Shown: positions 1 to 64,000 of the stretch, in pieces
How the letters are laid out: each line of letters starts with the position of its first letter
Position numbering within the stretch: the first letter of the stretch is position 1
Source: a virus
Reading direction: 5' to 3' (one strand)
Virus record (IMG/VR): IMGVR_UViG_3300017949_000004
Coordinates: 1 to 64,000 of that record
Length of the DNA stretch: 64,000 nucleotides
Position numbers and translations under genes: made by a program
Notes under the pieces: model-generated
Told to the model about the DNA's origin: nothing
Databases searched by the model: none
Seen by the model: the letters and a program-made list of their open reading frames with translations, nothing else

Positions 1-116
1 ATTAGTTCATACCCTGTAAAAGATGAGATTGTTTGTTTGTTTCTCTCTAGTTCTGTTTTAAAGTCCGTTAGACTATTATAGTGTGCTTTTTCTGGTGTGT
101 ATGGATTATTAAGCAT
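1..116 (-). CDS. Hypothetical protein, N-terminal fragment cut by the window edge
   Basis: An ATG at 116 follows a good ribosome binding site (AAGG) and opens a frame that stays open to base 1, giving at least 38 residues beginning MLNNPYTPEK. Its start lies a few bases past the stop of the upstream small gene, which is typical of translational coupling here. Too little is visible to assign a function. Confidence 0.6.
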   Translation of the reverse strand, partial: MLNNPYTPEKAHYNSLTDFKTELERNKQTISSFTGYEL

Positions 117-121
117 TTACC

Positions 122-337
122 TTACACTCCGTTTAGAATATTTACGAAGTTCTTTCCGTATTGAGTGTTGACTGTGTTCTTCTCTGTGCTATTAACCGTG
201 TCTAGGTTGTGGTGTTTATAACACATGTCTGAATATGATGTGTTTGATGTTTTCACCTGCGAATTCCTGTTAGATGTCTGTTTGACATGGTTATTCTGGG
301 AGAAGTTCGTTCGCGCAACTGCGTTAAAATTATTCAT
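122..337 (-). CDS. Small Asn/Ser/Thr-rich hypothetical protein
   Basis: This 71-residue protein is rich in Asn, Ser and Thr and has no recognisable domain. It fits exactly between the stop of the gene at 347 and the start of the partial gene at 116, and a late-type promoter variant (AATAAATA) lies just upstream at 344-351. Position is the main support that it is real, because the composition is low in complexity. Confidence 0.5.
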   Translation of the reverse strand: MNNFNAVARTNFSQNNHVKQTSNRNSQVKTSNTSYSDMCYKHHNLDTVNSTEKNTVNTQYGKNFVNILNGV

Positions 338-346
338 ATTCAGTAT

Positions 347-883
347 TTATTGCCAACGATTTAGAATATTGTTCCACCGTTCTACGCTTACCTTTTGTTT
401 GCTACTAAGTATTTGGATATAGCTATTTACTTCTTCTTCTAAGCCAAATAATTGTATCCCTTCTCGCCACGTAAAGTCTAAATCGCCTATATAATCTTTT
501 AGTTCGTCAAATAGAATAAACTGTATGTTGGCAGGGAGTAAGAGATTCATATGAGGATATAGGTGATATTTGTAGAAGTCTGAGATAGTGAGAACTCTAT
601 TAGGATCTTTACAATATTGCTTATATACTGCTGCACTGTGCATATGTCTTTTAACAGGATCTGCTAGAATGGCTATATGATCGTGAATAGGAAACTTCTC
701 GACTACCCTAGGATAAAAGGCAGGATTGACGTAGGCTTTGATGTTTTGAATACCTTTGCTATTGAGAAACTCGTGTATAGGGTCTACACCTAACGGACCC
801 ATAGAGAATACCGTGAAGTTAGGACCTTCTAGAACATTAGGATGTCTGCTATAGGTTTTTGTTGAGCTCAATAGTTTCTCCAT
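347..883 (-). CDS. Hypothetical protein, weakly sulfotransferase-like
   Basis: About 178 residues. A stretch near residues 75-95 (LADPVKRHMHSAAVYK) recalls the segment of phage sulfotransferase-like proteins that follows the P-loop half, but no clear PAPS-binding P-loop is present, so the assignment is weak. I start at the ATG at 883, since the longer frame to 898 needs a TTG start and overlaps the previous gene more deeply. It overlaps the end of the small membrane protein gene upstream. A similarly built protein lies at 37910-38509. Confidence 0.6.
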   Translation of the reverse strand: MEKLLSSTKTYSRHPNVLEGPNFTVFSMGPLGVDPIHEFLNSKGIQNIKAYVNPAFYPRVVEKFPIHDHIAILADPVKRHMHSAAVYKQYCKDPNRVLTISDFYKYHLYPHMNLLLPANIQFILFDELKDYIGDLDFTWREGIQLFGLEEEVNSYIQILSSKQKVSVERWNNILNRWQ

Positions 884-1049
884 CGGCGCCAAAATCAATA
901 GTCAATCTTCCCTTGATTGCGTTATCTTCAAACATTTTTAATAGCACATTAGCACCATCTTTTAAACCTTGTCTATACTGCATTATGCCTACACCTAGAA
1001 TACAAAAAACGAATATACCGAAGAGTTCTAAATATGTGATAGTTATCAT
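849..1049 (-). CDS. Small single-pass membrane protein
   Basis: The protein has 66 residues with one hydrophobic segment at about residues 5-23 (ending FCILGVGIM) and a hydrophilic C-terminus. Its ATG overlaps the stop of the upstream SGNH-like gene as ATGA (1046-1049), so it is probably translationally coupled. Function is unknown. Confidence 0.65.
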   Translation of the reverse strand: MITITYLELFGIFVFCILGVGIMQYRQGLKDGANVLLKMFEDNAIKGRLTIDFGADGETIELNKNL

Positions 1050-1714
1050 TGCTTTGCTACTCCTTTGATTGCTTGTTCTGTTACCCAGGTATGATATTCC
1101 TTACCATAGTGCATACCATCTGCTGCTGTAGTTGGCCACTCTTCTGTGTTCTCAATTACAATAAGATGGGAGTTATGCTCTTTGGCAAGTGCTGTTATAC
1201 CTGCGATGTTCTTATATCTCTGCATCGTATATTCATAATCATTAAGGTGTTGCTGTAATAAATCAGGCATCGAATCAACGTTCCATCTGCCTAATATCTT
1301 GCACTCTGTTACTCTACTATAATCTATTTTGCTGGTACATATGACTTCTCGTCTTACGCCAGGTGTTACATTAAAAACCGTGTATCTAGCCTTGATTAAA
1401 GGTTGCCATTGGTGATATATTCTAAATGCTGAGTCCATACCACCTGCAGGAACACCTAGATTAACCGCTTCTAATCCTAGTTGCTGGGATATTAAATGGA
1501 CATAGGTATCTTCATACGCCATGCCAACACCCCAAGTATCTGATCCTCCTAAGAATACGACACTATCTGGATTATACTTAGGGTCTGAAGACATTCTCAT
1601 TCTAAATGAGTTTGTCGTATAGTCTATGCCATGATCCCTTAAGCTAGGTTGCCATGCTTTGATATCATTTACACAATATAATTCAAAGTCTTTATCGCCC
1701 CTACTTGGATACAT
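1046..1714 (-). CDS. SGNH/GDSL-hydrolase-like protein
   Basis: This 222-residue protein has features of the SGNH hydrolase fold: a strand followed by VFLGGSDTWGVG around residue 53, where a serine nucleophile would sit, a conserved-looking Gly/Asn block (VNLGVPAGG), and a C-terminal DGMHYGKEYH matching the DxxH block. These enzymes are esterases, lipases or acyl-modifying enzymes. The block I sequence is GGSD rather than the usual GDS, so activity is uncertain. It overlaps the next SGNH-like gene by 14 bases. The pair could act on host surface glycans or virion carbohydrate, which is inference. Confidence 0.65.
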   Translation of the reverse strand: MYPSRGDKDFELYCVNDIKAWQPSLRDHGIDYTTNSFRMRMSSDPKYNPDSVVFLGGSDTWGVGMAYEDTYVHLISQQLGLEAVNLGVPAGGMDSAFRIYHQWQPLIKARYTVFNVTPGVRREVICTSKIDYSRVTECKILGRWNVDSMPDLLQQHLNDYEYTMQRYKNIAGITALAKEHNSHLIVIENTEEWPTTAADGMHYGKEYHTWVTEQAIKGVAKQ

Positions 1715-2285
1715 CGTCTATCCACGCTAGTACCTTTTCCAGCACTTTTCTATTGCCTTCATCATTCATATGGTTCATCAATCCAGGATGATCTTTCATA
1801 ATATCTTCGAAATGGATCATTCCTGGGAACTCATATAAATCATGCCAAAAGATTCCTGTCATGTGCAACACCTCGTCCCATTCTGTCAGATTATGTATTT
1901 CTTGACATATGGTAGTGTGCATATAGGTACAAAACTCTAAATCCATATGGTTTTCAAAATAGGAAGCAAGCCCTTCCAATCCAGGCCTGTCCTTTATATC
2001 CAAATAGATTAGATCGCTATCCTTGTGGAGAGGATCATATAAGTGAAGTGGGTGATTTACTATAGGCAATCTATAAGGGCTGGTATGTGAGATAATGATA
2101 TTATCAAAGTCCTCTGGAAAGATACTCGTTATTTGTTTCAGTACCTTATATTGACTACAGCCCGCTTGTGCTATATTAATTACATCGTGGTGTTCTGCTA
2201 GCATATTGGGCCAACCCTTTTGATCGGGATATTTTACGGTCCAATCTGCTGCAAAAGAATCTCCACATATTAAGATTTTTGACAT
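1701..2285 (-). CDS. SGNH/GDSL-hydrolase-like protein
   Basis: This 194-residue protein begins MSKILICGDSFAADW, a textbook GDS block I with Ser nucleophile at about residue 10. A Gly block (AQAGCSQYK) and an Asn/His-containing C-terminal block (NHMNDEGN) follow, as expected for SGNH hydrolases. It lies directly upstream of a second, more divergent SGNH-like gene. The substrate is unknown. Confidence 0.7.
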   Translation of the reverse strand: MSKILICGDSFAADWTVKYPDQKGWPNMLAEHHDVINIAQAGCSQYKVLKQITSIFPEDFDNIIISHTSPYRLPIVNHPLHLYDPLHKDSDLIYLDIKDRPGLEGLASYFENHMDLEFCTYMHTTICQEIHNLTEWDEVLHMTGIFWHDLYEFPGMIHFEDIMKDHPGLMNHMNDEGNRKVLEKVLAWIDDVSK

Positions 2286-2452
2286 GTTTCTACTCGGTTC
2301 AATCCTAGTAGAACTCTCGCCTCGTCTCTTACCTCAGCTGTTACTGCAAAGCCAAATCCCTCAGGGTCTAGCATTCTTTTAACAAATCTTTCTAAAACAA
2401 AGACACGAGCCTCGAGCTCTAACTTTTTCGTTTCTGATTCACTAATAATCAT
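2270..2452 (-). CDS. Small charged, probably helical hypothetical protein
   Basis: Sixty residues, rich in Glu, Arg and Lys with heptad-like leucines in the first half, suggesting a helix or short coiled coil. It starts one base after the stop of the upstream gene and overlaps the following SGNH gene by 16 bases. No family was recognised. Confidence 0.55.
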   Translation of the reverse strand: MIISESETKKLELEARVFVLERFVKRMLDPEGFGFAVTAEVRDEARVLLGLNRVETCQKS

Positions 2453-2453
2453 A

Positions 2454-2717
2454 TTAGCTGCTCCTACGATATTTATTAATTAATTCTTCCCCCGAAATTC
2501 CTTCTTGCATAACAACTTTGCTGCCATCCTTTAGCTCACGGAGAATAGTTCCATCGTTATATGTGATGTCTGTTACCTGCCCATCAGTTCTACGATTGTC
2601 GTACCACATATTAACCTTGAAGGTATTGAACACGTGAAGATTATCAATACTCTTTGCCCAATCCATGGCTTCCAAATAGATTCTCCTCTTTTCTACAATT
2701 TCTTTATGCTGTGTCAT
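2454..2717 (-). CDS. Small hypothetical protein
   Basis: Eighty-seven residues with a helical N-terminus and a beta-rich second half (ITYNDGTILRELKDGSKVVMQ). The start ATG shares a base with the stop of the HAD-like gene upstream. No domain was recognised. Confidence 0.6.
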   Translation of the reverse strand: MTQHKEIVEKRRIYLEAMDWAKSIDNLHVFNTFKVNMWYDNRRTDGQVTDITYNDGTILRELKDGSKVVMQEGISGEELINKYRRSS

Positions 2718-3313
2718 TACTTCTCTCCCATGGTTACAAAATTATATATAGACTCCCAGTCCTTTACAACTATGGCGTCACCTTTGTAATCCAGGTTGTG
2801 TCCGTGTTCTACTAGAATACCTTTTAGTCCGTACTTCATGCCTACGTCTACGTTCTCGGGCTTGTCCTCAATCCAAAGAGCACCTGGATATTGCTTGGAT
2901 ACTTTTTCAAGAACATCATCTTTATCTGCACCACAATCTAAAGTAATTACATCCTTAAATGTATTAGGTCCAAATAGTTTGGCTAGGTTACGCTCTCTGA
3001 GCTTTTTAGCGTAGGGATCGAGACTCAGGCTAGTAATTGCTACAAACCTGTACTGATGTTTTTCGTGAAGTAGCTTAATGTAGTATTGAGCATCACGTAG
3101 GGGAGGGAGGAAACCAATTGCTGCTGACTCATTAAAAGTTCTAACAAGCTGTTTAGCACTTGTCTGTTCCATCTCATATTGTTCTGCTACGCTGTAGACA
3201 TTTTTGTCTACCATCTTGTGTCCATGTGCCATCATCCATGTTTGGAAGCCAAACTCCCAATCTAGGCAGGCACCATCACAATCAGTTAAAATAATTTTAG
3301 ACTTTCTTACCAT
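2717..3313 (-). CDS. HAD-superfamily phosphatase-like protein
   Basis: Motif I of the HAD fold is at the N-terminus (ILTDCDGACLDW, giving DxD), a threonine/serine motif II lies in FVAITSL near residue 95, and the C-terminal acidic motif is WIEDKPENVDVG. These match small phage and bacterial HAD hydrolases such as 5'(3')-deoxyribonucleotidases, though the substrate cannot be read from sequence. I start at the ATG at 3313 (MVRKSKI) after an AGAG-type site instead of the in-frame start at 3370, which would run through the upstream gene. Confidence 0.7.
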   Translation of the reverse strand: MVRKSKIILTDCDGACLDWEFGFQTWMMAHGHKMVDKNVYSVAEQYEMEQTSAKQLVRTFNESAAIGFLPPLRDAQYYIKLLHEKHQYRFVAITSLSLDPYAKKLRERNLAKLFGPNTFKDVITLDCGADKDDVLEKVSKQYPGALWIEDKPENVDVGMKYGLKGILVEHGHNLDYKGDAIVVKDWESIYNFVTMGEK

Positions 3314-3482
3314 AATTCTCTTCTTCAAAACGATTAGCTGCCTGGGCTCCACTGAGTCCAATACCAGCACCTACTATTGCCCACATCAAAGCCTCTGCTA
3401 ATGACATGGTATCTAATTCTAATCCGCCGGCTGTGCCAAACAGGATTGACATACCAATTACAATTCTAATACTACCTGGCAT
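3297..3482 (-). CDS. Small membrane protein
   Basis: I start at the ATG at 3482 (MPGSIRIVIG), two bases from the stop of the upstream gene; the longer frame would overlap it fully. The 61-residue product has two hydrophobic stretches with glycine-rich character (about residues 5-20 and 31-46) and a charged tail. Function is unknown. Confidence 0.55.
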   Translation of the reverse strand: MPGSIRIVIGMSILFGTAGGLELDTMSLAEALMWAIVGAGIGLSGAQAANRFEEENYGKKV

Positions 3483-3483
3483 C

Positions 3484-3675
3484 TTAATACCCCTGCGACA
3501 TGTGTGAATAACAATCGGGGCCTGGCTTATCCAAAGGCAGACCACACAAACAATAATTATCCTCAATGGAAGGAGAACCTACCATATCTCGAATATCATC
3601 CTCGGTGTACCTTTGTTCACCGTCCCTAACTGAACACTCAGCTAGGATTTTTACTTGTTCAAATGTCAAACTCAT
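3484..3675 (-). CDS. Small hypothetical protein with Cys pairs
   Basis: Sixty-three residues with a helical N-terminal half and a CLCGLPL motif plus a further Cys, which might bind a metal. It overlaps the upstream gene by four bases (ATGA) and is part of the small early-type operon starting at the promoter at 3920-3948. Confidence 0.55.
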   Translation of the reverse strand: MSLTFEQVKILAECSVRDGEQRYTEDDIRDMVGSPSIEDNYCLCGLPLDKPGPDCYSHMSQGY

Positions 3676-3884
3676 TGTGGTCCCTCCGGTAATTCTTCAA
3701 ATCTTTTGTTAACCAATAGCTCTATGACTTTATCTCTATCAGTAAAAGCTACTCTCATATCGAATGACTCACACATTCCTGAGAACATTCCACCTTCTAG
3801 TTCTTGTAGAATTGAACTAGTGGTCATCTCACAAACATCATCGAAAATACTTTCGAGGATTCTTTCATTATGTAAACAACTCAT
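3672..3884 (-). CDS. Small acidic hypothetical protein, first gene of an early operon
   Basis: Seventy residues, acidic, no domain recognised. It is the first gene behind a near-consensus sigma70 promoter. The leader carries the ribosome binding motif GTGAGG about 10 bases before the ATG, a motif repeated before several other early first genes in this window. Confidence 0.65.
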   Translation of the reverse strand: MSCLHNERILESIFDDVCEMTTSSILQELEGGMFSGMCESFDMRVAFTDRDKVIELLVNKRFEELPEGPQ

Positions 3885-3919
3885 ATTTTTACCTCACTTT
3901 TTTTGTTTTTCATATTATA

Positions 3920-3948
3920 ATTATAGCATCTAATGAGCTGTTTGTCAA
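3920..3948 (-). promoter_or_regulatory. Early sigma70-type promoter, extended -10
   Basis: TTGACA at 3943-3948 is followed by a 17-base spacer and TATAAT at 3920-3925. The spacer ends TGC, which makes an extended -10. It drives the small-gene operon beginning at 3884. Confidence 0.85.
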
Positions 3949-3954
3949 GCATTT

Positions 3955-4119
3955 TTAAAAAATAATTACGCTAGGAATGAACAATACAAACCCGAATACC
4001 TTAAGTACCAAAACCAGTACAATAGCCCAAAAAAGGAACTTAACCAGAAACATTAGAATGTCTGGAAGGTATTTGATGCCTAAAAAGATTACTGCGGCTA
4101 AACCTATTAATTCGAGCAT
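3955..4119 (-). CDS. Small hydrophobic membrane protein
   Basis: A 54-residue frame runs from an ATG at 4119 to a TAA at 3955-3957. It is almost entirely hydrophobic, with two predicted membrane spans (about 2-19 and 22-50, the second containing VLVLVLKVFGFVLF). It overlaps the end of the upstream gene by 13 bases and stops just before the -35 box of the next promoter. Function is unknown; length and hydrophobicity would fit many phage membrane peptides. Confidence 0.6.
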   Translation of the reverse strand: MLELIGLAAVIFLGIKYLPDILMFLVKFLFWAIVLVLVLKVFGFVLFIPSVIIF

Positions 4120-4376
4120 AGTCTTACATCCTTTGCTAAAGATTCAACTTCTTCCCATTCCATCCAACCCATGACATCGTCATCGTGTTCTGGGAAAAAG
4201 TCTTTGGTTGCCCACTCGTCTCTAGAATCCCAAACAGCTATTTCCCAAAGACCTTGCTTACCACCATATGAAAATGGTGTTTGAATTGCGCTAAGGGTGT
4301 ACCCGTTGTCAAATTTAAATTTGCGCTGTACACCAGAACCACATGAATGTTTTTCTTCTACAAAAATATCAATCAT
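4107..4376 (-). CDS. Small hypothetical protein
   Basis: Eighty-nine residues with a beta-rich N-terminus and an acidic, Trp-rich C-terminus (DDDVMGWMEWEEVE). It overlaps the upstream gene as ATGA. No family was recognised. Confidence 0.6.
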   Translation of the reverse strand: MIDIFVEEKHSCGSGVQRKFKFDNGYTLSAIQTPFSYGGKQGLWEIAVWDSRDEWATKDFFPEHDDDVMGWMEWEEVESLAKDVRLCSN

Positions 4377-4570
4377 TCTACTTCCTCGATGGTAATTTTA
4401 TAGGACTTACCATTACGATCAACCAACTGAATTGTTTTCTTGGGAGAAACAAAATAACCCTCTGAACTCAAATCCATTTTGGTAGGCTCAACCTTACCTA
4501 ATAGATTTTCGCTATCATCTCGCAAGCCTTCTTGGCAACGATAAGCGATATAATCACAATATGCTATCAT
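4373..4570 (-). CDS. Small hypothetical protein
   Basis: The ATG at 4570 overlaps the upstream stop as TAATG, which decides the start over an in-frame ATG nine bases earlier. The product is about 65 residues with a beta-rich C-terminus. Function is unknown. Confidence 0.55.
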   Translation of the reverse strand: MIAYCDYIAYRCQEGLRDDSENLLGKVEPTKMDLSSEGYFVSPKKTIQLVDRNGKSYKITIEEVE

Positions 4571-4779
4571 TATTTCCACACCTTACGACTACTGAGACAC
4601 ATCTCGTTGTCTGCATAGCCTTTAGAATACTCTACAATTTCCTGAGGAGTCATATCTTGTAACTCGACACGCTCAGAACTACCGGTGTCACCCTTATAAT
4701 AATGAGGGTTATAACCTCGCTGATAATAACTATCGGCGCTACCACGATCATAAGGACCACCATGTCTTGCATCTAACAT
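4570..4779 (-). CDS. Conserved-type phage protein, Tyr/Gly-rich
   Basis: The 69-residue product begins MLDARHGGPYDRGSADSYY, a Tyr, Gly and Arg-rich start that I recognise as recurring in small uncharacterised proteins of marine phages and bacteria. The C-terminal half (PQEIVEYSKGYADNE) looks helical. It shares a base with the end of the upstream gene. No function is known to me. Confidence 0.65.
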   Translation of the reverse strand: MLDARHGGPYDRGSADSYYQRGYNPHYYKGDTGSSERVELQDMTPQEIVEYSKGYADNEMCLSSRKVWK

Positions 4780-5024
4780 TATGCTGCCTCCATTAAATTG
4801 ACTGCTTCTTGGATAAGTTCAATGGCTTGTTCTCTACTTTCAAAGCCTTCCTCTTCTGCAAAGTCAATGGTGCTAGAAAAGTAGATGTCGTCGCTACCAT
4901 TGATTTGATTGTTTTGGAAGATTTGGGCTAAGCCAACTGGTGTGTTAGAAGAGCCTACAAATTCTTGCTCTACGCTAACTTCGATTTTGCCTTCAGTGGC
5001 AGCTAAATATACAAACTTTGACAT
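4779..5024 (-). CDS. Small hypothetical protein, first gene of an early operon
   Basis: I start at the ATG at 5024 (MSKFVYLAAT) because it follows a GTGAGGTG ribosome binding site; the in-frame ATG at 5057 lies only 11 bases from the -10 box and would leave almost no leader. The 81-residue product is acidic with a helical C-terminus. No domain was recognised. Confidence 0.65.
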   Translation of the reverse strand: MSKFVYLAATEGKIEVSVEQEFVGSSNTPVGLAQIFQNNQINGSDDIYFSSTIDFAEEEGFESREQAIELIQEAVNLMEAA

Positions 5025-5068
5025 ATACACCTCACTTGTTTTTGTCTGTTTCTTCATTTTATGTAAAC

Positions 5069-5097
5069 ATTATAGCACCTATTGTGCCAAATGTCAA
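5069..5097 (-). promoter_or_regulatory. Early sigma70-type promoter, extended -10
   Basis: TTGACA at 5092-5097, a 17-base spacer ending GTGC and TATAAT at 5069-5074 form a perfect consensus promoter in front of the operon starting at 5024. Confidence 0.85.
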
Positions 5098-5162
5098 GCA
5101 TTCAGACGAAAAGATTTCCCTTGTAGGTGCTTGATTTTATTGACTTTGTGAAAAAAGTTGAA

Positions 5163-5408
5163 TTAAATTTGCTCAGAACGTGTCATATAGCCCATTCTGT
5201 AGCAGTATTCTCGGTAGTCTGACATGAAATTGAACTCCAGTACCCGTATACCGTTCTTCACTATACAGCAGTAGGTTTGCAGATTGCCTAAACTGCTGGC
5301 ATAAGAAAGAGCGTCACCTATCTCGGAGACGCTCATCTTGTCTATTGGTGTTACAAAGACGTCCTGATTTTCAGAAGCATCTTTAATTTGTTCGTTTATC
5401 TTACTCAT
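5163..5408 (-). CDS. Small hypothetical protein
   Basis: Eighty-one residues with no recognised domain. It is isolated by about 50 bases from its neighbours and has its own promoter-like sequence whose -10 ends only six bases before the ATG, with no visible Shine-Dalgarno sequence. It may therefore be translated from a leaderless or nearly leaderless message. Confidence 0.6.
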   Translation of the reverse strand: MSKINEQIKDASENQDVFVTPIDKMSVSEIGDALSYASSLGNLQTYCCIVKNGIRVLEFNFMSDYREYCYRMGYMTRSEQI

Positions 5409-5414
5409 GTCTAT

Positions 5415-5442
5415 ATTATACTTCTTTTGAGAAATATATCAA
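5415..5442 (-). promoter_or_regulatory. Sigma70-type promoter
   Basis: TTGATA at 5437-5442, a 16-base spacer and TATAAT at 5415-5420 lie immediately before the gene at 5408. The short distance to the start codon implies transcription would begin at or next to the ATG. Confidence 0.6.
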
Positions 5443-5460
5443 GAGTCTAGAGTACCAAAA

Positions 5461-5940
5461 TTAAAGTTCTTCCCTAGGAATAATTGACCAACGGCCAAAT
5501 AACTTGACAGCCCAATAAGCAGAAAAGATCTTCCATTTTGCTACCTCAGGTTTAGATGACTCCATAGCAGCCTTAAAAATATCGTCTGCTACTTTTTTAG
5601 CTTTACCAACGACTACCATGTCAGGTTTATCACCATTCAAGGCAACGGTGTGTCTGTAATTTCTAATACAGAAATAGATGTAATCGTGAATAACACCTGC
5701 TCTTGCAATATCAAAAGGTGCAATAAACATCCAACATGCTCTAGGAACTGATGCTAAATCAGACTTAAAGCCTTTAGAAGCAGTTACTCTACCTTTGGTA
5801 GATACTTTAACTCCTACTTGCTTTAATGATGCAATGTCTTGTTCTGTGACTTTATCACAATCAAAAGATAATGCTGAGTTCAATTCCCATGTTCTCGGAG
5901 CGCTAAACGTAGCGTCCATTAATCTATTAAAGGTTCCCAT
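5461..5940 (-). CDS. DUF1353-like protein
   Basis: This 159-residue protein carries the DUF1353 pattern: a SDLASVPR motif near residue 64, an aromatic/proline segment, and VIHDYIYF near residue 84, with conserved Asp, Arg and His residues that could form an active site. DUF1353 proteins are common in phages and of unknown function. It is the leftward arm of a divergent arrangement with the plus-strand island and has a late promoter (5976-5983) upstream. Confidence 0.7.
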   Translation of the reverse strand: MGTFNRLMDATFSAPRTWELNSALSFDCDKVTEQDIASLKQVGVKVSTKGRVTASKGFKSDLASVPRACWMFIAPFDIARAGVIHDYIYFCIRNYRHTVALNGDKPDMVVVGKAKKVADDIFKAAMESSKPEVAKWKIFSAYWAVKLFGRWSIIPREEL

Positions 5941-5952
5941 TTTTACTCCTAT

Positions 5953-5960
5953 TATAAATA
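5953..5960 (+). promoter_or_regulatory. T4-type late promoter (plus strand)
   Basis: TATAAATA reads on the plus strand 34 bases before the start of the nuclease-like gene. T4-type late promoters are just this -10 element, read by a phage late sigma factor. It overlaps the transcribed region of the opposing late promoter at 5976-5983. Confidence 0.6.
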
Positions 5961-5975
5961 GTACAAAACCAACAT

Positions 5976-5983
5976 TATTTATA
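5976..5983 (-). promoter_or_regulatory. T4-type late promoter (minus strand)
   Basis: TATAAATA on the minus strand lies 36 bases upstream of the DUF1353-like gene. The predicted start site (about 5970) coincides with that of the divergent plus-strand late promoter. Confidence 0.6.
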
Positions 5984-5993
5984 AGGATTAGAA

Positions 5994-7316
5994 ATGGCAG
6001 ACCTCTCTAAATCAAAACTATTAGACGTAAAATATGGCGATGCTCGTGTCATTACCTTTGTATCTATCACAACAAAAGGAACAGGGCATACTGTTTTATC
6101 TAAGCATGGAGGTGGTAAGTATGTTCCTAAGAAGTTTATTATAGACGGCAAAGAATACATTGTAGGCAGAGTTCAAGAGTCAGCATTGGTTAGTGCAATA
6201 AAAGGACATAACAAGTTAATGATGGAAGATGCCTCAGGTAAACAAAGACCTTTAGGACACCTAGAAAAGACTATGGATTACAAGGAAGGCAAAGGTTATA
6301 ATCAAGGTGATATTGCTGAAGGTATATTTGGTGCAGCTATTACAGCTCGTTTCATTAATAAAAATAGGGACATCAGTGCTTCAGATGTAGAGAATGTATT
6401 AATGAAACTTAATAGGAATCCGAAGCAACAAATCAATTACAAATCAGCAAACGCCAACCCTGCTATTTTAGACGATATAGAGTTTGTATTAGGACTAGCA
6501 AAAAACAATATGGAAGCACTTGCTGATAGAAATATTAGAGCATTACCAGAAACAAAAAAGTTGGTAGAAGCCTCTGTAAAATATGCCAACGCAACTTATG
6601 TTAAGAAGTGGGCAAACTTAGTTTATGAAAACAATATCTATAATAGAGTACAAGTATTGTCCGATGGCTTGTCTGATCAAACAGGCACGAAGGTTGATGT
6701 TAGAGTGAAACTATCTAATCACGATAAGGAACTAAAAGACATTGACATCAATGTATCATTAAAAGCAGGAGATGTAAAACAGTTTGGACAAATAAGTGGA
6801 TCTGGTTTTGATGTACAAATAAAACTTTGGAAACAACTATTTGGAATGGATGTATCTAGACAAAGATCAACATATGAAGCCTTCCTAAAGAAATCAGAAA
6901 CTAAAAAGGCTGTTCAATTTATTTACAAACATGTTGCTACAGAAGTAGCTAAAAAATTTAGTGAAGACGACAAGGATACACTAAAAGCATTCGCAAGTGC
7001 CATACAATGGCATGCCACAAGAGATGAAAAACACGTTCAACTCGTACAATTAAAATCTGGTATGGCTAAAGTCTATACCTTTGACAACCTTGAAAAGGCA
7101 TTTGATAAGTTAGGTCCTTTCAAAGCAGAAATTAGAGTGGGATCTTCAGGACTACCACAAATGGATCTTTTTGCTAGAGGTATTAATACAGGAATACTTC
7201 GCATTCGTGTAAAGATTGAAACAAAAACTAACGGTGAATTATATTTTAGAAACATACTTGAAAAGCTAAATGGCTTAGGTGAGCTTATAGCTGAGTATGC
7301 TGGTGAGAATGAATAA
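5994..7316 (+). CDS. Large conserved-looking protein, possible PD-(D/E)xK nuclease
   Basis: This is a 440-residue soluble protein on the plus strand, against the direction of nearly every other gene. A helix with an invariant-looking Glu (GDIAEGIFGAAITARF, about residues 103-118) precedes a segment with alternating strand character, KDIDINVSLKAGDVKQFGQ (about 248-266). The spacing and the D...SLK core resemble the Glu helix and the D-x(n)-(E/S)xK core of restriction-endonuclease-like folds. That is inference from pattern only. A ribosome binding site (AAGGA) precedes the ATG, and the next gene overlaps its end. I do not recognise a named family. Confidence 0.7.
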   Translation: MADLSKSKLLDVKYGDARVITFVSITTKGTGHTVLSKHGGGKYVPKKFIIDGKEYIVGRVQESALVSAIKGHNKLMMEDASGKQRPLGHLEKTMDYKEGKGYNQGDIAEGIFGAAITARFINKNRDISASDVENVLMKLNRNPKQQINYKSANANPAILDDIEFVLGLAKNNMEALADRNIRALPETKKLVEASVKYANATYVKKWANLVYENNIYNRVQVLSDGLSDQTGTKVDVRVKLSNHDKELKDIDINVSLKAGDVKQFGQISGSGFDVQIKLWKQLFGMDVSRQRSTYEAFLKKSETKKAVQFIYKHVATEVAKKFSEDDKDTLKAFASAIQWHATRDEKHVQLVQLKSGMAKVYTFDNLEKAFDKLGPFKAEIRVGSSGLPQMDLFARGINTGILRIRVKIETKTNGELYFRNILEKLNGLGELIAEYAGENE

Positions 7317-7836
7317 CGCTACCTTATTTTTTATATTCCAACACAAGAACGAACTATACATTGTAGACAACCTACATGTACAGGACGTACCTAAACCACG
7401 TGAATTATTAAGACGTGTTTCATCAATAGAACTCTGTAGAGATATAGCTGAGAAAACAGGACTGCCTGTTGTATATGATACTGCTAGAAAGCGTACTCGT
7501 AAGCACACAGAAGAAGGCAGACAGAGAATACGTGAAGCCAAGTTAGGTGATAAACACCCAGCCAAAAAGGGTTTGGGTGAGACTCACAAAAAGAACATAT
7601 CTAAAAAAATGAAAGGAACAAGACGTGGAGAGAATAATCCTATGTTTGGCAGGAGGCATAGTGTCTCAACTCGTGTAAAGATGCATGAAGCCTGGATTAC
7701 AAGAGAAAGGCGTAAATGGGTTTGTGGCCCTGGCGGAGTTAGGACTACAATACCTAAGTCTGAACCTGTTCCAGAAGGTTGGCAGTTAGGTATGTATTAT
7801 GATCCTTATCGTCCTGATACTGATGAGTTATTTTAA
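7309..7836 (+). CDS. NUMOD3-repeat DNA-binding protein, homing-endonuclease-related
   Basis: The centre (about residues 65-125) has repeats typical of NUMOD3, the DNA-binding module of GIY-YIG and HNH homing endonucleases: a TEEGRQRIREAKLGD unit, a KKNISKKMKG unit, and ENNPMFGRRHS. No GIY-YIG or HNH catalytic domain is visible. The N-terminal 60 residues are a separate small domain and the C-terminus (WVCGPGGVRTTIP) resembles the tail of such proteins. The start at 7309 follows a GGTGAG site within the end of the upstream gene. It could be a catalytically dead homing-endonuclease relative acting as a DNA-binding partner or regulator. Confidence 0.7.
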   Translation: MNNATLFFIFQHKNELYIVDNLHVQDVPKPRELLRRVSSIELCRDIAEKTGLPVVYDTARKRTRKHTEEGRQRIREAKLGDKHPAKKGLGETHKKNISKKMKGTRRGENNPMFGRRHSVSTRVKMHEAWITRERRKWVCGPGGVRTTIPKSEPVPEGWQLGMYYDPYRPDTDELF

Positions 7837-8324
7837 GCTGCCTTCTTCTTGCTTCTAGTTTTCTTTTTTACAGGAGTGTTATACTCTGTAATACCCAAAA
7901 TTTCAAAAGATTTCTCTAAATCTGGATATTCGCTTAGAAGTTTGCCATCCTTGATAGCTGTCAATAGTTTGGCTTCCTTGTGATGCAACCCTTCAAGTAT
8001 TTGAACCCAATTAATTTCCCTCTTCCAATCGGGTAGTTTGTTCATGTTACTTTGAGGATCAAAGAATTGTTTAATACGTCTCCATTCTAGATTGATAGTA
8101 GTTTCACCCATGCCACCGGGAATATCTTCTTCCAACTTGGTAGTAGCTGGCATACCTTCTGGTAGATTCCATTCAAGTTTTTCTGCACCTACTCCTAGTC
8201 TAACAACTGTAACAGCTAACTGATTACTAGCTGCCCATTCCTTCAGTCTTTGGGCAATGCCTTCACCTGTTTTAGCCTCTACTACCCAATCTAGGGCTTC
8301 ATCTAACTGTCTAAATTTTCTCAT
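7833..8324 (-). CDS. Conserved hypothetical T4-like phage protein
   Basis: A 163-residue protein with a segment INWVQILEGLHHKEAKLLTA (about residues 104-123) that I associate with uncharacterised proteins of T4-like cyanophages (possibly the DUF6433 family; naming uncertain), ending in a Lys/Arg-rich tail. It converges with the plus-strand island; the two stop codons share TTAA at 7833-7836. It lies directly after the 5' nuclease gene. Confidence 0.65.
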   Translation of the reverse strand: MRKFRQLDEALDWVVEAKTGEGIAQRLKEWAASNQLAVTVVRLGVGAEKLEWNLPEGMPATTKLEEDIPGGMGETTINLEWRRIKQFFDPQSNMNKLPDWKREINWVQILEGLHHKEAKLLTAIKDGKLLSEYPDLEKSFEILGITEYNTPVKKKTRSKKKAA

Positions 8325-8333
8325 AATTTACCT

Positions 8334-9233
8334 CTAAAAATCTGTAATGACTTCCATCATATTACGCATTTTGTTTTTAATAAAATAATTTAACAACTGG
8401 CTTCTGTCTCCGCCCTGTTGTGCCTCATAACTATTTATAATAGCTTTCTTAATCTCATCCGGTGTTTTGGATAAATCCACTAACAACTGATTCCTTGTAA
8501 ATCCAGAAGCCATCTCCGAATTTATAACAAACTCCTCGGGCTTTTGCTTTTTCCATTCTGCAAGCAAGGCCCTTTTAATAGGACGTTGACGTTTACCTTC
8601 TACAAAAGTATCATCTTCAGATAGCATATTAGGAATGCCGTCGCCTTTGTCTCCTGTAATGATATGTTCCATTAACACTTGAGAAGCAGGCTCTTTAATC
8701 TTAACCCATTTCTTAAATGCAGGAGCATACTGTTTAACATTAGAATACTTCTGCAGTTGATTAAAGTCGTGATCTCCACTAATAATTAAAAAGGGTTCAG
8801 GCTCTGGATCATCAAACAATCCACCTGTGCCTTTTCCAGATGTTTGACTATACTCAGCAAGCGTGCCAATAACATCATCTGCTTCTGCACCTTCTACATC
8901 AATACAGGGATAGGGGAAGAACTCATCTAGTTCATTTCTAATTTGATTTAGTGCCTCAAATATAGAGTTCCAATCTAGAGGACTTTCCTCCCTACCCTTT
9001 TTACGATGTGCCTTATAATAAGGAAAGTAATCACGTCTCCAGTATCTACGATTATCCATAGCCAGTACAAGATTGCCATACTCCTCGCTAAACTTTACAT
9101 TATACGAGCGAATTGTATTAATAATCATATGTCGCAACAAAGGCAAGTCTACGTCTACAGACACATCTTTACGCCCCCCTATTTCTGCCATGAAGTTAGC
9201 AATGGCAGTCTGATTAAAATCTACAACTATCAT
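8334..9233 (-). CDS. rnh: T4 RNase H-like 5'-3' exonuclease
   Basis: The 299-residue size and motifs fit T4 RNase H, a FEN1-type 5' nuclease that removes RNA primers from lagging-strand fragments. Visible metal-binding and substrate motifs are VDFNQTA at the N-terminus, FPYYKAHRKK around residue 72, EGAEADDVIG around 113, SGDHDFNQLQ around 152 and TGDKGDGIPN around 193. The start overlaps the upstream gene by four bases (ATGA). It works with the primase, helicase and polymerase encoded elsewhere in the window. Confidence 0.9.
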   Translation of the reverse strand: MIVVDFNQTAIANFMAEIGGRKDVSVDVDLPLLRHMIINTIRSYNVKFSEEYGNLVLAMDNRRYWRRDYFPYYKAHRKKGREESPLDWNSIFEALNQIRNELDEFFPYPCIDVEGAEADDVIGTLAEYSQTSGKGTGGLFDDPEPEPFLIISGDHDFNQLQKYSNVKQYAPAFKKWVKIKEPASQVLMEHIITGDKGDGIPNMLSEDDTFVEGKRQRPIKRALLAEWKKQKPEEFVINSEMASGFTRNQLLVDLSKTPDEIKKAIINSYEAQQGGDRSQLLNYFIKNKMRNMMEVITDF

Positions 9234-10336
9234 TGCTTTACCTTTAACAATACAGAGTTAGGCTGTACCCTTGTTCTAACTGTCATTTTCTTACCACGTA
9301 CAGACTCCATAAACTTATGTAGTCCATTAATCCTACATGCCATAAATTTAGGAATAACCTCCTCGGGTTTCCTAACTGTTTTCTCATAGGATGTCGTGCC
9401 ATAGTTTTCAATAGCTGTACCCTTAACTCCTAAACCACCTGCAAAGTCAGAGGCATATACACCTAAGCGTTTACGTTTAACATCATAGTACCATACTTCT
9501 GAGGAGCCTATAATGTCCACAGGATTGATACTTACAATATCTAGTTCTTTAAACTCCTTTAGAAACCTAAGACGTTTAACAACTTTGTTCTTATCTGTAG
9601 GACGCTTTTTCCTAATGCGTGTAATTTTCTTAGCCTGCTGAGACTGCATGACAGACGTTTCAACGTCTGTATACATCTGTATCAGTTTCTTTGTATTGGG
9701 CTTGCTAATGTGCGAGTAGCCTTCTACTAACTGTTCGTCCCAGTCTGATCTATTTGTCATCTGTCTAACAGTTTGTAGTTCTTCCAACTCGCCTTTCCAG
9801 CCGCCTAGTATATCAAACAATTCTTGTGTCTCAGCTCTGTTCAGTCCACATGTAGATACAACATTCCAATTGACTGGGACCTTACCTGTCTCAATAAAAT
9901 CATCAACACATTTCTCAATGTACTCTAATGCGTTAGGTAAGTTTTCTCGTATTCTAACAACTTTAGGCTTTTCCTCAGATGCTTCAATTTTTTCTGCACC
10001 TTTACTCGCCCAAGGTTCTTTCTTTTTCTCAATAAACTCAACACAAGAAGTAGGCATGTAACCTACTTTACTTTCTATAAAGGCATACTTACCTACGTGT
10101 GAAAATGTGGAGTCAGTCAATTTTAAAATGTTTGTAATGTCTTGCTTGTCCCAGCCAGACTTTTTACGCATCCATTCCTTAAAAGACTTAATGAGAGTTT
10201 TGTCTGCTATTTCATAATGTACAAAATAGCCTAGTTCTTGAAAAGCTTTTTCTCGTTGCTGTTCATCTGTTATAGATTGGTATTTACTCCAATCTGGTTC
10301 TGTAAGCACATAGGTACTACGTTTTCTTTTTGCCAT
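9230..10336 (-). CDS. Conserved hypothetical protein next to RNase H
   Basis: This is a 368-residue, Lys/Arg-rich soluble protein with several basic clusters (KKITRIRKKRP near residue 235) that would suit nucleic-acid binding. The N-terminal third resembles a helical DNA-associated region (SGWDKQDITNILKL). It is the first gene behind a consensus early promoter at 10370-10398 and is coupled to RNase H by a 4-base overlap. I do not recognise the family, although a protein in this position is usual in T4-like marine phages. Confidence 0.7.
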   Translation of the reverse strand: MAKRKRSTYVLTEPDWSKYQSITDEQQREKAFQELGYFVHYEIADKTLIKSFKEWMRKKSGWDKQDITNILKLTDSTFSHVGKYAFIESKVGYMPTSCVEFIEKKKEPWASKGAEKIEASEEKPKVVRIRENLPNALEYIEKCVDDFIETGKVPVNWNVVSTCGLNRAETQELFDILGGWKGELEELQTVRQMTNRSDWDEQLVEGYSHISKPNTKKLIQMYTDVETSVMQSQQAKKITRIRKKRPTDKNKVVKRLRFLKEFKELDIVSINPVDIIGSSEVWYYDVKRKRLGVYASDFAGGLGVKGTAIENYGTTSYEKTVRKPEEVIPKFMACRINGLHKFMESVRGKKMTVRTRVQPNSVLLKVKQ

Positions 10337-10369
10337 GAAAGGACTCCTTTTTGTTTATTCATACATATA

Positions 10370-10398
10370 ATTATAAGACAAACAGAAGTGCCTGTCAA
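10370..10398 (-). promoter_or_regulatory. Early sigma70-type promoter
   Basis: TTGACA at 10393-10398, a 17-base spacer and TATAAT at 10370-10375 stand upstream of the gene starting at 10336 and so of RNase H. The spacer does not end in TGn, unlike many others in the window. Confidence 0.8.
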
Positions 10399-10417
10399 GA
10401 CTTGATTGTACCAAAAA

Positions 10418-10690
10418 TTAAATAACTTTGAAAGATATGATACGATCGAAGACTATAGATCTCCAGCCATTCTTCTCTGTATCAAAGACAACTAGATTTT
10501 TGTGGGTAACGGGTTCTTTGTTTTCCACTTGAGGGATAACGTTAGACTTTAACGTGCAAACCATTTCTCTGATTTCGCCGTTAGCTTTGTGAAATACAAC
10601 TTTACAATTAAACTTGGACAATAACTTTTTAGCTTCGTCCTGCCAGTCTGTATCGTTTCTTTTTGGATGATAATTAGTTACGTTTGGCAT
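10418..10690 (-). CDS. Small SH3-like (WYL_2/DUF2693-type) protein
   Basis: The 90-residue protein has the pattern of DUF2693 proteins: a strand-rich block with GEIREMVCTLKSNVIP, then KNLVVFDTEKNGWRSIVFDRI. These small SH3-like barrels occur widely in phages, and their role is unknown. It is the last gene before the early promoter at 10370. Confidence 0.7.
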   Translation of the reverse strand: MPNVTNYHPKRNDTDWQDEAKKLLSKFNCKVVFHKANGEIREMVCTLKSNVIPQVENKEPVTHKNLVVFDTEKNGWRSIVFDRIISFKVI

Positions 10691-11615
10691 TTTTTCTCTT
10701 CCTATCTATTAACCATTTAAGTTCTCTTTCTTTGGCTTTGTCCATTCTAGAAGAAGAACCATATTTTAAGGATACCCAAGAGTCTTCACCTTCATCTTTC
10801 TTTTTTTTAGGTTCCTCAGTAGTGCTTATATTAAACTCTTCAGGCTCTTTTGTCAATGCCTCTTCTCCCAAAAAGGTAATCTGCTCTCCATTGCGCTGGG
10901 CCCAACTCATATTGGCAGCTACAACTAATAGAATGGCTAATGGATCAAATACAAATATTAACAACATAATGATTATTCTAACTGCACTATCTACAGCGTT
11001 CTTAGTAGACTCAGAATAAAATAGTTCTGCGATGTATTTTATTGGACCTAACTCTGCATCCATAACAGCTACTTCCTGCCTCTTTGGCAGCAACTGTAAG
11101 TTCAAGGCGTCTATATTAGCAACTGCCTCGTCCATTTCTGCATTTAATTGTTCTCTTTCTTCTCTCTGTGTTCTGTTCACATAGTTTTTATCTTCACCAC
11201 GTGATGTTCTCAGAGTATCATCAAGCCCTGCAATACGATCTCTTGCCTGTTGTAGTTTACCTCTCTCTGCTTCTAGTCTAAACTCAATTACTTCCATATT
11301 TAAGGTGTAGTCTTGATTAACAGCCGTTTGATCTATATGTGCTCTAGACAAGTAACCAAAGATACCTATAGAAGTAATAAAGGATAAAACAATTACAGCT
11401 AATGTAAAATAGGATTTTAATAGTTTAGTGGCGGTATGCCAATACCTATAAACCCATGACGCTGTAACAAGTTTGGCAATTTCCAATACAACACCCATTG
11501 CAATAATCTCCGCATAAGCTGCGGGGAATATCGTGGTTAATCCAATTATAGAAAAGTATGCTGCTACAGATGATACTGCAAGAGCGGATGTTAATAAAAG
11601 TAAAATAAAAGCCAT
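10674..11615 (-). CDS. Multi-pass membrane protein with coiled-coil region
   Basis: The 313-residue protein has hydrophobic segments near residues 2-25, 32-55, 68-92 and 212-235. A long charged helical stretch in the middle (about 105-185) looks like a coiled coil, and the cytoplasmic C-terminal tail is Lys/Glu-rich. The topology (three N-terminal spans, coiled coil, one more span) recalls uncharacterised DUF4407-like membrane proteins. It overlaps the next gene by 17 bases. The role is unknown; remodelling of the host membrane is possible. Confidence 0.7.
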   Translation of the reverse strand: MAFILLLLTSALAVSSVAAYFSIIGLTTIFPAAYAEIIAMGVVLEIAKLVTASWVYRYWHTATKLLKSYFTLAVIVLSFITSIGIFGYLSRAHIDQTAVNQDYTLNMEVIEFRLEAERGKLQQARDRIAGLDDTLRTSRGEDKNYVNRTQREEREQLNAEMDEAVANIDALNLQLLPKRQEVAVMDAELGPIKYIAELFYSESTKNAVDSAVRIIIMLLIFVFDPLAILLVVAANMSWAQRNGEQITFLGEEALTKEPEEFNISTTEEPKKKKDEGEDSWVSLKYGSSSRMDKAKERELKWLIDRKRKNAKRN

Positions 11616-11619
11616 GTTA

Positions 11620-11961
11620 TTATTTATGTGAGTTAGGTGCCCACTCTAATGGTTGAAATTCTTTTAAAAATGTCATTCTAAGTCTTATATTAATCATATC
11701 ATTTAGGCATAACTCATCGTGTCTTTGTTGCCATTGTAATAAAAACTCTTGCATTTTAGCGTGTGCTTTACTATCAAAGACAGCGATAGTTTCTTTTGTT
11801 AGTTCCCCATCATATTCTTTTACAATATTTGAACTGCCAAAGTATTTCTCATATTGTTTTTCAGGCTTACAGGAATATCCTATATAATACCTGCCATCTG
11901 GAAAATAAGTACAGTAAACTCTATGTACCTTCTTCTCCCTCGGTTTTCTTTTTCTCACCAT
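11620..11961 (-). CDS. Divergent GIY-YIG-like nuclease domain protein
   Basis: The 113-residue protein has a GIY-YIG-like start, VYCTYFPDGRYYIGYS, followed by KYFGSSNIVKEY, which resembles the second block of small GIY-YIG proteins. The catalytic Arg and Glu cannot be placed with confidence, so it may be degenerate. It has a late promoter (11989-11996) just upstream. Alternatives are a repair nuclease or a homing-endonuclease relic. Confidence 0.55.
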   Translation of the reverse strand: MVRKRKPREKKVHRVYCTYFPDGRYYIGYSCKPEKQYEKYFGSSNIVKEYDGELTKETIAVFDSKAHAKMQEFLLQWQQRHDELCLNDMINIRLRMTFLKEFQPLEWAPNSHK

Positions 11962-12136
11962 CTATTACATCTCCATTATCAGATGTAATATTTATACTTG
12001 GAACACAGGGTCTTTCTAGTGGGTTCTCAGACTCATAAAAGTCCAAGCTAACTTTTTTATTAAATATTGCGTCCCAATTATCAGAAAATGTCTTCTGATC
12101 TACACTAAAAGGTCTAGGTTTACTTCCCTTTCCCAT
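11921..12136 (-). CDS. Small conserved-type hypothetical protein
   Basis: The N-terminus MGKGSKPRPFSVD followed by FSDNWDAIFNKK is a pattern I associate with small uncharacterised proteins of marine phages and bacteria. The 71-residue product ends in an acidic Lys/Glu tail that overlaps the next gene by 41 bases. Confidence 0.6.
   Translation of the reverse strand: MGKGSKPRPFSVDQKTFSDNWDAIFNKKVSLDFYESENPLERPCVPSINITSDNGDVIDGEKKKTEGEEGT
11989..11996 (-). promoter_or_regulatory. T4-type late promoter
   Basis: TATAAATA lies 28 bases upstream of the GIY-YIG-like gene start at 11961, inside the preceding coding region. Confidence 0.5.
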
Positions 12137-12524
12137 TATTTTTCCTCAACTTTTCTAAACTTAATTTTTCCTTTAGAGACATAACATAGGCAGCAACAGA
12201 CAATATTAGTATTGTTCCGCCCTCTGCTAAAAGCTGTGTCCCTTGCATATCTTTACTATGTAGAATAATTAATCTACACAATGCCGTGATAGCAATAATA
12301 ATAGGCAATGTAACAGGAATTCTCTCTGTGCTATAAAATGCACCTATCATTGCTATTACCTCAGCGTATATAAACAACATAAACAAATCTGATAGCATTA
12401 CCTCCTGTAGTAGCCACATGGAATACAAGTATTTTCCCACTGCAACAAAAGTTAAAGCTCCTATAATTGCAGTTAATACTTTTTCACCGATTATTGTTGT
12501 CCAATGTAATTTATTTCTCATCAT
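12120..12524 (-). CDS. PsiE-like membrane protein
   Basis: This 134-residue protein has four predicted membrane spans (about 17-35, 45-62, 70-88, 97-115). Its pattern matches the PsiE family (phosphate-starvation-inducible membrane proteins): FIYAEVIAMIGAFY, then IAITALCRLIILHSKD, then ILILSVAAYVM. The biochemical role of PsiE is not established. In marine phages, genes of the host phosphate-stress response are common cargo, so a link to phosphate limitation is a reasonable inference. Confidence 0.75.
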   Translation of the reverse strand: MMRNKLHWTTIIGEKVLTAIIGALTFVAVGKYLYSMWLLQEVMLSDLFMLFIYAEVIAMIGAFYSTERIPVTLPIIIAITALCRLIILHSKDMQGTQLLAEGGTILILSVAAYVMSLKEKLSLEKLRKNNGKGK

Positions 12525-13452
12525 TAATATCCAAATTAATAGTAGTCCCTAGCATTTGTTTAACTTGAAATGTATGATCATTTGTCCAAGCTAGAACTTC
12601 TGGATCATCATATAAAAAATCACAGTTTTTGCAATATTCTATTTCATCAAATTGTTTAAAGGCATGTTTTAATCTTAGTTCGTTATACTTTTCTCCATGA
12701 AAGATATCAACGAGACTCTGTTCTTTAGTGTCACCTAGTACACTCTTCTCCTCATTGGGTGGGCCCATTGTTTGACAACACGGTGTAACTTTACCGTTCG
12801 CTCTAATAGTTATTTCCTCGGCAAATGGCCTGCCGCACGACTTTCTTACACTAGTATCTCTAACATATACGGGTTGCCAGTTTCCACTCCAATTATGTTG
12901 TTTCCAAATATAAGCTTTCGTACCACATTTGTCAATAAAATTTTTGCGATATTGATCAATCTCATATTTAATATTGTGGTTATCTAATATTAGATGATAG
13001 CTGCTAACTTCTGTATCTTTTACATATTCTTGTAACGCCCAAACGTTTTCTTTTATCTTATCAAAATTATCAGCTGCCATCCACTCTATATATTTCTCTC
13101 TGTTGTATCCAATAACACTAACACGAATAAAATCTACACCAGCGTCCACAACATCTTTCATGTACTGCCCTTCTAATCTAAAGGCATTGGTAAACATATA
13201 ACTCTTGAATCCGTATTTTTTACAGAGCTCAATGTACTTAGGTAGATCTTTAGCAAGAGTAGGTTCTCCGCTACCTTCTAATTGTATTACTGTCTCTGGA
13301 TTAGGCTCTAATTGCTTAAGATTTTTTTCAAATAGAGTGAGTGGCATTTTCTTAGTCCACTCTTTTCCTCTACCTGTAGTTTGAGGACACATTTGGCATT
13401 TATAGTTACACCCACCCGCTACCTCAATAACAGCCCTCTTTACACTTATCAT
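12511..13452 (-). CDS. Radical SAM / SPASM-type protein
   Basis: The 313-residue protein has the radical SAM cluster motif CNYKCQMC (about residues 15-22) near the N-terminus, binding a 4Fe-4S cluster that cleaves S-adenosylmethionine, and a Gly-Glu-Pro motif (EGSGEPTL). The C-terminal cysteines (CGRPF, PCCQ, CKNCD) suit a SPASM-type auxiliary cluster region. Such enzymes modify peptides or small molecules. It is coupled to an unknown gene upstream by a 4-base overlap. The substrate is unknown. Confidence 0.85.
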   Translation of the reverse strand: MISVKRAVIEVAGGCNYKCQMCPQTTGRGKEWTKKMPLTLFEKNLKQLEPNPETVIQLEGSGEPTLAKDLPKYIELCKKYGFKSYMFTNAFRLEGQYMKDVVDAGVDFIRVSVIGYNREKYIEWMAADNFDKIKENVWALQEYVKDTEVSSYHLILDNHNIKYEIDQYRKNFIDKCGTKAYIWKQHNWSGNWQPVYVRDTSVRKSCGRPFAEEITIRANGKVTPCCQTMGPPNEEKSVLGDTKEQSLVDIFHGEKYNELRLKHAFKQFDEIEYCKNCDFLYDDPEVLAWTNDHTFQVKQMLGTTINLDINDEK

Positions 13453-14339
13453 TTTACAACTAACTTTATATCAGGCCATTGTTCTATTACGGTAGTTAGC
13501 GATTGTATTGGAAAACATAGCATTATGCAAGCTCTAATTTGTGCGTTTCTGTCTGAAGGATGATCTAGCTCCATTACCAAGGTATGTTCTGAGTTCATTG
13601 TTCTGGATGTTAGACCCAATTCATCTGCCATAGGAAAGTTAGTTTCTACATTCCAGTCTTTAAATTGATTACAAATTCTACGATGTTCATTCAAGCCATT
13701 CTCCCATACGTCTTTACTGTCTGTCAAAATATGAGGTATGAATGTTCCTCTATCGGGTACAAGCTCCATAAAATAATTTTCGTGTCCATTATAAAACTCT
13801 TGTAATTCCCTTCTATGAGTGAAAACCTTTTTCCACTCTCTTGGAGGAGGCTTTCCATGTGTATTAAAACAGATGGTAGGAATTTTATATTCATCTGGAG
13901 CAAAATAATAATAAACAGTTTGTCTAGAACCACCGGGGTGTATTCTCCACAGTCCTTTATCTCTAACCTCAGGCCAATTATCTTCAGGTCCTTGATAGTC
14001 TAATCTAGGCTCCCAATGTACTCCCATTGGATTTTTAAATCCATTGTTCATTAAAAACTCTCTAGCCAACCATACTGTTTTAGGAAATCTTTCGTATTTT
14101 AAAAACTCTTGCATTGAGATGTCTGGTCCCTTGGCTAAGAGTTCGTGAAAATAAGGAAGCATGTGCGTGCCATAAAAATCTTGTGTTGCTTCTTCGAAAT
14201 AAAGTTCATTTTTTCTAAAGTCTACAAGTCCAAGATTTTCCTTTTCCATTTTACCTTTAGCAAACCAATAGTCGTAAACTGCCTGAAGGTTTTTAAAATC
14301 TTCGTTTACTAGACTCTGTGTTATTCCTCTCAGTATCAT
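13449..14339 (-). CDS. Hypothetical protein linked to radical SAM gene
   Basis: A 296-residue soluble protein, rich in Trp, Tyr and Pro, with short stretches such as HPGGSRQTVYYYF and CFNTHGKPPPREW. No family was recognised. Its stop overlaps the start of the radical SAM gene and its start follows a small zinc-ribbon-like gene, so the three are co-expressed and might act together. Confidence 0.65.
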   Translation of the reverse strand: MILRGITQSLVNEDFKNLQAVYDYWFAKGKMEKENLGLVDFRKNELYFEEATQDFYGTHMLPYFHELLAKGPDISMQEFLKYERFPKTVWLAREFLMNNGFKNPMGVHWEPRLDYQGPEDNWPEVRDKGLWRIHPGGSRQTVYYYFAPDEYKIPTICFNTHGKPPPREWKKVFTHRRELQEFYNGHENYFMELVPDRGTFIPHILTDSKDVWENGLNEHRRICNQFKDWNVETNFPMADELGLTSRTMNSEHTLVMELDHPSDRNAQIRACIMLCFPIQSLTTVIEQWPDIKLVVK

Positions 14340-14507
14340 CTAATAGTCCTCTTCATCTCCATAATCTATTTCTAGTTCTTCTTCTAGCTCAAGTTTTGTT
14401 CCACAAAAAACACAAAACTCTGCTTCATAATAATTTTCATCCATATCGTGTACAACCTTAAAACAGCCTTCACACGACATACATTCTAATATATTAGGTT
14501 TCGGCAT
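14340..14507 (-). CDS. Small zinc-ribbon-like protein
   Basis: A 55-residue frame begins MPKPNILECMSCEGCFK and contains a second pair CVFCG, giving two Cys pairs about 17 residues apart as in a zinc ribbon, with a very acidic tail. It overlaps the dCMP deaminase end by 14 bases and its TAG abuts the next ATG. The Cys arrangement and tight packing support it. Confidence 0.65.
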   Translation of the reverse strand: MPKPNILECMSCEGCFKVVHDMDENYYEAEFCVFCGTKLELEEELEIDYGDEEDY

Positions 14508-14919
14508 CTATTTCTCCTACTTGCGAAATCTTAACGCCCGCTTTGTGTAGAAATTCTAGTCCGGATTTATCCCTATAATCATTACCCCAATAAACCTCAG
14601 ATATGCCTGCTTGATAAATCAACTTAGAACATTCTAAACAAGGTGCGTGTGTCGTATATAGTAAAGCACCTTGCCCACTCTCTGTACTCCTAGCTAACTT
14701 AGCAATAGCATTTGTTTCTGCATGTAATACTTCTGGCTTCGTTACATTGTTTTCATCTTCACAGGCATTATCCCAGCCTGAAGGTGTGCCGTTGTAGCCT
14801 AGACTAATGGCTCTACCATCTTTCCATATGACACAACCCACTTGTAATCTTTTTGCTCTTGACAGTTTAGATACAGACTGTGCCATCTCATAAACTACAG
14901 CACTTAGTCTTTTATTCAT
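14494..14919 (-). CDS. Deoxycytidylate deaminase
   Basis: The 141-residue protein carries the zinc deaminase motifs HAETNAIAKL (His and catalytic Glu) and PCLECSKLI (two Cys ligands). These identify a dCMP/cytidine deaminase, here expected to make dUMP for ThyX. I start at the ATG at 14919 (MNKRLSAVV), which overlaps the NrdB stop as ATGA; the longer frame would run into NrdB. Its position beside NrdB supports a role in pyrimidine deoxynucleotide synthesis. Confidence 0.9.
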   Translation of the reverse strand: MNKRLSAVVYEMAQSVSKLSRAKRLQVGCVIWKDGRAISLGYNGTPSGWDNACEDENNVTKPEVLHAETNAIAKLARSTESGQGALLYTTHAPCLECSKLIYQAGISEVYWGNDYRDKSGLEFLHKAGVKISQVGEIDAET

Positions 14920-15899
14920 GAAACTCCCCAAACATCCGACCAATCTCCGGACAATGCACCCCGTGCATAGTCTGTTGCTCTGTTCTCAAAGAAGTTTGTA
15001 TGGGTCGGGGCGTTGATCATTTCCTCTACCCAAGGCAAAGGATTCTTTTTAACTTTAAAAATACCTCTCATACCTAAACTAATAAGACGTCTGTCTGCAA
15101 TATAACGAATATACTTTTTAACTTCCTCGGGTGTCAATCCTTCCATAGGACCCATAGCAAATGCTAAATCAATAAACTTATCTTCAAGCTCTACCATCTT
15201 TTCTGCAATAGTGTAAATCTGAGACTTCAGTTTGTCATTCCAAATATCTAGATTTTCTTGTACATATTCTTTAAACAACTTAATCATGTTCTCAGCATGC
15301 TGTGTTTCATCAACGATAGACCATGTAATAATCTGTCCCATTCCTTTCATCTTGCCATGACGTGGAAAGTTTAACAACATAATGAATGATGAAAAGAGTT
15401 GCATGCCTTCCGTGAAGGCAGAGAAAGCGGCAATGTTAGTTGCAACAGATTCTCTTGTGCCATTGGCATTAGACAGATCAGTAAAGTAATCGTGCTTATC
15501 GCGCATAGCCTCATATTCAAGAAATTCATTGTAAGTAGACTCCGGCATTCCTAGTGTTTCAATTAAATGGCTATAGGCAGCAACATGTAGTGCTTCCCTT
15601 GCCGCAAATCCAGCAAGCATCATTCTTATTTCTGGTTGTGGGAAATAAGGTAAATAATTTGTTACATAGCCACCTGCAACATCAATATCTCCCTGTGTGA
15701 AAAAGCGAAAGATGTTTGTGAGGAAAGCCTGTTCCTCTTTTGTTAAACGATTCTTCCAATCCTTTACGTCTTCTCCCATAGGAACTTCGGTGTGTAGCCA
15801 ATGAGACTGCTCGTGTTTTAGCCAAGCATCATAGGCCCATGGGTAATTGAAGGGCTTAAAATAAGTCCTTTCGTCTGTTAGTTTTAATTTTTTTGACAT
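14916..15899 (-). CDS. nrdB: Ribonucleotide reductase class I small subunit
   Basis: The 327-residue protein matches NrdB. Iron ligands are visible in REALHVAAYSHLIE (Glu and His) and VDETQHAENM (Glu and His), with FTQGDIDVAGGY upstream. NrdB holds the di-iron tyrosyl radical cofactor that starts catalysis in NrdA. It is separated from NrdA by the two PP-loop genes, an unusual break in the nrd cluster. Confidence 0.92.
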   Translation of the reverse strand: MSKKLKLTDERTYFKPFNYPWAYDAWLKHEQSHWLHTEVPMGEDVKDWKNRLTKEEQAFLTNIFRFFTQGDIDVAGGYVTNYLPYFPQPEIRMMLAGFAAREALHVAAYSHLIETLGMPESTYNEFLEYEAMRDKHDYFTDLSNANGTRESVATNIAAFSAFTEGMQLFSSFIMLLNFPRHGKMKGMGQIITWSIVDETQHAENMIKLFKEYVQENLDIWNDKLKSQIYTIAEKMVELEDKFIDLAFAMGPMEGLTPEEVKKYIRYIADRRLISLGMRGIFKVKKNPLPWVEEMINAPTHTNFFENRATDYARGALSGDWSDVWGVS

Positions 15900-15909
15900 T
15901 ATTCTTCTC

Positions 15910-16542
15910 TTAATTTTTAAATACCTTTTCTATTGCCCAATGACGTTCCACACACCAAAAACATATATTACAAGGTTCTGTTACATTAGGAGTAACACAA
16001 CTCCAAGTCTCATCTAGAATAAAATTTTTGAGCCAATAGTCCTTTTGATCTTTGACGATTTGTAAAATATCGTCTTTATATAAATTTCTGAAGGGACATA
16101 TTCCTATTAATTTCCCTCCTGTTTTTTGTTCAAACCCATCATACAATTCAAAGGTCCTAGGTTTTGTAGGAAAAAACAAAGGATCTATGTTAAAAGCATT
16201 AAAGTCATATGGGTTTTCTCCTGTCATTACAATATCAACTAGATGCCCGTCAAACAAACTTTGTACACCTCTAGCAACACATAACACATCGCTTTCATCA
16301 GTCTCAAAATATTCACCTACAATGACATTTTCTGTAGGAGCAAATCCATATCTATCGTGCATCCATTTAACCATTTTGTTAGCTCTGTCTGCAGAACCAT
16401 CTGGTTTAGGTGCAGTAAGAGGTATTAATGTTTGTCCTCTTTCTTGACATTTTTTAGCTACCAAGTAGTAAAGTATTGTGCTATCAATACCACCTGATAC
16501 CATAACACCTATTCTTTTATCTTTAGGGAAATCTATTTCCAT
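15910..16542 (-). CDS. PP-loop ATP pyrophosphatase, QueC-like
   Basis: The 210-residue protein has the PP-loop SGGIDST at about residues 16-22 for ATP binding. A C-terminal zinc-type cluster of Cys (SCVTPNVTEPCNICFWC) has the C-x8-C-x2-C-x2-C spacing of 7-cyano-7-deazaguanine synthase QueC. It is an evident paralogue of the next gene, with the same architecture and a similar end (ERHWAIEK). None of QueD, QueE, QueF or a phage DNA transglycosylase is seen nearby, so the product could be a different adenylated substrate. Confidence 0.75.
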   Translation of the reverse strand: MEIDFPKDKRIGVMVSGGIDSTILYYLVAKKCQERGQTLIPLTAPKPDGSADRANKMVKWMHDRYGFAPTENVIVGEYFETDESDVLCVARGVQSLFDGHLVDIVMTGENPYDFNAFNIDPLFFPTKPRTFELYDGFEQKTGGKLIGICPFRNLYKDDILQIVKDQKDYWLKNFILDETWSCVTPNVTEPCNICFWCVERHWAIEKVFKN

Positions 16543-17186
16543 TAATTTGTTCCTGTGTCTAAGTACCCTGCCTTTTCAAATGCCCATTGTCTTTCTGTAC
16601 ACCAATAACATTTATTACATCTACCTTCTTGTAGTTCTGTGCAACTATGTGTAATTGGCATAATAACGTCTGCAATGCCAATGTCAAATCCCAACTTAAT
16701 AGTTTTATCTTTAGTGTGGTTTTCAAAAGGCCAAGCGACAAATTCTCTCATCCATTCTTCAGGTTCAAACCTGGGATGTGGATCCTCTTTTTCATGTCTT
16801 TGATGTACTTCATCATCAAAGGCCGTCATGCCGACAAACAAAAAGTCCACTAACCTGTCGTCCGCCGTCTCTCCAAATATATCCCAAGCACCATTAGTTA
16901 CATAATCCCAAGGATTATTGGACAATTCTTTTCCTACAACTGTGGGCTCTTGATAACTTACCCCTAGTTTTTTGCTAAGTGTTTTTATAACATTCTGACT
17001 TGCTACTAAAGCACCATCTAATTTAGGGACAACAAAAGGTTCACAACTCATTCCCCTTTCAGTACATATTTTTTTAACCATATACCATAAACAAGCGCTG
17101 TCCCATCCACCGGAAACCATTACGCCAACTCTTTTATTTTCTTCAGGTATATATTTTTTTATATCATCCCAAACAATATCTTGCAT
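16542..17186 (-). CDS. PP-loop ATP pyrophosphatase, QueC-like paralogue
   Basis: The 214-residue protein has the PP-loop SGGWDSA at about residues 24-30 and a C-terminal SCTELQEGRCNKCYWC cluster with C-x7-C-x2-C-x2-C spacing. It shares one base with the start of the downstream paralogue, and the two probably arose by duplication. The family activates a carboxylate or carbonyl with ATP and adds ammonia or sulfur. The two could form a heteromer or act on successive substrates. Confidence 0.75.
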   Translation of the reverse strand: MQDIVWDDIKKYIPEENKRVGVMVSGGWDSACLWYMVKKICTERGMSCEPFVVPKLDGALVASQNVIKTLSKKLGVSYQEPTVVGKELSNNPWDYVTNGAWDIFGETADDRLVDFLFVGMTAFDDEVHQRHEKEDPHPRFEPEEWMREFVAWPFENHTKDKTIKLGFDIGIADVIMPITHSCTELQEGRCNKCYWCTERQWAFEKAGYLDTGTN

Positions 17187-17190
17187 ACTA

Positions 17191-18987
17191 TTAACCTTCG
17201 CACGCTAGGCATTCACCATCTGCTATTTGATTTAAATCAATCTCTTTAATAATTTCTCTTTCTATTCTTTTAGAAACTTTGTCTGCCTTACCAACTTTTT
17301 CTGAACGACAATAGTACAATGTTTTAAGTTCATTTTTCCAAGCAAGGAAGTGTACTGCGTGTAAATATTTTTTATGTACGTCAGGCCTAAAAAATAAATT
17401 TAAGGACTGTGCTTGATCTATATAAACTTGTCTATTGGAGGCATGCTCTACAACCCAGCGCTGATCAATTTCCATTGCTGTTTTGTATATAGCCTTCTCT
17501 TCATCTGTTAAACAATTTAAATGCTGTACAGATCCATCGTTAGCAATTATTGACGACCATATTTCGTCATAATCAAGTTTTTTGTTATCTTCAACCTTGT
17601 TTTTAATAAGAGAATCCAAATACTTATTTTTGTTGAGATAAGATCCAGATAACGTGTCCTGTCTGTAAGCATTCGCTCTAAAAGGTTCAATAGACGGCGA
17701 AGTGTTTCCCATGATAATACTGCTACTAGCATTGGGAGCGATAGCCATAACGTGACTAAATCTTCTTCCCGTGCCCTCCGCGTCAGGAGCCTCACCTCTT
17801 CCACTACCCAATTCAATGTTTGCTTCATCTAATTTACTCCTAATGTGCCTAAACATTCTAATATTAGCACCTACTGCTGCTGAGCTTTCCCATGCCATAT
17901 TATTTTTTTGTAAATAGGCGTGGAATCCTAAAGCACCTACTCCAATGCTACGTTCACGCATTGCAGAGAACTTAGCCCTAGATACAACATCTGGTGCGTT
18001 GTTAATAAAAAATTCTAAAACATTGTCTAACATCTCAGCAACGTCAAGTAAAAACTGAGAGTTCTTACTCCAAGAGTCATAATGCTCTAGGTTAACTGAG
18101 GATAAACAACATACTGCTGTTCTGTCCTTGTCTGTAGGTAAAATAATTTCAGAACAAAGATTAGACTGATGAATTTTAAGTTTTAAATCCTTTTGAAACT
18201 GTGGCAAATATTTGTTGCTAGTATCAATAAAATGTATGTAGGGTTCTCCTGTCTCCATTCGCAATTCCAAAATCTTTTGCCAAAGAGCTCTAGCAGATAC
18301 GGTATCTCGAATTTGTCCACTGTGTGGATCAACTAAATTCCAACCATCATCGGCAGTAGGATCTGTCATACATCTTTCAATGATCTCCATAAAACGATCA
18401 GATATATTAATACCGTGGTGTAAGTTTAGACATCGAACATTTTGATCGCCTGTGGGTTTCCTCATTTCGAGGAACATTATAACATCTGGATGACTAATAT
18501 CAAGGTAAGTAGCATAACTGCCACGTCTAGTACGTCCTTGACGGTATGCGAGGCAGGATGCATCATATGTTTTAAGATGAGACATAACGCCAGTAGACTT
18601 ATCATCAGATGATCTGATACCAAACCCGATACCAACACCACCACCCAACATGCTAAGCCAATTTGTTTCAGATAAGTTCTCAACTAATCCCTCCGCAGTA
18701 TCATTGATATAATTTAAAAAACATGAGATAGGCATACCTTTCTTAGAGCGACCAAAGGATAGTATAGGAGTAGAATAAGAAAGCCAGTGTTTACTGGAGT
18801 ACTCATATAGACGTTGTGCGTGTTCTTCATTGCTACCAAATGCCTTACTTACATAAGCAAAACGCTGTTGTGGGGTTGTTTCATCCTCTAACATGTAGCT
18901 TTCCCGCAGACGGTTGAGCCCTAACTTATCAAATAACTCATCTCTCGATGTGTCTATTTGTATTCCTAAATAATCCTCTTTTGCCAT
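17191..18987 (-). CDS. nrdA: Ribonucleotide reductase class I large subunit
   Basis: The 598-residue protein matches NrdA. Active-site segments are SCFLNYINDT, NLCSEI with the catalytic Cys at about 278, the downstream MRERSIGVGALGFH and APNASSSIIMGNTSPSIEP. The C-terminus ends CLACEG, the swinging redox Cys pair normally reduced by glutaredoxin or thioredoxin. The protein lacks the N-terminal ATP cone, so dATP inhibition through the cone is probably absent, as in other phage NrdA proteins. Confidence 0.93.
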   Translation of the reverse strand: MAKEDYLGIQIDTSRDELFDKLGLNRLRESYMLEDETTPQQRFAYVSKAFGSNEEHAQRLYEYSSKHWLSYSTPILSFGRSKKGMPISCFLNYINDTAEGLVENLSETNWLSMLGGGVGIGFGIRSSDDKSTGVMSHLKTYDASCLAYRQGRTRRGSYATYLDISHPDVIMFLEMRKPTGDQNVRCLNLHHGINISDRFMEIIERCMTDPTADDGWNLVDPHSGQIRDTVSARALWQKILELRMETGEPYIHFIDTSNKYLPQFQKDLKLKIHQSNLCSEIILPTDKDRTAVCCLSSVNLEHYDSWSKNSQFLLDVAEMLDNVLEFFINNAPDVVSRAKFSAMRERSIGVGALGFHAYLQKNNMAWESSAAVGANIRMFRHIRSKLDEANIELGSGRGEAPDAEGTGRRFSHVMAIAPNASSSIIMGNTSPSIEPFRANAYRQDTLSGSYLNKNKYLDSLIKNKVEDNKKLDYDEIWSSIIANDGSVQHLNCLTDEEKAIYKTAMEIDQRWVVEHASNRQVYIDQAQSLNLFFRPDVHKKYLHAVHFLAWKNELKTLYYCRSEKVGKADKVSKRIEREIIKEIDLNQIADGECLACEG

Positions 18988-20064
18988 TTATGTTTTCTCT
19001 CTGTAGTCTTGATCAAGAACGCCCTCACCTGTATAGGAACGTATCTCAAAATGCTTGTTCTTATAATCTATGCCACAAAAGTCTTTATAATCTTCTATAG
19101 ATCTAACTTTTCCCACACCATAGATTCCCTTTAACTTGCCAGTATATAATTCTTTTTGTCTTTCATTAGACTGTTTGTCCATTGTTTCTCTATCTATTTC
19201 AGGCTCTCGTTGCGAGTCAACATCACTGTCCCAATAACAAAATCTGTAATCCCTTGGATAATAATGCCTTGAGGGATTTCCTGACATGTGAAATATGTCG
19301 TAACCATTGGTCCAGGACCTCAATGCTAAACTTGGTTCCTCACCTATAAACAATAACTTCCCATCATAAGGAACTTCCTTACACCATTTACCTATAGTAA
19401 AAACTGTATTTGCACTAAACAAAAATCCTTTGATAAATGGAAATTTACTTTCGTACCATCTTCCCTGTGTTGAAAATTTATAATGGTCTGGTTTTTCTTC
19501 AAACTCTATCTGAGGTTTACCTATGTTACTTCCACCGTCCCAAATATCGCTCTCTCCACCTACTGTAAGTGCATTCATTGAATACATACCTGTTCTTAAA
19601 TTTCTAGGTTTAGATGATTCGTATTTAATAGGATTGTTCCATATATCATGGTCCTCTGCTACCATACCAGGAGGATAGCAAGTTATCAAAGGCCTTTCGT
19701 GAAATAATAATAAATGACGAAGGTTATTAATATATATTAAATCCCAGTTATCTTCAAACCCTGTATGAGAATCAAACTGAGAATAAAACTCTTCGCCATT
19801 ATACATTTCCTGTGTTTTTGCTCTAGCCCAACAACAACCCTGTGTTTCAAAGGGTGATATCAATTCATATTTTAATTGATTGTTGTCTAATAATTTTTTA
19901 AAAAACGGATGCTTTAAGTCTAAGGCTTCTCCTGGCATGGCTTGTTCAACCACACCAAAGACAAGATTATCTGGCTCAGCAGCATTAGCGTATGCCGTTT
20001 TAATTGTAAACGTTAGAAGAGGATCCCTATAACTAGCTAGGGCAACAAAAATTTTAGAGTTCAT
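18988..20064 (-). CDS. GlcNAc-type glycosyltransferase (GT60-like)
   Basis: The 358-residue protein begins with IFVALASYRDPLLTFTI followed by NLVFGVVEQ, the signature start of the GlcNAc transferase family (Pfam GlcNAc, GT60-like). It also has a RAKTQEMYNGEEF segment and a DSH metal-binding motif (QFDSHTGFEDNWD), and EEPSLALRSWTNGYD later. It would transfer a sugar from a nucleotide donor to a protein or glycan. It sits between nrdA and thyX, unrelated in pathway. Confidence 0.8.
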   Translation of the reverse strand: MNSKIFVALASYRDPLLTFTIKTAYANAAEPDNLVFGVVEQAMPGEALDLKHPFFKKLLDNNQLKYELISPFETQGCCWARAKTQEMYNGEEFYSQFDSHTGFEDNWDLIYINNLRHLLLFHERPLITCYPPGMVAEDHDIWNNPIKYESSKPRNLRTGMYSMNALTVGGESDIWDGGSNIGKPQIEFEEKPDHYKFSTQGRWYESKFPFIKGFLFSANTVFTIGKWCKEVPYDGKLLFIGEEPSLALRSWTNGYDIFHMSGNPSRHYYPRDYRFCYWDSDVDSQREPEIDRETMDKQSNERQKELYTGKLKGIYGVGKVRSIEDYKDFCGIDYKNKHFEIRSYTGEGVLDQDYREKT

Positions 20065-20746
20065 TAACTGCCTTTGCTACATCTGGAAAGTGTTGAGATA
20101 AAATGTCCCAGCATTTTTGAGCTACCAGACGATGCTCCTTTTGTGTTCCTTGTTCTGTTCTTAACATACAATAATGAATCCAGGAACGCAAATTTCCTGC
20201 CATATATAATGTGGTTTCCGTATTACCTTCAGGCAATACTGCACGAGCCTGTTCTTTAGCAATGCCGTTATCCAATGCCCACTTATAAACTTCCTGTGAT
20301 TTATTAATAACTTCCCTTTGCCTCATATTCCATTCTTCGTAAAGACGCTCATGTTGAGTTTTATTACCACCTTTTCCAAAGTCCTCAGGCAAGTCTAAAT
20401 CAATACTGTTTTGCCTATTCTTTTTATCTTGTAGTCTAGCTTCGCGATTTATAAAATTAGTTGATTCAGCATATCTTTGACTAAACTCCTGAAAACTAAA
20501 GCTACGGTGCCTAATAATCTGTCTACTAATGTCTCGGGTAGTCTTAATCTCCATGGTGACAGAAACCATCTCAAAAGGGCTCCAATGAGCATTTTTGATT
20601 AGGTATTTTAGCAATTTAGGTGACGTTTCAGCATTGTTTTGATTGCCAGGGTTACTTACACGGGCGGCGTAAGAAATAAGTTCATTAGCACTATGACAAC
20701 CCGTTGCCGCTGAAGGTTGTGTGATCCCTACTAAATTCACATTCAT
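20054..20746 (-). CDS. thyX: Flavin-dependent thymidylate synthase
   Basis: The protein carries the ThyX signature RHRSFSFQEFSQRY (RHRxxSxxExSxRY) around residues 79-92. ThyX makes dTMP from dUMP using methylenetetrahydrofolate and reduced FAD. I start at the ATG at 20746 because it overlaps the primase stop as TAATG with a GGAG site before it; earlier in-frame ATGs sit too close to that site. It completes the dCMP to dUMP to dTMP route begun by the deaminase. Confidence 0.92.
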   Translation of the reverse strand: MNVNLVGITQPSAATGCHSANELISYAARVSNPGNQNNAETSPKLLKYLIKNAHWSPFEMVSVTMEIKTTRDISRQIIRHRSFSFQEFSQRYAESTNFINREARLQDKKNRQNSIDLDLPEDFGKGGNKTQHERLYEEWNMRQREVINKSQEVYKWALDNGIAKEQARAVLPEGNTETTLYMAGNLRSWIHYCMLRTEQGTQKEHRLVAQKCWDILSQHFPDVAKAVNEL

Positions 20747-21765
20747 TAACATTTTCTCCATTGTGTGAAATTTAATTTTGCTCTCAAACCTGAGAATGTA
20801 TTTTTACTTATTATAGAGGTTATTTCTGCTATTGTCAAACCAGATAATACCATATCGTTTATGTCCTTTTCCTCTATTGTATCAGGCCAAAGACAAACGT
20901 TTTCACCTGCATTAATTGATTTTTCTATTAACCTACAGATCTCTAGATTACGTGGCTGATTATCAAATATAATCGTGTAATCCTTTAATCCCAAATCAGA
21001 AACTCTGTTAAATGCTGATCCACTAGCAGCGATAGAGTTATCCAAAAAGAGACTATCAATAGGTCCTTCAACTACCATGACAGTTTTACTATCATCAATA
21101 TCTTCCATACCAAAGATAGTAGGAGCATCCTCATCTATCTTTAAATTTATATATCTTAAGTTTTCGCCCCTTATACCTCGCATTGCCATACCTGTTAATT
21201 TACCTTGACTATTAATAAAGGGCAATATAAGTCTCGGTTGAGCTACAGTTAGACTGCTAGTGTATTTAGTATTTAATTGTGCTGCTTTTCGTATGTCGTC
21301 TAAAAAATATAACCTATTATATGTATGTTCTGGAATAGCTCTCGATTTAACATATTGGATAACTTCATGATCTTCTGGTAATGTATCTAGTCTATCCATT
21401 AATTCATCTAATAGGGTTTTTGGGCGAACTTTAGGCTCCTTAAAAGTGAGGTTAAAGTCAGGAGTTTTATTCGCCCGATTACCCGCAATACCTTCTGAAT
21501 ATCTTTCAAGTGTGTATTGTTTATGTAGCTCTCCGTCTAACAATTCTAGGAGACCTCCGAAAGTTTTACCCGCACCACAGTTATGACATTTATAGAACAT
21601 GTCATTCTTAACCTTGTACAGGTATCCGCGTGCTTTGTTTTTCTTTGTGGAACTATCACCACAGATAGGACATCTGAAGTTGAAAAGATACTGATCCTTT
21701 CGCTTGTAACGTTCTAAGCGAAAGGCAACCATATTAATATATTTTAAATCGACGTATAAAGACAT
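20746..21765 (-). CDS. 61: DNA primase (T4 gp61-like)
   Basis: The 339-residue protein has an N-terminal zinc-binding domain (CPICGDSSTKK and CHNCGAGKTF) and a TOPRIM-like catalytic core (VMVVEGPIDSLFLDNSI, then WPDTIEEKDINDMV). It synthesises the RNA primers of lagging-strand replication together with the gp41 helicase at 41685-43058. The ATG follows a U-rich tract and a hairpin, and no Shine-Dalgarno sequence is visible before it, which is unusual. Confidence 0.9.
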   Translation of the reverse strand: MSLYVDLKYINMVAFRLERYKRKDQYLFNFRCPICGDSSTKKNKARGYLYKVKNDMFYKCHNCGAGKTFGGLLELLDGELHKQYTLERYSEGIAGNRANKTPDFNLTFKEPKVRPKTLLDELMDRLDTLPEDHEVIQYVKSRAIPEHTYNRLYFLDDIRKAAQLNTKYTSSLTVAQPRLILPFINSQGKLTGMAMRGIRGENLRYINLKIDEDAPTIFGMEDIDDSKTVMVVEGPIDSLFLDNSIAASGSAFNRVSDLGLKDYTIIFDNQPRNLEICRLIEKSINAGENVCLWPDTIEEKDINDMVLSGLTIAEITSIISKNTFSGLRAKLNFTQWRKC

Positions 21766-21797
21766 AAAAAAAGCACGTAGAAAATTTCTATGTGCTT
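21766..21797 (-). terminator. Terminator-like hairpin in the primase leader
   Basis: On the minus strand AAGCAC (21792-21797) pairs with GTGCTT (21771-21776), with an inner TAGAAA/TTTCTA-type pairing, followed by seven T residues. This is an intrinsic terminator shape. It begins at the base after the -10 box of the promoter at 21798-21826. Confidence 0.7.
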
Positions 21798-21826
21798 ATT
21801 ATAAGATAGTGTTCTTAGTTTGTCAA
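21798..21826 (-). promoter_or_regulatory. Early sigma70-type promoter for primase
   Basis: TTGACA at 21821-21826 overlaps the upstream stop codon, a 17-base spacer follows, and TATAAT is at 21798-21803. The predicted start site falls inside the hairpin, so RNAs made here lack its 5' arm. Confidence 0.75.
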
Positions 21827-22296
21827 GTGCTATGAAATACCATTTCTAAAAGAAATGGTGCTAATCCGCCCATAAGGACAAGACCGCCAACAATAATCCA
21901 ACGCCACTTTTCTAGACTAGCAATTCTTTGATCCTGCTCTTTGGATTTGTCCTTAATGTCCTGTCTTAGATTCTCGATACTTGATAATACCTTGTCGATA
22001 TCTTTACCCATTTCTTCTCTGATTTCCCTTGATGAAGTAGTTAAACGAGAATGCAGTTCTCTGATATCGGTTTGGTGTTCTTTCCTATGTTCCTCTATCT
22101 GACTCTGCAAGTGCTCTGTTTCCTCTTCTGCTGTTGAAAGCCTAGAAGCATGTACAGCTAAAATTTGGCTTACGTTATTTGATACATCTGTAATCTTATC
22201 TAAAGTAATTTCTAATTTTGTAAACAACGCGCTCATTTGAGCAACATCGTTTTTAACCAGAGCTACTTCTGTTTCTAAAGATTTAACGGATGCCAT
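21823..22296 (-). CDS. Coiled-coil protein with C-terminal membrane anchor
   Basis: The 157-residue protein is a long predicted coiled coil (residues 1-125, rich in Glu, Lys and heptad leucines) ending in a hydrophobic segment WRWIIVGGLVLMGGLAPFLL (about 130-149). This is the shape of tail-anchored phage proteins. Its role is unknown. Confidence 0.65.
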   Translation of the reverse strand: MASVKSLETEVALVKNDVAQMSALFTKLEITLDKITDVSNNVSQILAVHASRLSTAEEETEHLQSQIEEHRKEHQTDIRELHSRLTTSSREIREEMGKDIDKVLSSIENLRQDIKDKSKEQDQRIASLEKWRWIIVGGLVLMGGLAPFLLEMVFHST

Positions 22297-22807
22297 TTTT
22301 CTTCTTCCGTCTTCGTATCATCGGTTGAAGTACAGGATCTCTTCCAGGTTCTCCTTTAGGACCTATGCCTATTCCGTGGATTGCTCCTCCACCTACGGCA
22401 TTAGCTGCAACTTCTTCCATATTAAAATTCTTAAATGATACTAAATTTTGTTCTAATAATTTGGCTTCCATCGCAACATTAGAATCTTGTTCATAAACTT
22501 CTAATAGTGTCTCAATATCAAAGTCATCATCTTCTTCTTTGTACTCTCTAAGTATAGCAAGAGCGGCAGCAAATGTCAATAGTCTTTTAGCATTTCTGTC
22601 AGGTGATTTTACCAAAGCTCTTTGCACTTTAAATACAAATCTATTTAAAAACGAATATGCATCTAACTCCTGTGTTGTCTGAGGATTTTTTATCTTCTTG
22701 CCATCCTTGTCAATGATACCCATTCTGAAAGCATCAGACTGTTCAATAGGTGTTGCAAGCATTTTTAAAATTCTATACGCAACTAATGTATCAACAAATC
22801 TAGACAT
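22283..22807 (-). CDS. Conserved-type T4-like phage protein
   Basis: The 174-residue protein begins MSRFVDTLVAYRILKML, a start I associate with conserved uncharacterised proteins of T4-like cyanophages and relatives. It has an acidic middle (EEDDDFDIETLLEVYEQD) and a Gly-rich then very basic C-terminus (RRRKKKNG). A structural or head-assembly role is possible given the virion-like genes that follow, but this is not established. Confidence 0.7.
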   Translation of the reverse strand: MSRFVDTLVAYRILKMLATPIEQSDAFRMGIIDKDGKKIKNPQTTQELDAYSFLNRFVFKVQRALVKSPDRNAKRLLTFAAALAILREYKEEDDDFDIETLLEVYEQDSNVAMEAKLLEQNLVSFKNFNMEEVAANAVGGGAIHGIGIGPKGEPGRDPVLQPMIRRRKKKNGIR

Positions 22808-23184
22808 TAAATTTTTCTCAGTACCTTAATTAAATCCTCATTTAGAGGAATATCCGTTTCTCTTATTCCCTTAGAAACTACAGTCTCCAAAGGCATTCGT
22901 TGTAAGAATACTAGATATGTTTTTAAATCAGACCAATATTCTTGCTCTAATTTATAAAATAACATATCAGTAGCACCTCTACCAAACACATTATATAAAA
23001 CAACCAAATGATTAATAACTAATCTTTCGTTTACTTCTCCTGTTTTCCTGTAGCGATTTAAAAGACGTTTTATATACTTAAATCTTTTTAAATCATCTTC
23101 AAGTTCTGAGATACCCATGCAGCCAGGATTGCTATAATGTTTTGCTGCATATAATAAAAAGTTATTTTCATTCAATTCGATCAT
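22807..23184 (-). CDS. Conserved-type T4-like phage protein
   Basis: The 125-residue mostly helical protein (LKRFKYIKRLLNRYRKTGE, VLYNVFGRGATDMLFYKLE) is of a type found beside the previous gene in T4-like marine phages. It shares a base with its upstream partner, so the pair is co-translated. Function is unknown. Confidence 0.65.
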   Translation of the reverse strand: MIELNENNFLLYAAKHYSNPGCMGISELEDDLKRFKYIKRLLNRYRKTGEVNERLVINHLVVLYNVFGRGATDMLFYKLEQEYWSDLKTYLVFLQRMPLETVVSKGIRETDIPLNEDLIKVLRKI

Positions 23185-23197
23185 TTTATATTAAACC

Positions 23198-23638
23198 CTA
23201 AGAAACAGTAGCAGTACCTCCTATAACGTACCACTTGCTATTATTATATAGTAGGGTTACAGAGTGTCCTACAGATGAAAATGCTATATCGTTAGCCAGT
23301 GTAGCACCCTGAAGTGTAATTGTGTGTCCCCCTAAGTTAGAGACCATAACGATAATTTTAATTTGTCCATCAACGCCAGTAGCCATTGTCATATTACCTG
23401 CACTATCAATATCACTAAGATATGTTATGTTGTACAAGCTACTAATTTCGCCTCTAGCTGTTTTGGTTTCACTATCTCCGATACGAATTTTATCATTAAA
23501 TGTTACAGACGTAGAAACATCTGCAAACAAATTAGCAACAGTAAGTTTTTTACTTGTGCTACCTTGTACAAGATAAAGCGTATCAGCACCGGCAGCTGAT
23601 GTAGCTGCCGTTAATTCTGATAATTTAGAATCTGCCAT
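23198..23638 (-). CDS. Probable virion structural protein (tail-fibre-like N-terminus)
   Basis: The N-terminus MADSKLSELTAATSAAGAD followed by LYLVQGSTSKKLTV is the attachment-type motif found at the start of many phage fibre and virion proteins. The remainder of the 146 residues is beta-rich with Gly, Thr and Ser, ending WYVIGGTATVS. It is short for a fibre and may be a small decoration or spike protein. A late promoter variant lies upstream at 23660-23667. Confidence 0.65.
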   Translation of the reverse strand: MADSKLSELTAATSAAGADTLYLVQGSTSKKLTVANLFADVSTSVTFNDKIRIGDSETKTARGEISSLYNITYLSDIDSAGNMTMATGVDGQIKIIVMVSNLGGHTITLQGATLANDIAFSSVGHSVTLLYNNSKWYVIGGTATVS

Positions 23639-23659
23639 TAAATACTCCTAAGTTAAAAG

Positions 23660-23667
23660 TATTTATT
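23660..23667 (-). promoter_or_regulatory. Late promoter variant (AATAAATA)
   Basis: The minus strand reads AATAAATA 22 bases before the gene starting at 23638. This differs from the T4 consensus at its first base but fits the NATAAATA form used by marine T4-like phages. Confidence 0.5.
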
Positions 23668-23914
23668 AGGCGTCTGGGAAGTCAGCGTCGTCGTCTGCTC
23701 CACCGGCCGCTTCATATTCGGTATCGGTGAAAGGATCAGCCATAGCCACTAACGTCTCATAAATGAATCTACCATTGCCTAAGTCTTTTTTGTAGACCCA
23801 ACCAGGCTGTGCAATACCAGGTGTGGCTGCAACTTCTGCTTCGTCTACCATAAAGATATCGGCGGCATCAATACCTGTAATAACAGGTTTTACGGTTTTA
23901 CTCCATGCGGACAT
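23666..23914 (-). CDS. Small acidic, probably structural protein
   Basis: The 82-residue protein begins MSAWSKTVKPVITGID, has a GWVYKKDLGNGRFIYETLVAMADPF stretch, and ends in an Asp-rich tail (ADDDADFPDA). The composition suits a small virion component and its neighbours look structural. No named family was recognised. Confidence 0.6.
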   Translation of the reverse strand: MSAWSKTVKPVITGIDAADIFMVDEAEVAATPGIAQPGWVYKKDLGNGRFIYETLVAMADPFTDTEYEAAGGADDDADFPDA

Positions 23915-23917
23915 TTT

Positions 23918-25429
23918 TTATTCTCCTTTGCTTTTAATAATTTGATTGAGTAATTTGTATGCTTCTGAGCGAGTCATATTTTGGATTTTCTCTTTTGATA
24001 AATCAGAGTGTTTAATATACTCTCTTAGCGTATTAATATCCAAATATGTTTCTTCTTTTTTAACAGGTGCCATACCTTTTTGTGCACCTGGCCTGCTCAT
24101 GTCTCTTTTAGCTGCCGCAGCTGCTCTTTTCTCCGCATCTGCATCTTTAGCTTTTAATTTCTGTGCAGCTAATCTAATAAGTTCTAAACGCTTAGCTTTT
24201 TGCTCAGGTGTCATTTCTTCATTCCTCTCTAAAGCCTTCTTAGCTTTATCTCTGTATCCTTGAGCATGACCATATGGTAATTTTTTAATGTCATGACCAT
24301 CCTTTTTAGCAAGCTCACCTGCATGCTGTTGGATATTCCAACCATGACTGTTAGGTGTCATAGACTCATTTGCTTGTCTTAAAGCCTTCTTGGCAGCTGG
24401 ATGATTGGAAAGTCCTTTCTTGATCTTTTCCATTTTCTTAGCGGCACCGGTGTAGTCTCCACCTTTATGTCTAGGATCGTTAGCAATGCCTTTAGCCATT
24501 CTAATTTGCTTGGCTGTAATATATTCATCTAACTGATTTTCTTCTACTTCTTCTTTAGTAGGTTTAGGACCAGGAATTCTATCTCCTAGTTTCTTTTTCA
24601 TATGTTGATATTCTTTATTAGCTGCAAAGTCTTTTGCTGTAGGCTTAGAAGTAGGCTTACCATCTGCTCCCATGAAGCCAGGAATCATTTTAGCTTCTTC
24701 TACACTTTCTCCCTGTACACCAGGAAACTTTTCTTTGTTCTTATTTTTTAATCTATCTCTAGCTGCATTTGCATCTTTGTTAGGAATTCTAAAACCGCCT
24801 GTATCATGAGACTCTTTGTCTTTAGACATAGCGCCACCTGTAGACTCATCAACGCCCTTTTTCTCATCATCAGAAACGTGCATATTGTCTACAGTATTAA
24901 AAAATTTCTTTTTCTTATCTGCAGGCAAGTCTCTAATACTAGACACTCCAAACTTCTTAAGTGCTGCGTTAAATTTTTCTTTGTAGTCTTCATTCATCTT
25001 AATGATGCTTTCATCTACTTCCTGTTTTTCTTTTTCTTTTCTGAGGGACTTGGCAAAGCTTTTCATTTTCTCAGACTTACTTTTCCTTCCCAATTTTTGG
25101 GCTCTCTTTTCGTCTTTAATTCTCTGCTCTTCACCGTCAACGATTTCTACACCGTCAACCACCCTCTCATCTAGTTGATTCACGATTTGCTCCTCTGTTT
25201 GATATCTAGCTCTCTGAGTATGTTGCTTTGCTCTATTAAAAACAGTATCGTCACCAAAGACTATGAACATTAATTTGTCCATATAATCTTTGATAACTTC
25301 TCTTTCGTTGGGTAGTAATGCACCACCCATCTTTACTCTAGCAATTGCTTTTTTAAGAATAGGAAGTTTCTGAGCGGGCATTAAACCCTGCCTCACTAAC
25401 ATTTCCATTCTTTTACTCTGATCTGCCAT
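23918..25429 (-). CDS. Large lysine-rich, probably virion-associated protein
   Basis: The 503-residue protein is very Lys, Glu, Ala and Gln-rich and low in hydrophobics. Loosely repeated short elements such as EEN-LDEY, VDES and KPT may mark processing or disorder. The C-terminal 60 residues look helical (LREYIKHSDLSKEKIQNMT). It could be an internal head or core-type protein. A late promoter at 25456-25463 supports late expression. Confidence 0.6.
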   Translation of the reverse strand: MADQSKRMEMLVRQGLMPAQKLPILKKAIARVKMGGALLPNEREVIKDYMDKLMFIVFGDDTVFNRAKQHTQRARYQTEEQIVNQLDERVVDGVEIVDGEEQRIKDEKRAQKLGRKSKSEKMKSFAKSLRKEKEKQEVDESIIKMNEDYKEKFNAALKKFGVSSIRDLPADKKKKFFNTVDNMHVSDDEKKGVDESTGGAMSKDKESHDTGGFRIPNKDANAARDRLKNKNKEKFPGVQGESVEEAKMIPGFMGADGKPTSKPTAKDFAANKEYQHMKKKLGDRIPGPKPTKEEVEENQLDEYITAKQIRMAKGIANDPRHKGGDYTGAAKKMEKIKKGLSNHPAAKKALRQANESMTPNSHGWNIQQHAGELAKKDGHDIKKLPYGHAQGYRDKAKKALERNEEMTPEQKAKRLELIRLAAQKLKAKDADAEKRAAAAAKRDMSRPGAQKGMAPVKKEETYLDINTLREYIKHSDLSKEKIQNMTRSEAYKLLNQIIKSKGE

Positions 25430-25455
25430 TGTTAATTACCTTTGAATTACAATGG

Positions 25456-25463
25456 TATTTATA
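25456..25463 (-). promoter_or_regulatory. T4-type late promoter
   Basis: TATAAATA lies 27 bases upstream of the start at 25429, in the gap between two virion-like genes. Confidence 0.65.
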
Positions 25464-25501
25464 AGAAATGAACATTGAATTAAAAAAAGATTAAATCTTT
25501 T

Positions 25502-26695
25502 TTAGCCGATGCCGACTTTACCGTAGCTCTTAACCTTTTTAGGTTTCTTTGGCTTAGGTATTTTTGCCTTTTTAGATTTTTGTGAACTGCTCTTTATAGG
25601 TTTTGCAGGTTTATATTTCTTAGACACTTGTGCCTTTTTAGATCCCCTGCTCTTCATTCTAGCTATTTCCATTTTACGCATGTTGGGTAACATTTTAACA
25701 GCTAATCTTGAAACAAGAGGTGCAAATCTTTTTACCATTGTTTCAAGTCTTGATCTTTCTGCAGGTGGTAAGTTGGCTCTGTTTCTACCTCGTAATAGTC
25801 TTTTGTAGACCATACCACGAGCTCCACGAACAGCTCTTTTCTTTAATCTTTCGGGTGAAGAACCTCTACGTAGGGCAATTTGTCTTGCTACTTTTAATTT
25901 TTGTCTGTTACGTCTAGCAGAGAAACGTCTTTTTAATCTTCCTTGTACCGATAAAACTTCTGTTATATTAATATCGCTATGATAATCTGTTATATCCTCA
26001 AGCTCATCGTCATCATATAGATGTAATGATAAGGCATCTTCCCATGTAAAATTTTCTGCTTCTGCTTCTAATGACTTAATATCTTCGTCAGTTAAAGTGT
26101 CTGCTTCTGCCTCGTTTTGTTTTCTGTACTCGTGTTTAGAGTTATCCTTTTCAGTTTCAACTTCTATATCCTCACAACCACAATTTTCTTTAACTTGAAT
26201 AGGAGTATTAATTGGCTTAATTAGTTCTGTCTTTTTAGCCTTTTCCTCTCCAGGTGTGAGCTTTTTAAAATACTCTGTACCCTTATCTGTACCCCACTCC
26301 ATGCCTCCTGGTGTAGGATCGTACTCGGCGTCTTCTTTAAGTTTGTCTAAAATCTTTTGTCTAATATTAGGCTTTAAGTCTTTAAAATGAAATAAGTTTA
26401 CGCTTTTCTCAGTGTGCTTCTCACCTGTCATTACTTGACCGTCGTGTGCGTGTTGTGGACCTTTCCACTCTTTACCGTCTTGTGTATAGTGTCCGTCTGT
26501 TTTCCAAGAATGCTCTTTGCCTTCGTTATGCGACTCTTTCTTTCTTTTAGATGCAAGATAAGCAGCAACTGCCATACTTCTACGTTTAGACTTGCCTTTG
26601 CCTTTAAATTGAGGGGCGTCAGACTTTTTAAAATCGTCGATGTAGTCGCCTATGCTGTTTTTATCAGCATTTAATTTCTCAGTCAGATCCGTCAT
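25502..26695 (-). CDS. Basic virion-type protein with Arg/Lys-rich C-terminal domain
   Basis: The 397-residue protein has an acidic N-terminal two thirds and a strongly basic C-terminal domain from about residue 250 (VQGRLKRRFSARRNRQKLKV, RRGSSPERLKKRAVRGARG) with a Lys/Pro/Ser tail. This polarity suggests DNA or RNA binding by the C-terminus and a protein contact surface in the N-terminus, as in internal head proteins. A NCGCED element near residue 172 is notable. I recognise the Arg-rich block as common in T4-like marine phage structural proteins. Confidence 0.65.
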   Translation of the reverse strand: MTDLTEKLNADKNSIGDYIDDFKKSDAPQFKGKGKSKRRSMAVAAYLASKRKKESHNEGKEHSWKTDGHYTQDGKEWKGPQHAHDGQVMTGEKHTEKSVNLFHFKDLKPNIRQKILDKLKEDAEYDPTPGGMEWGTDKGTEYFKKLTPGEEKAKKTELIKPINTPIQVKENCGCEDIEVETEKDNSKHEYRKQNEAEADTLTDEDIKSLEAEAENFTWEDALSLHLYDDDELEDITDYHSDINITEVLSVQGRLKRRFSARRNRQKLKVARQIALRRGSSPERLKKRAVRGARGMVYKRLLRGRNRANLPPAERSRLETMVKRFAPLVSRLAVKMLPNMRKMEIARMKSRGSKKAQVSKKYKPAKPIKSSSQKSKKAKIPKPKKPKKVKSYGKVGIG

Positions 26696-27113
26696 CTTGG
26701 AGTCTCTCTCTTAATTCCTCTGTTCTAGATTGTTCACTTACAGGTACAGCCTGCTTCTCATAGTAAACAATCAGTGCTGTCTGTTGTTCTATAAAACGTC
26801 TAAGTTCTGCCATGTTTAAAGATAAATTCTCATACCCAGGAACACTTATAGCAAAGAATACAAAGTCTCCGTTATCCTTTACAAATTTTTCTTTAAACTC
26901 TTCAAAGTTCTCTTCTGTAACAGCATAGAAGTACAACTGGTTTAAGTTTAAACCTTTTGGACGTGCCTGTATAGGTATTGTCCTTTCTACTGTTTGTATT
27001 TGTGTTATAACTTTAGGCTCTGGGCGCAATGTAGAACAGCCCTGTAAAACCAATCCTAAACTAAGGATTAGAAGTAATGCCTTGTAGCTCTTCTCGTAAT
27101 TTTTCACTTGCAT
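26679..27113 (-). CDS. Outer-membrane spanin-like lipoprotein
   Basis: The 144-residue protein has an N-terminal signal (KALLLILSLGLVLQGC) with a lipobox ending in Cys at about residue 26. A Pro-containing segment and a helical C-terminus follow. Its start lies inside the end of the gene at 27061-27432, the overlapping arrangement of Rz/Rz1 spanins that fuse the inner and outer membranes during lysis of Gram-negative hosts. It is larger than classical Rz1, so function is inferred from lipobox and position. Confidence 0.7.
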   Translation of the reverse strand: MQVKNYEKSYKALLLILSLGLVLQGCSTLRPEPKVITQIQTVERTIPIQARPKGLNLNQLYFYAVTEENFEEFKEKFVKDNGDFVFFAISVPGYENLSLNMAELRRFIEQQTALIVYYEKQAVPVSEQSRTEELRERLQDDGSD

Positions 27114-27432
27114 TGTTTACTCTGTTTTCAATTAAACCTGGTTTCTGTAATGTCAATACGGTTAAGTTATGACGTCTCAATTTACCAATCAACTCATCTT
27201 GGTACACTTCTGCCTGTTGTAATTCAGATTGAAGTTCTGCCATTTTTACTTGATTGGCTGCGTTTTCCTGTTGTAAGATTTCAAATGCTTCTCGGTTTGC
27301 TTCTGCTGCTACCTCAAGTTTAGCATTATTTTCTCTTAATTGTTCTATTCTTGCTTGGGTGTCTTTGTAGTACAGATAACCTGCACCAAAGAAGCCAACA
27401 AGCATTAATAATGGTAATAACCTAAATATCAT
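27061..27432 (-). CDS. Inner-membrane spanin-like protein
   Basis: I start at the ATG at 27432 (MIFRLLPLLMLVGFFGAGYL), one base past the upstream stop; the longer frame to 27609 would be read through the upstream gene. The 123-residue product has one N-terminal membrane span (about 3-20) and a coiled coil (about 25-85), ending in NLTVLTLQKPGLIENRVNN, a pattern I associate with marine T4-like phages. Its end overlaps the start of a lipoprotein gene, as expected for an i-spanin. Confidence 0.75.
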   Translation of the reverse strand: MIFRLLPLLMLVGFFGAGYLYYKDTQARIEQLRENNAKLEVAAEANREAFEILQQENAANQVKMAELQSELQQAEVYQDELIGKLRRHNLTVLTLQKPGLIENRVNNASEKLREELQGITSNP

Positions 27433-27433
27433 A

Positions 27434-27961
27434 TTAGCAATTCCATCTTCTTCTTGCTGCTTTACCTCTTTCCCCTGTCCAGCTACGTGATCTAGCACAG
27501 AAAGATTTACGTCTTTTTGCCGCTTTGCTACCAGGTTTGAGTTTGCTAGGAGGAGTAGTAACAGCAGTTTGTAGTTTACTTCCTGGATTTTGACGTCTAT
27601 ATTTTTCAACGCCTTTTTGTGTCAGGCCGGCACCATCTTCAGTGGGACGTTTATGACCGCCTTTTTGGGTCATGCCTTCCATACCCTTATCTTCTTTCAC
27701 GTAATGGTGAGAGGTTTTGCCTGTTTTTGTATTGCGCAATTCAACATGACGACCCACTTTGACATCTGTTAATGCTTCATGCGTCCCGTCTTTAAATTTT
27801 TGTTGTAGCTGTTTAACCGTCATGTCCTTGCCGGCTTCTTCCTTGACGCAATTATTTACACGAACACCGCCTTTCATCTTGGTGCCCTTCTTCTTATACC
27901 CGTCCCAACACTTAGGATCAAGTCTCTGTTTTTCTTCAAAAAACTCTATAAAACTTAACAT
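27434..27961 (-). CDS. DUF6321-type basic phage protein
   Basis: The 175-residue protein has LDPKCWDGYKKKGTKMKGG near the N-terminus and GLTQKGVEKYRRQNPGSKLQ, then SKAAKRRKSFCARSRSW at the C-terminus. These conserved-looking blocks, with paired Cys and many basic residues, recur in marine phage proteins of unknown function (DUF6321, name from memory). DNA or RNA binding is plausible. A late promoter lies upstream at 27985-27992. Confidence 0.7.
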   Translation of the reverse strand: MLSFIEFFEEKQRLDPKCWDGYKKKGTKMKGGVRVNNCVKEEAGKDMTVKQLQQKFKDGTHEALTDVKVGRHVELRNTKTGKTSHHYVKEDKGMEGMTQKGGHKRPTEDGAGLTQKGVEKYRRQNPGSKLQTAVTTPPSKLKPGSKAAKRRKSFCARSRSWTGERGKAARRRWNC

Positions 27962-27964
27962 AGG

Positions 27965-28282
27965 TTATTTCCCTTGTTTCATTGTATTTATAATATTTCT
28001 AAGTTCTTCTATCTCATCTTTTAGTTCTGTAGCACCGCCAGGAGCTACAGGTGGGTGAGACCACTCTTCCAATTTATCTATACGTTTTGCTAATAGGGGA
28101 TATTGACGACGCCATTTCTCTTCTTGTTTGAGAATAGCTAAGTCATATTTTTCAGACAGATAGTCTAGGTACTTGTTGATTTTATCTTGGGACCAAATAC
28201 CTACTTTTGTTCCCAAAAACCATTGACCTGCTGATGAACTTATAATGCCAGAGACGACTGCTCTAACTAGAAACCACCACAT
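27965..28282 (-). CDS. Small membrane-associated hypothetical protein
   Basis: The 105-residue protein has a hydrophobic N-terminus (MWWFLVRAVVSGIISSSAG), then a charged helical region with a Pro-rich SHPPVAPGGATE linker and a coiled-coil-like C-terminus. It overlaps the end of the upstream nucleotidyltransferase gene by 20 bases. Confidence 0.6.
   Translation of the reverse strand: MWWFLVRAVVSGIISSSAGQWFLGTKVGIWSQDKINKYLDYLSEKYDLAILKQEEKWRRQYPLLAKRIDKLEEWSHPPVAPGGATELKDEIEELRNIINTMKQGK
27985..27992 (-). promoter_or_regulatory. T4-type late promoter
   Basis: TATAAATA lies 24 bases upstream of the DUF6321-type gene start at 27961, inside the end of the preceding gene. Confidence 0.55.
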
Positions 28283-28904
28283 TGTTTTCCTCCACTAAGA
28301 ATTTACTGAAGGACATTTTTAAATCGGAATCTTCATGCAATCCCATTCCATGCCTTGTTGCTTGGAATAGTTTTTTAGCGTGCATATCAGATGCCCTGGG
28401 GTGCAACCCAGACTTGAAACTTTTATAATCATTATTTCCGGCATGTGTTCTCATTTTAGTCCCACTAATGCCTGCTACTCCATCTGCATCTGGATCTCTC
28501 TGTCCTGCAGATACTACTTTCAAATGTTTGAAGTGATACTCACCATTAGGTCCGTTGTACTTATCAGCTAGTCTTTGAAACTCTGATACTCTATCCGAAC
28601 CCGCTACCATAGTTACATGCGTATGTCCTTCTTGATGCATTTTTTTAAGATGTGCTAAGAAATGAGGATGTTCTCTACTACTTGCCTCAAACTTAACACC
28701 CGTATGAATGTGCTTTAAGTAATTAATTTTTTGATGTGCCTGTAAAGGATTTTTATTTTTATCAAAAGAATGGCTAACAATAACTCTGTGATCTGCGCCA
28801 TGTTGCTTTGCTAACTGATGTACTTTATCAATTAGTTTGCTGTGCCCCGCAGTAGGAGGATTTAACCTACCAAATGCGAACACAATATGTTTATCTTTTT
28901 GCAT
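28263..28904 (-). CDS. HxGH-type nucleotidyltransferase
   Basis: The 213-residue protein has FAFGRLNPPTAGHSKLI (about residues 9-25), which holds the conserved GR-x-P-x-x-GH of cytidylyl/adenylyltransferases, and GISGTKMR (about 144-151), matching the ISGTxxR motif. The protein is unusually His-rich between these motifs. It would transfer a nucleotide to a phosphate-bearing substrate. It lies one gene from a ligase-like protein, which may be significant. Confidence 0.8.
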   Translation of the reverse strand: MQKDKHIVFAFGRLNPPTAGHSKLIDKVHQLAKQHGADHRVIVSHSFDKNKNPLQAHQKINYLKHIHTGVKFEASSREHPHFLAHLKKMHQEGHTHVTMVAGSDRVSEFQRLADKYNGPNGEYHFKHLKVVSAGQRDPDADGVAGISGTKMRTHAGNNDYKSFKSGLHPRASDMHAKKLFQATRHGMGLHEDSDLKMSFSKFLVEENNVVVSS

Positions 28905-29153
28905 CTAAAATACCTTTACTAAATTGTAACCCACAGGAGCGACTGTTTTAATTTCATGTTTTTGTCCCTGTGTGTCTGTAAACTTAAAATGTGTAGGGGT
29001 AATTTTTGTTAGCTTTTTGACACGATATGTCTTTGGCGAACTTGTCTCTAACCTACTACCATCAGGCAATACTTTTGTATCACCTATATGAAAAATGGTT
29101 AACTCCCATTCTTCTTTAATTAATTTTAACCACCAGTGCTTTAACTTCGTCAT
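28905..29153 (-). CDS. Small hypothetical beta-rich protein
   Basis: Eighty-two residues with a Trp-rich N-terminus (LKHWWLKLIKEEWELT) and a strand-rich remainder (YRVKKLTKITPTHFKFTD). It fits precisely between the nucleotidyltransferase and ligase-like genes. Function is unknown. Confidence 0.6.
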   Translation of the reverse strand: MTKLKHWWLKLIKEEWELTIFHIGDTKVLPDGSRLETSSPKTYRVKKLTKITPTHFKFTDTQGQKHEIKTVAPVGYNLVKVF

Positions 29154-30332
29154 TTACTTACCTTTTTTTAATTCGTCTCCTCTAGCAAAGTTGGCAGCAC
29201 TAAACTCATGTCGTGCTACAAACTTAGAAGGGCGTCCATTTCTGTGTACAACATAACCTTCTGGTTTTGTGGGCAACCCACCAATTTCATGTCCAACCTC
29301 TGAATGGGATGCTAAGGCATTTGTTAATACGTTTTTGGCATTTTGTAAATGCTTGTGCATTTGTAGAACGCTAGTAATATGTTCTTTGCTTTTACTAGCA
29401 TGTGCAATGGCATTATCTCGGGTTGCTGTGTGTCTTGCCTTAGCAGCAGGCGATTTAACTCCTGCTATCTTTTTATCATGATGTGCTGTATAATGTTTTA
29501 TGAAATCATCATGATTGGGTTCACTACCATCGCGAACAGTTTGATTGATATACGTCTTAATGTGTTCTGCATGCTTGCCAACGTGTGCGTGTGCTTCTTT
29601 TTTGGTTTTCTTAAACACTTCTGTGGCTGCTGCCATATGTTTTTTGTACTCTGACTGCTGTTCCTGTGTATAAGCAACTTTGCTTAAATCGTGTTGAACA
29701 CTTAGATTGTGTACATCAGGGTGATCATTAAGTTCAATGTCTGCACCATGAACAGCTTTCATATCTGCAAAGTTTTTGCCTTCGTATTTTGTATGTACTG
29801 CAATACCTATTTGAGAGTTCATAGCCTTTTGTGCATGTTCCGAGCTAGAATCGTGGTGGTAGGTAATTGTGTTCGGTGTGTAATGTACACGAGTGCCATC
29901 GTGTCGAACATCACCTTTTGTGTGCATAATGTCTGCTTGATAAACACCCTCACCTGAGTGAACTTTAGGTAAGTGTGCTAGTGCAGCCTTTAATTTTTGT
30001 GTTAACCCTGGGGAATGGCCGTGGTTCTTATCGATGTCCTCAGGTGTATAATTAATTTTAGGTTTCTTGTTGAACACAGATTTAGATCCTACAAAAAATT
30101 TACCTGTGTCGGGATGCTTACCAAAAACGACTGATGGACTACCATCATACTTCACAGTAATTTTGGTGTCATTTTGTCCGCCTAGCAACTTGTTATGTAC
30201 ATCGTTCAAATTGTGGAAGGCGTGGGCAAACCCTTGTTCGCCTCCGTGTATGACGTGATCCTCTACATGCTCCAAGTGCTTGAGCTTGTCTTCTTCTGTC
30301 TGTTCTGTAATGTGTTTCTTGAATGAGAGCAT
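29154..30332 (-). CDS. Ligase/nucleotidyltransferase-fold-like protein (DUF6267-type)
   Basis: The 392-residue protein contains ITVKYDGSPSVVFG near residue 57 and FFVGSKSVF near 75. Its C-terminal EGYVVHRNGRPSKFVAR (about 363-379) resembles motifs I (KxDG), IV (EGxV) and V of covalent nucleotidyltransferases such as RNA and DNA ligases. The middle is His/Lys-rich and helical. It matches a family of T4-like marine phages that I recall as DUF6267. I start at MLSFKKH (30332), since the ATG 21 bases earlier sits right behind the -10 box. It has both early and late promoters. Confidence 0.65.
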   Translation of the reverse strand: MLSFKKHITEQTEEDKLKHLEHVEDHVIHGGEQGFAHAFHNLNDVHNKLLGGQNDTKITVKYDGSPSVVFGKHPDTGKFFVGSKSVFNKKPKINYTPEDIDKNHGHSPGLTQKLKAALAHLPKVHSGEGVYQADIMHTKGDVRHDGTRVHYTPNTITYHHDSSSEHAQKAMNSQIGIAVHTKYEGKNFADMKAVHGADIELNDHPDVHNLSVQHDLSKVAYTQEQQSEYKKHMAAATEVFKKTKKEAHAHVGKHAEHIKTYINQTVRDGSEPNHDDFIKHYTAHHDKKIAGVKSPAAKARHTATRDNAIAHASKSKEHITSVLQMHKHLQNAKNVLTNALASHSEVGHEIGGLPTKPEGYVVHRNGRPSKFVARHEFSAANFARGDELKKGK

Positions 30333-30364
30333 TTCTTTAGTCCGTTTCTTCATTTTATACCATT

Positions 30365-30393
30365 ATTATAGCACAAAATGAGCCTTTTGTCAA
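30365..30393 (-). promoter_or_regulatory. Early sigma70-type promoter, extended -10
   Basis: TTGACA at 30388-30393, a 17-base spacer ending GTGC and TATAAT at 30365-30370 drive the ligase-like gene. The extended -10 is the same as in the other early promoters. Confidence 0.85.
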
Positions 30394-30411
30394 GCATTAT
30401 TTTGACTTATT

Positions 30412-30425
30412 TCCCCTATGGGAAT
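30412..30425 (-). promoter_or_regulatory. Hairpin at the predicted 5' end of a late transcript
   Basis: TTCCC and GGGAA arms enclose a four-base loop. The predicted start site of the late promoter at 30430-30437 is about 30424, so the RNA would begin with this hairpin. Confidence 0.5.
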
Positions 30426-30429
30426 CAAG

Positions 30430-30437
30430 TATTTATA
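30430..30437 (-). promoter_or_regulatory. T4-type late promoter
   Basis: TATAAATA lies upstream of the early promoter of the ligase-like gene and downstream of the lipoprotein terminator, giving that gene a second, late start. Confidence 0.6.
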
Positions 30438-30439
30438 AG

Positions 30440-30471
30440 ATCTAAAGAAAGATAAGGGCTCTTTCGAGCCC
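30440..30471 (-). terminator. Intrinsic terminator of the lipoprotein gene
   Basis: GGGCTC (minus-strand 5' arm at 30466-30471) and GAGCCC (30456-30461) form a perfect six-base stem with a GAAA tetraloop, followed by a T-rich run with interruptions. It lies 15 bases after the stop codon at 30486. Confidence 0.8.
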
Positions 30472-30485
30472 TAGTTGGTTAGGAA

Positions 30486-31451
30486 TTAGTTACAAACAAT
30501 AGTGCCTGTGCCATCATCCTGACAAGTAATTGGAGTTGCTAGATCTGCGCTAATTTGATTAATCGTTGCCTGTAAGCTGGCAATGATTGTAGCGTAGTTA
30601 GACTGTCCCGACAAGTTAGTTGCATTAGCGTCACCCAACGTGGTAGTTAGAGTAGCAGCATTGGTAGTTTGAATGCTATCCAACAAAGTATTGTACCCTG
30701 TTGAAATATCAACCATGCCAGTCATGCCGGCTGTACCAAGTGCCTCCATTCCATCCATACCCCATTTACTAACATCTACAATTCCAGTCATACCTGCAGT
30801 TGAAATGTTTTGTGAAGTTTGGAATCCGGTTGTTGCAACACTGTCAACAGTGGCAAAACCTAAGCCTGCAACGTTGGTGGTGGCGTCAAAGCCAGCACCT
30901 GCAATACTATCAGCAGTGCCAAGTCCCGCAATACCTAAGTCAACTGTTTGTTGTCCTGCGGTATTAAGAGCAGTAAATCCTGCAATCGCAAGATCAGCAC
31001 TAGCTGTAGAAGCAGTAGACCATTGTGATCCTAGACCAACAACCATGTCCTGCTGTCCCAATTGAATAGCTTGATTCGAAGCAAAACTTGCCATTTGAAT
31101 TTCCTTGCTATTATTAGATTGAGCTTTAGCTAAGTCCGTTTGCAACCAGATGCTACCTAATGTAGTGGCTCCAGGTACTAAGACGCTGGCCCACTTTAAG
31201 GCATCTGACTCAACATATTGGGGAACTACAGACCTGTCTTGAGTAAGCGCAATAGCCATAACCGCGGCTGATGCTGCCCCTTGATCTCCACTACTTGCTA
31301 TTTTTGATAACGCCTCATATTTAGCGGCGCTTGCTAAAGCATTAGCTTCTGCTGTTTTCCTGATAGCCTCGTAATACTCGGTACCCGTGGAAGCACAGCC
31401 CACCATGCCTAACAAGCCAGTCGCCATTAAGGCAATAGCTAGTTTTTTCAT
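30486..31451 (-). CDS. Large repetitive lipoprotein
   Basis: The ATG at 31451 follows a GGGAGAG site and gives a 321-residue protein with a signal peptide MKKLAIALMATGLLGMVGC, lipidated at Cys 19. The mature part is Ala, Thr, Gly and Ser-rich. From about residue 155 it has repeated units of roughly 10-16 residues with the theme (A/T)G-(L/F/M)-x-(T/V)-(V/D)-(S/D), for example AGFTALN, AGLGTAD and AGMTGIVD. It is very like a surface-exposed adhesin or host-surface blocking lipoprotein; that role is inferred. It has its own late promoter and terminator. Confidence 0.75.
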   Translation of the reverse strand: MKKLAIALMATGLLGMVGCASTGTEYYEAIRKTAEANALASAAKYEALSKIASSGDQGAASAAVMAIALTQDRSVVPQYVESDALKWASVLVPGATTLGSIWLQTDLAKAQSNNSKEIQMASFASNQAIQLGQQDMVVGLGSQWSTASTASADLAIAGFTALNTAGQQTVDLGIAGLGTADSIAGAGFDATTNVAGLGFATVDSVATTGFQTSQNISTAGMTGIVDVSKWGMDGMEALGTAGMTGMVDISTGYNTLLDSIQTTNAATLTTTLGDANATNLSGQSNYATIIASLQATINQISADLATPITCQDDGTGTIVCN

Positions 31452-31475
31452 AAGTCTCTCCCTGATATATATATC

Positions 31476-31498
31476 AAGCACACTATACATGTGTGCTT
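31476..31498 (-). promoter_or_regulatory. Leader hairpin of the lipoprotein mRNA
   Basis: AAGCACAC and GTGTGCTT arms (eight base pairs) enclose a seven-base loop between the late promoter and the start codon. The predicted transcript start is inside the first arm, so the RNA begins with this stem. Confidence 0.6.
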
Positions 31499-31501
31499 TA
31501 T

Positions 31502-31509
31502 TATTTATA
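31502..31509 (-). promoter_or_regulatory. T4-type late promoter
   Basis: TATAAATA lies at the end of the glycosyltransferase gene and drives the lipoprotein gene starting at 31451. Confidence 0.65.
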
Positions 31510-32227
31510 ACAATCTAACAAAAGGAAAGTTTATTTTGTTAGAAACTGTACCCCTTAACTGTTCCAAATTTGGAACAGGTTTAGAGTATTTAATTAGCAT
31601 ATTTTCGTTATCATACTCTAATATGCCCTCTACACCCACATCAACAACAGCTTTTCTACCACCTCGGTGTAGTCCTAAGGTAATACCAACATTGTTTCTT
31701 GTAGAAACCTGTTCTAAACGTTGATGAAATTCTCTATCTCCTGTATGATATCCCGTAAAGGACTCATCATAACCACCGGCTTCCCAATAGGTATCTCGAT
31801 GTACAATAAATGTATTCAAATGTCCTGGGAATTGAAAAAATTGTTTCTTAGCATAACTATACATATTGAAGAAGTATGCTCTGCCTTTAGAATAAGTTAT
31901 TCTTCTTAACTGCCCAACATCACCTGGATTTAATGTCATGTCCATATCTAAAAAAGCAATAACATCTGTTGGTGCGTACTTGGCTGCTAAATTTCTACAA
32001 CCATGAGAATTAAATCCTAGATCTCTTGTTACTCTCCAAAGCTGTATATCAACACCGTATGGAAAATAAACATCTTTAAGTATATCATGTGCTGGATATT
32101 TTACAGAATAATCATCTGTAATAAAAATTTCTACTCCAGGAGGATAATCCTCCCAGAGACTTATTTGTTTTTCTAGTAACTCAGGTTCTTCAAAGTAAGA
32201 ATAGGCTATAGTTAGCCTAGGTGGCAT
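31505..32227 (-). CDS. Glycosyltransferase family 2-like protein
   Basis: The protein has a GT-A fold pattern: LTIAYSYFEEPELLEKQI near the start, a FITDDYS motif, the metal-binding FLDMDMTL (DxD) in the middle, and GGYDESFTGYHTGDREF later. It should transfer a sugar from a nucleotide donor. I start at the ATG at 32227, close to the domain start and 13 bases past the upstream stop; a start at 32281 would overlap the upstream gene by 41 bases and is the alternative. Confidence 0.75.
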   Translation of the reverse strand: MPPRLTIAYSYFEEPELLEKQISLWEDYPPGVEIFITDDYSVKYPAHDILKDVYFPYGVDIQLWRVTRDLGFNSHGCRNLAAKYAPTDVIAFLDMDMTLNPGDVGQLRRITYSKGRAYFFNMYSYAKKQFFQFPGHLNTFIVHRDTYWEAGGYDESFTGYHTGDREFHQRLEQVSTRNNVGITLGLHRGGRKAVVDVGVEGILEYDNENMLIKYSKPVPNLEQLRGTVSNKINFPFVRLL

Positions 32228-32240
32228 CTTATCTTTGTTC

Positions 32241-32588
32241 TCAAATTTCCCCTGAGATTCCAGCCATGTCTTCTCGAACATCTAACTTTGTTAAGTCCTC
32301 TGTGGGGAAATCAATAGTTCCGCCATTTTGTAATTGAAAGTTTTCGCCATGTGTTAGATTGTTATTGTCAAACAAATCAAATCCAACATAGGTTTCAACA
32401 ATCCCCATTTGAATCTTACCTTCAAGGATGTGCATGAACTTAGTTACTGCCTCGCCCACGTCTGCCCAAGTGGGCTCCTCTTCAAACCTAGCAATAATAT
32501 ATTCGTTACCACCAACAACACGCCACATCGGAATATCCGACGTGCCAATGTTATTCCATAACTTAGTGCATGCTACTAGCTTTAGCAT
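32241..32588 (-). CDS. Hypothetical protein
   Basis: The 115-residue beta-rich, acidic protein has no recognisable domain. It lies in the accessory sugar and nucleotidyltransferase block and overlaps the end of the upstream small gene by 26 bases. Confidence 0.6.
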   Translation of the reverse strand: MLKLVACTKLWNNIGTSDIPMWRVVGGNEYIIARFEEEPTWADVGEAVTKFMHILEGKIQMGIVETYVGFDLFDNNNLTHGENFQLQNGGTIDFPTEDLTKLDVREDMAGISGEI

Positions 32589-32751
32589 TATAAAACTCCG
32601 GATGTTTTTTAATTTCTTCTAAGTTCACATTGTACTGAGTTGCTAGTTTTGATGCCGTATCTTTCCAATAGGCTCTAAAACTAGGATCTAAAGCCCTCTT
32701 ACTAGCCATAATACAATTAGCTATTTTTCTTTGTACTGTTTCTTTGCTCAT
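32563..32751 (-). CDS. Small helical hypothetical protein
   Basis: The start at 32751 (MSKETVQRKIAN) follows a GGTGA site; an in-frame ATG at 32775 is too far from any site. The 62-residue product is basic and helical. Function is unknown. Confidence 0.6.
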   Translation of the reverse strand: MSKETVQRKIANCIMASKRALDPSFRAYWKDTASKLATQYNVNLEEIKKHPEFYNAKASSMH

Positions 32752-32896
32752 TTTTTTCACCTTTTCCAATTTCATTTAATCGATCGGCACATTTCCTCAA
32801 TGTTTGAGATATTGTGCCATTTACATTACCAAATTCAATTTCAACTTTGCGAGCTATATTATGTAGTTCCGTTACATGCTCGGTAAACCTATGCAA
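32717..32896 (-). CDS. Small helical protein with TTG start
   Basis: A 59-residue frame runs from a TTG at 32896 preceded by GAGGG to a TAA at 32717-32719. It begins MHRFTEHVTELHNIARK if TTG is read as Met and is charged and helical. No ATG is in frame. It would fill an otherwise empty gap in a region where every gene overlaps the next, which is the main support. Confidence 0.45.
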   Translation of the reverse strand: MHRFTEHVTELHNIARKVEIEFGNVNGTISQTLRKCADRLNEIGKGEKNEQRNSTKKNS

Positions 32897-33059
32897 AGTT
32901 TACCCTCTTCTTCAAAGTCTCAATTTGAGCTTGCCTATTTTCTTCCCAAGTCTTTTCGGAACGCTCTTGTCCCTTTTTGTTTTTCTTTGGGAAAAACTTT
33001 GCGCTCTCTAATCTTTCAAGAGCTCCTAACCTTCTTTCTCTAACCTTATACTGCTTCAT
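32889..33059 (-). CDS. Small basic hypothetical protein
   Basis: A 56-residue frame runs from an ATG at 33059 to a TAG at 32889-32891. The product is highly charged (MKQYKVRERRLGALERLESA at its start) with Lys/Arg clusters, like small DNA- or RNA-associated phage proteins. It overlaps the upstream cytidylyltransferase gene by 14 bases. Confidence 0.6.
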   Translation of the reverse strand: MKQYKVRERRLGALERLESAKFFPKKNKKGQERSEKTWEENRQAQIETLKKRVNFA

Positions 33060-33483
33060 CTGCTACCCTCTTTCTTAAACTTGTGCTACTAAAGGAATGC
33101 TTTCTAGAATTATAAACCATTTCTATAGGAAGTTCTTTTCCTGTAAACTCTTTGTCTCTATACTCCTCACCTATAATTCTAACATCAATAGGTAAAGTCA
33201 AAAGCAAATCAATTAAATCTCGTTCTGTATTATATATGACAATTTCGTCGATATATTTTACAGCTGCCAATTGAATTTGCCTTTCTACAATAGATTGTAC
33301 TGGACGATTTTTCTCTGGACGATCTAACGTGGGATCGTTTTGTAGTCCAACAATCAAGTAATCACAATTTCGTTTAGCTTCTTCAAGCATTGTGATGTGT
33401 CCTGCATGCAACAAATCAAATGTGCTACAGGTAAACCCTATACGTTGGCTTTTTTTAAAAGCCTCAGAGTAATTTAATTTCAT
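33046..33483 (-). CDS. Cytidylyltransferase-like protein (HxGH)
   Basis: The 145-residue protein has GFTCSTFDLLHAGHITML (HxGH motif at about residue 27), LIVGLQNDPT, and SSTSLRKR near the end, matching the ISSTxxR motif. This is the pattern of glycerol-3-phosphate or heptose cytidylyl/adenylyltransferases. It would activate a sugar or polyol phosphate, in keeping with the neighbouring glycosyltransferases. Confidence 0.8.
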   Translation of the reverse strand: MKLNYSEAFKKSQRIGFTCSTFDLLHAGHITMLEEAKRNCDYLIVGLQNDPTLDRPEKNRPVQSIVERQIQLAAVKYIDEIVIYNTERDLIDLLLTLPIDVRIIGEEYRDKEFTGKELPIEMVYNSRKHSFSSTSLRKRVADEAV

Positions 33484-34021
33484 CTTTGTCTCTCAACATT
33501 TCATCTGCCCAGCTGAAGATTGTTTCATCAATAAAATCATACCACCCATCATCTTCAAAAGAGTCATATTCTTTTAGCGGGGTGCCTACTTCTTCTGCTC
33601 TTTTTCTAAAGAACCAATCACCATCGGCTTCTTCATAATCTTCTTCACCGTTAGCAAATACCCATGTACCTATAAAGTTATAAAACTCGTCGGTGTAATT
33701 CATACGAAGTTTAACGTCTGCATCTAACATGCTTAGTTCTTTAGCTAATTGTCTCATGAAAGCTACCGGCGGGCCCCATGCTGAAACAACATAAGCATAG
33801 TCATCACCTTGATAATCATCTAGGTTTGCCCACTTTGGACCAACGTACTCTTCCATGTATTCCCGCGAAGCCCATTCACCATCCCATTCAGGAAGGATAG
33901 AAGAAAATTCTAATCCGCACTCATTCAAATCCGTTACCGATTGAAAGGCTTCAATAAATTTTTTCCTTGCACTTTTGTTGCTAGAGACTAGCGAAATATC
34001 ATTGTAGACGTTGTTTGCCAT
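33464..34021 (-). CDS. DUF1281/YubB-like protein
   Basis: The 185-residue acidic protein matches the YubB-type ferredoxin-like family (DUF1281) found on plasmids and phages: an N-terminal ANNVYNDIS start, FSSILPEWD, a GPKWANLDD segment and YVVSAWGPPVAFM. The function of the family is unknown. It is the first gene behind a sigma70-type promoter at 34048-34076. Confidence 0.7.
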   Translation of the reverse strand: MANNVYNDISLVSSNKSARKKFIEAFQSVTDLNECGLEFSSILPEWDGEWASREYMEEYVGPKWANLDDYQGDDYAYVVSAWGPPVAFMRQLAKELSMLDADVKLRMNYTDEFYNFIGTWVFANGEEDYEEADGDWFFRKRAEEVGTPLKEYDSFEDDGWYDFIDETIFSWADEMLRDKDEIKLL

Positions 34022-34047
34022 AGGTACACTCCATTAGATTAAAAAAC

Positions 34048-34076
34048 ATTATAACACCATAAAAAAATAAAATCAA
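34048..34076 (-). promoter_or_regulatory. Sigma70-type promoter
   Basis: TTGATT at 34071-34076, a 17-base AT-rich spacer ending GTGT and TATAAT at 34048-34053 precede the gene at 34021. The -35 box is a weaker match than in the other early promoters. Confidence 0.7.
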
Positions 34077-34091
34077 CTACAAGATGACCAT

Positions 34092-34835
34092 TTATGTTTT
34101 AATAAAATTGATAACGGGACGAATAAAGATATCCTTCTCGTAATCTTTTGGGTCATCGTGGTGCTTAGCATGATTGCCGTCGCCCATTGTCATTATATTG
34201 ACAAAAGTTGAATCTATAGGTTTGCCGTTGTCATGTGCATTGATCAAAGACATCTGTCCTAGTATAGTGTAAGAAGTTGGAAAAAGCCAACCATATACTA
34301 AACCATTAAAACCAAATAACATATAACAAGATAGTGCATAAAATAAAATAATAAAATAAATGTACTTGTGAATGGCTGTATGCCAACTGTCTTTAGCTAG
34401 TCTACCTGCAGGCAATGAAAGAGCTGGCTGTGCTTTATAATTGTGAAATAGAAAGAACATAGATTTCCAACCTAAATAGCTAGGGCTATGAATATCATAT
34501 TCTGTATCAGAGTGTTTGTGGTGATGGTAATGGCTTGCAGCCCATCTCAATGGACTAATCCACGTACCAAGTATAGCTAGTATAGATAGGATCTTTTCAT
34601 TTGTTCGTGTCGTTTTAAATGCTCTGTGTGCAAAGTACCTATGATTGCCTATTGTAAAACCAACACTACAAAAAAGATATGTTATGAGAACAGAAGTTGC
34701 TACTCCTGCAATGTTATGATCGTGCGTGAATAAAAGATAAAAGGAATACGGAACAATGACAAACTGTGCAAAGGTAAGTGCAGCATTATGCCATCCTACC
34801 ATATGCTTCCAATTTAATTTAGACTTTGTTTGCAT
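34092..34835 (-). CDS. Fatty-acid desaturase
   Basis: The 247-residue membrane protein has the three histidine clusters of delta-9-type acyl desaturases: HRYFAH (about 65-70), HYHHHKH (about 102-108) and NHAKHH (about 220-225), and four hydrophobic spans. It would introduce a double bond in host membrane acyl chains using a di-iron centre. Phage-borne desaturases are known in some marine phages and could change membrane fluidity during infection. The gene start overlaps the next gene by 17 bases. Confidence 0.85.
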   Translation of the reverse strand: MQTKSKLNWKHMVGWHNAALTFAQFVIVPYSFYLLFTHDHNIAGVATSVLITYLFCSVGFTIGNHRYFAHRAFKTTRTNEKILSILAILGTWISPLRWAASHYHHHKHSDTEYDIHSPSYLGWKSMFFLFHNYKAQPALSLPAGRLAKDSWHTAIHKYIYFIILFYALSCYMLFGFNGLVYGWLFPTSYTILGQMSLINAHDNGKPIDSTFVNIMTMGDGNHAKHHDDPKDYEKDIFIRPVINFIKT

Positions 34836-35448
34836 TCAAATATTCCAAAAGTTCTGCTTCATGTTTACCGCCATATAAAACGTGCTGTGGCGTATAATTA
34901 ATATTTATTAGATCTGGATGAGGACGCATAGGCACTACTTTCCTACCCCTGTGCCATACATATTGATCAAAATAATCGGGGGTTACATTATTTAATCTCA
35001 TATACTTGAGAAATATTTTGTAATTGTACTTATTAAAGGCCATAATATAACCTTTGTACTCTTTTATGTATAACTCCCAAAATTTTGAGGTACAATATTG
35101 TAGGAAATCATAGTTATGCCTATTCCTATATTTGGGCATTGTGTAACCACGTGTTCCAAAAATCATATACTCTGTATCATGTAATCTGCAAGAGCCTTGT
35201 CCTGCTACTATTCGATCACCATCTTTACAGACAATATATACCCCACCCTTGTCCTGATCAAATGTCTTATCAACTATAACTTTGTATAGAAAAGACGCCT
35301 GGTTGTTGTGCCAACCTTTTGTTTCAAATGCTAGACTACCTTCCAGCCCATCTGACCTAGCATCATCGCAAAATTGTTTTATGATATCAATATCAGTCTT
35401 ACTGTCTATTGTATCAAATAACCTGGAGCTCTTGTCTTTCAAAATCAA
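34819..35448 (-). CDS. GNAT-like acyltransferase-type protein
   Basis: The 209-residue protein has a central IVCKDGDRIVAGQGSCRL strand pair followed by GTRGYTMPKYRNRHNYDFLQ, resembling the core of N-acyltransferases in which a loop binds acyl-CoA. The match is by pattern only. It lies between a desaturase and a glycosyltransferase, suggesting a surface-lipid or glycan role. Confidence 0.55.
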   Translation of the reverse strand: MILKDKSSRLFDTIDSKTDIDIIKQFCDDARSDGLEGSLAFETKGWHNNQASFLYKVIVDKTFDQDKGGVYIVCKDGDRIVAGQGSCRLHDTEYMIFGTRGYTMPKYRNRHNYDFLQYCTSKFWELYIKEYKGYIMAFNKYNYKIFLKYMRLNNVTPDYFDQYVWHRGRKVVPMRPHPDLININYTPQHVLYGGKHEAELLEYLNANKV

Positions 35449-36190
35449 ATTTGCTCTTAACCTTACTGATAGTTGCTATAATTGCTCTAGTATCTTGAAA
35501 GAACTTCATCAAAGAACCTCTAGCACAATCATACATATAGATTTCCTTTTCTGTAAGGCAGTATTTAATGTTGCCATTACAATGCTCTCTATACAAATCG
35601 ACATTAGCTATGATGTCCTCAGAACCAAATAATTGATCTGTATATTCAAAACAACCTGCACCTTTTTTAGACAATGCAAGTATTCTGTTAAAAGGAATAA
35701 TTTGTTTCAAGGTTTGTTGAAGCTCATAAAAAGCGACTAAGTTTCTTCGACTACCTTCTACATACCCTGCATCAAAAAACTCTCCGTTGTCTAAAGCATT
35801 CTCCAATGTTGTTGGTTTACCATCTAAGAACATTGGATTGTGTTTTAGTCCAATTACATCTGGTTGATGTTTGTGCAATAGGAGCATCAATTTCTGAATA
35901 CCCCCTTCGAAGAAATAATCATCTGCATCTATAGGTATAAGCCAGTCATGAGGTGAGTCTGTAGAGAACCAATCTAAAACTGTCTGTTTACCTCTGCCAG
36001 GTGTGCCATTAGATACAGTAGTAAAATAATGTGCGTTATGCTTTCTAGCCACAAGTCTTGCCTGTGTAGGATAACCTTCGTCTTGTGTATTACAAATAAC
36101 GACTTTATCAATGTCCTCAGGAACAGAGGCAAGGCATCTATCTAGTTTCTCAGCGTCCCACGATGTAAGGGCTGCTACTACTGCTCGCAT
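35414..36190 (-). CDS. Glycosyltransferase-like protein (GT-A fold)
   Basis: The 258-residue protein has an N-terminal nucleotide-binding pattern (MRAVVAALTSWDAEKLDRCL), a metal-binding LIPIDADDYFF (DxD) near residue 87 and an acidic FGSEDIIANVD later. These fit GT-A glycosyltransferases of family 2 type. The substrate is unknown. It overlaps the next gene upstream by 13 bases. Confidence 0.7.
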   Translation of the reverse strand: MRAVVAALTSWDAEKLDRCLASVPEDIDKVVICNTQDEGYPTQARLVARKHNAHYFTTVSNGTPGRGKQTVLDWFSTDSPHDWLIPIDADDYFFEGGIQKLMLLLHKHQPDVIGLKHNPMFLDGKPTTLENALDNGEFFDAGYVEGSRRNLVAFYELQQTLKQIIPFNRILALSKKGAGCFEYTDQLFGSEDIIANVDLYREHCNGNIKYCLTEKEIYMYDCARGSLMKFFQDTRAIIATISKVKSKFDFERQELQVI

Positions 36191-36375
36191 AAACGTAATG
36201 CCTCAAGCATATCGTTCCAATGTGCCACCTGCTCTAGTTCTTTTTCTACAGCTTCGGCAAAGTCCGTATGCTCTGGAATTGCTCTAGGATTTTCTAAAAG
36301 AATTTGCACATTGAGTTTATGTTTATCAATTTGTGCAGTGAAATGTTTTTGTAAAACTTCGGTTGGTGTTACCAT
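36178..36375 (-). CDS. Small helical hypothetical protein
   Basis: The start at 36375 (MVTPTEVLQK) is chosen for its GGAG site; the ATG at 36387 sits next to that site. The 65-residue product is acidic and helical. It lies directly downstream of the tRNA gene and may be co-transcribed with it. Confidence 0.55.
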   Translation of the reverse strand: MVTPTEVLQKHFTAQIDKHKLNVQILLENPRAIPEHTDFAEAVEKELEQVAHWNDMLEALRLCEQ

Positions 36376-36395
36376 AATATTCTCCATTAAATAAG

Positions 36396-36471
36396 TGGTG
36401 CCGGATGCAAGAATCGAACTCGCGACCTTCTCATTACAAGTGAGCTGCTCTACCTGCTGAGCTAATCCGGC
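36396..36471 (-). tRNA. tRNA-Thr (anticodon UGU)
   Basis: The 76-base gene folds as a cloverleaf: acceptor stem GCCGGAT/ATCCGGC, D-stem GCTC/GAGC, anticodon loop CTTGTAA with anticodon TGT, T-loop TTCGATT, and a genomically encoded CCA end. The top anticodon-stem pair is a G-A mismatch. The anticodon decodes ACA, and extra supply of it would help translate an AT-rich genome. A late promoter sits 9 bases upstream. Confidence 0.92.
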
Positions 36472-36480
36472 GGCTCTCGA

Positions 36481-36488
36481 TATTTATA
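36481..36488 (-). promoter_or_regulatory. T4-type late promoter of the tRNA
   Basis: TATAAATA lies nine bases before the mature 5' end of the tRNA, so the primary transcript would have a leader of only a few bases. Confidence 0.6.
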
Positions 36489-36550
36489 CACTCAACAAAA
36501 GTGGGCCTTTTGTAAGTCTTGCCCAGGACTTTCTCATTACAAAGAAATGC

Positions 36551-36811
36551 TTACTTAAATAAAGTAGCACCTGCTACAGAATAAGCTGCAGCGATCATTG
36601 CTCGGCTTGGGGTACCGAGGCGATAGACAGTTTTACCTGTCTTGCTCACGTTGGTGTAAACAGGAAAACCTGCTTCTCGAAGTTCTGCAATTCGAGCACC
36701 TACTGAACGAACTCCAAACATTCTTTCAGCCTGAGCCTCAGAAAGACTCTGCCCTGAAGACAAGAAGTTAAGGATCTTCTTGGTTTGGTTTGTAGATACA
36801 GTCTTAGTCAT
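36551..36811 (-). CDS. Helix-turn-helix DNA-binding protein
   Basis: The 86-residue protein begins with a winged-helix pattern: NQTKKILNFLSSGQSLSEAQ, the turn FGVRSVGARIAELREAGFPV and a beta wing (VYTNVSKTGKTVYRLG). Phage proteins of this type bind DNA as small transcription regulators. It is the second gene behind the early promoter at 37177-37205. Confidence 0.75.
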   Translation of the reverse strand: MTKTVSTNQTKKILNFLSSGQSLSEAQAERMFGVRSVGARIAELREAGFPVYTNVSKTGKTVYRLGTPSRAMIAAAYSVAGATLFK

Positions 36812-36823
36812 AATATACTCCTA

Positions 36824-37144
36824 TTAGTTAGACGTTTCATTTACTACAGTTGTCGAACCAGAAACTGCTGGGGCAGTATTAACTACCTTTACAGTTTTAG
36901 GAACGTTACGATGAATGACTTTCAAAAGAGCATCCTTAGTTTGAGCGCTGCCAATATCGGCATTGTCCAAAAGATACTTAGCTGCATCTTTTTTAGTCAT
37001 TGCTGAAGGTAACTCGAGAAAAAAGTGTTCCGAGTTATCTTTCAGTTTCTTAATACGGGAAACCATGTCGTTGCCAAAACGTGCCTTAGTAACACCGTTT
37101 GACGTAACAGAATAACCCGCAAATTTAAAAGTTTGATTAGACAT
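36824..37144 (-). CDS. Conserved-type small phage protein
   Basis: The 106-residue protein has RFGNDMVSRIKKLKDN and FLELPSAMTKKDAAKYLLDN, a pattern I recall in uncharacterised phage proteins adjacent to helix-turn-helix genes. The C-terminus is Thr/Val-rich and probably flexible. It is the first gene after the early promoter and has a strong AGGAGA ribosome binding site. Confidence 0.65.
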   Translation of the reverse strand: MSNQTFKFAGYSVTSNGVTKARFGNDMVSRIKKLKDNSEHFFLELPSAMTKKDAAKYLLDNADIGSAQTKDALLKVIHRNVPKTVKVVNTAPAVSGSTTVVNETSN

Positions 37145-37176
37145 AATGTATTTCTCCTAACAATTTACCCTACTAT

Positions 37177-37205
37177 TATAGCACCACTAATTGAGAAAGT
37201 CAAGC
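37177..37205 (-). promoter_or_regulatory. Early sigma70-type promoter, extended -10
   Basis: TTGACT at 37200-37205, a 17-base spacer ending GTGC and TATAAT at 37177-37182 drive the pair of small genes ending at 36551. Confidence 0.8.
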
Positions 37206-37229
37206 AAAAGATGACCAAAATGATCAATT

Positions 37230-37715
37230 CTATGCTGCCTCCAGTTCTTTTTGTAGTTGCTCGCCAGTGAACCACCCTTTGGCAGTTTTGAATTCACACT
37301 TATAATCTGAGCGTTCGCTCTGTGAGAGAGGAATCCATGACTCACTCTTAGCGAGAATTTCACGGCGCATGTAACCATGCTCGTCATTGTTGGTAAAACG
37401 CTGGCAAATCCAACGATCCATTTTCCAGACAAACTCGGTTACAGTATCCCAATCCTCGCATTCACGAGCATCGTCCTCAACGATCTCCCAACCTAGGATA
37501 TACTCCTCGGAAGCCTCGTTACGGTACTCAATGAGATCCGTCAGAGTAGGAATGCCCTCCTGAGCAATCTTGTTGATCTGAGCAGTGCTCAAATTACGAA
37601 CAACATAGGTGTCGCCACCCTTGAACTTCCAATACTGAGGGCACTCGCCCTTACCGTCCCAATCATGGGCACCGTAATTTTCTTTGTATTGGGTCCAAAT
37701 AACTAACTTCGACAT
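37230..37715 (-). CDS. Conserved-type hypothetical protein, early
   Basis: The start at 37715 (MSKLVIWTQYKENYGAHDWD) is chosen because it follows GTGAGGAAG; the longer frame to 37775 would run back past the promoter. The 161-residue product has several Trp-rich blocks (GKGECPQYWKFKGGDTYVV). I associate this N-terminal pattern with uncharacterised proteins of phages and marine bacteria. It is probably expressed early. Confidence 0.7.
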   Translation of the reverse strand: MSKLVIWTQYKENYGAHDWDGKGECPQYWKFKGGDTYVVRNLSTAQINKIAQEGIPTLTDLIEYRNEASEEYILGWEIVEDDARECEDWDTVTEFVWKMDRWICQRFTNNDEHGYMRREILAKSESWIPLSQSERSDYKCEFKTAKGWFTGEQLQKELEAA

Positions 37716-37742
37716 AACCACTTCCTCACTTTGTATACCACT

Positions 37743-37771
37743 ATTATAGAGCCTTTTATACCATTTGTCAA
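37743..37771 (-). promoter_or_regulatory. Early sigma70-type promoter
   Basis: TTGACA at 37766-37771, a 17-base spacer and TATAAT at 37743-37748. The spacer ends CTC instead of the extended -10 TGC. Confidence 0.82.
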
Positions 37772-37775
37772 GCAT

Positions 37776-37909
37776 TTTTTCACATTTTTTTGAATTTTTT
37801 TTTCGTTATATAAATCAATGACTTACATTTCGCTCTGAGATCCCCTGTAAACGCCTCTCTTGAGGGGGTATATCTGGGTATTAGTGGGGTATTAGGGTAC
37901 CCTCAGGCC
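37776..37909. repeat. GGGTA iteron-like non-coding stretch
   Basis: The 134 bases between the early promoter and the next gene hold no gene. The plus strand has four GGGTA pentamers starting at 37866, 37876, 37887 and 37895, two of them within the near-repeat GGGTATTAG, plus a GGGTACCC palindrome at 37895-37902. The rest (37790-37835) is a T-rich run. The sequence is clearly more GC-rich than its surroundings at its left end. Confidence 0.5.
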
Positions 37910-38509
37910 CTAAGACAGACGGTCAATCTTTTGGGATATGCCGAATCCGTTAGCTACGGATTGGATAGTTTCGTCAAATATGTTGAAATCCTTATTAGTT
38001 TTCAATAGGTTATACTCCGTGTTCACGTCATATAGATCCTCATACCATGTGATCTCTTTATCGTTGAAATAGCAGTAATCTAGTATAGATGCATAGCTAT
38101 TGGCTAGGACTTTAGATGAGTTCATAACGAACTGCTTAAAATCGATAAACTCTGCGAACTGACTTCTCAGTATATAGTCATAGGATGAATAGAAAACGTT
38201 CTTCCAATTACGCCTAACCAAATAGTAATCTGCAAAGGGCAAAAGTTGAGTAGATGTTTCTGCATTGGCTAGGACTATTCTGTTCTTATGATCTGCCCAA
38301 CCCTTCATAAATTGCTCTGTTGTCCACTCTGGCTGTACAGGTGCCTCATGCGTTTCTTTTTTAATCTGAGTAATAGATACAAAGAATACATCTGGATACT
38401 CTTGTATGTGCGTAGAATGAAGCTCACCAAAAAAAGGTAAGCCTGTCTCCTCAGATTTATCTAAACAAAATTTTGTGCCTCCTGATCGAGGCATTGCTAA
38501 AACTATCAC
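37910..38509 (-). CDS. Sulfotransferase-like protein
   Basis: The 199-residue protein begins MIVLAMPRSGGTKFCLDKS, a P-loop that resembles the PAPS-binding PRSGTT of sulfotransferases, and has YLVRRNWKNVFYSSYDY near residue 95, matching the second conserved region. It would transfer sulfate to a carbohydrate or protein; the short length leaves activity uncertain. It overlaps the upstream gene by four bases. Confidence 0.7.
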   Translation of the reverse strand: MIVLAMPRSGGTKFCLDKSEETGLPFFGELHSTHIQEYPDVFFVSITQIKKETHEAPVQPEWTTEQFMKGWADHKNRIVLANAETSTQLLPFADYYLVRRNWKNVFYSSYDYILRSQFAEFIDFKQFVMNSSKVLANSYASILDYCYFNDKEITWYEDLYDVNTEYNLLKTNKDFNIFDETIQSVANGFGISQKIDRLS

Positions 38510-39843
38510 TGTTTAGGCTCGTTACTGTAATTTGCCTCTCGTAATTGTAGAACTTGATCTTTAACAAAGTCCTCGGGATCGTGTGAAATCCAATAAGGTC
38601 TCCAATCAATTAATGTATCCTTTAACCAAGGAACATCCTGAAAATCTTGCTGTTGATCTAAGTTTTGTTGTATTAATACGTTTCTATTGAATAGAGCAAT
38701 CTTATTACAATTTGACATAACTTCAGCATATTGTTCAGGGTTTGTTTTTTTCATTGCCTTCAATCTTCCCATTTCCATACAAATTGCATGTCGGCGGAGA
38801 TTGTCGTCTTCTATACTATCATATGTTTCGTCTATGTATGGATGAAATGTTTTAAAGCCCATGTCAAGCCATTCTTTCATAAAGTATGGTGTTGAATATG
38901 CTATAACAGGTTTGGCACAAAGTATTGCTTTATAGGTCTTTTCTGTTAAGAATGCTGGGCTAAAATCTTGTATTGATAAATCGCCGTTCTGATATTGTAA
39001 GTAATCTCCATAAAAGTTTTTAAAGGGAAGATAGTGAGACTCTATTAAAATATGTATGTCAGTTTTTAAAATTGCATTTACAATTACATCATTCCACTTA
39101 TCCAATTTTTGTCTTGGATCGGAGGTTGGATCAACTTCGTAAGGGGTGTTCCTTATCCAATTTGCTATTCCAGGTCTTACTTCACCCTTAAGAATTTCTG
39201 TTGCATCCTTTATCATCTCTTCTGTAGTATAGATTTTAACACGTTCTAAATACTCAGCCTGTGGCCCTTTATCCGCATCAGTCATAAAGTATGGATTCAT
39301 TCTGTGAAATGAAAAAATCATATCACTTAAAAAATCTTTTCTGTAAAAATCTAGGTATAGTGCCAATCTTTCTGGGTGATAGTTTCTACTGAAACAAGAA
39401 AATTGTGCTTTGCTAGGCTGTATTAACTTTTCTTCAGGCACCCAAGGAACTCTTAATTGAAGAGCACCATAAAGATAGATATGAGGTTCGCCGTAATCCT
39501 TCCAGCATTTCAAAACAAATTTTCTAAAGAGTTCGTCCTTAACAATCCAGTGAACTTTTTCTACAGGTATTTTTTGTCTCTTTAGCTGGTTTCTAATAGC
39601 AACCAAATCTCTTTTATTAAAATAATCATCTGGAAAGTATATTAATATCTTTGTACCGAATGTATCTCTTAAATGATCCCAATGCTCTTGAGACATCAAG
39701 TCTTCAAATCTAACACCACGAACTGCGGCATCTAGTCTATCGTAAAAATAGATTGCATTTGGATCACTTAGAGCAGTATCCATTTTATAGATATGTTGAT
39801 TGAGGAATCCATCACCTCGTTTGGCCGCACTGTAAAATCTCAT
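38506..39843 (-). CDS. Exostosin-type glycosyltransferase-like protein
   Basis: The 445-residue protein carries a C-terminal segment AFLTEKTYKAILCAKPVIAY, then WLDMGFKTFHPYIDETYD, resembling the donor-binding half of GT-B exostosin/fucosyltransferase-like families. A substrate-binding FSCFSRNYHPERL segment lies earlier. The N-terminal third is not recognised. Together with the neighbouring sulfotransferase and 2OG oxygenase it suggests surface glycan modification. Confidence 0.65.
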   Translation of the reverse strand: MRFYSAAKRGDGFLNQHIYKMDTALSDPNAIYFYDRLDAAVRGVRFEDLMSQEHWDHLRDTFGTKILIYFPDDYFNKRDLVAIRNQLKRQKIPVEKVHWIVKDELFRKFVLKCWKDYGEPHIYLYGALQLRVPWVPEEKLIQPSKAQFSCFSRNYHPERLALYLDFYRKDFLSDMIFSFHRMNPYFMTDADKGPQAEYLERVKIYTTEEMIKDATEILKGEVRPGIANWIRNTPYEVDPTSDPRQKLDKWNDVIVNAILKTDIHILIESHYLPFKNFYGDYLQYQNGDLSIQDFSPAFLTEKTYKAILCAKPVIAYSTPYFMKEWLDMGFKTFHPYIDETYDSIEDDNLRRHAICMEMGRLKAMKKTNPEQYAEVMSNCNKIALFNRNVLIQQNLDQQQDFQDVPWLKDTLIDWRPYWISHDPEDFVKDQVLQLREANYSNEPKQ

Positions 39844-39845
39844 TA

Positions 39846-40577
39846 TTATTTCCTTGTTGGTAAATCAAAGGGCTCATCTGTTTCTTTATCATACCAATAC
39901 AAACTTCTATGAGGCCTATCCCCATCTTTATAGTCTGCATCACTATAATAGAAAAATAATCTAAAAGTTGTCCGGTGTACATCTTCAGGACATTTTAGTG
40001 GTTTAGGATAACCATGAAATCCTCTCTTATGGTAATCCCATATTACTACACTGTTAAATTCACACGGAAAGTCCTTTATCATATTTTCTTTTTTATGATC
40101 CCAGAACTCTAGGGCACCCTTCCATTCAGGGTCCCAGTCGGGTGTTAAGTATACGATTAAGGAAAGTGCTCTGTGTAATTTTAATCTGTCGTTCCAGTTA
40201 AAATCTGTATGAACTTTTAAACTGTCGCCATTCCAAGATTTAGAATATCCTGCTCCTACTAGATAAGGATCAGAAATTAAATCATCTCTTCCTACTAATT
40301 TGCACAACCATTCCATGCCCAAAGCGCCATGTAATCCTTCAATAAATTCTCTAGCGACTGGCATGTGTTCTGTTTTTATACACTCCTGCATCCGACTACC
40401 ATTTCTCTCAAAGGTAGACCAGTGATGATCAGGTATTGTGTTCGACTCCTCAAACATTCTGCGTGCTAGATTTTCTGGCAGAAAGTTTTTTAGTCTTACA
40501 TGTGGTACCGGAGTCTGTGTACTATACTCATCATGTAGTTCAAAGGCATTGTGCGTTGCCGTAATGTAATCTATCAA
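39846..40577 (-). CDS. 2OG-Fe(II) oxygenase
   Basis: The 243-residue protein has the HxD iron motif in VHTDFNWN (about residues 121-128), a GYSKSWNGDSL lead-in, a LIVYLTPDWDPEWKGALEFWD core and a distal HGYPKPLK plus RTTFRLFFYYS that supplies the second His and the 2-oxoglutarate Arg. It is a member of the prolyl-hydroxylase-type double-stranded beta-helix fold. The substrate is unknown; protein or sugar hydroxylation is possible. Confidence 0.8.
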   Translation of the reverse strand: MIDYITATHNAFELHDEYSTQTPVPHVRLKNFLPENLARRMFEESNTIPDHHWSTFERNGSRMQECIKTEHMPVAREFIEGLHGALGMEWLCKLVGRDDLISDPYLVGAGYSKSWNGDSLKVHTDFNWNDRLKLHRALSLIVYLTPDWDPEWKGALEFWDHKKENMIKDFPCEFNSVVIWDYHKRGFHGYPKPLKCPEDVHRTTFRLFFYYSDADYKDGDRPHRSLYWYDKETDEPFDLPTRK

Positions 40578-40580
40578 TTC

Positions 40581-40907
40581 TTATTTACCTTTAAATGCTT
40601 GAGCTCCAAAAAATGCTGCAACAATACCTGCTACTGCTACAAAATATGTTGGTGCCATATCTCCTAATGTAGCTTGAGCTTGTTCTAGTCCTGCTAAACT
40701 AGCAACGACCACAGCAAAAGGATAGAGTAACATACCCCAAAGTGCAAACCAAGCCATACTACGTTGACTGTCTCGCATTGCATCCTGGTCTTCAAGTTCT
40801 TTTCTCTTAAATTCCATGTACATTGCTTTTTCTTCATCATCTACTTTACCGTCACCATTGGTGTCTGCAGGGTGGAACTCTTTAGCCTTTACTTCTTCTT
40901 CTGCCAT
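40581..40907 (-). CDS. EF-hand membrane protein
   Basis: I start at the ATG at 40907 (MAEEEVKAKE), which follows GGAGAAC; the longer frame has no site. The 108-residue product has one calcium-binding EF-hand loop (DTNGDGKVDDEE at about 17-28), a charged helix, and two membrane spans (about 52-70 and 84-102). This combination occurs in marine phage membrane proteins of unknown function. A late promoter is just upstream. Confidence 0.75.
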   Translation of the reverse strand: MAEEEVKAKEFHPADTNGDGKVDDEEKAMYMEFKRKELEDQDAMRDSQRSMAWFALWGMLLYPFAVVVASLAGLEQAQATLGDMAPTYFVAVAGIVAAFFGAQAFKGK

Positions 40908-40938
40908 AATAGTTCTCCTTACTAAAGTAATCAAGAAC

Positions 40939-40946
40939 TATTTATA
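40939..40946 (-). promoter_or_regulatory. T4-type late promoter
   Basis: TATAAATA lies 32 bases before the EF-hand gene start. A weak TTAC/GTAA hairpin lies close to the predicted transcript start. Confidence 0.6.
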
Positions 40947-41688
40947 ACTTTTTTTCCCTTATGTTTTTAAATACTTTTAACAGCTCTTCTTTGTCTATTT
41001 CTGTTTTTAGTGTAGCAATTTTTATTTCACCTAACGCCATCCTAGGGTCGTGAAAATTATAAGGCAATTTGTCTGGCATCTTTTGATAGAAAGCCTTATA
41101 GTGTTCCTTTAAATGTTCCGCGTCCTCTTCCGTAATAGGATCGTCTAAATGTACTTCAAAGTCTGTGCTTGTCCAATATTGAGGAACAAGAAGAGATTGG
41201 TCTATATTAAAATTACCTGTTGCCACTATTTGTTCAAATGATCTTCCTTCAAGGTGAGGATAGGATAAAAACATATCTCCAAAGTTTCTTTGTAAAGTAA
41301 ATTTAAAGTAATCCTCGTCTCGTAATCTAAATCTTTTTGAACCACCTTTAAACCCCCAATGCAATGGTTGCTCAAAGTCTGCCTTCTCATACAATATTAA
41401 ATAGTCTCTTAAATCTAGATAAGATTGTCTCTGTGCTGTTGTGGATTCTCCTATCCATGTTTCCAAATACTGAAACATCAATGTAGGATTTGAGAAATTA
41501 AAGTGTGCTGTTTCTGGGATTAAAAGTTCTTCACATAAGGATCGAATTTTTTCTAAATAAAACTCTCGATCCTTGTCAAGGAAAAAGTATTCCTTCATAT
41601 ACTGAAGATTGTCTCTGATTGCTACAGCATGTTTTGTAGTCCAGGGATCAACTGTTTCCCATTCTATTCCGTAAAAATTTAAAATCAA
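40942..41688 (-). CDS. Hypothetical protein after the helicase
   Basis: The 248-residue soluble protein is rich in Tyr, Phe and Leu with several helical blocks (LTFQYLETW-type and DRLRDEDYFKFTL-type). It overlaps the gp41 helicase end by four bases, so it is co-translated with it. No family was recognised. Confidence 0.6.
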   Translation of the reverse strand: MILNFYGIEWETVDPWTTKHAVAIRDNLQYMKEYFFLDKDREFYLEKIRSLCEELLIPETAHFNFSNPTLMFQYLETWIGESTTAQRQSYLDLRDYLILYEKADFEQPLHWGFKGGSKRFRLRDEDYFKFTLQRNFGDMFLSYPHLEGRSFEQIVATGNFNIDQSLLVPQYWTSTDFEVHLDDPITEEDAEHLKEHYKAFYQKMPDKLPYNFHDPRMALGEIKIATLKTEIDKEELLKVFKNIREKKL

Positions 41689-43058
41689 AACTTAATGCCC
41701 TCAAACCTGCTACCAAATTTAGAATTATCAAATACAGGGCCATCATCTTTACCTGTGTCCTGAAGATCTGCTGTAGGATTTTCTAAATCAAACAATTTCA
41801 TTCTTGCCCTATCAACGCCTATCATAAATCTTTTGTTTCTAGTAGGATCAGAATATCTATTCTTTAATTGTTTAACCATCATCTGTCCTAACTTTTCTAT
41901 CTCCTCTGTACTTATAAGAGCAAACATTAAATCTGCTGTAGCAGGCAAGCCAAAGGACTCAGAAGTATCTGTTAGTTCTACATCACTGCTGTTGTAACCG
42001 CCCCTTGTAGTTTGTGTAGCGCTAACAATAGGAACATCATATTCTACAGCAAGTCCTCTTAGCTCTTCTGCTATAGACTTAATAATAGTATATGAGTTAG
42101 CAGACGATCCTGCTCTGAACCTACTAGAAGAACAGATATTAAGATAGTCAATAAAAATAATGTCCGGAGAAAAGTTTCTTTTAAGTTTAAGTTCATTCAA
42201 TAACGCTTTAAAGTGTCCTGCATGTGCCGATGCTGTTGGATATTCTTTAATAATTAGCCTACCCTGTATTTTGCTATTTATTTTAGATATCCTATCGTCA
42301 AACATAGACTTGCTTAAGTCTTTCAAATCATGTATAGGCAAATTAAACAAGTTTGCATCTATACGTTCTGCAATCCTTTCCTCTGCCATCTCAAGAGTAA
42401 TGTATAAAACATTTTTACCTTGAGATATACAAGCAGCCGCCATATGACACATAAACAAAGACTTACCTACACCCGTGCCTGCCAATGCAATATTTAATGT
42501 TTTGTTAGCAAGGCCTCCCTCTGTTATCTTGTTAAACATTTCCAAGTCAAAGGGTAGCTTTTCTTCTAGTCTATGATAAAATTCAAAACGTTGATCAGCA
42601 TTTTCGATATAATCATGTCCTACGTTGTTATCAAAACCAACCTGTAATGCTTCTGATAACATTCCTGGAAGAGCATCAGGACCTCTTTGTTTATCCTTAC
42701 CATCTATAACTTGAATGCTTTCCATAATAGCATTATAGATTGCTTTGTCTTTACAATACCTTTCAGTTTCATCGAGAAGCCACGCCTCGTCTGTCTCTAT
42801 CTGGGCAATTTCATCTACCCATTCTTGTACAGCGGGCAAGTCAGATTCAGATATACTTCTATCTTCATCTACAGAAATTCTTAATGCTTGTTTTGTGGGT
42901 GGGTCGTTGTACTTCTCAGAATACTCTACAATTTTTCTTAGAATTATTTTATGTTCACCCGAAAAATACTCTGCCTTTAAGAAAGGAATTACTTTTCGAA
43001 AGTAATTATCATTCGTTAGCAGGTTATTTAAAATTGCATCTTCAATTCTTGTCTTCAA
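41685..43058 (-). CDS. 41: Replicative DNA helicase (T4 gp41-like)
   Basis: The 457-residue protein has an N-terminal helical domain and a RecA-like core with the Walker A motif GTGVGKS at about residues 193-199 and Walker B IIFIDYLNI near 287. DnaB-family motifs TLEMAEERIAER and QLKNRYSDPTRN are also present. It unwinds DNA at the fork as a hexamer and recruits the primase at 20746-21765. The gene overlaps a hypothetical gene by four bases. Confidence 0.92.
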   Translation of the reverse strand: MKTRIEDAILNNLLTNDNYFRKVIPFLKAEYFSGEHKIILRKIVEYSEKYNDPPTKQALRISVDEDRSISESDLPAVQEWVDEIAQIETDEAWLLDETERYCKDKAIYNAIMESIQVIDGKDKQRGPDALPGMLSEALQVGFDNNVGHDYIENADQRFEFYHRLEEKLPFDLEMFNKITEGGLANKTLNIALAGTGVGKSLFMCHMAAACISQGKNVLYITLEMAEERIAERIDANLFNLPIHDLKDLSKSMFDDRISKINSKIQGRLIIKEYPTASAHAGHFKALLNELKLKRNFSPDIIFIDYLNICSSSRFRAGSSANSYTIIKSIAEELRGLAVEYDVPIVSATQTTRGGYNSSDVELTDTSESFGLPATADLMFALISTEEIEKLGQMMVKQLKNRYSDPTRNKRFMIGVDRARMKLFDLENPTADLQDTGKDDGPVFDNSKFGSRFEGIKF

Positions 43059-43064
43059 TTAATT

Positions 43065-43445
43065 TTACTCCATAGGGTGGGTGTCTGCAATTTGTTGCAG
43101 TCCTTTACGGATATTAGTAGCAGAGATTTCCTCTATCTTGTCTTCTAATTTTTCCTGTTCAATTTTATAACCAACGTCCCTACCATAGGTAATATGTGTT
43201 ATGTTAGGAACATTCATTATAACATAATGTTCTGAAGAATAAAAGCCTTCTTTTGCCAAAGCTGTTGTAATCTGTACTGAGCGTTCGTTAAAGTCATAGG
43301 GATTACCTTCTGTTCCATCAGAAGCCCTAAGTAAAATTACTACTTGACCAGTCTTGGAAATTGCTCTTTTAAATAGCTCTGTATGCCCTTTGTGCCAGGG
43401 CTGAAACCTTCCAAGGAGTTGAGTAGTTGGTTTTGTCCAATCCAT
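43065..43445 (-). CDS. Nicotinamide-nucleotide adenylyltransferase-like protein
   Basis: The 126-residue protein has GRFQPWHKGHTEL at about residues 12-24 with the HxGH site and ISATNIRKGL near the end, the pattern of NMN adenylyltransferases of the NadM type. It would make NAD or a similar adenylate during infection. The ATG has a good AAGGA site six bases upstream and starts 106 bases inside the end of the kinase gene, in another frame. Confidence 0.8.
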   Translation of the reverse strand: MDWTKPTTQLLGRFQPWHKGHTELFKRAISKTGQVVILLRASDGTEGNPYDFNERSVQITTALAKEGFYSSEHYVIMNVPNITHITYGRDVGYKIEQEKLEDKIEEISATNIRKGLQQIADTHPME

Positions 43446-43780
43446 GTTTTAATCCTTAAATTGTATTTTTGTGGAGACTCAAAAATCTTATTAGTGTCTG
43501 CAAATCTTCCTGCTTTAATTGTGTCCATCCATATTATATAGTCTGCATCTACAATATCTCTCATTTTTTTGAGTGGACAAACAAAATCAAATATACCAAA
43601 GTCGTAAAAAGACATACGATAAGCCTGCCTTAGTCTCCCCTCTTCCGTAAAATCCCAATCATCGTGCTTCTCTCTTAGTGTATCTGCATTGTAATATGGA
43701 ACAAGAAAATGATATGCTAGTTCTTTTGCTAATGTAGTTTTGCCACTACCAGGAAGTCCCATGATTAAAATTTTATTCAA
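43340..43780 (-). CDS. P-loop kinase-like protein
   Basis: The 146-residue protein has the Walker A motif GLPGSGKTTLAKEL at about residues 8-21 and a Walker B-type DADYIIWMD. It resembles APS kinase or small nucleotide kinases such as those found beside NMN adenylyltransferases in marine phages. The last 35 residues are encoded in the same bases as the start of the following gene, read in another frame, and look unconstrained. Confidence 0.75.
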   Translation of the reverse strand: MNKILIMGLPGSGKTTLAKELAYHFLVPYYNADTLREKHDDWDFTEEGRLRQAYRMSFYDFGIFDFVCPLKKMRDIVDADYIIWMDTIKAGRFADTNKIFESPQKYNLRIKTWIGQNQLLNSLEGFSPGTKGIQSYLKEQFPRLVK

Positions 43781-44419
43781 TTAGTTTACCTCAATATCAT
43801 ATACGAAAATCGTTTTATCAAAATACATTTCCATTATGAAATTAATTACATTATACATTGAATCGTATGGCATTGCTATATCCTTGGTGACCGGATTTGT
43901 AGCTGATACACCAGAATGAATAGCACCAAGCCTTACGTTTGAAATCCTTTTATCCTTAACGTACTCATAATGAGATTTTTTGGATTTTATATATTCTGCC
44001 ATGACATCAAAATTTAAAATTTCACTATAGAAGTCTGCATCAGGTGGGCGATACATTTTTGCTTCTTCACCATACTCCTCCCACCAAACAACATGGCTTC
44101 CTATAGTTATCAATAAAGGTTTAACATTATCACGCTGAGGAACTGCATTAGATAAATTATGTGTAGGATAATGCCTCTCATAAACTTCTTTAATCATTAG
44201 TTCCTGTGAGTTATCTAAGGAAGAATGATTGTATGCCAAGTTTATAAAAACATCACATGAATTTGTAGCATCGGTAATAAAAAGACGATCCTCTGGTTTT
44301 GAAATATCATAACCGTTTGACCTGCTATATCTTTCTACTTCGTGTCCTGCTTGTTTTAGTTGCTCAAAAAGTTTAACACCGAAACCCTTGTTACCACCTG
44401 TCATTACAATTTTATACAT
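43781..44419 (-). CDS. NAD-dependent epimerase/SDR-like protein
   Basis: The 212-residue protein starts with a Rossmann glycine motif TGGNKGFGV (TGxxxGxG) at about 7-15. DVFINLAYN and LLITIGSHVVWWEEYG later resemble the NAD-binding and active-site strands of short-chain epimerases. The catalytic YxxxK is not clear, so it may be a sugar epimerase with reduced or altered activity. Confidence 0.7.
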   Translation of the reverse strand: MYKIVMTGGNKGFGVKLFEQLKQAGHEVERYSRSNGYDISKPEDRLFITDATNSCDVFINLAYNHSSLDNSQELMIKEVYERHYPTHNLSNAVPQRDNVKPLLITIGSHVVWWEEYGEEAKMYRPPDADFYSEILNFDVMAEYIKSKKSHYEYVKDKRISNVRLGAIHSGVSATNPVTKDIAMPYDSMYNVINFIMEMYFDKTIFVYDIEVN

Positions 44420-45284
44420 GTAATATATCTCTCACGTCTATTCTATTTAATTGTTCATGAGGATAATCCTCACCGTCATTAAAGGCATAGCATGTTTTAC
44501 ATGCTTGTAAATGACTTATAGGACCATATAAAAACTTTTCTAATTTTTCTTTGCTGTCTTTTTCGTGTAGGTTAACTCTATCTAAGCCATAGTCATATGG
44601 ATTGTCTAAGCCTTCCTGTATGTAAAGTTTTTCTTTTACAAAAGATAACGGACATCTATAAAAATTTCCTTGGTGAAATCCCCAGGTACTATCCTTCATC
44701 CAACATCTTCTGAATGCTATTTCAGTTAGCATATCATTTCTTTGAGGAGTGTTTCTATACAGCTCTTTAAAGTTTCCAGATAGAATATTCACAGTTGAAT
44801 TTTTACTATGTATGTCTTTTTGAACAGCCTTGAGATTGTCTACAACATTAGGATTGGTAATTTCATGGCACATCAAATGAGGATACTGAGCTAGTTTATT
44901 TTCTATTAGCCTGTAAATTTTATCATAGTTAATGTTTACATTTTTATAAACACTAATGTTTAAAATATCAAGTGCTTCCCAGAACTCATCTGTCATCTTT
45001 ACAAGGTTTATGCCGTTACTAATTATATTAGTCTTATAACAAAAGCCCTGCTCCTTAGGGTACTTTAAAAAGTCTACAATTCTAGGATGTAGTGTTGGCT
45101 CTCCTCCACCTATTCGTATAAGATCAATGTGGAACCATTGTTTTAGTACATCAATATCTTTTTTATAGTCCTTAAAATTTAAAAACGTATTCTTTTTAAA
45201 GTAGGGACTTGCCATGCTACAGCGAGCACATTTAAGATTACAGTCTAATACAGGCCAAACTTCAAAGTATGTTTTCGTCCACAT
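44412..45284 (-). CDS. Radical SAM protein
   Basis: The 290-residue protein has CNLKCARC (C-x3-C-x2-C) at about residues 15-22 and an IRIGGGEPTLHP motif, both typical of radical SAM enzymes. Additional Cys near the C-terminus (CKTCYAFND) could hold an auxiliary cluster. It overlaps the epimerase gene by eight bases. The substrate is unknown; this is the second radical SAM gene in the window. Confidence 0.85.
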   Translation of the reverse strand: MWTKTYFEVWPVLDCNLKCARCSMASPYFKKNTFLNFKDYKKDIDVLKQWFHIDLIRIGGGEPTLHPRIVDFLKYPKEQGFCYKTNIISNGINLVKMTDEFWEALDILNISVYKNVNINYDKIYRLIENKLAQYPHLMCHEITNPNVVDNLKAVQKDIHSKNSTVNILSGNFKELYRNTPQRNDMLTEIAFRRCWMKDSTWGFHQGNFYRCPLSFVKEKLYIQEGLDNPYDYGLDRVNLHEKDSKEKLEKFLYGPISHLQACKTCYAFNDGEDYPHEQLNRIDVRDILHV

Positions 45285-45450
45285 ATTCTCGTCTTACTTC
45301 TTCTACACAATTCTCACATATATAAAGCTCTCCGCCTTCTCCATGAAAGCAAAGAGCCCTATCGCCTTCCCAGATAGTTATTTGACATCTATCACAAGAT
45401 CCCTCAGGCTTCTTCGTAGGCTTTTTCAATGTCTTCTTCAGAAACTTCAT
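45262..45450 (-). CDS. Small zinc-ribbon protein
   Basis: The ATG at 45450 gives a 62-residue protein with a basic N-terminus (LKKTLKKPTKKPEG) and two Cys pairs (CDRCQ and CENC), a zinc-ribbon pattern. It overlaps UvsX by 47 bases, a large overlap but in the style of this genome; no closer ATG exists. It may bind nucleic acid. Confidence 0.6.
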   Translation of the reverse strand: MKFLKKTLKKPTKKPEGSCDRCQITIWEGDRALCFHGEGGELYICENCVEEVRREYVDENIL

Positions 45451-46477
45451 CTTTAATAATGCCGTCGCTTGAGGATATAAGATATCTATTCTCAATCCAT
45501 TTTACAAATGTTTCGTCTTTTAATACAGGCAACCAAAACTCTTTAGTGTATGTATCCTTGGCACGAACTTTAGGATCAATTGCTTCACCTGTTTCCATGT
45601 CTACTCTTTGATACCAACCATTACTAGGTTTAATAACATGTCCAGAAGACATTGCCATATCCAAAAGTCCGGACCATTTGCTAATACCACCTTCAAAAGT
45701 TACTTCAATTGGAATTTTAGACTTCTCTCTAACAAAGCGAGACTTTTCAACATTAATAATAAAATTATAGCCTACTAGATCAGCACCTTGTTTTTCCTGC
45801 TGTCTACCAATGATGTAGATATTGTCTGCAGAATAATAAATGCCTGTTCCACCAGAAACAATGTCTTTAGGAAACAATCCAATCTCTTTGTATGTGTGAT
45901 TAACAACCACTGCAGGAATATCCTTTAGTGTTAGGTGAGGTGTAATCATTCTAAACAACGACTTCATTTGTTTAGCCCTTGTCATATCAGCTACACTCTT
46001 ACCATCTAAGGCATCTTCTACTTCTTTTTTACTAGCTAAGTTTCCTACGGAGTCAACAAGAATGATAACATGATCACCTCGTTCTAATCCATTTAACTGA
46101 GACATGATATCGTGTTTAAGCTGTTCAATATCTGTAATAGGTGTATGAACAACACGATCAGTATCAATACCAAAGGTGTGAAAGTATGACTGAGGTGAAC
46201 CAAACTCTGAATCGTAAAACAGAACAATGGCATCCTCATACTTATCTAGATAGGATTTAGCCAACAACAAACTAAATGCTGTCTTAAAGTGTTTAGAAGG
46301 ACCTGCAAAAACTGTCAAGCCAGGTGTAAGTCCTCCATTTAGTTTTCCACTCAACGCAACGTTAAGTGCTGGAACAGACGTTTGTATTAAATCCTTTGTA
46401 TTAAAAAATTTAGAATTAGATAATATTTCTGATTCTTTAATCGTGCTGTTCTTTTTTAATTTATCAAGTAAACTCAT
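45404..46477 (-). CDS. uvsX: UvsX RecA-like recombinase
   Basis: The 357-residue protein has the Walker A motif GPSKHFKT at about 58-65, a divergent P-loop typical of UvsX. It also has the Walker B-type VIILVDSVG, VVVNHTYK, and DNA-binding loops (GGTGIYYSADNIYII). It pairs homologous DNA in recombination-dependent replication. It sits in the T4-like order next to the DNA polymerase and a UDP-glucose dehydrogenase-like gene. Confidence 0.9.
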   Translation of the reverse strand: MSLLDKLKKNSTIKESEILSNSKFFNTKDLIQTSVPALNVALSGKLNGGLTPGLTVFAGPSKHFKTAFSLLLAKSYLDKYEDAIVLFYDSEFGSPQSYFHTFGIDTDRVVHTPITDIEQLKHDIMSQLNGLERGDHVIILVDSVGNLASKKEVEDALDGKSVADMTRAKQMKSLFRMITPHLTLKDIPAVVVNHTYKEIGLFPKDIVSGGTGIYYSADNIYIIGRQQEKQGADLVGYNFIINVEKSRFVREKSKIPIEVTFEGGISKWSGLLDMAMSSGHVIKPSNGWYQRVDMETGEAIDPKVRAKDTYTKEFWLPVLKDETFVKWIENRYLISSSDGIIKDEVSEEDIEKAYEEA

Positions 46478-46486
46478 AATATCTCC

Positions 46487-47257
46487 TTACCATTCCATAC
46501 CAGACAAGAGTTTATCTAATTGCCTGACACGTCTAATTGTATTTTGTTTTAAAGCCTCTAACATATGATTGTGATATGTTGTATTATTACATAGGTTAGC
46601 CATATGTGTCAAGTCTTTTGGTAAACATTTTCCCCCAAAACCTAAACCACCGTCGGGCCCTGGGCATTTCCAATGTGATCCTCCAATTGATACATCTCGG
46701 GATAACATCTTTTCTATACTCTCATAGTCCATACCTTGTTCTTCACAAATGTCATAAAAGTCATTTGCTAATGCTACTCGCATAGCTAGGGCTGTGTTCC
46801 TAGCCAACTTAAACATCATAGCTTCTTTACCACTAACAATATGTATGTCCTTCAACATAAAAAAGTCTTGTAGGTATTCACCCAAAACTTTATTAGAAGT
46901 AACTATGGGAAGTTCTTTGCTAACTACATCTTCTCTCCAATGTTTCTCCCTGAGAAACTCTGGCATAAAATCCGCATCTGGGAATAAACTAACTTGATCG
47001 GGACCTATTGTACTTCTAATAATAATTTGTCCTTTACCTTTCCATTCCTCATACACTTTTTCTAAAAGAGTAGTGTCTAAATGCTTACCATTATCTGGAG
47101 TAGGTACACAAAGAAAAACAAAATCGTATTTCTTTTCTTTACCTTCCTCATAACCCAACAAAGGATCATGTTTAGATACCTGAGCATCTGTAAACTCTAA
47201 CATGTACTCTGTTGCTTTTCCAACAAAGCCATAACCCACAATTAATGTTTTTATCAT
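46487..47257 (-). CDS. UDP-glucose dehydrogenase-like protein
   Basis: The 256-residue protein has the NAD-binding GYGFVGKATE, a FLCVPTPDN motif, RSTIGPDQV, and the catalytic GFGGKCLPKDL, all features of UDP-glucose/GDP-mannose dehydrogenases. It lacks the third (UDP-binding) domain that gives cellular enzymes about 400-450 residues, as is usual for the phage versions. It would produce a sugar acid for glycan synthesis. Confidence 0.85.
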   Translation of the reverse strand: MIKTLIVGYGFVGKATEYMLEFTDAQVSKHDPLLGYEEGKEKKYDFVFLCVPTPDNGKHLDTTLLEKVYEEWKGKGQIIIRSTIGPDQVSLFPDADFMPEFLREKHWREDVVSKELPIVTSNKVLGEYLQDFFMLKDIHIVSGKEAMMFKLARNTALAMRVALANDFYDICEEQGMDYESIEKMLSRDVSIGGSHWKCPGPDGGLGFGGKCLPKDLTHMANLCNNTTYHNHMLEALKQNTIRRVRQLDKLLSGMEW

Positions 47258-49755
47258 GAAAATAAATCCTCCAATGTAGCAACAGGTTCAGTTGTCCAAC
47301 CCATGCTTTTAACAATAGTATCCATAGGTTCTAAAAATGCCTTTTGGAACATTGTATCATAGTCAACGTACTTGTGCAAGTCAAACTCCTCGGGGAGCTT
47401 TGTAACAAATGCAACCGTATTTTCTTTTATAAGGTTAGGCTCATACAAATATAAAAATTTAATCTTATCGCCTTCCTGAATTTGTTCATACTTATGAGAA
47501 AGATTATTTTTTTCTAGATAAAAGTTGTAGAGCAAACTACCCCTAACGTGCATAGGAGTTCCTTTGTTATAGATGTGTGAGGAACTTCTATACTTTGCCA
47601 TGTTATTACACCCACGTGGAAAAGCTATTTCCTCAGGGCTCATACTTTTAAACTTAGACTTTGTGCTTTCAATAAACTTATGTAGTGTGTCCTGATCTGA
47701 GGTTAAGCAGAGTCTAACGGCTTCTCGTAAACTATCTCGAACAGGAGCAGGTGTAGAAGAACGAACAATTTCCAAACCCATAACTTTTAAGTCTGGAGTA
47801 GAATAACGAACACCTTCATTATCCCACACGTTCATAGCATAACGTTTCTTTGCTATCCAAATGGCCTTATCTGCGATTGCCTCACGTTTAAAGAATATTT
47901 TTTGTTCAAAGGCGTTTGTGTATTTAGCAAGTTTACTCATTGCCTTATCAATACAGGGCTCAATCTGCTCTGTACCTATTTGATCTAGGATGTCAACAAT
48001 CTTATCCTTAGGCTTGTCTTTGTAAAAAGTCTCAACAAGGTTCTTGAGAGTAATGTAGCATGAGTCTGTGTCGGAGTAAAAGCTATATACTACCTCATTA
48101 TTAGTCCCACAAACCCTGTTGAGAAAAAGGTTTAGTGCTTGTGCTGTGTCCTGAATAATATATTGTCCGGACAATGTAATACCTTCTGCAATCCTATCAT
48201 CATAGTATCTAAAGTATTCATTAGCCATCGCACCATAAAGAGAGTTAAGTTGAATCTTACGAGCCATCTGAAAATTGTTGTACTTAGCAATCTCGTTTTT
48301 GTATACGTCTGCTTTTGTTTCCTCATACTTACGCTTGGATTCCAACATCAACTTCTTATATTTCTGACGATCATCAAAAAACTTTTGTACAATCTCTGGG
48401 AAATATCCTTGCTTTTCCCGAGTAAAACAATAACCATTAGCTGCCATTGCGTAGTTCTTATCCCGAAGTTGGGATAAGTCATAACCTTTTGTAAGTAAGT
48501 CTTTAATTTGCACATCAAATGTATAACCAGGAACCAGTGTTTCTGGAGACATGTTATACTGCATAATGATTGAGGGATACAGTGAAGTCGCATCGAAAGA
48601 AGCAACCCATTCATATTCACCGGGTACAGGCTCTTGTACATAAGCACCTGCAATATTTCTTGAGGGACGATCGGGCTTCAAGTGTATCACAACATCTTGA
48701 TCGATCAAATGATTGTACAACAAACAGTCCCAAGTCCTAACAGATGAAAATACATCTGCATAATTGCACTTGCCGTCGTATGCCATTGTTAGACAAAGTT
48801 CAATTAACTTCATCTTGTCCTCAAGTTTATCTACAAGGACAGTATCAATGATGTTATACTCTACAAACCTGTTCCAGTCATTCTCATAAAACTCTCTGAA
48901 AGTATCAAACCCACTTTCAAGTTTCTTTTGTCCTAGTTCTACATCTGCAATGTAATCTAGTTTGTAGGATTCTCGGGTAATGTATGTAAACTTCTTATAC
49001 AAGTCTAGGTAATCTAACTGAGCAACGCCTGTCATCTCATACTTAACTTGTTCCCTACCACCTATCGTTAGATTTTTTCTAGCAACTAAGCCAAAGGGAC
49101 TGAAACGTTTTTTATCCTCGTCACCTAAGATACGTTCTACCCTAGCAATAAGATAAGGCAAGTCAAACAGTTCTGTATTCCAACCTGTTATAACGTCAGG
49201 TGTATTAGCATTCCACCAATCTAAGAAGTTTTGTAATAGAATTCGTTCGTCAGAACAGGGGCGATAGTCTATGTTGTAGTCCTTAGTAGCCTCGCCCGGA
49301 GTAAAGTTACCTAGTCCAAATGTTGTTATCTTTTTTGTGTTGTTGTTTTGTAAGGTTATGAGAAGAACTTTCTCAATAGGATTGTTTACATCTGGGAACC
49401 CATTCTCTGCTGTTGTTTCTATATCAATAGAATAGATGTCGATGTGTTTAGGATCCCAGGCAATCTCGCCGGGATATTTTTCTGTGATATATTGGTAACC
49501 CCATTGTGTTTGTCCGAAGATAGGAAAGTTAGAAACTTCCTTGTATCTATCTACAAACTCTGATGCTTCTTTGTTTGTCTCGAACTTTACAGGAGCAAGT
49601 GTTTCACCGAACATGCTCTTGTATTTAGAGTGCTTATCTGTTTTTACATAAAGGGTGGGCTTAAAGTCGTGTCGAGAAGTAAAACGTTTACCATCTCGAA
49701 CACCTCGAACTAGTATCTTGTTGCCATAGTGCTTGGCAAACGTATAAAAATTCAT
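47254..49755 (-). CDS. 43: Family B DNA polymerase (T4 gp43-like)
   Basis: The 833-residue protein has an exonuclease domain with DIYSIDIETT at about 105-114 and FDLPYLIAR. Its polymerase domain shows motif A (ASFDATSLYPSIIM), motif B (KIQLNSLYGAMANEYFRYYD) and motif C (YSDTDSCYI at about 563-571). Both proofreading and synthesis residues are intact. It ends with a short hydrophobic-acidic tail, likely the clamp-binding peptide. A sigma70-type promoter lies just upstream. Confidence 0.95.
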   Translation of the reverse strand: MNFYTFAKHYGNKILVRGVRDGKRFTSRHDFKPTLYVKTDKHSKYKSMFGETLAPVKFETNKEASEFVDRYKEVSNFPIFGQTQWGYQYITEKYPGEIAWDPKHIDIYSIDIETTAENGFPDVNNPIEKVLLITLQNNNTKKITTFGLGNFTPGEATKDYNIDYRPCSDERILLQNFLDWWNANTPDVITGWNTELFDLPYLIARVERILGDEDKKRFSPFGLVARKNLTIGGREQVKYEMTGVAQLDYLDLYKKFTYITRESYKLDYIADVELGQKKLESGFDTFREFYENDWNRFVEYNIIDTVLVDKLEDKMKLIELCLTMAYDGKCNYADVFSSVRTWDCLLYNHLIDQDVVIHLKPDRPSRNIAGAYVQEPVPGEYEWVASFDATSLYPSIIMQYNMSPETLVPGYTFDVQIKDLLTKGYDLSQLRDKNYAMAANGYCFTREKQGYFPEIVQKFFDDRQKYKKLMLESKRKYEETKADVYKNEIAKYNNFQMARKIQLNSLYGAMANEYFRYYDDRIAEGITLSGQYIIQDTAQALNLFLNRVCGTNNEVVYSFYSDTDSCYITLKNLVETFYKDKPKDKIVDILDQIGTEQIEPCIDKAMSKLAKYTNAFEQKIFFKREAIADKAIWIAKKRYAMNVWDNEGVRYSTPDLKVMGLEIVRSSTPAPVRDSLREAVRLCLTSDQDTLHKFIESTKSKFKSMSPEEIAFPRGCNNMAKYRSSSHIYNKGTPMHVRGSLLYNFYLEKNNLSHKYEQIQEGDKIKFLYLYEPNLIKENTVAFVTKLPEEFDLHKYVDYDTMFQKAFLEPMDTIVKSMGWTTEPVATLEDLFS

Positions 49756-49781
49756 AATAACTCCAACACAAATAAGTCATA

Positions 49782-49810
49782 ATTATAGTATCGTTGGAGG
49801 ATAATGTCAA
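49782..49810 (-). promoter_or_regulatory. Early sigma70-type promoter of gp43
   Basis: TTGACA at 49805-49810, a 17-base spacer and TATAAT at 49782-49787 lie 27 bases upstream of the DNA polymerase start and 4 bases after the preceding gene. Confidence 0.82.
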
Positions 49811-49813
49811 GTA

Positions 49814-50224
49814 TTAGATGACCACTTTCTTTCTATTGAGTAAGTGGGCTTCTTCTATATCCTCTTTGGATTGACCAAAATAAGCAACACCCAAGTGTTC
49901 TCGAATCATTATATCTTTTACGCTTTGGTCTCTATCTTCCTTGGCATCGTACACGATAAACTCTCCAAGGATACGACCAAATTTCCCTGTGGCGTCTTTG
50001 TGAGTCCGTAAAGTTGATTCTTTCCCAAGGGCCGTTTTAAGAAATGCCTTCGCCATAAGTCCGTATTGCTTTTCAACCTTATCTCTTGTCCGGCTTTCAG
50101 GAGTGTCAATTCCATATAATCGCACTCGTTGGTTACGATACCATATTCCGAAACCGAGATCAATGTCGACATCCACGGTGTCACCATCTACTACCCTTAC
50201 GATTTTACATTTATACTCGTACAT
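49814..50224 (-). CDS. Micrococcal nuclease-like thermonuclease
   Basis: The 136-residue protein has the SNase motifs VVDGDTVDVDIDLGF at about residues 11-25, RLYGIDTPES (about 35-44) and KFGRILGE (about 83-90), carrying the conserved Asp, Arg and Glu residues. No signal peptide is seen, so it probably acts in the cytoplasm, for example on host DNA or RNA. It immediately precedes the gp43 promoter. Confidence 0.88.
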   Translation of the reverse strand: MYEYKCKIVRVVDGDTVDVDIDLGFGIWYRNQRVRLYGIDTPESRTRDKVEKQYGLMAKAFLKTALGKESTLRTHKDATGKFGRILGEFIVYDAKEDRDQSVKDIMIREHLGVAYFGQSKEDIEEAHLLNRKKVVI

Positions 50225-50225
50225 A

Positions 50226-50558
50226 TCAACCTTTTAAAGTTTGCTTAGTAACAATATTATTGTCCGGAACAAGAAGTCCTGAACCAAATCGTCTATTGTA
50301 TTCATTTAGCAAAGATGTCTCAGGTTGATAAATTGAAACGATGTGTGCTGGCATAATAGGTACTTTATGCTCTTTAGCAAAAGGAGCATAGGGAGCAAGG
50401 CCAATGCCAAACTCATTGGGATTATCCTGTTTAGGAACCATCATTATTAAACAAGGTTTATTGGCTAGAACAAATTCCCTGCCTTCAACTTGTATCTCTT
50501 CGATATCTCCAATGATGTCCTCACCAGATGATAATTTTATAATTTGGACATTGGCCAT
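50226..50558 (-). CDS. Sm-like small phage protein
   Basis: The 110-residue protein begins IIKLSSGEDIIGDIEEIQ with an Sm-fold-like strand-loop pattern and has an ANKPCLIMMVPKQDNPNEFG block, a pattern I associate with Lsm-like proteins of T4-like marine phages. It could bind RNA, but this is pattern inference. It sits between Hsp20 and the thermonuclease. Confidence 0.65.
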   Translation of the reverse strand: MANVQIIKLSSGEDIIGDIEEIQVEGREFVLANKPCLIMMVPKQDNPNEFGIGLAPYAPFAKEHKVPIMPAHIVSIYQPETSLLNEYNRRFGSGLLVPDNNIVTKQTLKG

Positions 50559-50568
50559 GCTTTATTCC

Positions 50569-51009
50569 TTATTTAACTTTGATTGTTGTTGCTTTCTTTT
50601 CTTCTGGAACTTCTCTAATCAGAGTGATTAAAAGCATTCCATCTACAAACTCTGCATCTTCTACTTTAACATGTTCTGCTAATGCAAATGTTCTTGTGAA
50701 GTTACGAGCTCCAATACCCTTGTGATAAAATTCTCTTTTATCTTCGCCTCGGTCTTGTACACCTTGAACAACGAGTTTATTACCTTCGGGTACTAGGTTG
50801 ATGTTAAATTCATCTTTTGTGAAACCTGCTGCTGCAATTTCAATAATGAATTTTTCATCTTCAACCTTTACAATATTGTAGGGTGGATAATTGTTTGCAA
50901 TCTCTGAAACATTCACAAGATTGTCTAACATTCTATCAAAACCTACAGTGAAAGGTTTTACATCATTTAAAAAATCAGCCATGTTGGCTGTAGTATATCT
51001 TCTTACCAT
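50569..51009 (-). CDS. Small heat-shock protein (Hsp20 family)
   Basis: The 146-residue protein has an alpha-crystallin core: PPYNIVKVEDEKFIIEIA, VQGVQDRGEDKREFYHKGIG, ARNFTRTFALAEHVKVED and GMLLITLIREVPEE. These ATP-independent chaperones are typical of marine T4-like phages and may assist capsid or protein folding. I start at 51009, after an AGGAGG site. A late promoter with a 5' hairpin precedes it. Confidence 0.92.
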   Translation of the reverse strand: MVRRYTTANMADFLNDVKPFTVGFDRMLDNLVNVSEIANNYPPYNIVKVEDEKFIIEIAAAGFTKDEFNINLVPEGNKLVVQGVQDRGEDKREFYHKGIGARNFTRTFALAEHVKVEDAEFVDGMLLITLIREVPEEKKATTIKVK

Positions 51010-51046
51010 TTTAGTTTCCTCCTATATTTAGCAAGGTTAGTTATAC

Positions 51047-51065
51047 GAGACCCTTTCGGCGTCTC
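51047..51065 (-). promoter_or_regulatory. Hairpin at the predicted 5' end of the hsp20 mRNA
   Basis: GAGAC and GTCTC arms with an inner CC/GG pair and a GAAA loop lie exactly at the transcript start predicted from the late promoter at 51071-51078. Confidence 0.6.
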
Positions 51066-51070
51066 AATTT

Positions 51071-51078
51071 TATTTATA
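51071..51078 (-). promoter_or_regulatory. T4-type late promoter of hsp20
   Basis: TATAAATA stands 62 bases before the Hsp20 start codon and just after the upstream 2OG oxygenase gene. Confidence 0.7.
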
Positions 51079-51083
51079 AAAGT

Positions 51084-51668
51084 TTAAGGGTTTTGATTAA
51101 ATTCACCTTCCCTAAACCACAAATTAACAGCCCACTTTTCTCCTAGTCCTACAGGCTCTCCGCCATGTAAAGCAAATGGGTGTTCAATGTTTGTTCCGGG
51201 ATAACATGTATGAAAAATTATTAAGCGACCCTGAACTGCATCTACTCTTCTAGACAGTTTAGGAAAAATTGTTCCTCCCCCAGAAGTAGGAGTATTCAAA
51301 TACATTAATGCAGTTAGAACTCTTTGTCCTCCCGACTTAATAAGTTCTGGATTTTTTACAAGATCAAAAGTATCATGATGTGGTTTGTATTCTTGTGTTT
51401 TATCATATCGAATAACTTGAGGCGGCTCACTCTGAGCAGGATGTATTCCTACTTTGGATGCTACCTTTTCCATAAACGTTTTGACAAAGGAATCAGTATG
51501 AGATAGCCAATGTTGATAGCTAGTCCTTGCATCTGTTATTGGATTGTCTTTGTCAAAAACTTTTGAACGTTCTAAATGATCTCGACTCATTTCTATTATA
51601 GTTTCGCATTCGTAACTCGTTAGAAAATTGTCCTCATAATATATAAGCGGCGTCAAATTTAGGATCAT
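51084..51668 (-). CDS. Prolyl 4-hydroxylase-type 2OG-Fe(II) oxygenase
   Basis: The 194-residue protein has the iron motif KPHHDTFD near residue 98, then LTALMYLNTPTSGGGTIFP, and the distal half HPFALHGGEPVGLGEKWAVNLWF with the second His and the Lys for 2-oxoglutarate. This matches the prolyl 4-hydroxylase type seen in marine T4-like phages. The target protein is unknown. It follows RegA in the operon. Confidence 0.85.
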   Translation of the reverse strand: MILNLTPLIYYEDNFLTSYECETIIEMSRDHLERSKVFDKDNPITDARTSYQHWLSHTDSFVKTFMEKVASKVGIHPAQSEPPQVIRYDKTQEYKPHHDTFDLVKNPELIKSGGQRVLTALMYLNTPTSGGGTIFPKLSRRVDAVQGRLIIFHTCYPGTNIEHPFALHGGEPVGLGEKWAVNLWFREGEFNQNP

Positions 51669-51674
51669 ATTATG

Positions 51675-52097
51675 TTATCGTTTTTTACCTATGTTGTACT
51701 TTGGAATTAAATCCCATTGATCTTTTTCTTTAAAAGCAATTATTTTAATCTGACTTAGAGGGGCTAAATTTTCTTCCTCTAATTCAATTAAAAGTTTTAC
51801 AAGTCCCCAATCTTGTAGAAGTTTACCTATTGTGTTCCTTCTTTGCAAATCGTTCTCTGTAAAATCTGCCGCTTTGCCGTCTAAAGCAAACAGTTCTTTA
51901 AAATGCGTAATAAAGTATCTTCCCTTCTTGTGTAAAATATGACAAGACTGAAAAAGAACATTATCCTTTTTAGAAGCAATGCCTATTCTAGACAATGTTT
52001 CCCTGACTTTTAAGAAGTCATCAGGACTGTTGAGTTCTATCTCTAAAGGAAAATAACCTGGAAAATTAATATCAAAGAAATCTTCTTTGTTGTTCAT
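51675..52097 (-). CDS. regA: RegA translational repressor
   Basis: The 140-residue protein matches T4 RegA: a start FFDINFPGYFPLEIELNSP, the middle FITHFKELFALDGKAADFTE, and RRNTIGKLLQDWGLVKLL. RegA binds early mRNAs at their start regions to repress translation. It lies in the T4 order after gp62. Confidence 0.92.
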   Translation of the reverse strand: MNNKEDFFDINFPGYFPLEIELNSPDDFLKVRETLSRIGIASKKDNVLFQSCHILHKKGRYFITHFKELFALDGKAADFTENDLQRRNTIGKLLQDWGLVKLLIELEEENLAPLSQIKIIAFKEKDQWDLIPKYNIGKKR

Positions 52098-52117
52098 CTC
52101 ATTTACCTTATAACTAA

Positions 52118-52136
52118 TCCATAATTACTCTATGGA
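52118..52136 (-). promoter_or_regulatory. Hairpin at the predicted 5' end of the regA mRNA
   Basis: TCCATA and TATGGA arms enclose a seven-base loop starting a few bases after the start predicted from the late promoter at 52146-52153. It might also be a RegA or autoregulatory target. Confidence 0.5.
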
Positions 52137-52145
52137 ATTCTTAGT

Positions 52146-52153
52146 TATTTATA
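52146..52153 (-). promoter_or_regulatory. T4-type late promoter upstream of regA
   Basis: TATAAATA overlaps the stop codon of gp62 and stands 49 bases before the RegA start. Confidence 0.55.
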
Positions 52154-52607
52154 ATTTTCCACCTTTAGATGATTTTAGGTATTCCTTGATCTCCTCAATG
52201 TTCTCTGGAGTTAAAATTCTTAAGGCTTCTTTTGCCTTATTGAAACTGTAACCAAAATACTTTTGTACTGCTTCAAGATTTTCTTCTTCACTTTTCAACC
52301 ATTTGTTGTAGCGTTTCTTTTTGCGAACAACAGCACAAAGAAAATCATACTGCATCTTTTTATCTAAATGAGATCTAGAATTCATTTCATTGCCAGCAAT
52401 AACTGTATCAGCACCATACCCCATAGCACGATTAACTATAAAAGGATTGTATTGATTCTCTGTCCAATCATCTACAATCAAATTTTCTTTGGTGTAGTTT
52501 ATGCTATTGGCAAAATCAAAAGGGGAGATCTTCGCAAGTTTTTCTACGAAATCTTCTTCATTGATTTCACTTACTGCTGGACCAAAGCCTTCTAAAATAC
52601 TTTCCAT
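52149..52607 (-). CDS. 62: Clamp loader small subunit (T4 gp62-like)
   Basis: The 152-residue protein has the position, size and pattern of gp62 (ISPFDFANSINYTKENLI, KYFGYSFNKAKEALRIL). Its ATG at 52607 overlaps the stop of a tiny membrane protein gene as TGATG. With gp44 it loads the gp45 clamp on DNA. It is shorter than T4 gp62 (187 residues), as in cyanophages. Confidence 0.85.
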   Translation of the reverse strand: MESILEGFGPAVSEINEEDFVEKLAKISPFDFANSINYTKENLIVDDWTENQYNPFIVNRAMGYGADTVIAGNEMNSRSHLDKKMQYDFLCAVVRKKKRYNKWLKSEEENLEAVQKYFGYSFNKAKEALRILTPENIEEIKEYLKSSKGGKL

Positions 52608-52741
52608 CAACGACCTCTGATCTGATAGGAAGATGCTAAAAGTTCTGCATTCTTCATCATAAAGTCTGCCTCATAATAAGAACCAAACCCTACTAATAAT
52701 AATAAAACAATAAATGCAAATACTAATACTGCTCTTTTCAT
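52607..52741 (-). CDS. Tiny membrane protein between gp44 and gp62
   Basis: A 44-residue frame runs from an ATG at 52741 to a TGA overlapping the gp62 start. It begins MKRAVLVFAFIVLLLLVGFG, an uninterrupted membrane span, with a short hydrophilic tail. Its position inside the replisome operon, overlapping gp62, argues that it is translated. Confidence 0.6.
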   Translation of the reverse strand: MKRAVLVFAFIVLLLLVGFGSYYEADFMMKNAELLASSYQIRGR

Positions 52742-52746
52742 TCTGT

Positions 52747-52857
52747 TCATTCTGATAAAGTCTTGTTTACTACTTTGGCAAGTCTACCACGTTTCATGAA
52801 CTTGTGAAAAGCCTTTAGTTTCTTTTTTAATTGTTTTTTTATTTTCGTTTTTTTCAT
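52747..52857 (-). CDS. Tiny very basic protein after gp44
   Basis: A 36-residue frame begins MKKTKIKKQLKKKLKAF, with about 40% Lys/Arg, from an ATG at 52857 overlapping the gp44 stop as ATGA to a TGA at 52747-52749. It might bind nucleic acid or a phage protein. It is supported by packing only. Confidence 0.5.
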   Translation of the reverse strand: MKKTKIKKQLKKKLKAFHKFMKRGRLAKVVNKTLSE

Positions 52858-53798
52858 TTAAACTCCACGTTTGCCATAATTTCAGTTAAGCAGGCAGTAA
52901 GATTAATTTCTTGATCTGCTACAAACGCTGCTTTATACTGATAGTCTGCAATAAGTAAAACAAGCTGAGGTATAGATTTAATCTCAGGCAGTAGAGTATC
53001 ATAGATGTATCTAAAGATGCCTTGTGGATCTGTATCAACATTGTTGGCAACCCATTGTCGCATCTTACGCCAATCCTTTTCTTTCAAGGAAGCAATCAAC
53101 TCCTTTGTGTTGATTTCTGCAAAGTTGCTGAGAATGCCTTCATCAATAACACCTGCCGCAGAATACCTTTGTAGTTCATTAATAACACGTCGATAGTCTG
53201 GGAAGTATTTAATCAATAAATCTGCCAATACTTTTTCATGATACTTAATGCCTTCAGAATTAAGAATGTCCTGCATTCTTTTCATAAAGGCACTTGCTAA
53301 CTTAGGCTTATTACCGTTACCTGTTTTAAATTCAATAACCGTAGTCCTGGAATGTAGTGGACTAATGATACGATTTTTATAGTTACATGTAAAAATAAAC
53401 CTACAGTTTTCAGAGAATGTTTCTATAAACGCACGTAGAGCAGGCTGAACACTATCCTTGTTTAGATAGTCTGCCTCATCTATGATTACAACTTTTGTTT
53501 TTCCTTCAAAACTAATTGAACTAGCAAAGTCCTTAATTTTAGTTCTTAAGGTATCAATTTGCCTGCCTTCATCTGAACCGTTAATAATGATGTAATCACA
53601 TCCTAACTGTTCACACAAGGCTCTTGCTACTGTAGTCTTACCTGTACCTGCGGTGCCACACAAAAGCAAATTAGGAACTTCTCCTTTATTGAGAAACTCC
53701 TTAAATGTTTTTTTAGTGTCCTCAGGTAGAATACAGTCATCAATATTCTGTGGGCGATACTTTTCTACCCATAGAAACTGCTCTGCTCTACTTTCCAT
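52854..53798 (-). CDS. 44: Clamp loader large subunit (T4 gp44-like)
   Basis: The 314-residue AAA+ protein has the Walker A GTAGTGKTTV at about residues 48-57, Walker B VVIIDEADYL, sensor 1 and the arginine-finger segment SPLHSRTTVIEF. I start at the ATG at 53798; the codon before it (GTG) is an alternative. It forms the clamp loader with gp62. Confidence 0.93.
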   Translation of the reverse strand: MESRAEQFLWVEKYRPQNIDDCILPEDTKKTFKEFLNKGEVPNLLLCGTAGTGKTTVARALCEQLGCDYIIINGSDEGRQIDTLRTKIKDFASSISFEGKTKVVIIDEADYLNKDSVQPALRAFIETFSENCRFIFTCNYKNRIISPLHSRTTVIEFKTGNGNKPKLASAFMKRMQDILNSEGIKYHEKVLADLLIKYFPDYRRVINELQRYSAAGVIDEGILSNFAEINTKELIASLKEKDWRKMRQWVANNVDTDPQGIFRYIYDTLLPEIKSIPQLVLLIADYQYKAAFVADQEINLTACLTEIMANVEFK

Positions 53799-53826
53799 CA
53801 CTTACTCCATAATATAATAAAAAAAC

Positions 53827-54381
53827 TTACTTACCAATTCGCTCTTTAATGTCAGCGGTATCATTTAGTGTAAGTTCAATGTGCCGTCCACCTTTCAAAT
53901 AAGTTAGCACAGTTTGAGGATCAGATACTTCATATGGATCCTCAGGGTGGTTTGCAGATTTACCTGGCTCTTCAAACAGCTTTTCTACTTCGCCGTTATT
54001 AACAACCATTGCATATCTCCAAGACCTAATACCAAAGCCTAAATTGTCTTTGGCGACAAGCATATTCATAGAATGTGTAAACTTAGCAGAACCATCTGGG
54101 ATAAGTTTAACATTTTTAATTCCCAAGTCCTTTGCCCACGCATTCATTACAAAAGTGTCGTTGACACTTAGGCAATATACTTCGTCAATGCCATGCGCTT
54201 TAAACTCATCATAGAGTTCGTCATAGCCAGGTAATTGATAGTTAGAACATGTAGGAGTAAATGCACCTGGCAGTGCAAACAATACTACACGCTTACCTTC
54301 AAATACTTCTTTAGATGTTAGTTCAGCCCATTCGCTATCTACACGAACAGGCCAACTAAGATCAGATACTAAATTAAGCAT
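53827..54381 (-). CDS. Peroxiredoxin (Prx5-like)
   Basis: The 184-residue protein has PGAFTPTCS with peroxidatic Cys 45, a GIRSWRYAMVV segment containing the conserved Arg, and VYCLSVND, matching Prx5-type peroxiredoxins that reduce peroxides. It lies inside the replisome operon between gp45 and gp44, an uncommon insertion. It may protect the phage enzymes, including ribonucleotide reductase, from oxidative damage; that is inference. Confidence 0.85.
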   Translation of the reverse strand: MLNLVSDLSWPVRVDSEWAELTSKEVFEGKRVVLFALPGAFTPTCSNYQLPGYDELYDEFKAHGIDEVYCLSVNDTFVMNAWAKDLGIKNVKLIPDGSAKFTHSMNMLVAKDNLGFGIRSWRYAMVVNNGEVEKLFEEPGKSANHPEDPYEVSDPQTVLTYLKGGRHIELTLNDTADIKERIGK

Positions 54382-54384
54382 CTT

Positions 54385-54558
54385 TTATTCTCCATCACTG
54401 AAAGGATCAAAAGTTTCATTAAGAATTTTTTTAATCATAGTCAAAGCTTGATTAGGTCTAGTGAAGATAAATTCTGCACCATCATCTGAATTAGAAACTT
54501 CAAGTACCCAACCATTGGATACTTCCCTTAGGTTAAAATTTAATTTTCCTTCTTCCAT
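54385..54558 (-). CDS. Small hypothetical protein
   Basis: I start at the ATG at 54558 (MEEGKLNFNL), one base after the gp45 stop; the longer frame runs inside gp45. The 57-residue product has a beta-rich first part and a helical end. Function is unknown. Confidence 0.6.
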   Translation of the reverse strand: MEEGKLNFNLREVSNGWVLEVSNSDDGAEFIFTRPNQALTMIKKILNETFDPFSDGE

Positions 54559-54559
54559 A

Positions 54560-55222
54560 TTATTCTCCAATTTCTGAAGAGCGTTCAAGTGCCAACCAAT
54601 ACTTAAGATCAGATTTGCTGTTCTGTAAGAACATAAACTTCTTCTTAGAGATTGTAACCTTGTATGATCCAGGAACTACTTTTAAATTTTCAATCTGCAG
54701 TCTTGCATCAAACTCTACAGTAGCATCACCAATAACTTGCTTAAAGCTGTTACTCTTAGGCGTGCTAGGATCACCTACAGTAAGTGTTACCTTACCACCA
54801 CTTGCCACGATACTTAGCATAGGTGCACCTGTAATCGCGGCTGCTTTCATAATCATACCCAAGTTTTCTGAGGACAAGTCGAATGAGTAGAAATCATCTA
54901 CATCAATAGTCTTGTCGGGAGCAGAAACAATAATGTTAGGGTCTGCATAAAAGTATTCAAACTCACTACTACCTTTAATCACTTTAAGAGATTCATCACC
55001 AAACTCTACGTCGGTGTCCTCCATAAGTGTAAGTAAAGCAAGTAAGCTATTAAGATCATAGATAGCGAACTCTTTATCAAAAGTTTCATCTACGACTGCT
55101 CGTGCGAAAATGTTCTTTCCTGTACTAATTGTAGAAAGAACATTTCCTTGTCGAACGAGAATGTTGGAATTTACCGTTGCGAAATTCTTAAGAACTTCGA
55201 GGGTAGTTTTACTGATTTTCAT
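54560..55222 (-). CDS. 45: Sliding clamp (T4 gp45-like)
   Basis: The 220-residue protein matches T4 gp45 in length and pattern (MKISKTTLEVLKNFATVNSN start; VEFGDESLKVIKGSSEFEY; PGSYKVTISKKKF). Three copies form a ring that tethers the DNA polymerase, and in T4 it also activates late transcription. A sigma70-type promoter lies just upstream, so the clamp to RegA group is read from there. Confidence 0.92.
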   Translation of the reverse strand: MKISKTTLEVLKNFATVNSNILVRQGNVLSTISTGKNIFARAVVDETFDKEFAIYDLNSLLALLTLMEDTDVEFGDESLKVIKGSSEFEYFYADPNIIVSAPDKTIDVDDFYSFDLSSENLGMIMKAAAITGAPMLSIVASGGKVTLTVGDPSTPKSNSFKQVIGDATVEFDARLQIENLKVVPGSYKVTISKKKFMFLQNSKSDLKYWLALERSSEIGE

Positions 55223-55253
55223 AATATAGTTTACTCCATTATTAAGTCCGTAT

Positions 55254-55282
55254 ATTATACGAACAAATTCAAATTAAGTCAA
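55254..55282 (-). promoter_or_regulatory. Early sigma70-type promoter of the replisome operon
   Basis: TTGACT at 55277-55282, a 17-base spacer and TATAAT at 55254-55259 lie 32 bases before the gp45 start. Confidence 0.8.
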
Positions 55283-55299
55283 GTGTTTGGTGTACCGTT

Positions 55300-55653
55300 T
55301 TATAGATTAGATACTGCTGCTAGCATATCTGAATGTGTAACAGGCTGACCATTAACAGTAACTTCAATAGTAATACCGTCTGCTTCAGCTCTTTCTCGCA
55401 TATCAGTCATTACAGCCTGTCCATCATTTTGCAATAAAACTCTTAAATGATTTTGCCAAGATTCCAAGTCTGGCGCTGTATGAGTGGCAATAAGCTGTAA
55501 TCCTGTCTCACCAAACTGATAAGATAACTCAATATTGTTATCCACAATGGATGCCATTCTCGCATTATCCCAATCCATTTGTTCTACAGAAGGAGACGTA
55601 AAGTCTATGTCTGTATTGGGACGGGTATATGTGTATACAACGACGTGTGCCAT
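55300..55653 (-). CDS. Hypothetical protein
   Basis: The 117-residue protein begins MAHVVVYTYTRPNTDIDF with a ferredoxin-like strand-helix pattern (two halves with helices and strands). No family was recognised. A late promoter with a small CCTA/TAGG hairpin precedes it. Confidence 0.6.
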   Translation of the reverse strand: MAHVVVYTYTRPNTDIDFTSPSVEQMDWDNARMASIVDNNIELSYQFGETGLQLIATHTAPDLESWQNHLRVLLQNDGQAVMTDMRERAEADGITIEVTVNGQPVTHSDMLAAVSNL

Positions 55654-55687
55654 TTTTTATTCTCCTAGTTTAGGGTTAAGTGCCTAC

Positions 55688-55963
55688 TTATTTATAATTC
55701 CTATCATGTTCATTTAATGCTAAAAGGGCATAATGTAGGATTTTAAATAAATCCTTTCTATTAAATCCATCCTTTTTGCCATATCGTTGTGCATACTTTA
55801 GAACATTTCCTAAAAAGAATCCCATACCGTGTCCGCAGTCCATAATGAACTCAGAGGATTGGAATTGAGATTTGCTATAATGTTGATTGTATGTAACATC
55901 CACATACTCTTTTAACTCTTGAATGAGTTGATCTTCGTTAAATTTATAATTGGGCTTTGGCAT
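55688..55963 (-). CDS. DUF3310-like protein
   Basis: The 91-residue protein matches the pattern of DUF3310 (phage proteins of about 60-100 residues): HYSKSQFQSSEFI, MGFFLGNVLKYAQRYGKK, and DLFKILHYALLAL. The function of this family is unknown; it is often described as a possible nucleotide-binding protein. It overlaps the upstream gene by 20 bases. Confidence 0.75.
   Translation of the reverse strand: MPKPNYKFNEDQLIQELKEYVDVTYNQHYSKSQFQSSEFIMDCGHGMGFFLGNVLKYAQRYGKKDGFNRKDLFKILHYALLALNEHDRNYK
55689..55696 (-). promoter_or_regulatory. T4-type late promoter
   Basis: TATAAATA lies 36 bases before the gene start at 55653, at the stop codon of the preceding gene. Confidence 0.6.
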
Positions 55964-56480
55964 CTGTTAATCTCAAATAAGTAAATAAGATATATCTATC
56001 TTTTGTATCCTCTGGAATGCACAGCTTATGTAAAAATGTGCATGGGAAAATAGATATATCACCTCGAACGTGCGGTAAGTCTGCACCTGCTATTGGGAGC
56101 TTAATAAATCCGTCGGTACTATTTAGTGTACACAATAGCATCCAACGTCTTTTATGTGTACCATAGTTATCAAAGAAGGATTGTACTTCTACACCTTTAG
56201 GTATTTTACAAAGGTAAGGTGCTTCCCATTCTAAACTTTCATGTTCTAAATCATCATGAAGCGGTGCCTCTTCCATTAGTCCTTTGTATGAACCTAGTAC
56301 AGAATTAAAATTATTATACATACCTGCCATAGGTTTTAATGCCCCTACGTCAGTATGTATTTTTATTCCTCCGGCATCTACTGCCGTTTTTAGACCTTTT
56401 TTGGATATAGATACGAGCTCCCGACAAACATCTGCCGGGAGTGCTTTTCCGAACCTACGAATAAAGTTAGAAAGTTTCAT
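55944..56480 (-). CDS. 2OG-oxygenase-fold-like protein
   Basis: The 178-residue protein has a late portion GDISIFPCTFLHKLCIPEDT and DRYILFTYLRL that resembles the distal half of a 2OG-Fe(II) fold with His and Arg. The proximal HxD is not obvious, since the candidate region reads YGTHKRRWMLL. It may be a degenerate or redirected member. Confidence 0.55.
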   Translation of the reverse strand: MKLSNFIRRFGKALPADVCRELVSISKKGLKTAVDAGGIKIHTDVGALKPMAGMYNNFNSVLGSYKGLMEEAPLHDDLEHESLEWEAPYLCKIPKGVEVQSFFDNYGTHKRRWMLLCTLNSTDGFIKLPIAGADLPHVRGDISIFPCTFLHKLCIPEDTKDRYILFTYLRLTDAKAQL

Positions 56481-57636
56481 CGAACTCGTCTTGCTCCTGT
56501 GCTTCTATAGGCTGAGGATTAGTTGGATCAACCTTTGTATACAAATCTACAAACGCTGCCTTTGTATCCTCATCAAACCTATTTACACAAAGTTGAACAG
56601 CCTTTAGCTTGTCTTTAAACATGGCGTATGCGTTTACAATGTGCTCAAGTCGACGGGTACTAACTAGCTCGTCTATGGCACCCTCGAAGTAAGTCTTACG
56701 AATTACCTCGGACCATGTTACAAGGTGTGTAGCAAATTCTTCATCTATACACTCTGCCTTAGCCATCTTGTTGAGAACAATCTTTTTCTCAACGGCTGCT
56801 GTAGGATACTCCTGCTCCACGGTGATAGCAAACCTCTCCAGGAACGCCTCGTCTAATAGTTGGGCGCTGATAAATTTGCCGTCATCTGAACCACGGCCTT
56901 TTGTATTAGCGGTTGCTACTACTGTAAACCCTGGAGCAGGAGCGACGGTCTCGCCAGTCTTCTTGTTGAAATACGCTTTACCTTCAAGGATGGCCTGGAG
57001 ACACATCAACTTGTTGGATCCGCGGTCTACTTCATCAAGGATAAGAACCGCGCCACGTTTCATGGCGGTGAGGACCGGTCCTTCTCGATAGACGACGTTA
57101 CCATCAACTAGGGTATTGCCACCGATCAAATCATCTTCGTCGGTTTCAATACTAATGTTTACACGAATCGCCTCACGTTTTAGATTCGCACATACTTGTT
57201 CTACCATCGTAGTCTTACCGTTACCGGAGAGACCTGAGATAAAAATTGGATAAAACATTGCTGACTCTAATACACGCTTAAGGTCTCGGTAGAAACCAAA
57301 TGGGACAAATGTCGTGTCCTTCTGCGGTACCAAGTTCTGAATGTCTACGGTTAGTTTTGCCTGTGTAACAACCTTAGCCTCAGGAGTAACAACCTCAAGG
57401 ATTGGCTTGGCTACAGGCTTAGGTGCGCTAACAATTGGAGACATGTTACCTTGGAACATGCCTGCTAGGTTATAAACACCTCGGCTAATTTTATAGTCGT
57501 CCTTGTTGACAATCCAACCTGGAAAAGCTAGTCCAAGTTCTTCGGCTGTCCTAAGGATGTCAATACGCTTAAAGATGCCATCGGCATTGTCTTTTTCTTT
57601 AAGAGCATTAATAAGTATTTTACGATCATTTTGCAT
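56467..57636 (-). CDS. cobS: CobS-like AAA+ ATPase
   Basis: The 389-residue protein has a Walker A GLSGNGKTTMV at about residues 140-150, Walker B ILDEVDRG near 205 and sensor 1 VVATANTKG, typical of the MoxR/CobS branch of AAA+ ATPases. I start at the ATG at 57636, which follows GTGAGGAC, over a GTG 15 bases earlier. It pairs with the CobT-like protein 125 bases upstream. In marine T4-like phages such pairs are common, but a role in cobalamin synthesis is doubtful; see findings. Confidence 0.85.
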   Translation of the reverse strand: MQNDRKILINALKEKDNADGIFKRIDILRTAEELGLAFPGWIVNKDDYKISRGVYNLAGMFQGNMSPIVSAPKPVAKPILEVVTPEAKVVTQAKLTVDIQNLVPQKDTTFVPFGFYRDLKRVLESAMFYPIFISGLSGNGKTTMVEQVCANLKREAIRVNISIETDEDDLIGGNTLVDGNVVYREGPVLTAMKRGAVLILDEVDRGSNKLMCLQAILEGKAYFNKKTGETVAPAPGFTVVATANTKGRGSDDGKFISAQLLDEAFLERFAITVEQEYPTAAVEKKIVLNKMAKAECIDEEFATHLVTWSEVIRKTYFEGAIDELVSTRRLEHIVNAYAMFKDKLKAVQLCVNRFDEDTKAAFVDLYTKVDPTNPQPIEAQEQDEFDETF

Positions 57637-57679
57637 AATATAAGTCCTCACAAATATATCAATTTCTTCAGTTTATGTG

Positions 57680-57730
57680 TATATGATAGCACCTTTTACG
57701 CTAAAAGTCAAGCATTTTTTTGACTTTTTT
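57680..57730. repeat. 51-bp repeat carrying the cobS promoter (copy 1)
   Basis: An exact 51-base copy occurs at 60005-60055. It holds the promoter and an inverted repeat, AAAAGTCAA and TTGACTTTT, with an eight-base spacer, whose right arm contains the -35 box on the minus strand. Confidence 0.85.
57683..57711 (-). promoter_or_regulatory. Early sigma70-type promoter of cobS
   Basis: TTGACT at 57706-57711, a 17-base spacer ending GTGC and TATCAT at 57683-57688 form an extended -10 promoter in front of the CobS-like gene. Confidence 0.82.
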
Positions 57731-57760
57731 GCATCTTTTTTGCCCAAGTATATCAACATG

Positions 57761-59971
57761 TTAGGCTACCATATCCATAAAGGTATTCAAAAACACCTTG
57801 TTCTGTACTTTATTCTTGTTGAAATTGCGGAAGCCTCGGAGAAGATCGCCCTTACTGTTGGATTTCACTTCTAGTTCTGTTTCCTCAATATTGAGCGCTG
57901 ATCCACCCTTGAGGAGTATCCTGGCATCAAAGCCTATAACATCGTTTACAACAAGCATTCCTTTGCTACGACTATCTTTCCAGAGATCCTCAAAATCTGT
58001 CCAGGTAGCTTTAGGGTTGTTCATGCGATAGTAAATATTAAACTCGTTTTCAACGCAATTCTTATTCCAATGAGTTAGGTAGAAGTTCACAACTCTAGAA
58101 CCTGTGTATTGCTTGTAAATTTCTAACAAGCAAGCTGTCTGTTGAGCCCAAGTTCTAGCATAATAGTTATACTTGGAAGTAATGTGAATGCCTTTGTAGC
58201 GTGCTGTGACGTTACCTGTGTTCATATAATCTGGATATGAACCATCTTCGATTCTATATTTCAAGCTGTCTGTAGCACTGCCGTCTGTAATGAATATGCT
58301 ATTCAATACCTGTACCTTATGCTTCTGCCTAAACTCTTTGGCAATTTGCATTCCTAAGATAATTGTAGAATTAAGAGGAGTGCCTGAAAAATCTAGATGT
58401 TTGGTAGCAACTTCTGACCAAATTTTCTGATCTCGGTATGCTTTGCGATTGAGAAAACATTGCTTAAGCAACAGCATGTGTTTCATAGCCATTTTTGTTT
58501 GAGAAGCAGACCAAGTAGAATTAAATAACTCTCTTAGTTTACAGTCTGAAGTCTGTAGACATGCCTCACCAATTTCGGGGGAGTTGGCATATACGTTTTC
58601 GCCTTCAGCACCCCAAAGATCTGCTGTAGTAAATCCATATACTTCATATGGAATGTTTACTTTACGACAGAACATAATTTGAATGAGTAGCTGATCAACG
58701 GTGCCTGCAAAGTGATTGTGCATACTACCCGACATATCTACATACATAAGCATGCCGTGATTCTTACCTTCAGGAACCATAGTGGATTGCTTAAACAAAT
58801 CCTCAGATATTTTGTATGCCCACAGCTTGTTTTCGTTAAGGTCTCCTGTCTTGCTCATACGAATTTTAGACAGTACCTTTGCTTTGCGCTTCATTTCAAA
58901 CTGTTGAACCATATGATTAACATGGCTGGTATTAGTTCTAAGGAACTCTTTGTACAAGTCGTTGCCATAGTCATCGTTATTCATCTTGGTGCCCTGGCGC
59001 CATCCATCTGCATAGAAATTGAATGCCTTGTGTATATCACCGTAAATTTCTTTACCTGTAATTAGATGATCTTTCCAGTTTGACATTGTAGGAACATCAA
59101 AGTAACTATGCTTTTCGCTTTCTTTCTTAACCAACTTGTCTTCGTTCTGACGAAATGCCTCATCTGTAAGTGAAGTTGGCTCGTCGGATCTGATTGCATC
59201 TCGAACATTATTAGATGCCATATTGTCCTGTGGCTCTTCCTCTTCTTCAGACGAGGATTCAGCGTCACCTGAAGTTGAACCTTCTTCCTCGGTCTCTTCT
59301 TCTTCGGACTCTTCGTCTTGTTCGCCAAAGTTTGAAGTCATTTCACCGAAATCTTCTTCGTCTATTTCTTCAAGTTCTTCGTCGCTAAAGTTTGAAGACA
59401 AGCTTTCTTTGTCTTTTTCTAGATCTTCTGTAGCCTGTCCGTATATATCTTGAGCAAGAGCTTCTACGTCTTCCCAAGTTTCGGTTTTCAAACAACGATC
59501 TACAAGCAATTGTTCTGCATCTGTAAATTGAATGTTTAAAAAAGAGCCAACTTTAAAGTGTAGGTTAATCCGATCAATGAGGGGAAGTGTATTGGGGTCT
59601 AAATCTTTGACACCGAAAAAGTCTCGATTGAAAAGTTCTCGATATCCTTCGTAAAAAGACTTAACAAGGCCTGGATACATTGCCTTAATCTTACGTTCAA
59701 TCCTAGCATCTTCAACAACATTAAGAAAAGGCTTAAGGCGCTGATCGTCTACAATAGCGTCATGCCAACCTTGTTGAGGAGTGTTGAGTGCGTGGGATAC
59801 TTCGTGTCCTACAAGCAGATCGTACAAGGAAGCGTTGATGTCGCCCCAATTAGGTAATACGATTTTACGAGTTTTGAGATCAAAAGCTGCGGTAGGGACA
59901 TTACGATGTTCAATCTTAAGGTCCTCGGTCGCTAACAGCTTTGCTAATATTGATTTTGTTTCTATTAACAT
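57761..59971 (-). CDS. cobT: CobT-like protein with HExxH and VWA domains
   Basis: The 736-residue protein has an N-terminal HEVSH motif (residues 56-60) that fits a zinc metalloprotease helix. A long Asp/Glu-rich region follows (about residues 195-250, with EEEE and DEES runs). A C-terminal von Willebrand A domain has the metal motif DMSGSM (about 412) and later conserved Thr and Asp positions. This is the CobT/MoxR-partner architecture. The gene follows a promoter nearly identical to that of cobS and has a GTGAGGAC site. HExxH is not a normal part of CobT. Confidence 0.85.
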   Translation of the reverse strand: MLIETKSILAKLLATEDLKIEHRNVPTAAFDLKTRKIVLPNWGDINASLYDLLVGHEVSHALNTPQQGWHDAIVDDQRLKPFLNVVEDARIERKIKAMYPGLVKSFYEGYRELFNRDFFGVKDLDPNTLPLIDRINLHFKVGSFLNIQFTDAEQLLVDRCLKTETWEDVEALAQDIYGQATEDLEKDKESLSSNFSDEELEEIDEEDFGEMTSNFGEQDEESEEEETEEEGSTSGDAESSSEEEEEPQDNMASNNVRDAIRSDEPTSLTDEAFRQNEDKLVKKESEKHSYFDVPTMSNWKDHLITGKEIYGDIHKAFNFYADGWRQGTKMNNDDYGNDLYKEFLRTNTSHVNHMVQQFEMKRKAKVLSKIRMSKTGDLNENKLWAYKISEDLFKQSTMVPEGKNHGMLMYVDMSGSMHNHFAGTVDQLLIQIMFCRKVNIPYEVYGFTTADLWGAEGENVYANSPEIGEACLQTSDCKLRELFNSTWSASQTKMAMKHMLLLKQCFLNRKAYRDQKIWSEVATKHLDFSGTPLNSTIILGMQIAKEFRQKHKVQVLNSIFITDGSATDSLKYRIEDGSYPDYMNTGNVTARYKGIHITSKYNYYARTWAQQTACLLEIYKQYTGSRVVNFYLTHWNKNCVENEFNIYYRMNNPKATWTDFEDLWKDSRSKGMLVVNDVIGFDARILLKGGSALNIEETELEVKSNSKGDLLRGFRNFNKNKVQNKVFLNTFMDMVA

Positions 59972-60004
59972 ATTAAGAATGTCCTCACATTTCTATATTA
60001 TGTC

Positions 60005-60055
60005 TATATGATAGCACCTTTTACGCTAAAAGTCAAGCATTTTTTTGACTTTTTT
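60005..60055. repeat. 51-bp repeat carrying the cobT promoter (copy 2)
   Basis: An exact 51-base copy of 57680-57730, with the same inverted repeat around the -35 box. Flanking bases differ outside the repeat. Confidence 0.85.
60008..60036 (-). promoter_or_regulatory. Early sigma70-type promoter of cobT
   Basis: TTGACT at 60031-60036, a 17-base spacer ending GTGC and TATCAT at 60008-60013 precede the CobT-like gene start at 59971. Confidence 0.82.
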
Positions 60056-60075
60056 TGCCTAATAAAATCAAGCAC

Positions 60076-60435
60076 TTAGTGCTGATGATCGCAGTCTTTA
60101 TGCTTTAGGGCTTCAATTGCTACCTTTCCGCACCCTTGATATCCTGCCCACTGTGAGCTACAAGGGAACGCATTGGAGTATGCCTCATAATGGCTATGGG
60201 CACGTCTTCGGTAAGTGTAATGTGTATGATGCGGATTAGGTACCACTACAGTATGTCCATCTACAATAACTACCGTGCTAGAGTTACCATGGTGATGATG
60301 GTCTTCTCGACGTTCCAAAGCTTTTCCAATAAAAACTCCGCCGATAACACCGGCAATGACATCTTTAGTGTCTGCCGCTTCTGCCGGCAATGTTATTAAA
60401 GATGCTGCTAGACCTGCAATAACTAATTTTTTCAT
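60076..60435 (-). CDS. Secreted His-rich glycine-zipper protein
   Basis: The 119-residue protein starts with a signal peptide (MKKLVIAGLAASLITLPAEA). A glycine zipper follows (IAGVIGGVFIGKALE), and the rest is very His-rich (DHHHHGN, HHTH, HKDCDHQH) with several Cys. This suggests a periplasmic metal-binding or membrane-associated protein. It is preceded by its own sigma70-type promoter (60460-60488) and a GGAG site. Confidence 0.75.
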   Translation of the reverse strand: MKKLVIAGLAASLITLPAEAADTKDVIAGVIGGVFIGKALERREDHHHHGNSSTVVIVDGHTVVVPNPHHTHYTYRRRAHSHYEAYSNAFPCSSQWAGYQGCGKVAIEALKHKDCDHQH

Positions 60436-60459
60436 AAAAATCTCCTAATTAGTTTGTAT

Positions 60460-60488
60460 ATAATAAATGTTTTAATACCATTTGTCAA
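60460..60488 (-). promoter_or_regulatory. Sigma70-type promoter
   Basis: TTGACA at 60483-60488, a 17-base spacer and TATTAT at 60460-60465 precede the secreted His-rich gene. Confidence 0.72.
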
Positions 60489-60506
60489 TACACAAGGAGA
60501 CCAAAA

Positions 60507-60953
60507 TTAAACGTTTTCCAATCTAACCATTAAGCGTTCTGCTCTATTACTTACCTGCTTATGCCAGCGACTGTCTCTACCTTCTACTGCGGCGGTCTTC
60601 CAATCCCCTTTGACTAACGCTTCATTCATTTTTTTAAACTTGCTTAATCTTGTTCTACCCATGTTGAACATCATATTAACTAGAATTTGTTGGACTTCGT
60701 CTGGAAAATCTCCAAAACACCCTTCGCCGTATAAAGCGTTACACTCTCCGATGGCAAGGTCCAAATCTCTATCAAATACTTCCCGGACTCTTTCCTCGTC
60801 CACTGGAGTTCCAACCTCTTTTCCGAATTCCGGGTCACCCTCAATGATGAGGTGTCCGACTCCGAAAGTAGGATATCCGAGGTGGTCTTTGTATACTTCA
60901 TATACTACTCCCTCGTCTATCTTTAACTGTTCAAATACTGCTTCTCGGTTCAT
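60507..60953 (-). CDS. T4 lysozyme-type endolysin (GH24)
   Basis: The 148-residue protein has the T4 lysozyme active site with Glu14, Asp23 and Thr29 (DEGVVYEVYKDHLGYPT), three residues on from T4 positions 11, 20 and 26. It also has the downstream SRWHKQVSNRAERL segment. It cuts peptidoglycan between MurNAc and GlcNAc at lysis. No signal peptide is visible, so a holin is expected elsewhere. The gene overlaps the methyltransferase start by four bases. Confidence 0.93.
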   Translation of the reverse strand: MNREAVFEQLKIDEGVVYEVYKDHLGYPTFGVGHLIIEGDPEFGKEVGTPVDEERVREVFDRDLDLAIGECNALYGEGCFGDFPDEVQQILVNMMFNMGRTRLSKFKKMNEALVKGDWKTAAVEGRDSRWHKQVSNRAERLMVRLENV

Positions 60954-61648
60954 GTACTGCTCCTTTTAAACCTGTATACTGTTAAACCACCATTCCGGTA
61001 ATTTAATATATTTTTTAAATTTACAAAATTGTTCTTCTTACTAGGATGTATTTCTATAACATCAAAGTCAGAGAAATAACCTATAAATTCTTTATTGGAA
61101 AAACTTGTTTCAAACGGTGCCTCTTCTTGATCTTTTCTTAAAAGTTCTGATCTGTATTTTACGTTAATAATTTTTTTGACAATCTTTCCAAATTTATTAT
61201 AAACACCTAACACCAAAGTTCCTTCCTGTGATAACATGCTTTTTATTTTTATAATAGCATCGTAATACATTGGCATATGATGTATTACTCCATTACTTAT
61301 AATACAATCATATTTTTTACGTTTATCAAAATCAAAAAAGTTTTTCTTTTCATAAACTACATTTTTTAATTTGTGTTTTTTACTAAACTCTTTTGCATAA
61401 TCAATTGAATCACTGAAGTCTACGCCAAGAAACTTTTTACTAGGATATTTATATGCCAAGTAGTTTGTTATAAACCCTGTACCACAACCTATATCTAAAA
61501 TATTTTCTTTATCCTGTATAGCACGTTCGTACATGGATAAAAATTTATTGGTGTATCCATTGTTATAGTAATCAAAGTTATCTATTGTATATGGTCCAGG
61601 AAACTTTATTTTACTATAAAAGTCCTTGACCTCATTTTCAAGGTTCAT
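60950..61648 (-). CDS. SAM-dependent methyltransferase
   Basis: The 232-residue protein has a class I Rossmann motif ILDIGCGTGFITNYL at about 48-62, GVDFSDSIDYA, and IISNGVIHHMP. The rest is more Lys/Phe/Tyr-rich and AT-rich than its neighbours, which may mark recent acquisition. The substrate (DNA, protein or small molecule) cannot be told from sequence. Confidence 0.8.
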   Translation of the reverse strand: MNLENEVKDFYSKIKFPGPYTIDNFDYYNNGYTNKFLSMYERAIQDKENILDIGCGTGFITNYLAYKYPSKKFLGVDFSDSIDYAKEFSKKHKLKNVVYEKKNFFDFDKRKKYDCIISNGVIHHMPMYYDAIIKIKSMLSQEGTLVLGVYNKFGKIVKKIINVKYRSELLRKDQEEAPFETSFSNKEFIGYFSDFDVIEIHPSKKNNFVNLKNILNYRNGGLTVYRFKRSST

Positions 61649-62205
61649 TTTTTCTTTGTGCCACTTTTATTTCTTTTTTCCAAACGTTTAATCACTTCAT
61701 TGGCATCCATCCAAAAGTCTTTTCCTTCCACAACTTGATCTATCTCAGTTTTAGTCATAAACCCTGAGTAAACGCTATGTAATAAATTATTAGCCCAAGC
61801 GTGTTCAGCAAGTGCTCTTGAAATTAATTCGTTTCCTTTACCCCAATTACCTGCTGAATAATTATGAATTAGAAACTGAGAATGTTCTGAAACCTCGCAA
61901 ACATCTGCCGTTAAAAATAAGAATGTTGCTGCTGACATGCAGGCTCCTTCTACAGAAGCAACCACGGTTCCTTTACATTCGCCTATTGCTCGCATCAACT
62001 GTATGGTTGTCATTATATCACCACCATAACAATTAATATGAAAAATTATGTAATCGTTTTCGCCTGCTGATCTAATAGACTGATTCCATAACACATAATC
62101 TTTAGGGCTTTCTATTGTATCGTTTAGATAAAAATCTAAAACTCTACCACCTGTTCTTTCAAAAATTCCTGCTTCTACATTTACATTGACATTAGATTCG
62201 TTCAT
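61645..62205 (-). CDS. ClpP-like serine protease
   Basis: The 186-residue protein has the S14 family pattern: FHINCYGGDIMTTIQLM, the nucleophile Ser in EGACMSAATFLF near residue 93, the catalytic His in FLIHNYS near 118 and a later Asp. Phage ClpP proteins often act in capsid maturation or protein turnover; in T4-like marine phages a ClpP-like gene is common. It overlaps the next gene by 14 bases. Confidence 0.87.
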   Translation of the reverse strand: MNESNVNVNVEAGIFERTGGRVLDFYLNDTIESPKDYVLWNQSIRSAGENDYIIFHINCYGGDIMTTIQLMRAIGECKGTVVASVEGACMSAATFLFLTADVCEVSEHSQFLIHNYSAGNWGKGNELISRALAEHAWANNLLHSVYSGFMTKTEIDQVVEGKDFWMDANEVIKRLEKRNKSGTKKK

Positions 62206-62563
62206 AGTATCTAGTTACCGCCTTAATTTTTTCAATTTGTTTATCTATAACAGCCGTTCTATTGGGCCAGTGGATATATTCCTTTTCAGGATTCTTTTGT
62301 AGATTATATAGTAACGGTAATATCAAATCCTCAACCTGCTTTAATTTAGAAGACACATCTCCTTCTAATAAAGTTCTGTGCTCGTTAATCATATCAGAAT
62401 TGTCTGAGGATAAAACAAGACCTTCTAGTCTTTCTAATTTATCTAAAATAATTTGTAATTGGCTGTCATCAATATTAGCTGTAACAGGTCCTGTAGGTTC
62501 CGTTATTGTTGTTGGAATATCATCTACAGCTGTAAAGCCAAAGTCAAACATATCATCTGCCAT
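62192..62563 (-). CDS. Conserved-type T4-like phage protein
   Basis: The 123-residue protein begins MADDMFDFGFTAVDD and has a YIHWPNRTAVIDKQIEKI segment near the end, with helical coiled-coil-like regions between. I associate both blocks with uncharacterised proteins of marine T4-like phages found near ClpP. Function is unknown. Confidence 0.7.
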   Translation of the reverse strand: MADDMFDFGFTAVDDIPTTITEPTGPVTANIDDSQLQIILDKLERLEGLVLSSDNSDMINEHRTLLEGDVSSKLKQVEDLILPLLYNLQKNPEKEYIHWPNRTAVIDKQIEKIKAVTRYYERI

Positions 62564-62564
62564 C

Positions 62565-63104
62565 TTAGACTCCTTTTATATTATTTATGTTCCTTTTGAA
62601 ACGCTTAATTTTTTTGTCTAAGGCTTTTAATGCTCTGTCAAGTTTAAATTTAGATACTCGCATTGTAAAATTTTTACCTAACATGTGATCGTATTCGTGT
62701 AAGGCAATTCTTCCTGCAAGTGATTTGAATGTTTCAAAGACTTCTTTACCTTCAGTGTCTGTATATCTAAAGGTTGCTTCAGTTGGCCTGTTTACATGTA
62801 ACCACAATCCAGGAAAGGACAAACACCCCTCTTTTTCTATAGATGTTTCATCACTTACAGATACTAGCAAAGGATTAAATAGAATACGATTAAAGCCTTC
62901 CGCTTGAGGAATATTAATAGTAAAGACTGCCATATCTAATCCTACTTGGTTAGCTGAGAGTCCTGCACCATTGAGCTCTTGTGTTCTCTCTAAAAGAACC
63001 TTTGCTACTTCTTTAGCATCGTGTTCCTCATAATTGAAAGGACTAGGAGTCTTTCTTAATAGCTCATGTCCAAAAGGCAGTAATTGTAATTCTTCTTTAT
63101 TCAT
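62565..63104 (-). CDS. Peptide deformylase
   Basis: The 179-residue protein has GAGLSANQVG near residue 46, EGCLSFPGLW near 93 and HEYDHMLG near 135, the three deformylase motifs with the Cys and two His metal ligands and the catalytic Glu. It removes the formyl group from nascent proteins, helping phage translation, and is a known feature of marine T4-like phages. It overlaps the glutaredoxin end by eight bases. Confidence 0.92.
   Translation of the reverse strand: MNKEELQLLPFGHELLRKTPSPFNYEEHDAKEVAKVLLERTQELNGAGLSANQVGLDMAVFTINIPQAEGFNRILFNPLLVSVSDETSIEKEGCLSFPGLWLHVNRPTEATFRYTDTEGKEVFETFKSLAGRIALHEYDHMLGKNFTMRVSKFKLDRALKALDKKIKRFKRNINNIKGV
62582..62589 (-). promoter_or_regulatory. Late promoter variant (CATAAATA)
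   Basis: CATAAATA lies 19 bases before the gene starting at 62563. The first base departs from the consensus. Confidence 0.4.
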
Positions 63105-63327
63105 CTAAAAATTCTCTAAACTCTTTATAGCCTCCGATATGCTTTTCATCTTCTCCAACACAGATTTGCGGAAAGGTTCTAGCATCTGGAAACTTTTCAG
63201 AGAACTCTTCCATTGTATAGTCAGCATCTAATAAAAGATACTCTGTGTCAAACCCTTTCATGTTGCTTGTCATCTTTGCCTGATCACAAAATGTGCAACG
63301 CAATTTACCATAAATTTTAACTTTCAT
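63097..63327 (-). CDS. Glutaredoxin
   Basis: The 76-residue protein has the redox pair Cys11-x-x-Cys14 (RCTFCDQAK) and a later TFPQI cis-proline with a HIGGY glutathione-binding turn, typical of glutaredoxin. It is probably the electron donor for ribonucleotide reductase, whose C-terminal Cys pair is present in NrdA. Confidence 0.9.
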   Translation of the reverse strand: MKVKIYGKLRCTFCDQAKMTSNMKGFDTEYLLLDADYTMEEFSEKFPDARTFPQICVGEDEKHIGGYKEFREFLDE

Positions 63328-63335
63328 ATAATACC

Positions 63336-64000
63336 TTATACCATAACAGAATAATTTTGTTTTTTCTCAAATCTAATTACACTTCTAAACTTGTCAAACA
63401 ACTGATCACCTTTATGACTTATGACAAAGACATGTGTGTCTTCGCCTATTGTATTTAATAACTGCATGACATAATCTGTTCCATTTATATCTAGAGAGCT
63501 ATCAAAAACCTCATCCAATAAAAGTAGATTCGTACTAGCACTATTTTTCATCTTTGCTATTGTTCGCCAAGTAAATACAAGTGCTAAGTCAATACGTTGT
63601 TTTTCACCTTCACTAAATGAAGCGTAACTAAATTTATCTCGATGTCTGGACTTAATAGTTTCTTTAAATGTTTCATCTAAATCAAACTGTACGAAAAAGT
63701 CCATTGCTGCTAAGTATTTATTAACTAATTTATTAATAACAGGTAAATATTGTCTAATAATCTTAGTTTTAATACCAGAATCCTTTAACAAAGAACTTGC
63801 TATATCGTGATAATGTTTATCTTCATTCAAAGAACTTTTTTCATTTGACTTTCCTACAACATTTTTAGCAAGTTCTTTTAACTTCTTTTTCTCGTCATCA
63901 ATGTCTGCAACCTGAGTGGTTACTTCATTCTTTTCAATAGTCAGACGCTGTATTGTTCTTTGGTCTGCAATAATAGAGTTTTGTGTATCTTGTATCTTAC
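63336..64000 (-). CDS. 46: gp46-like recombination nuclease subunit, C-terminal part
   Basis: The frame is open from the stop at 63336 to the window edge at 64000, so this is the C-terminal 220 residues of a longer protein. It begins in a coiled coil, then shows the ABC signature SFSEGEKQRIDLAL and Walker B LLLLDEVFDSSLD with ISHKGDQL afterwards. This is the pattern of T4 gp46 (SbcC/Rad50 family), which works with gp47 to process double-strand ends. Confidence 0.85.
   Translation of the reverse strand, partial: KIQDTQNSIIADQRTIQRLTIEKNEVTTQVADIDDEKKKLKELAKNVVGKSNEKSSLNEDKHYHDIASSLLKDSGIKTKIIRQYLPVINKLVNKYLAAMDFFVQFDLDETFKETIKSRHRDKFSYASFSEGEKQRIDLALVFTWRTIAKMKNSASTNLLLLDEVFDSSLDINGTDYVMQLLNTIGEDTHVFVISHKGDQLFDKFRSVIRFEKKQNYSVMV

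Follow-up and report, generated by a model that had tools for sequence, protein, structure and literature searches.

Two identical sigma70-type promoter copies before the AAA+ and VWA genes of a T4-type phage, and matched pairs at the same sites in related lineages

Promoter-early stem-loop cassettes (PeSLs), reportedly treated by Arbiol in 2010 and by Comeau in 2014, are among the described systems closest to the promoter repeat analysed here. According to a citing paper (PMC4503421), these cassettes are placed in RB49, phi1 and other T4-like phages, and early-promoter repeats of this kind persist in T4-type phages. The repeat of the present window (the whole stretch of viral DNA analysed, 64 kb long) consists of copy T, before a VWA gene, and copy S, before an AAA+ gene. 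T and S resemble PeSLs in being short repeated promoters of early type and possible recombination sites in a T4-type phage, but differ in that only two exact copies exist, copy S is without a clear terminator stem-loop, and the flanked genes are conserved rather than hypervariable, with no shuffling seen. The early promoters of T4, described as UP/-35/TGn/-10 promoters, share with T and S the sigma70-type elements, an A-rich upstream region, TG before the -10 and many copies per genome (PMC2988021); unlike these, the -35 of the present promoters (TTGACT/TTGACA) is preceded by TGC, in both T and S, and the 51-bp identity of the pair extends well past the consensus positions.

The two genes recall the MoxR-type AAA+/VWA pairs (CobS/CobT, NorQ/NorD and CbbQ/CbbO), since the AAA+ protein matches the solved structures of CobS (2e-21), NorQ (6e-12) and midasin (8e-42, over four stretches), and the predicted fold of the VWA domain is nearest to NorD and to the midasin MIDAS. 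A difference from these pairs is that the phage VWA protein carries an N-terminal HExxH motif that is conserved and gives no significant match to the CobT family, so that a chelatase role would be putative. Peptidase, CobS, sliding clamp and clamp loader follow one another as they do in cyanomyoviruses and pelagimyophages (Kyanoviridae), and the annotations of Pelagibacter phage Mosig and Synechococcus phage S-WAM1 give this order too. These two isolates, the ones inspected, differ from the window phage in carrying other upstream sequence types; in S-WAM1, each of the two sites has a GC-rich stem together with TATACTAT. Repeated T4-type early promoters are already known as places of gene shuffling; at the present locus, two copies appear to be kept matched while both change, before two genes whose products probably work together as partners. 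The promoter pair is real and biologically coherent, akin to the known repeated early promoters of T4-type phages, and carries a signal of concerted evolution.

The duplicated promoter and its genes

Table 1. Features of the locus, with positions in the window
Feature	Position	Strand	Remark
Promoter copy T, 5' of the VWA ('CobT') gene	60005..60055	-	51-bp identity to copy S; TTGACT-17-TATCAT, TG before -10
-35 hexamer TTGACT, copy T	60031..60036	-	
-10 hexamer TATCAT, copy T	60008..60013	-	
Promoter copy S, 5' of the CobS-type AAA+ gene	57680..57730	-	Exact identity; promoter elements
-35 hexamer TTGACT, copy S	57706..57711	-	
-10 hexamer TATCAT, copy S	57683..57688	-	
A-rich UP-element-like module AAAAAAGTCAAAAAAATGC, directly 5' of -35	57712..57730	-	Close variants at other phage promoters
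9-bp inverted repeat AAAAGTCAA-N8-TTGACTTTT	57703..57728 (copy S); 60028-60053 (copy T)	.	Read in the sequence
VWA protein, HExxH N-terminal domain, PHROG 459 'peptidase' (the earlier note's CobT)	57761..59971	-	
MoxR/CobS-type AAA+ ATPase, PHROG 249	56467..57636	-	
Ribosome-binding site GTGAGGAC of the AAA+ gene	57644..57651	-	Read in the sequence
Weak terminator-like stem-loop AGCACTAAGTGCT, spanning the 119-aa gene's stop codon, immediately 5' of copy T	60071..60083	-	
Probably exported His-rich protein of 119 aa; its gene lies between that for lysozyme and copy T	60076..60435	-	
TTGACA-17-TATTAT promoter of the 119-aa gene	60460..60488	-	More distant relative of the class

Sequence comparison bears out the earlier note on this DNA, which had reported 51 identical bases about 2.3 kb apart: copies T and S agree over exactly 51 nt at an offset of 2325, and on either side of both the similarity falls sharply to background. 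No other stretch of 18 nt or longer is directly repeated without mismatch in the window, where the longest repeat expected by chance is about 16 nt and the expected number of 51-nt pairs is about 2e-20, and the 46-nt core of the pair has exactly 2 copies in the whole 92-kb record. That the promoter was duplicated by an assembly artefact, a doubt raised in the same note, found no supporting point and is practically excluded, because independent assemblies carry the same copies: both stand in unique flanks in metagenome assemblies 3300017956 and 3300023170, and in 3300018421 and 3300019281 one copy each is present at the contig end, where the contig stops inside cobT. At this locus the independent assemblies agree with the window at 99.96-99.98% along as much as 11 kb, and they leave the copies unchanged.

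On the minus strand, where all genes at the locus lie, each copy has the layout AAAAAAGTCAAAAAAATGC-TTGACT-TTTAGCGTAAAAGGTGC-TATCAT-ATA, with 10/12 matches to the sigma70 consensus at a 17-bp spacing, and can be read from these elements as a complete UP-like/-35/-10 promoter of sigma70 type. The identity of T and S stops 3 bases past the -10, and the transcribed leaders differ. A T4 MotA-type middle promoter, where the MotA box lies about 12 bp from the -10 and replaces the -35 (PMC2988021), was considered and rejected on account of the wrong spacing (TGCTTGA is 19 nt from the -10) and the presence of a full -35.

A 9-bp inverted repeat had been described as enclosing the -35 box; it is indeed present in both copies, but the box sits inside one arm (57703-57711 in copy S) and not between the arms, so that the right arm on the minus strand consists of this box and three further bases. 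It is highly unlikely that this palindrome is a phage repressor operator or a small terminator, which the repeats exist to carry, even though the inverted repeat is perfect in both copies, the RNA hairpin predicted for the window reaches -9.4 kcal/mol (z about -3.6) and the arms match at 8/9 in the nearest relatives. The controls show inverted repeats at the -35 just as often: for the -35 nonamer, the best complement lying upstream matches on average at 5.68/9 positions, against 5.70 in shuffled and 5.68 in swapped sequences (81 promoters, eight genomes); the hairpins of the relatives are no stronger than those of shuffles; the coding strand has no U-run after the palindrome; and another promoter of the phage, a third one, carries an A-rich module almost identical to this one but lacks the palindrome, because there the module is followed by TTGACAAAT. 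The inverted repeat is judged to be an incidental by-product of the A-rich module adjoining TTGACTTTT. A spacer dyad, CTCTT...AAGAG, noticed on visual inspection of G007, G008 and G012, was rejected, with no clear excess over left/right swaps within the genome.

In the direction of transcription, the lysozyme gene (60953-60507) is followed by the promoter of the 119-aa gene, this gene, copy T, the VWA gene, copy S, the AAA+ gene and then genes toward gp45 and gp44; the locus is the conserved gp45/gp44 block (sliding clamp, clamp loader) of a T4-type, Kyanoviridae-like phage. The ribosome-binding sequence of the AAA+ gene recurs 5' of the VWA gene at 59981-59988, and the AAA+ (CobS) start is better set at the ATG at 57634-57636, after that site, than at the GTG of the open reading frame list. 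The stem-loop upstream of copy T is weak, with a 5-bp stem; neither a terminator stem-loop at copy S nor a terminator-like site between cobT and cobS was found. A His-rich gene similar to that of the window is present in G010, and its promoter is close to the T/S pair; the nearest relatives have an extra 684-bp gene between the VWA gene and promoter S (L006:7217-7900 and L010:7217-7900). Genes for a peroxiredoxin, a ClpP-like protease and a peptide deformylase lie around the window locus in the same direction (53827-54381, 61645-62205 and 62565-63104).

The AAA+ protein matches PF07728 (AAA_5) with an E value of 7e-17, and its 77 bits are far below the CobS equivalog cut-off of 558 bits, which places it among the MoxR/CobS-type ATPases and leaves CobS itself unproven. 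Among 30 sequences of the VWA protein, HExxH is nearly invariant, and E87, D88, R90 and E92, as well as the MIDAS residues D412-S414-S416 (DxSxS), are invariant. No CobT match above cut-off was obtained for it in Pfam or NCBIfam, and CobT_C appeared in one of seven homologues with an insignificant E value of 0.11. Since the sequence profile gave no solved relative, the structure was predicted (pLDDT 76), and the best structural matches of the model include NorD VWA domains and the MIDAS domain of midasin (MDN1). The earlier description of CobS- and CobT-like genes holds for a CobS-type AAA+ gene with a VWA gene; 'CobT' is a loose name, best taken to mean the VWA partner of a MoxR ATPase. The 57761-59971 protein combines the conserved HExxH motif at its N-terminus, an acidic linker and the VWA MIDAS domain, and, from these motifs and the predicted fold, it is possibly a metalloprotease driven by the MoxR ATPase.

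Promoter pairs in related lineages

Copies T and S belong to a genome-wide class of early-type promoters. The window and the 162-kb relative G001 contain many TGCTTGAC[AT]-17-TATAAT promoters on the same strand (in the G001 record, nine TGCTTGAC[AT]-17-TAT[AC]AT sites), several of them with variants of the A-rich module, AAGTCAAAAAAATGC, and the spelling is lineage-specific, as with AGAGTGCATAAT in G007, G008 and G012. The resemblance of these promoters to the T4 early promoters (PMC2988021) points to early timing. This gives a usable description of early promoters for marine T4-type phages that are uncultured, a group in which promoters have so far been predicted poorly; for pelagimyophages, prediction failed for middle and late promoters (PMC7029224).

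In close relatives, whose CobS is 85% identical at the amino-acid level, the promoters at these two sites also match each other, here through a 27-mer of another spelling, AAAAAAAGTGCGTTTTTTGCTTGACTT. The comparison of the same interval in relatives found no close relative with one copy, and the matched promoters at both genes, which the earlier note knew from this DNA, are a duplicated pair that recurs across the phage group. For 26 lineages, not fully independent because ancestry is shared, the T-S identity is 0.65 within genomes and 0.475 (T-T), 0.489 (S-S) and 0.472 (T-S) between genomes; the within-genome mean is reached by 0 of 10,000 permutations. The longest shared exact tract, taken from the 130 nt upstream of each start with no promoter position assumed, is 19.3 nt within and 10.0 between genomes (31 loci; 0 of 10,000 permutations). 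Exact tracts of 20-33 bp recur at both sites, with a sequence and a position that vary by lineage: the A-rich region and -35 in L006, the stretch from -35 to -10 in L057 and L069, and the -10 and leader in L032 and L036. In the more distant lineages, freshwater and cyanophage-like, T and S match hardly or not at all.

When all the promoter pairs within each genome are ranked, T-S comes first in five of eight genomes (out of 325, 120, 66, 36 and 36 pairs), takes second place in two and, in the remaining one, stands fifth among 15. The 17-nt spacers of T and S match at 17/17 positions in G001, where the mean at other promoters is 5.9, at 16/17 in G007 and at 14/17 in G010, and no other pair in these genomes equals them; one other pair ties in G009 and G012, and several are equal or better in G004 and G008. 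In the window, the pair is 100% identical over 51 bp and the next promoter 67% in a 69-nt comparison. Third promoters reach an identity of 0.7-0.8 in some lineages, and part of the T-S signal is therefore lineage-wide class consensus; beyond this consensus, which does exist, T and S match each other further in most lineages, though not in all. A third promoter that closely resembles the T/S pair is located in L142 (G004) at 15674, in L139 (G011) at 3694 and in L135 (G009) at 11579, before a gene for a RENYG(A/S)HDWDGKG product in G004 and G011 and for a 173-aa protein in G009.

How the two sites may stay matched

The preferred reading, to which a probability of roughly 0.6 may be given, is that T and S are copies of one strong sigma70-like (host-type) early promoter module, re-matched by short-tract recombination and selected to be strong and early. 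One copy would serve each AAA+/VWA partner gene, so that the two genes would be started separately, early in infection, with read-through from the first promoter (T) probably adding to the expression of cobS. The copies would be identical now through recent copying of one sequence over the other and, across the phage group, the two sites would have been re-matched several times with different sequences, by recurrent gene-conversion-like copying of short tracts between the two promoters, while selection would keep both strong and early. Matched spacers together with shifting tracts are explained better by copying than by independent selection. No recombination intermediate or conversion polymorphism was seen in the available assemblies, whose near-clonality at the locus (2-4 SNPs in 11 kb) accounts for this.

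The wider proposal, that T and S evolve in concert throughout a wide group of marine T4-type phages, by recurrent short-tract gene conversion between sites 2-3 kb apart, with the sequence turning over between lineages while the matching within genomes persists, stands at about even odds; nothing specific on concerted evolution of phage promoters was found in the literature. If true, the locus would be a compact natural system for the homogenisation of regulatory DNA by phage recombination, and would raise the question of whether the co-regulation of an enzyme pair is kept by copying rather than by independent selection.

Selection with no recombination between the copies, holding the same sequence at both sites for a fixed AAA+:VWA proportion, seems unlikely. 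It would agree with the matched pair in many lineages and with AAA+/VWA pairs such as NorQ/NorD acting as one complex (PDB entries), but the identity includes spacer positions that are free to vary elsewhere, as in G001, and the contiguous tracts shift place between lineages. Equal output, moreover, would not follow from the identical promoters, as the leaders differ and nothing was found that stops read-through into cobS, which should also be transcribed from T given the lack of a terminator-like site behind cobT; the equal stoichiometry foreseen in the earlier note is accordingly not supported. Convergence, where the host polymerase dictates a lineage consensus to which all strong early promoters drift, T and S being simply two such promoters, is an improbable account as well: the genome-wide class with its lineage-specific spellings and the third members at 0.7-0.8 are in agreement with it, whereas the rank of T-S as best or second-best pair in 7/8 genomes, and the distance between the window pair and the next promoter, are not.

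A PeSL-type mobile cassette, a promoter/stem-loop module whose recombination shuffles the intervening genes, is a quite doubtful explanation, given that copy S shows no clear terminator stem-loop, that the copies flank conserved genes instead of forming a dense array in a hyperplastic region, and that no contig, among few, has cobT shuffled out; these points weigh against the repeated sigma70-like early promoter in a T4-type phage, the weak stem-loop just upstream of copy T and the variation of nearby gene content by lineage (the extra gene of the L006/L010 group), which would favour it. Deletion of cobT between the repeats, also envisaged previously, finds no example, every contig with a copy (few contigs) keeping cobT adjoining, and the expectation that such repeats are normally lost is at odds with the short early-promoter repeats that persist in T4-like phages (PMC4503421). 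A contig with CobS at 99% and a different upstream sequence (L026) was considered as a possible deletion recombinant; only its first ~60-90 bases, at the contig end, differ, and these do not contain the sequence upstream of T.

Other promoters and repeats in the group

A second promoter class has GGT[AC][AC] 13-15 nt upstream of the -35, often before replication and related genes, for example before the gp45 clamp and gp43 polymerase genes; in the window it is found at about 55300, 49830, 37220, 34090 and 10410, and it is also present in G001, G004, G007, G008, G009 and G012. The motif occurs upstream of 24/98 promoters (5.6 expected in shuffles), at 13-15 nt in 21 of the 24, and, from its sequence and placement, it could be the site of a putative middle-type activator. 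Genes named by eye as QueE-like and FolE-like, with sigma70-type promoters of their own, occur in G001, G007 and G012, hinting at deazaguanine DNA modification in these phages. In a cyanophage-type relative (L013), the stem-loop GTGCCAGTCAAAAAACTGGCAC occurs three times within 3 kb (7138-7162, 8714-8738 and 10108-10132); one of these copies lies between cobT and cobS, and the repeat is terminator-like and reminiscent of PeSLs.
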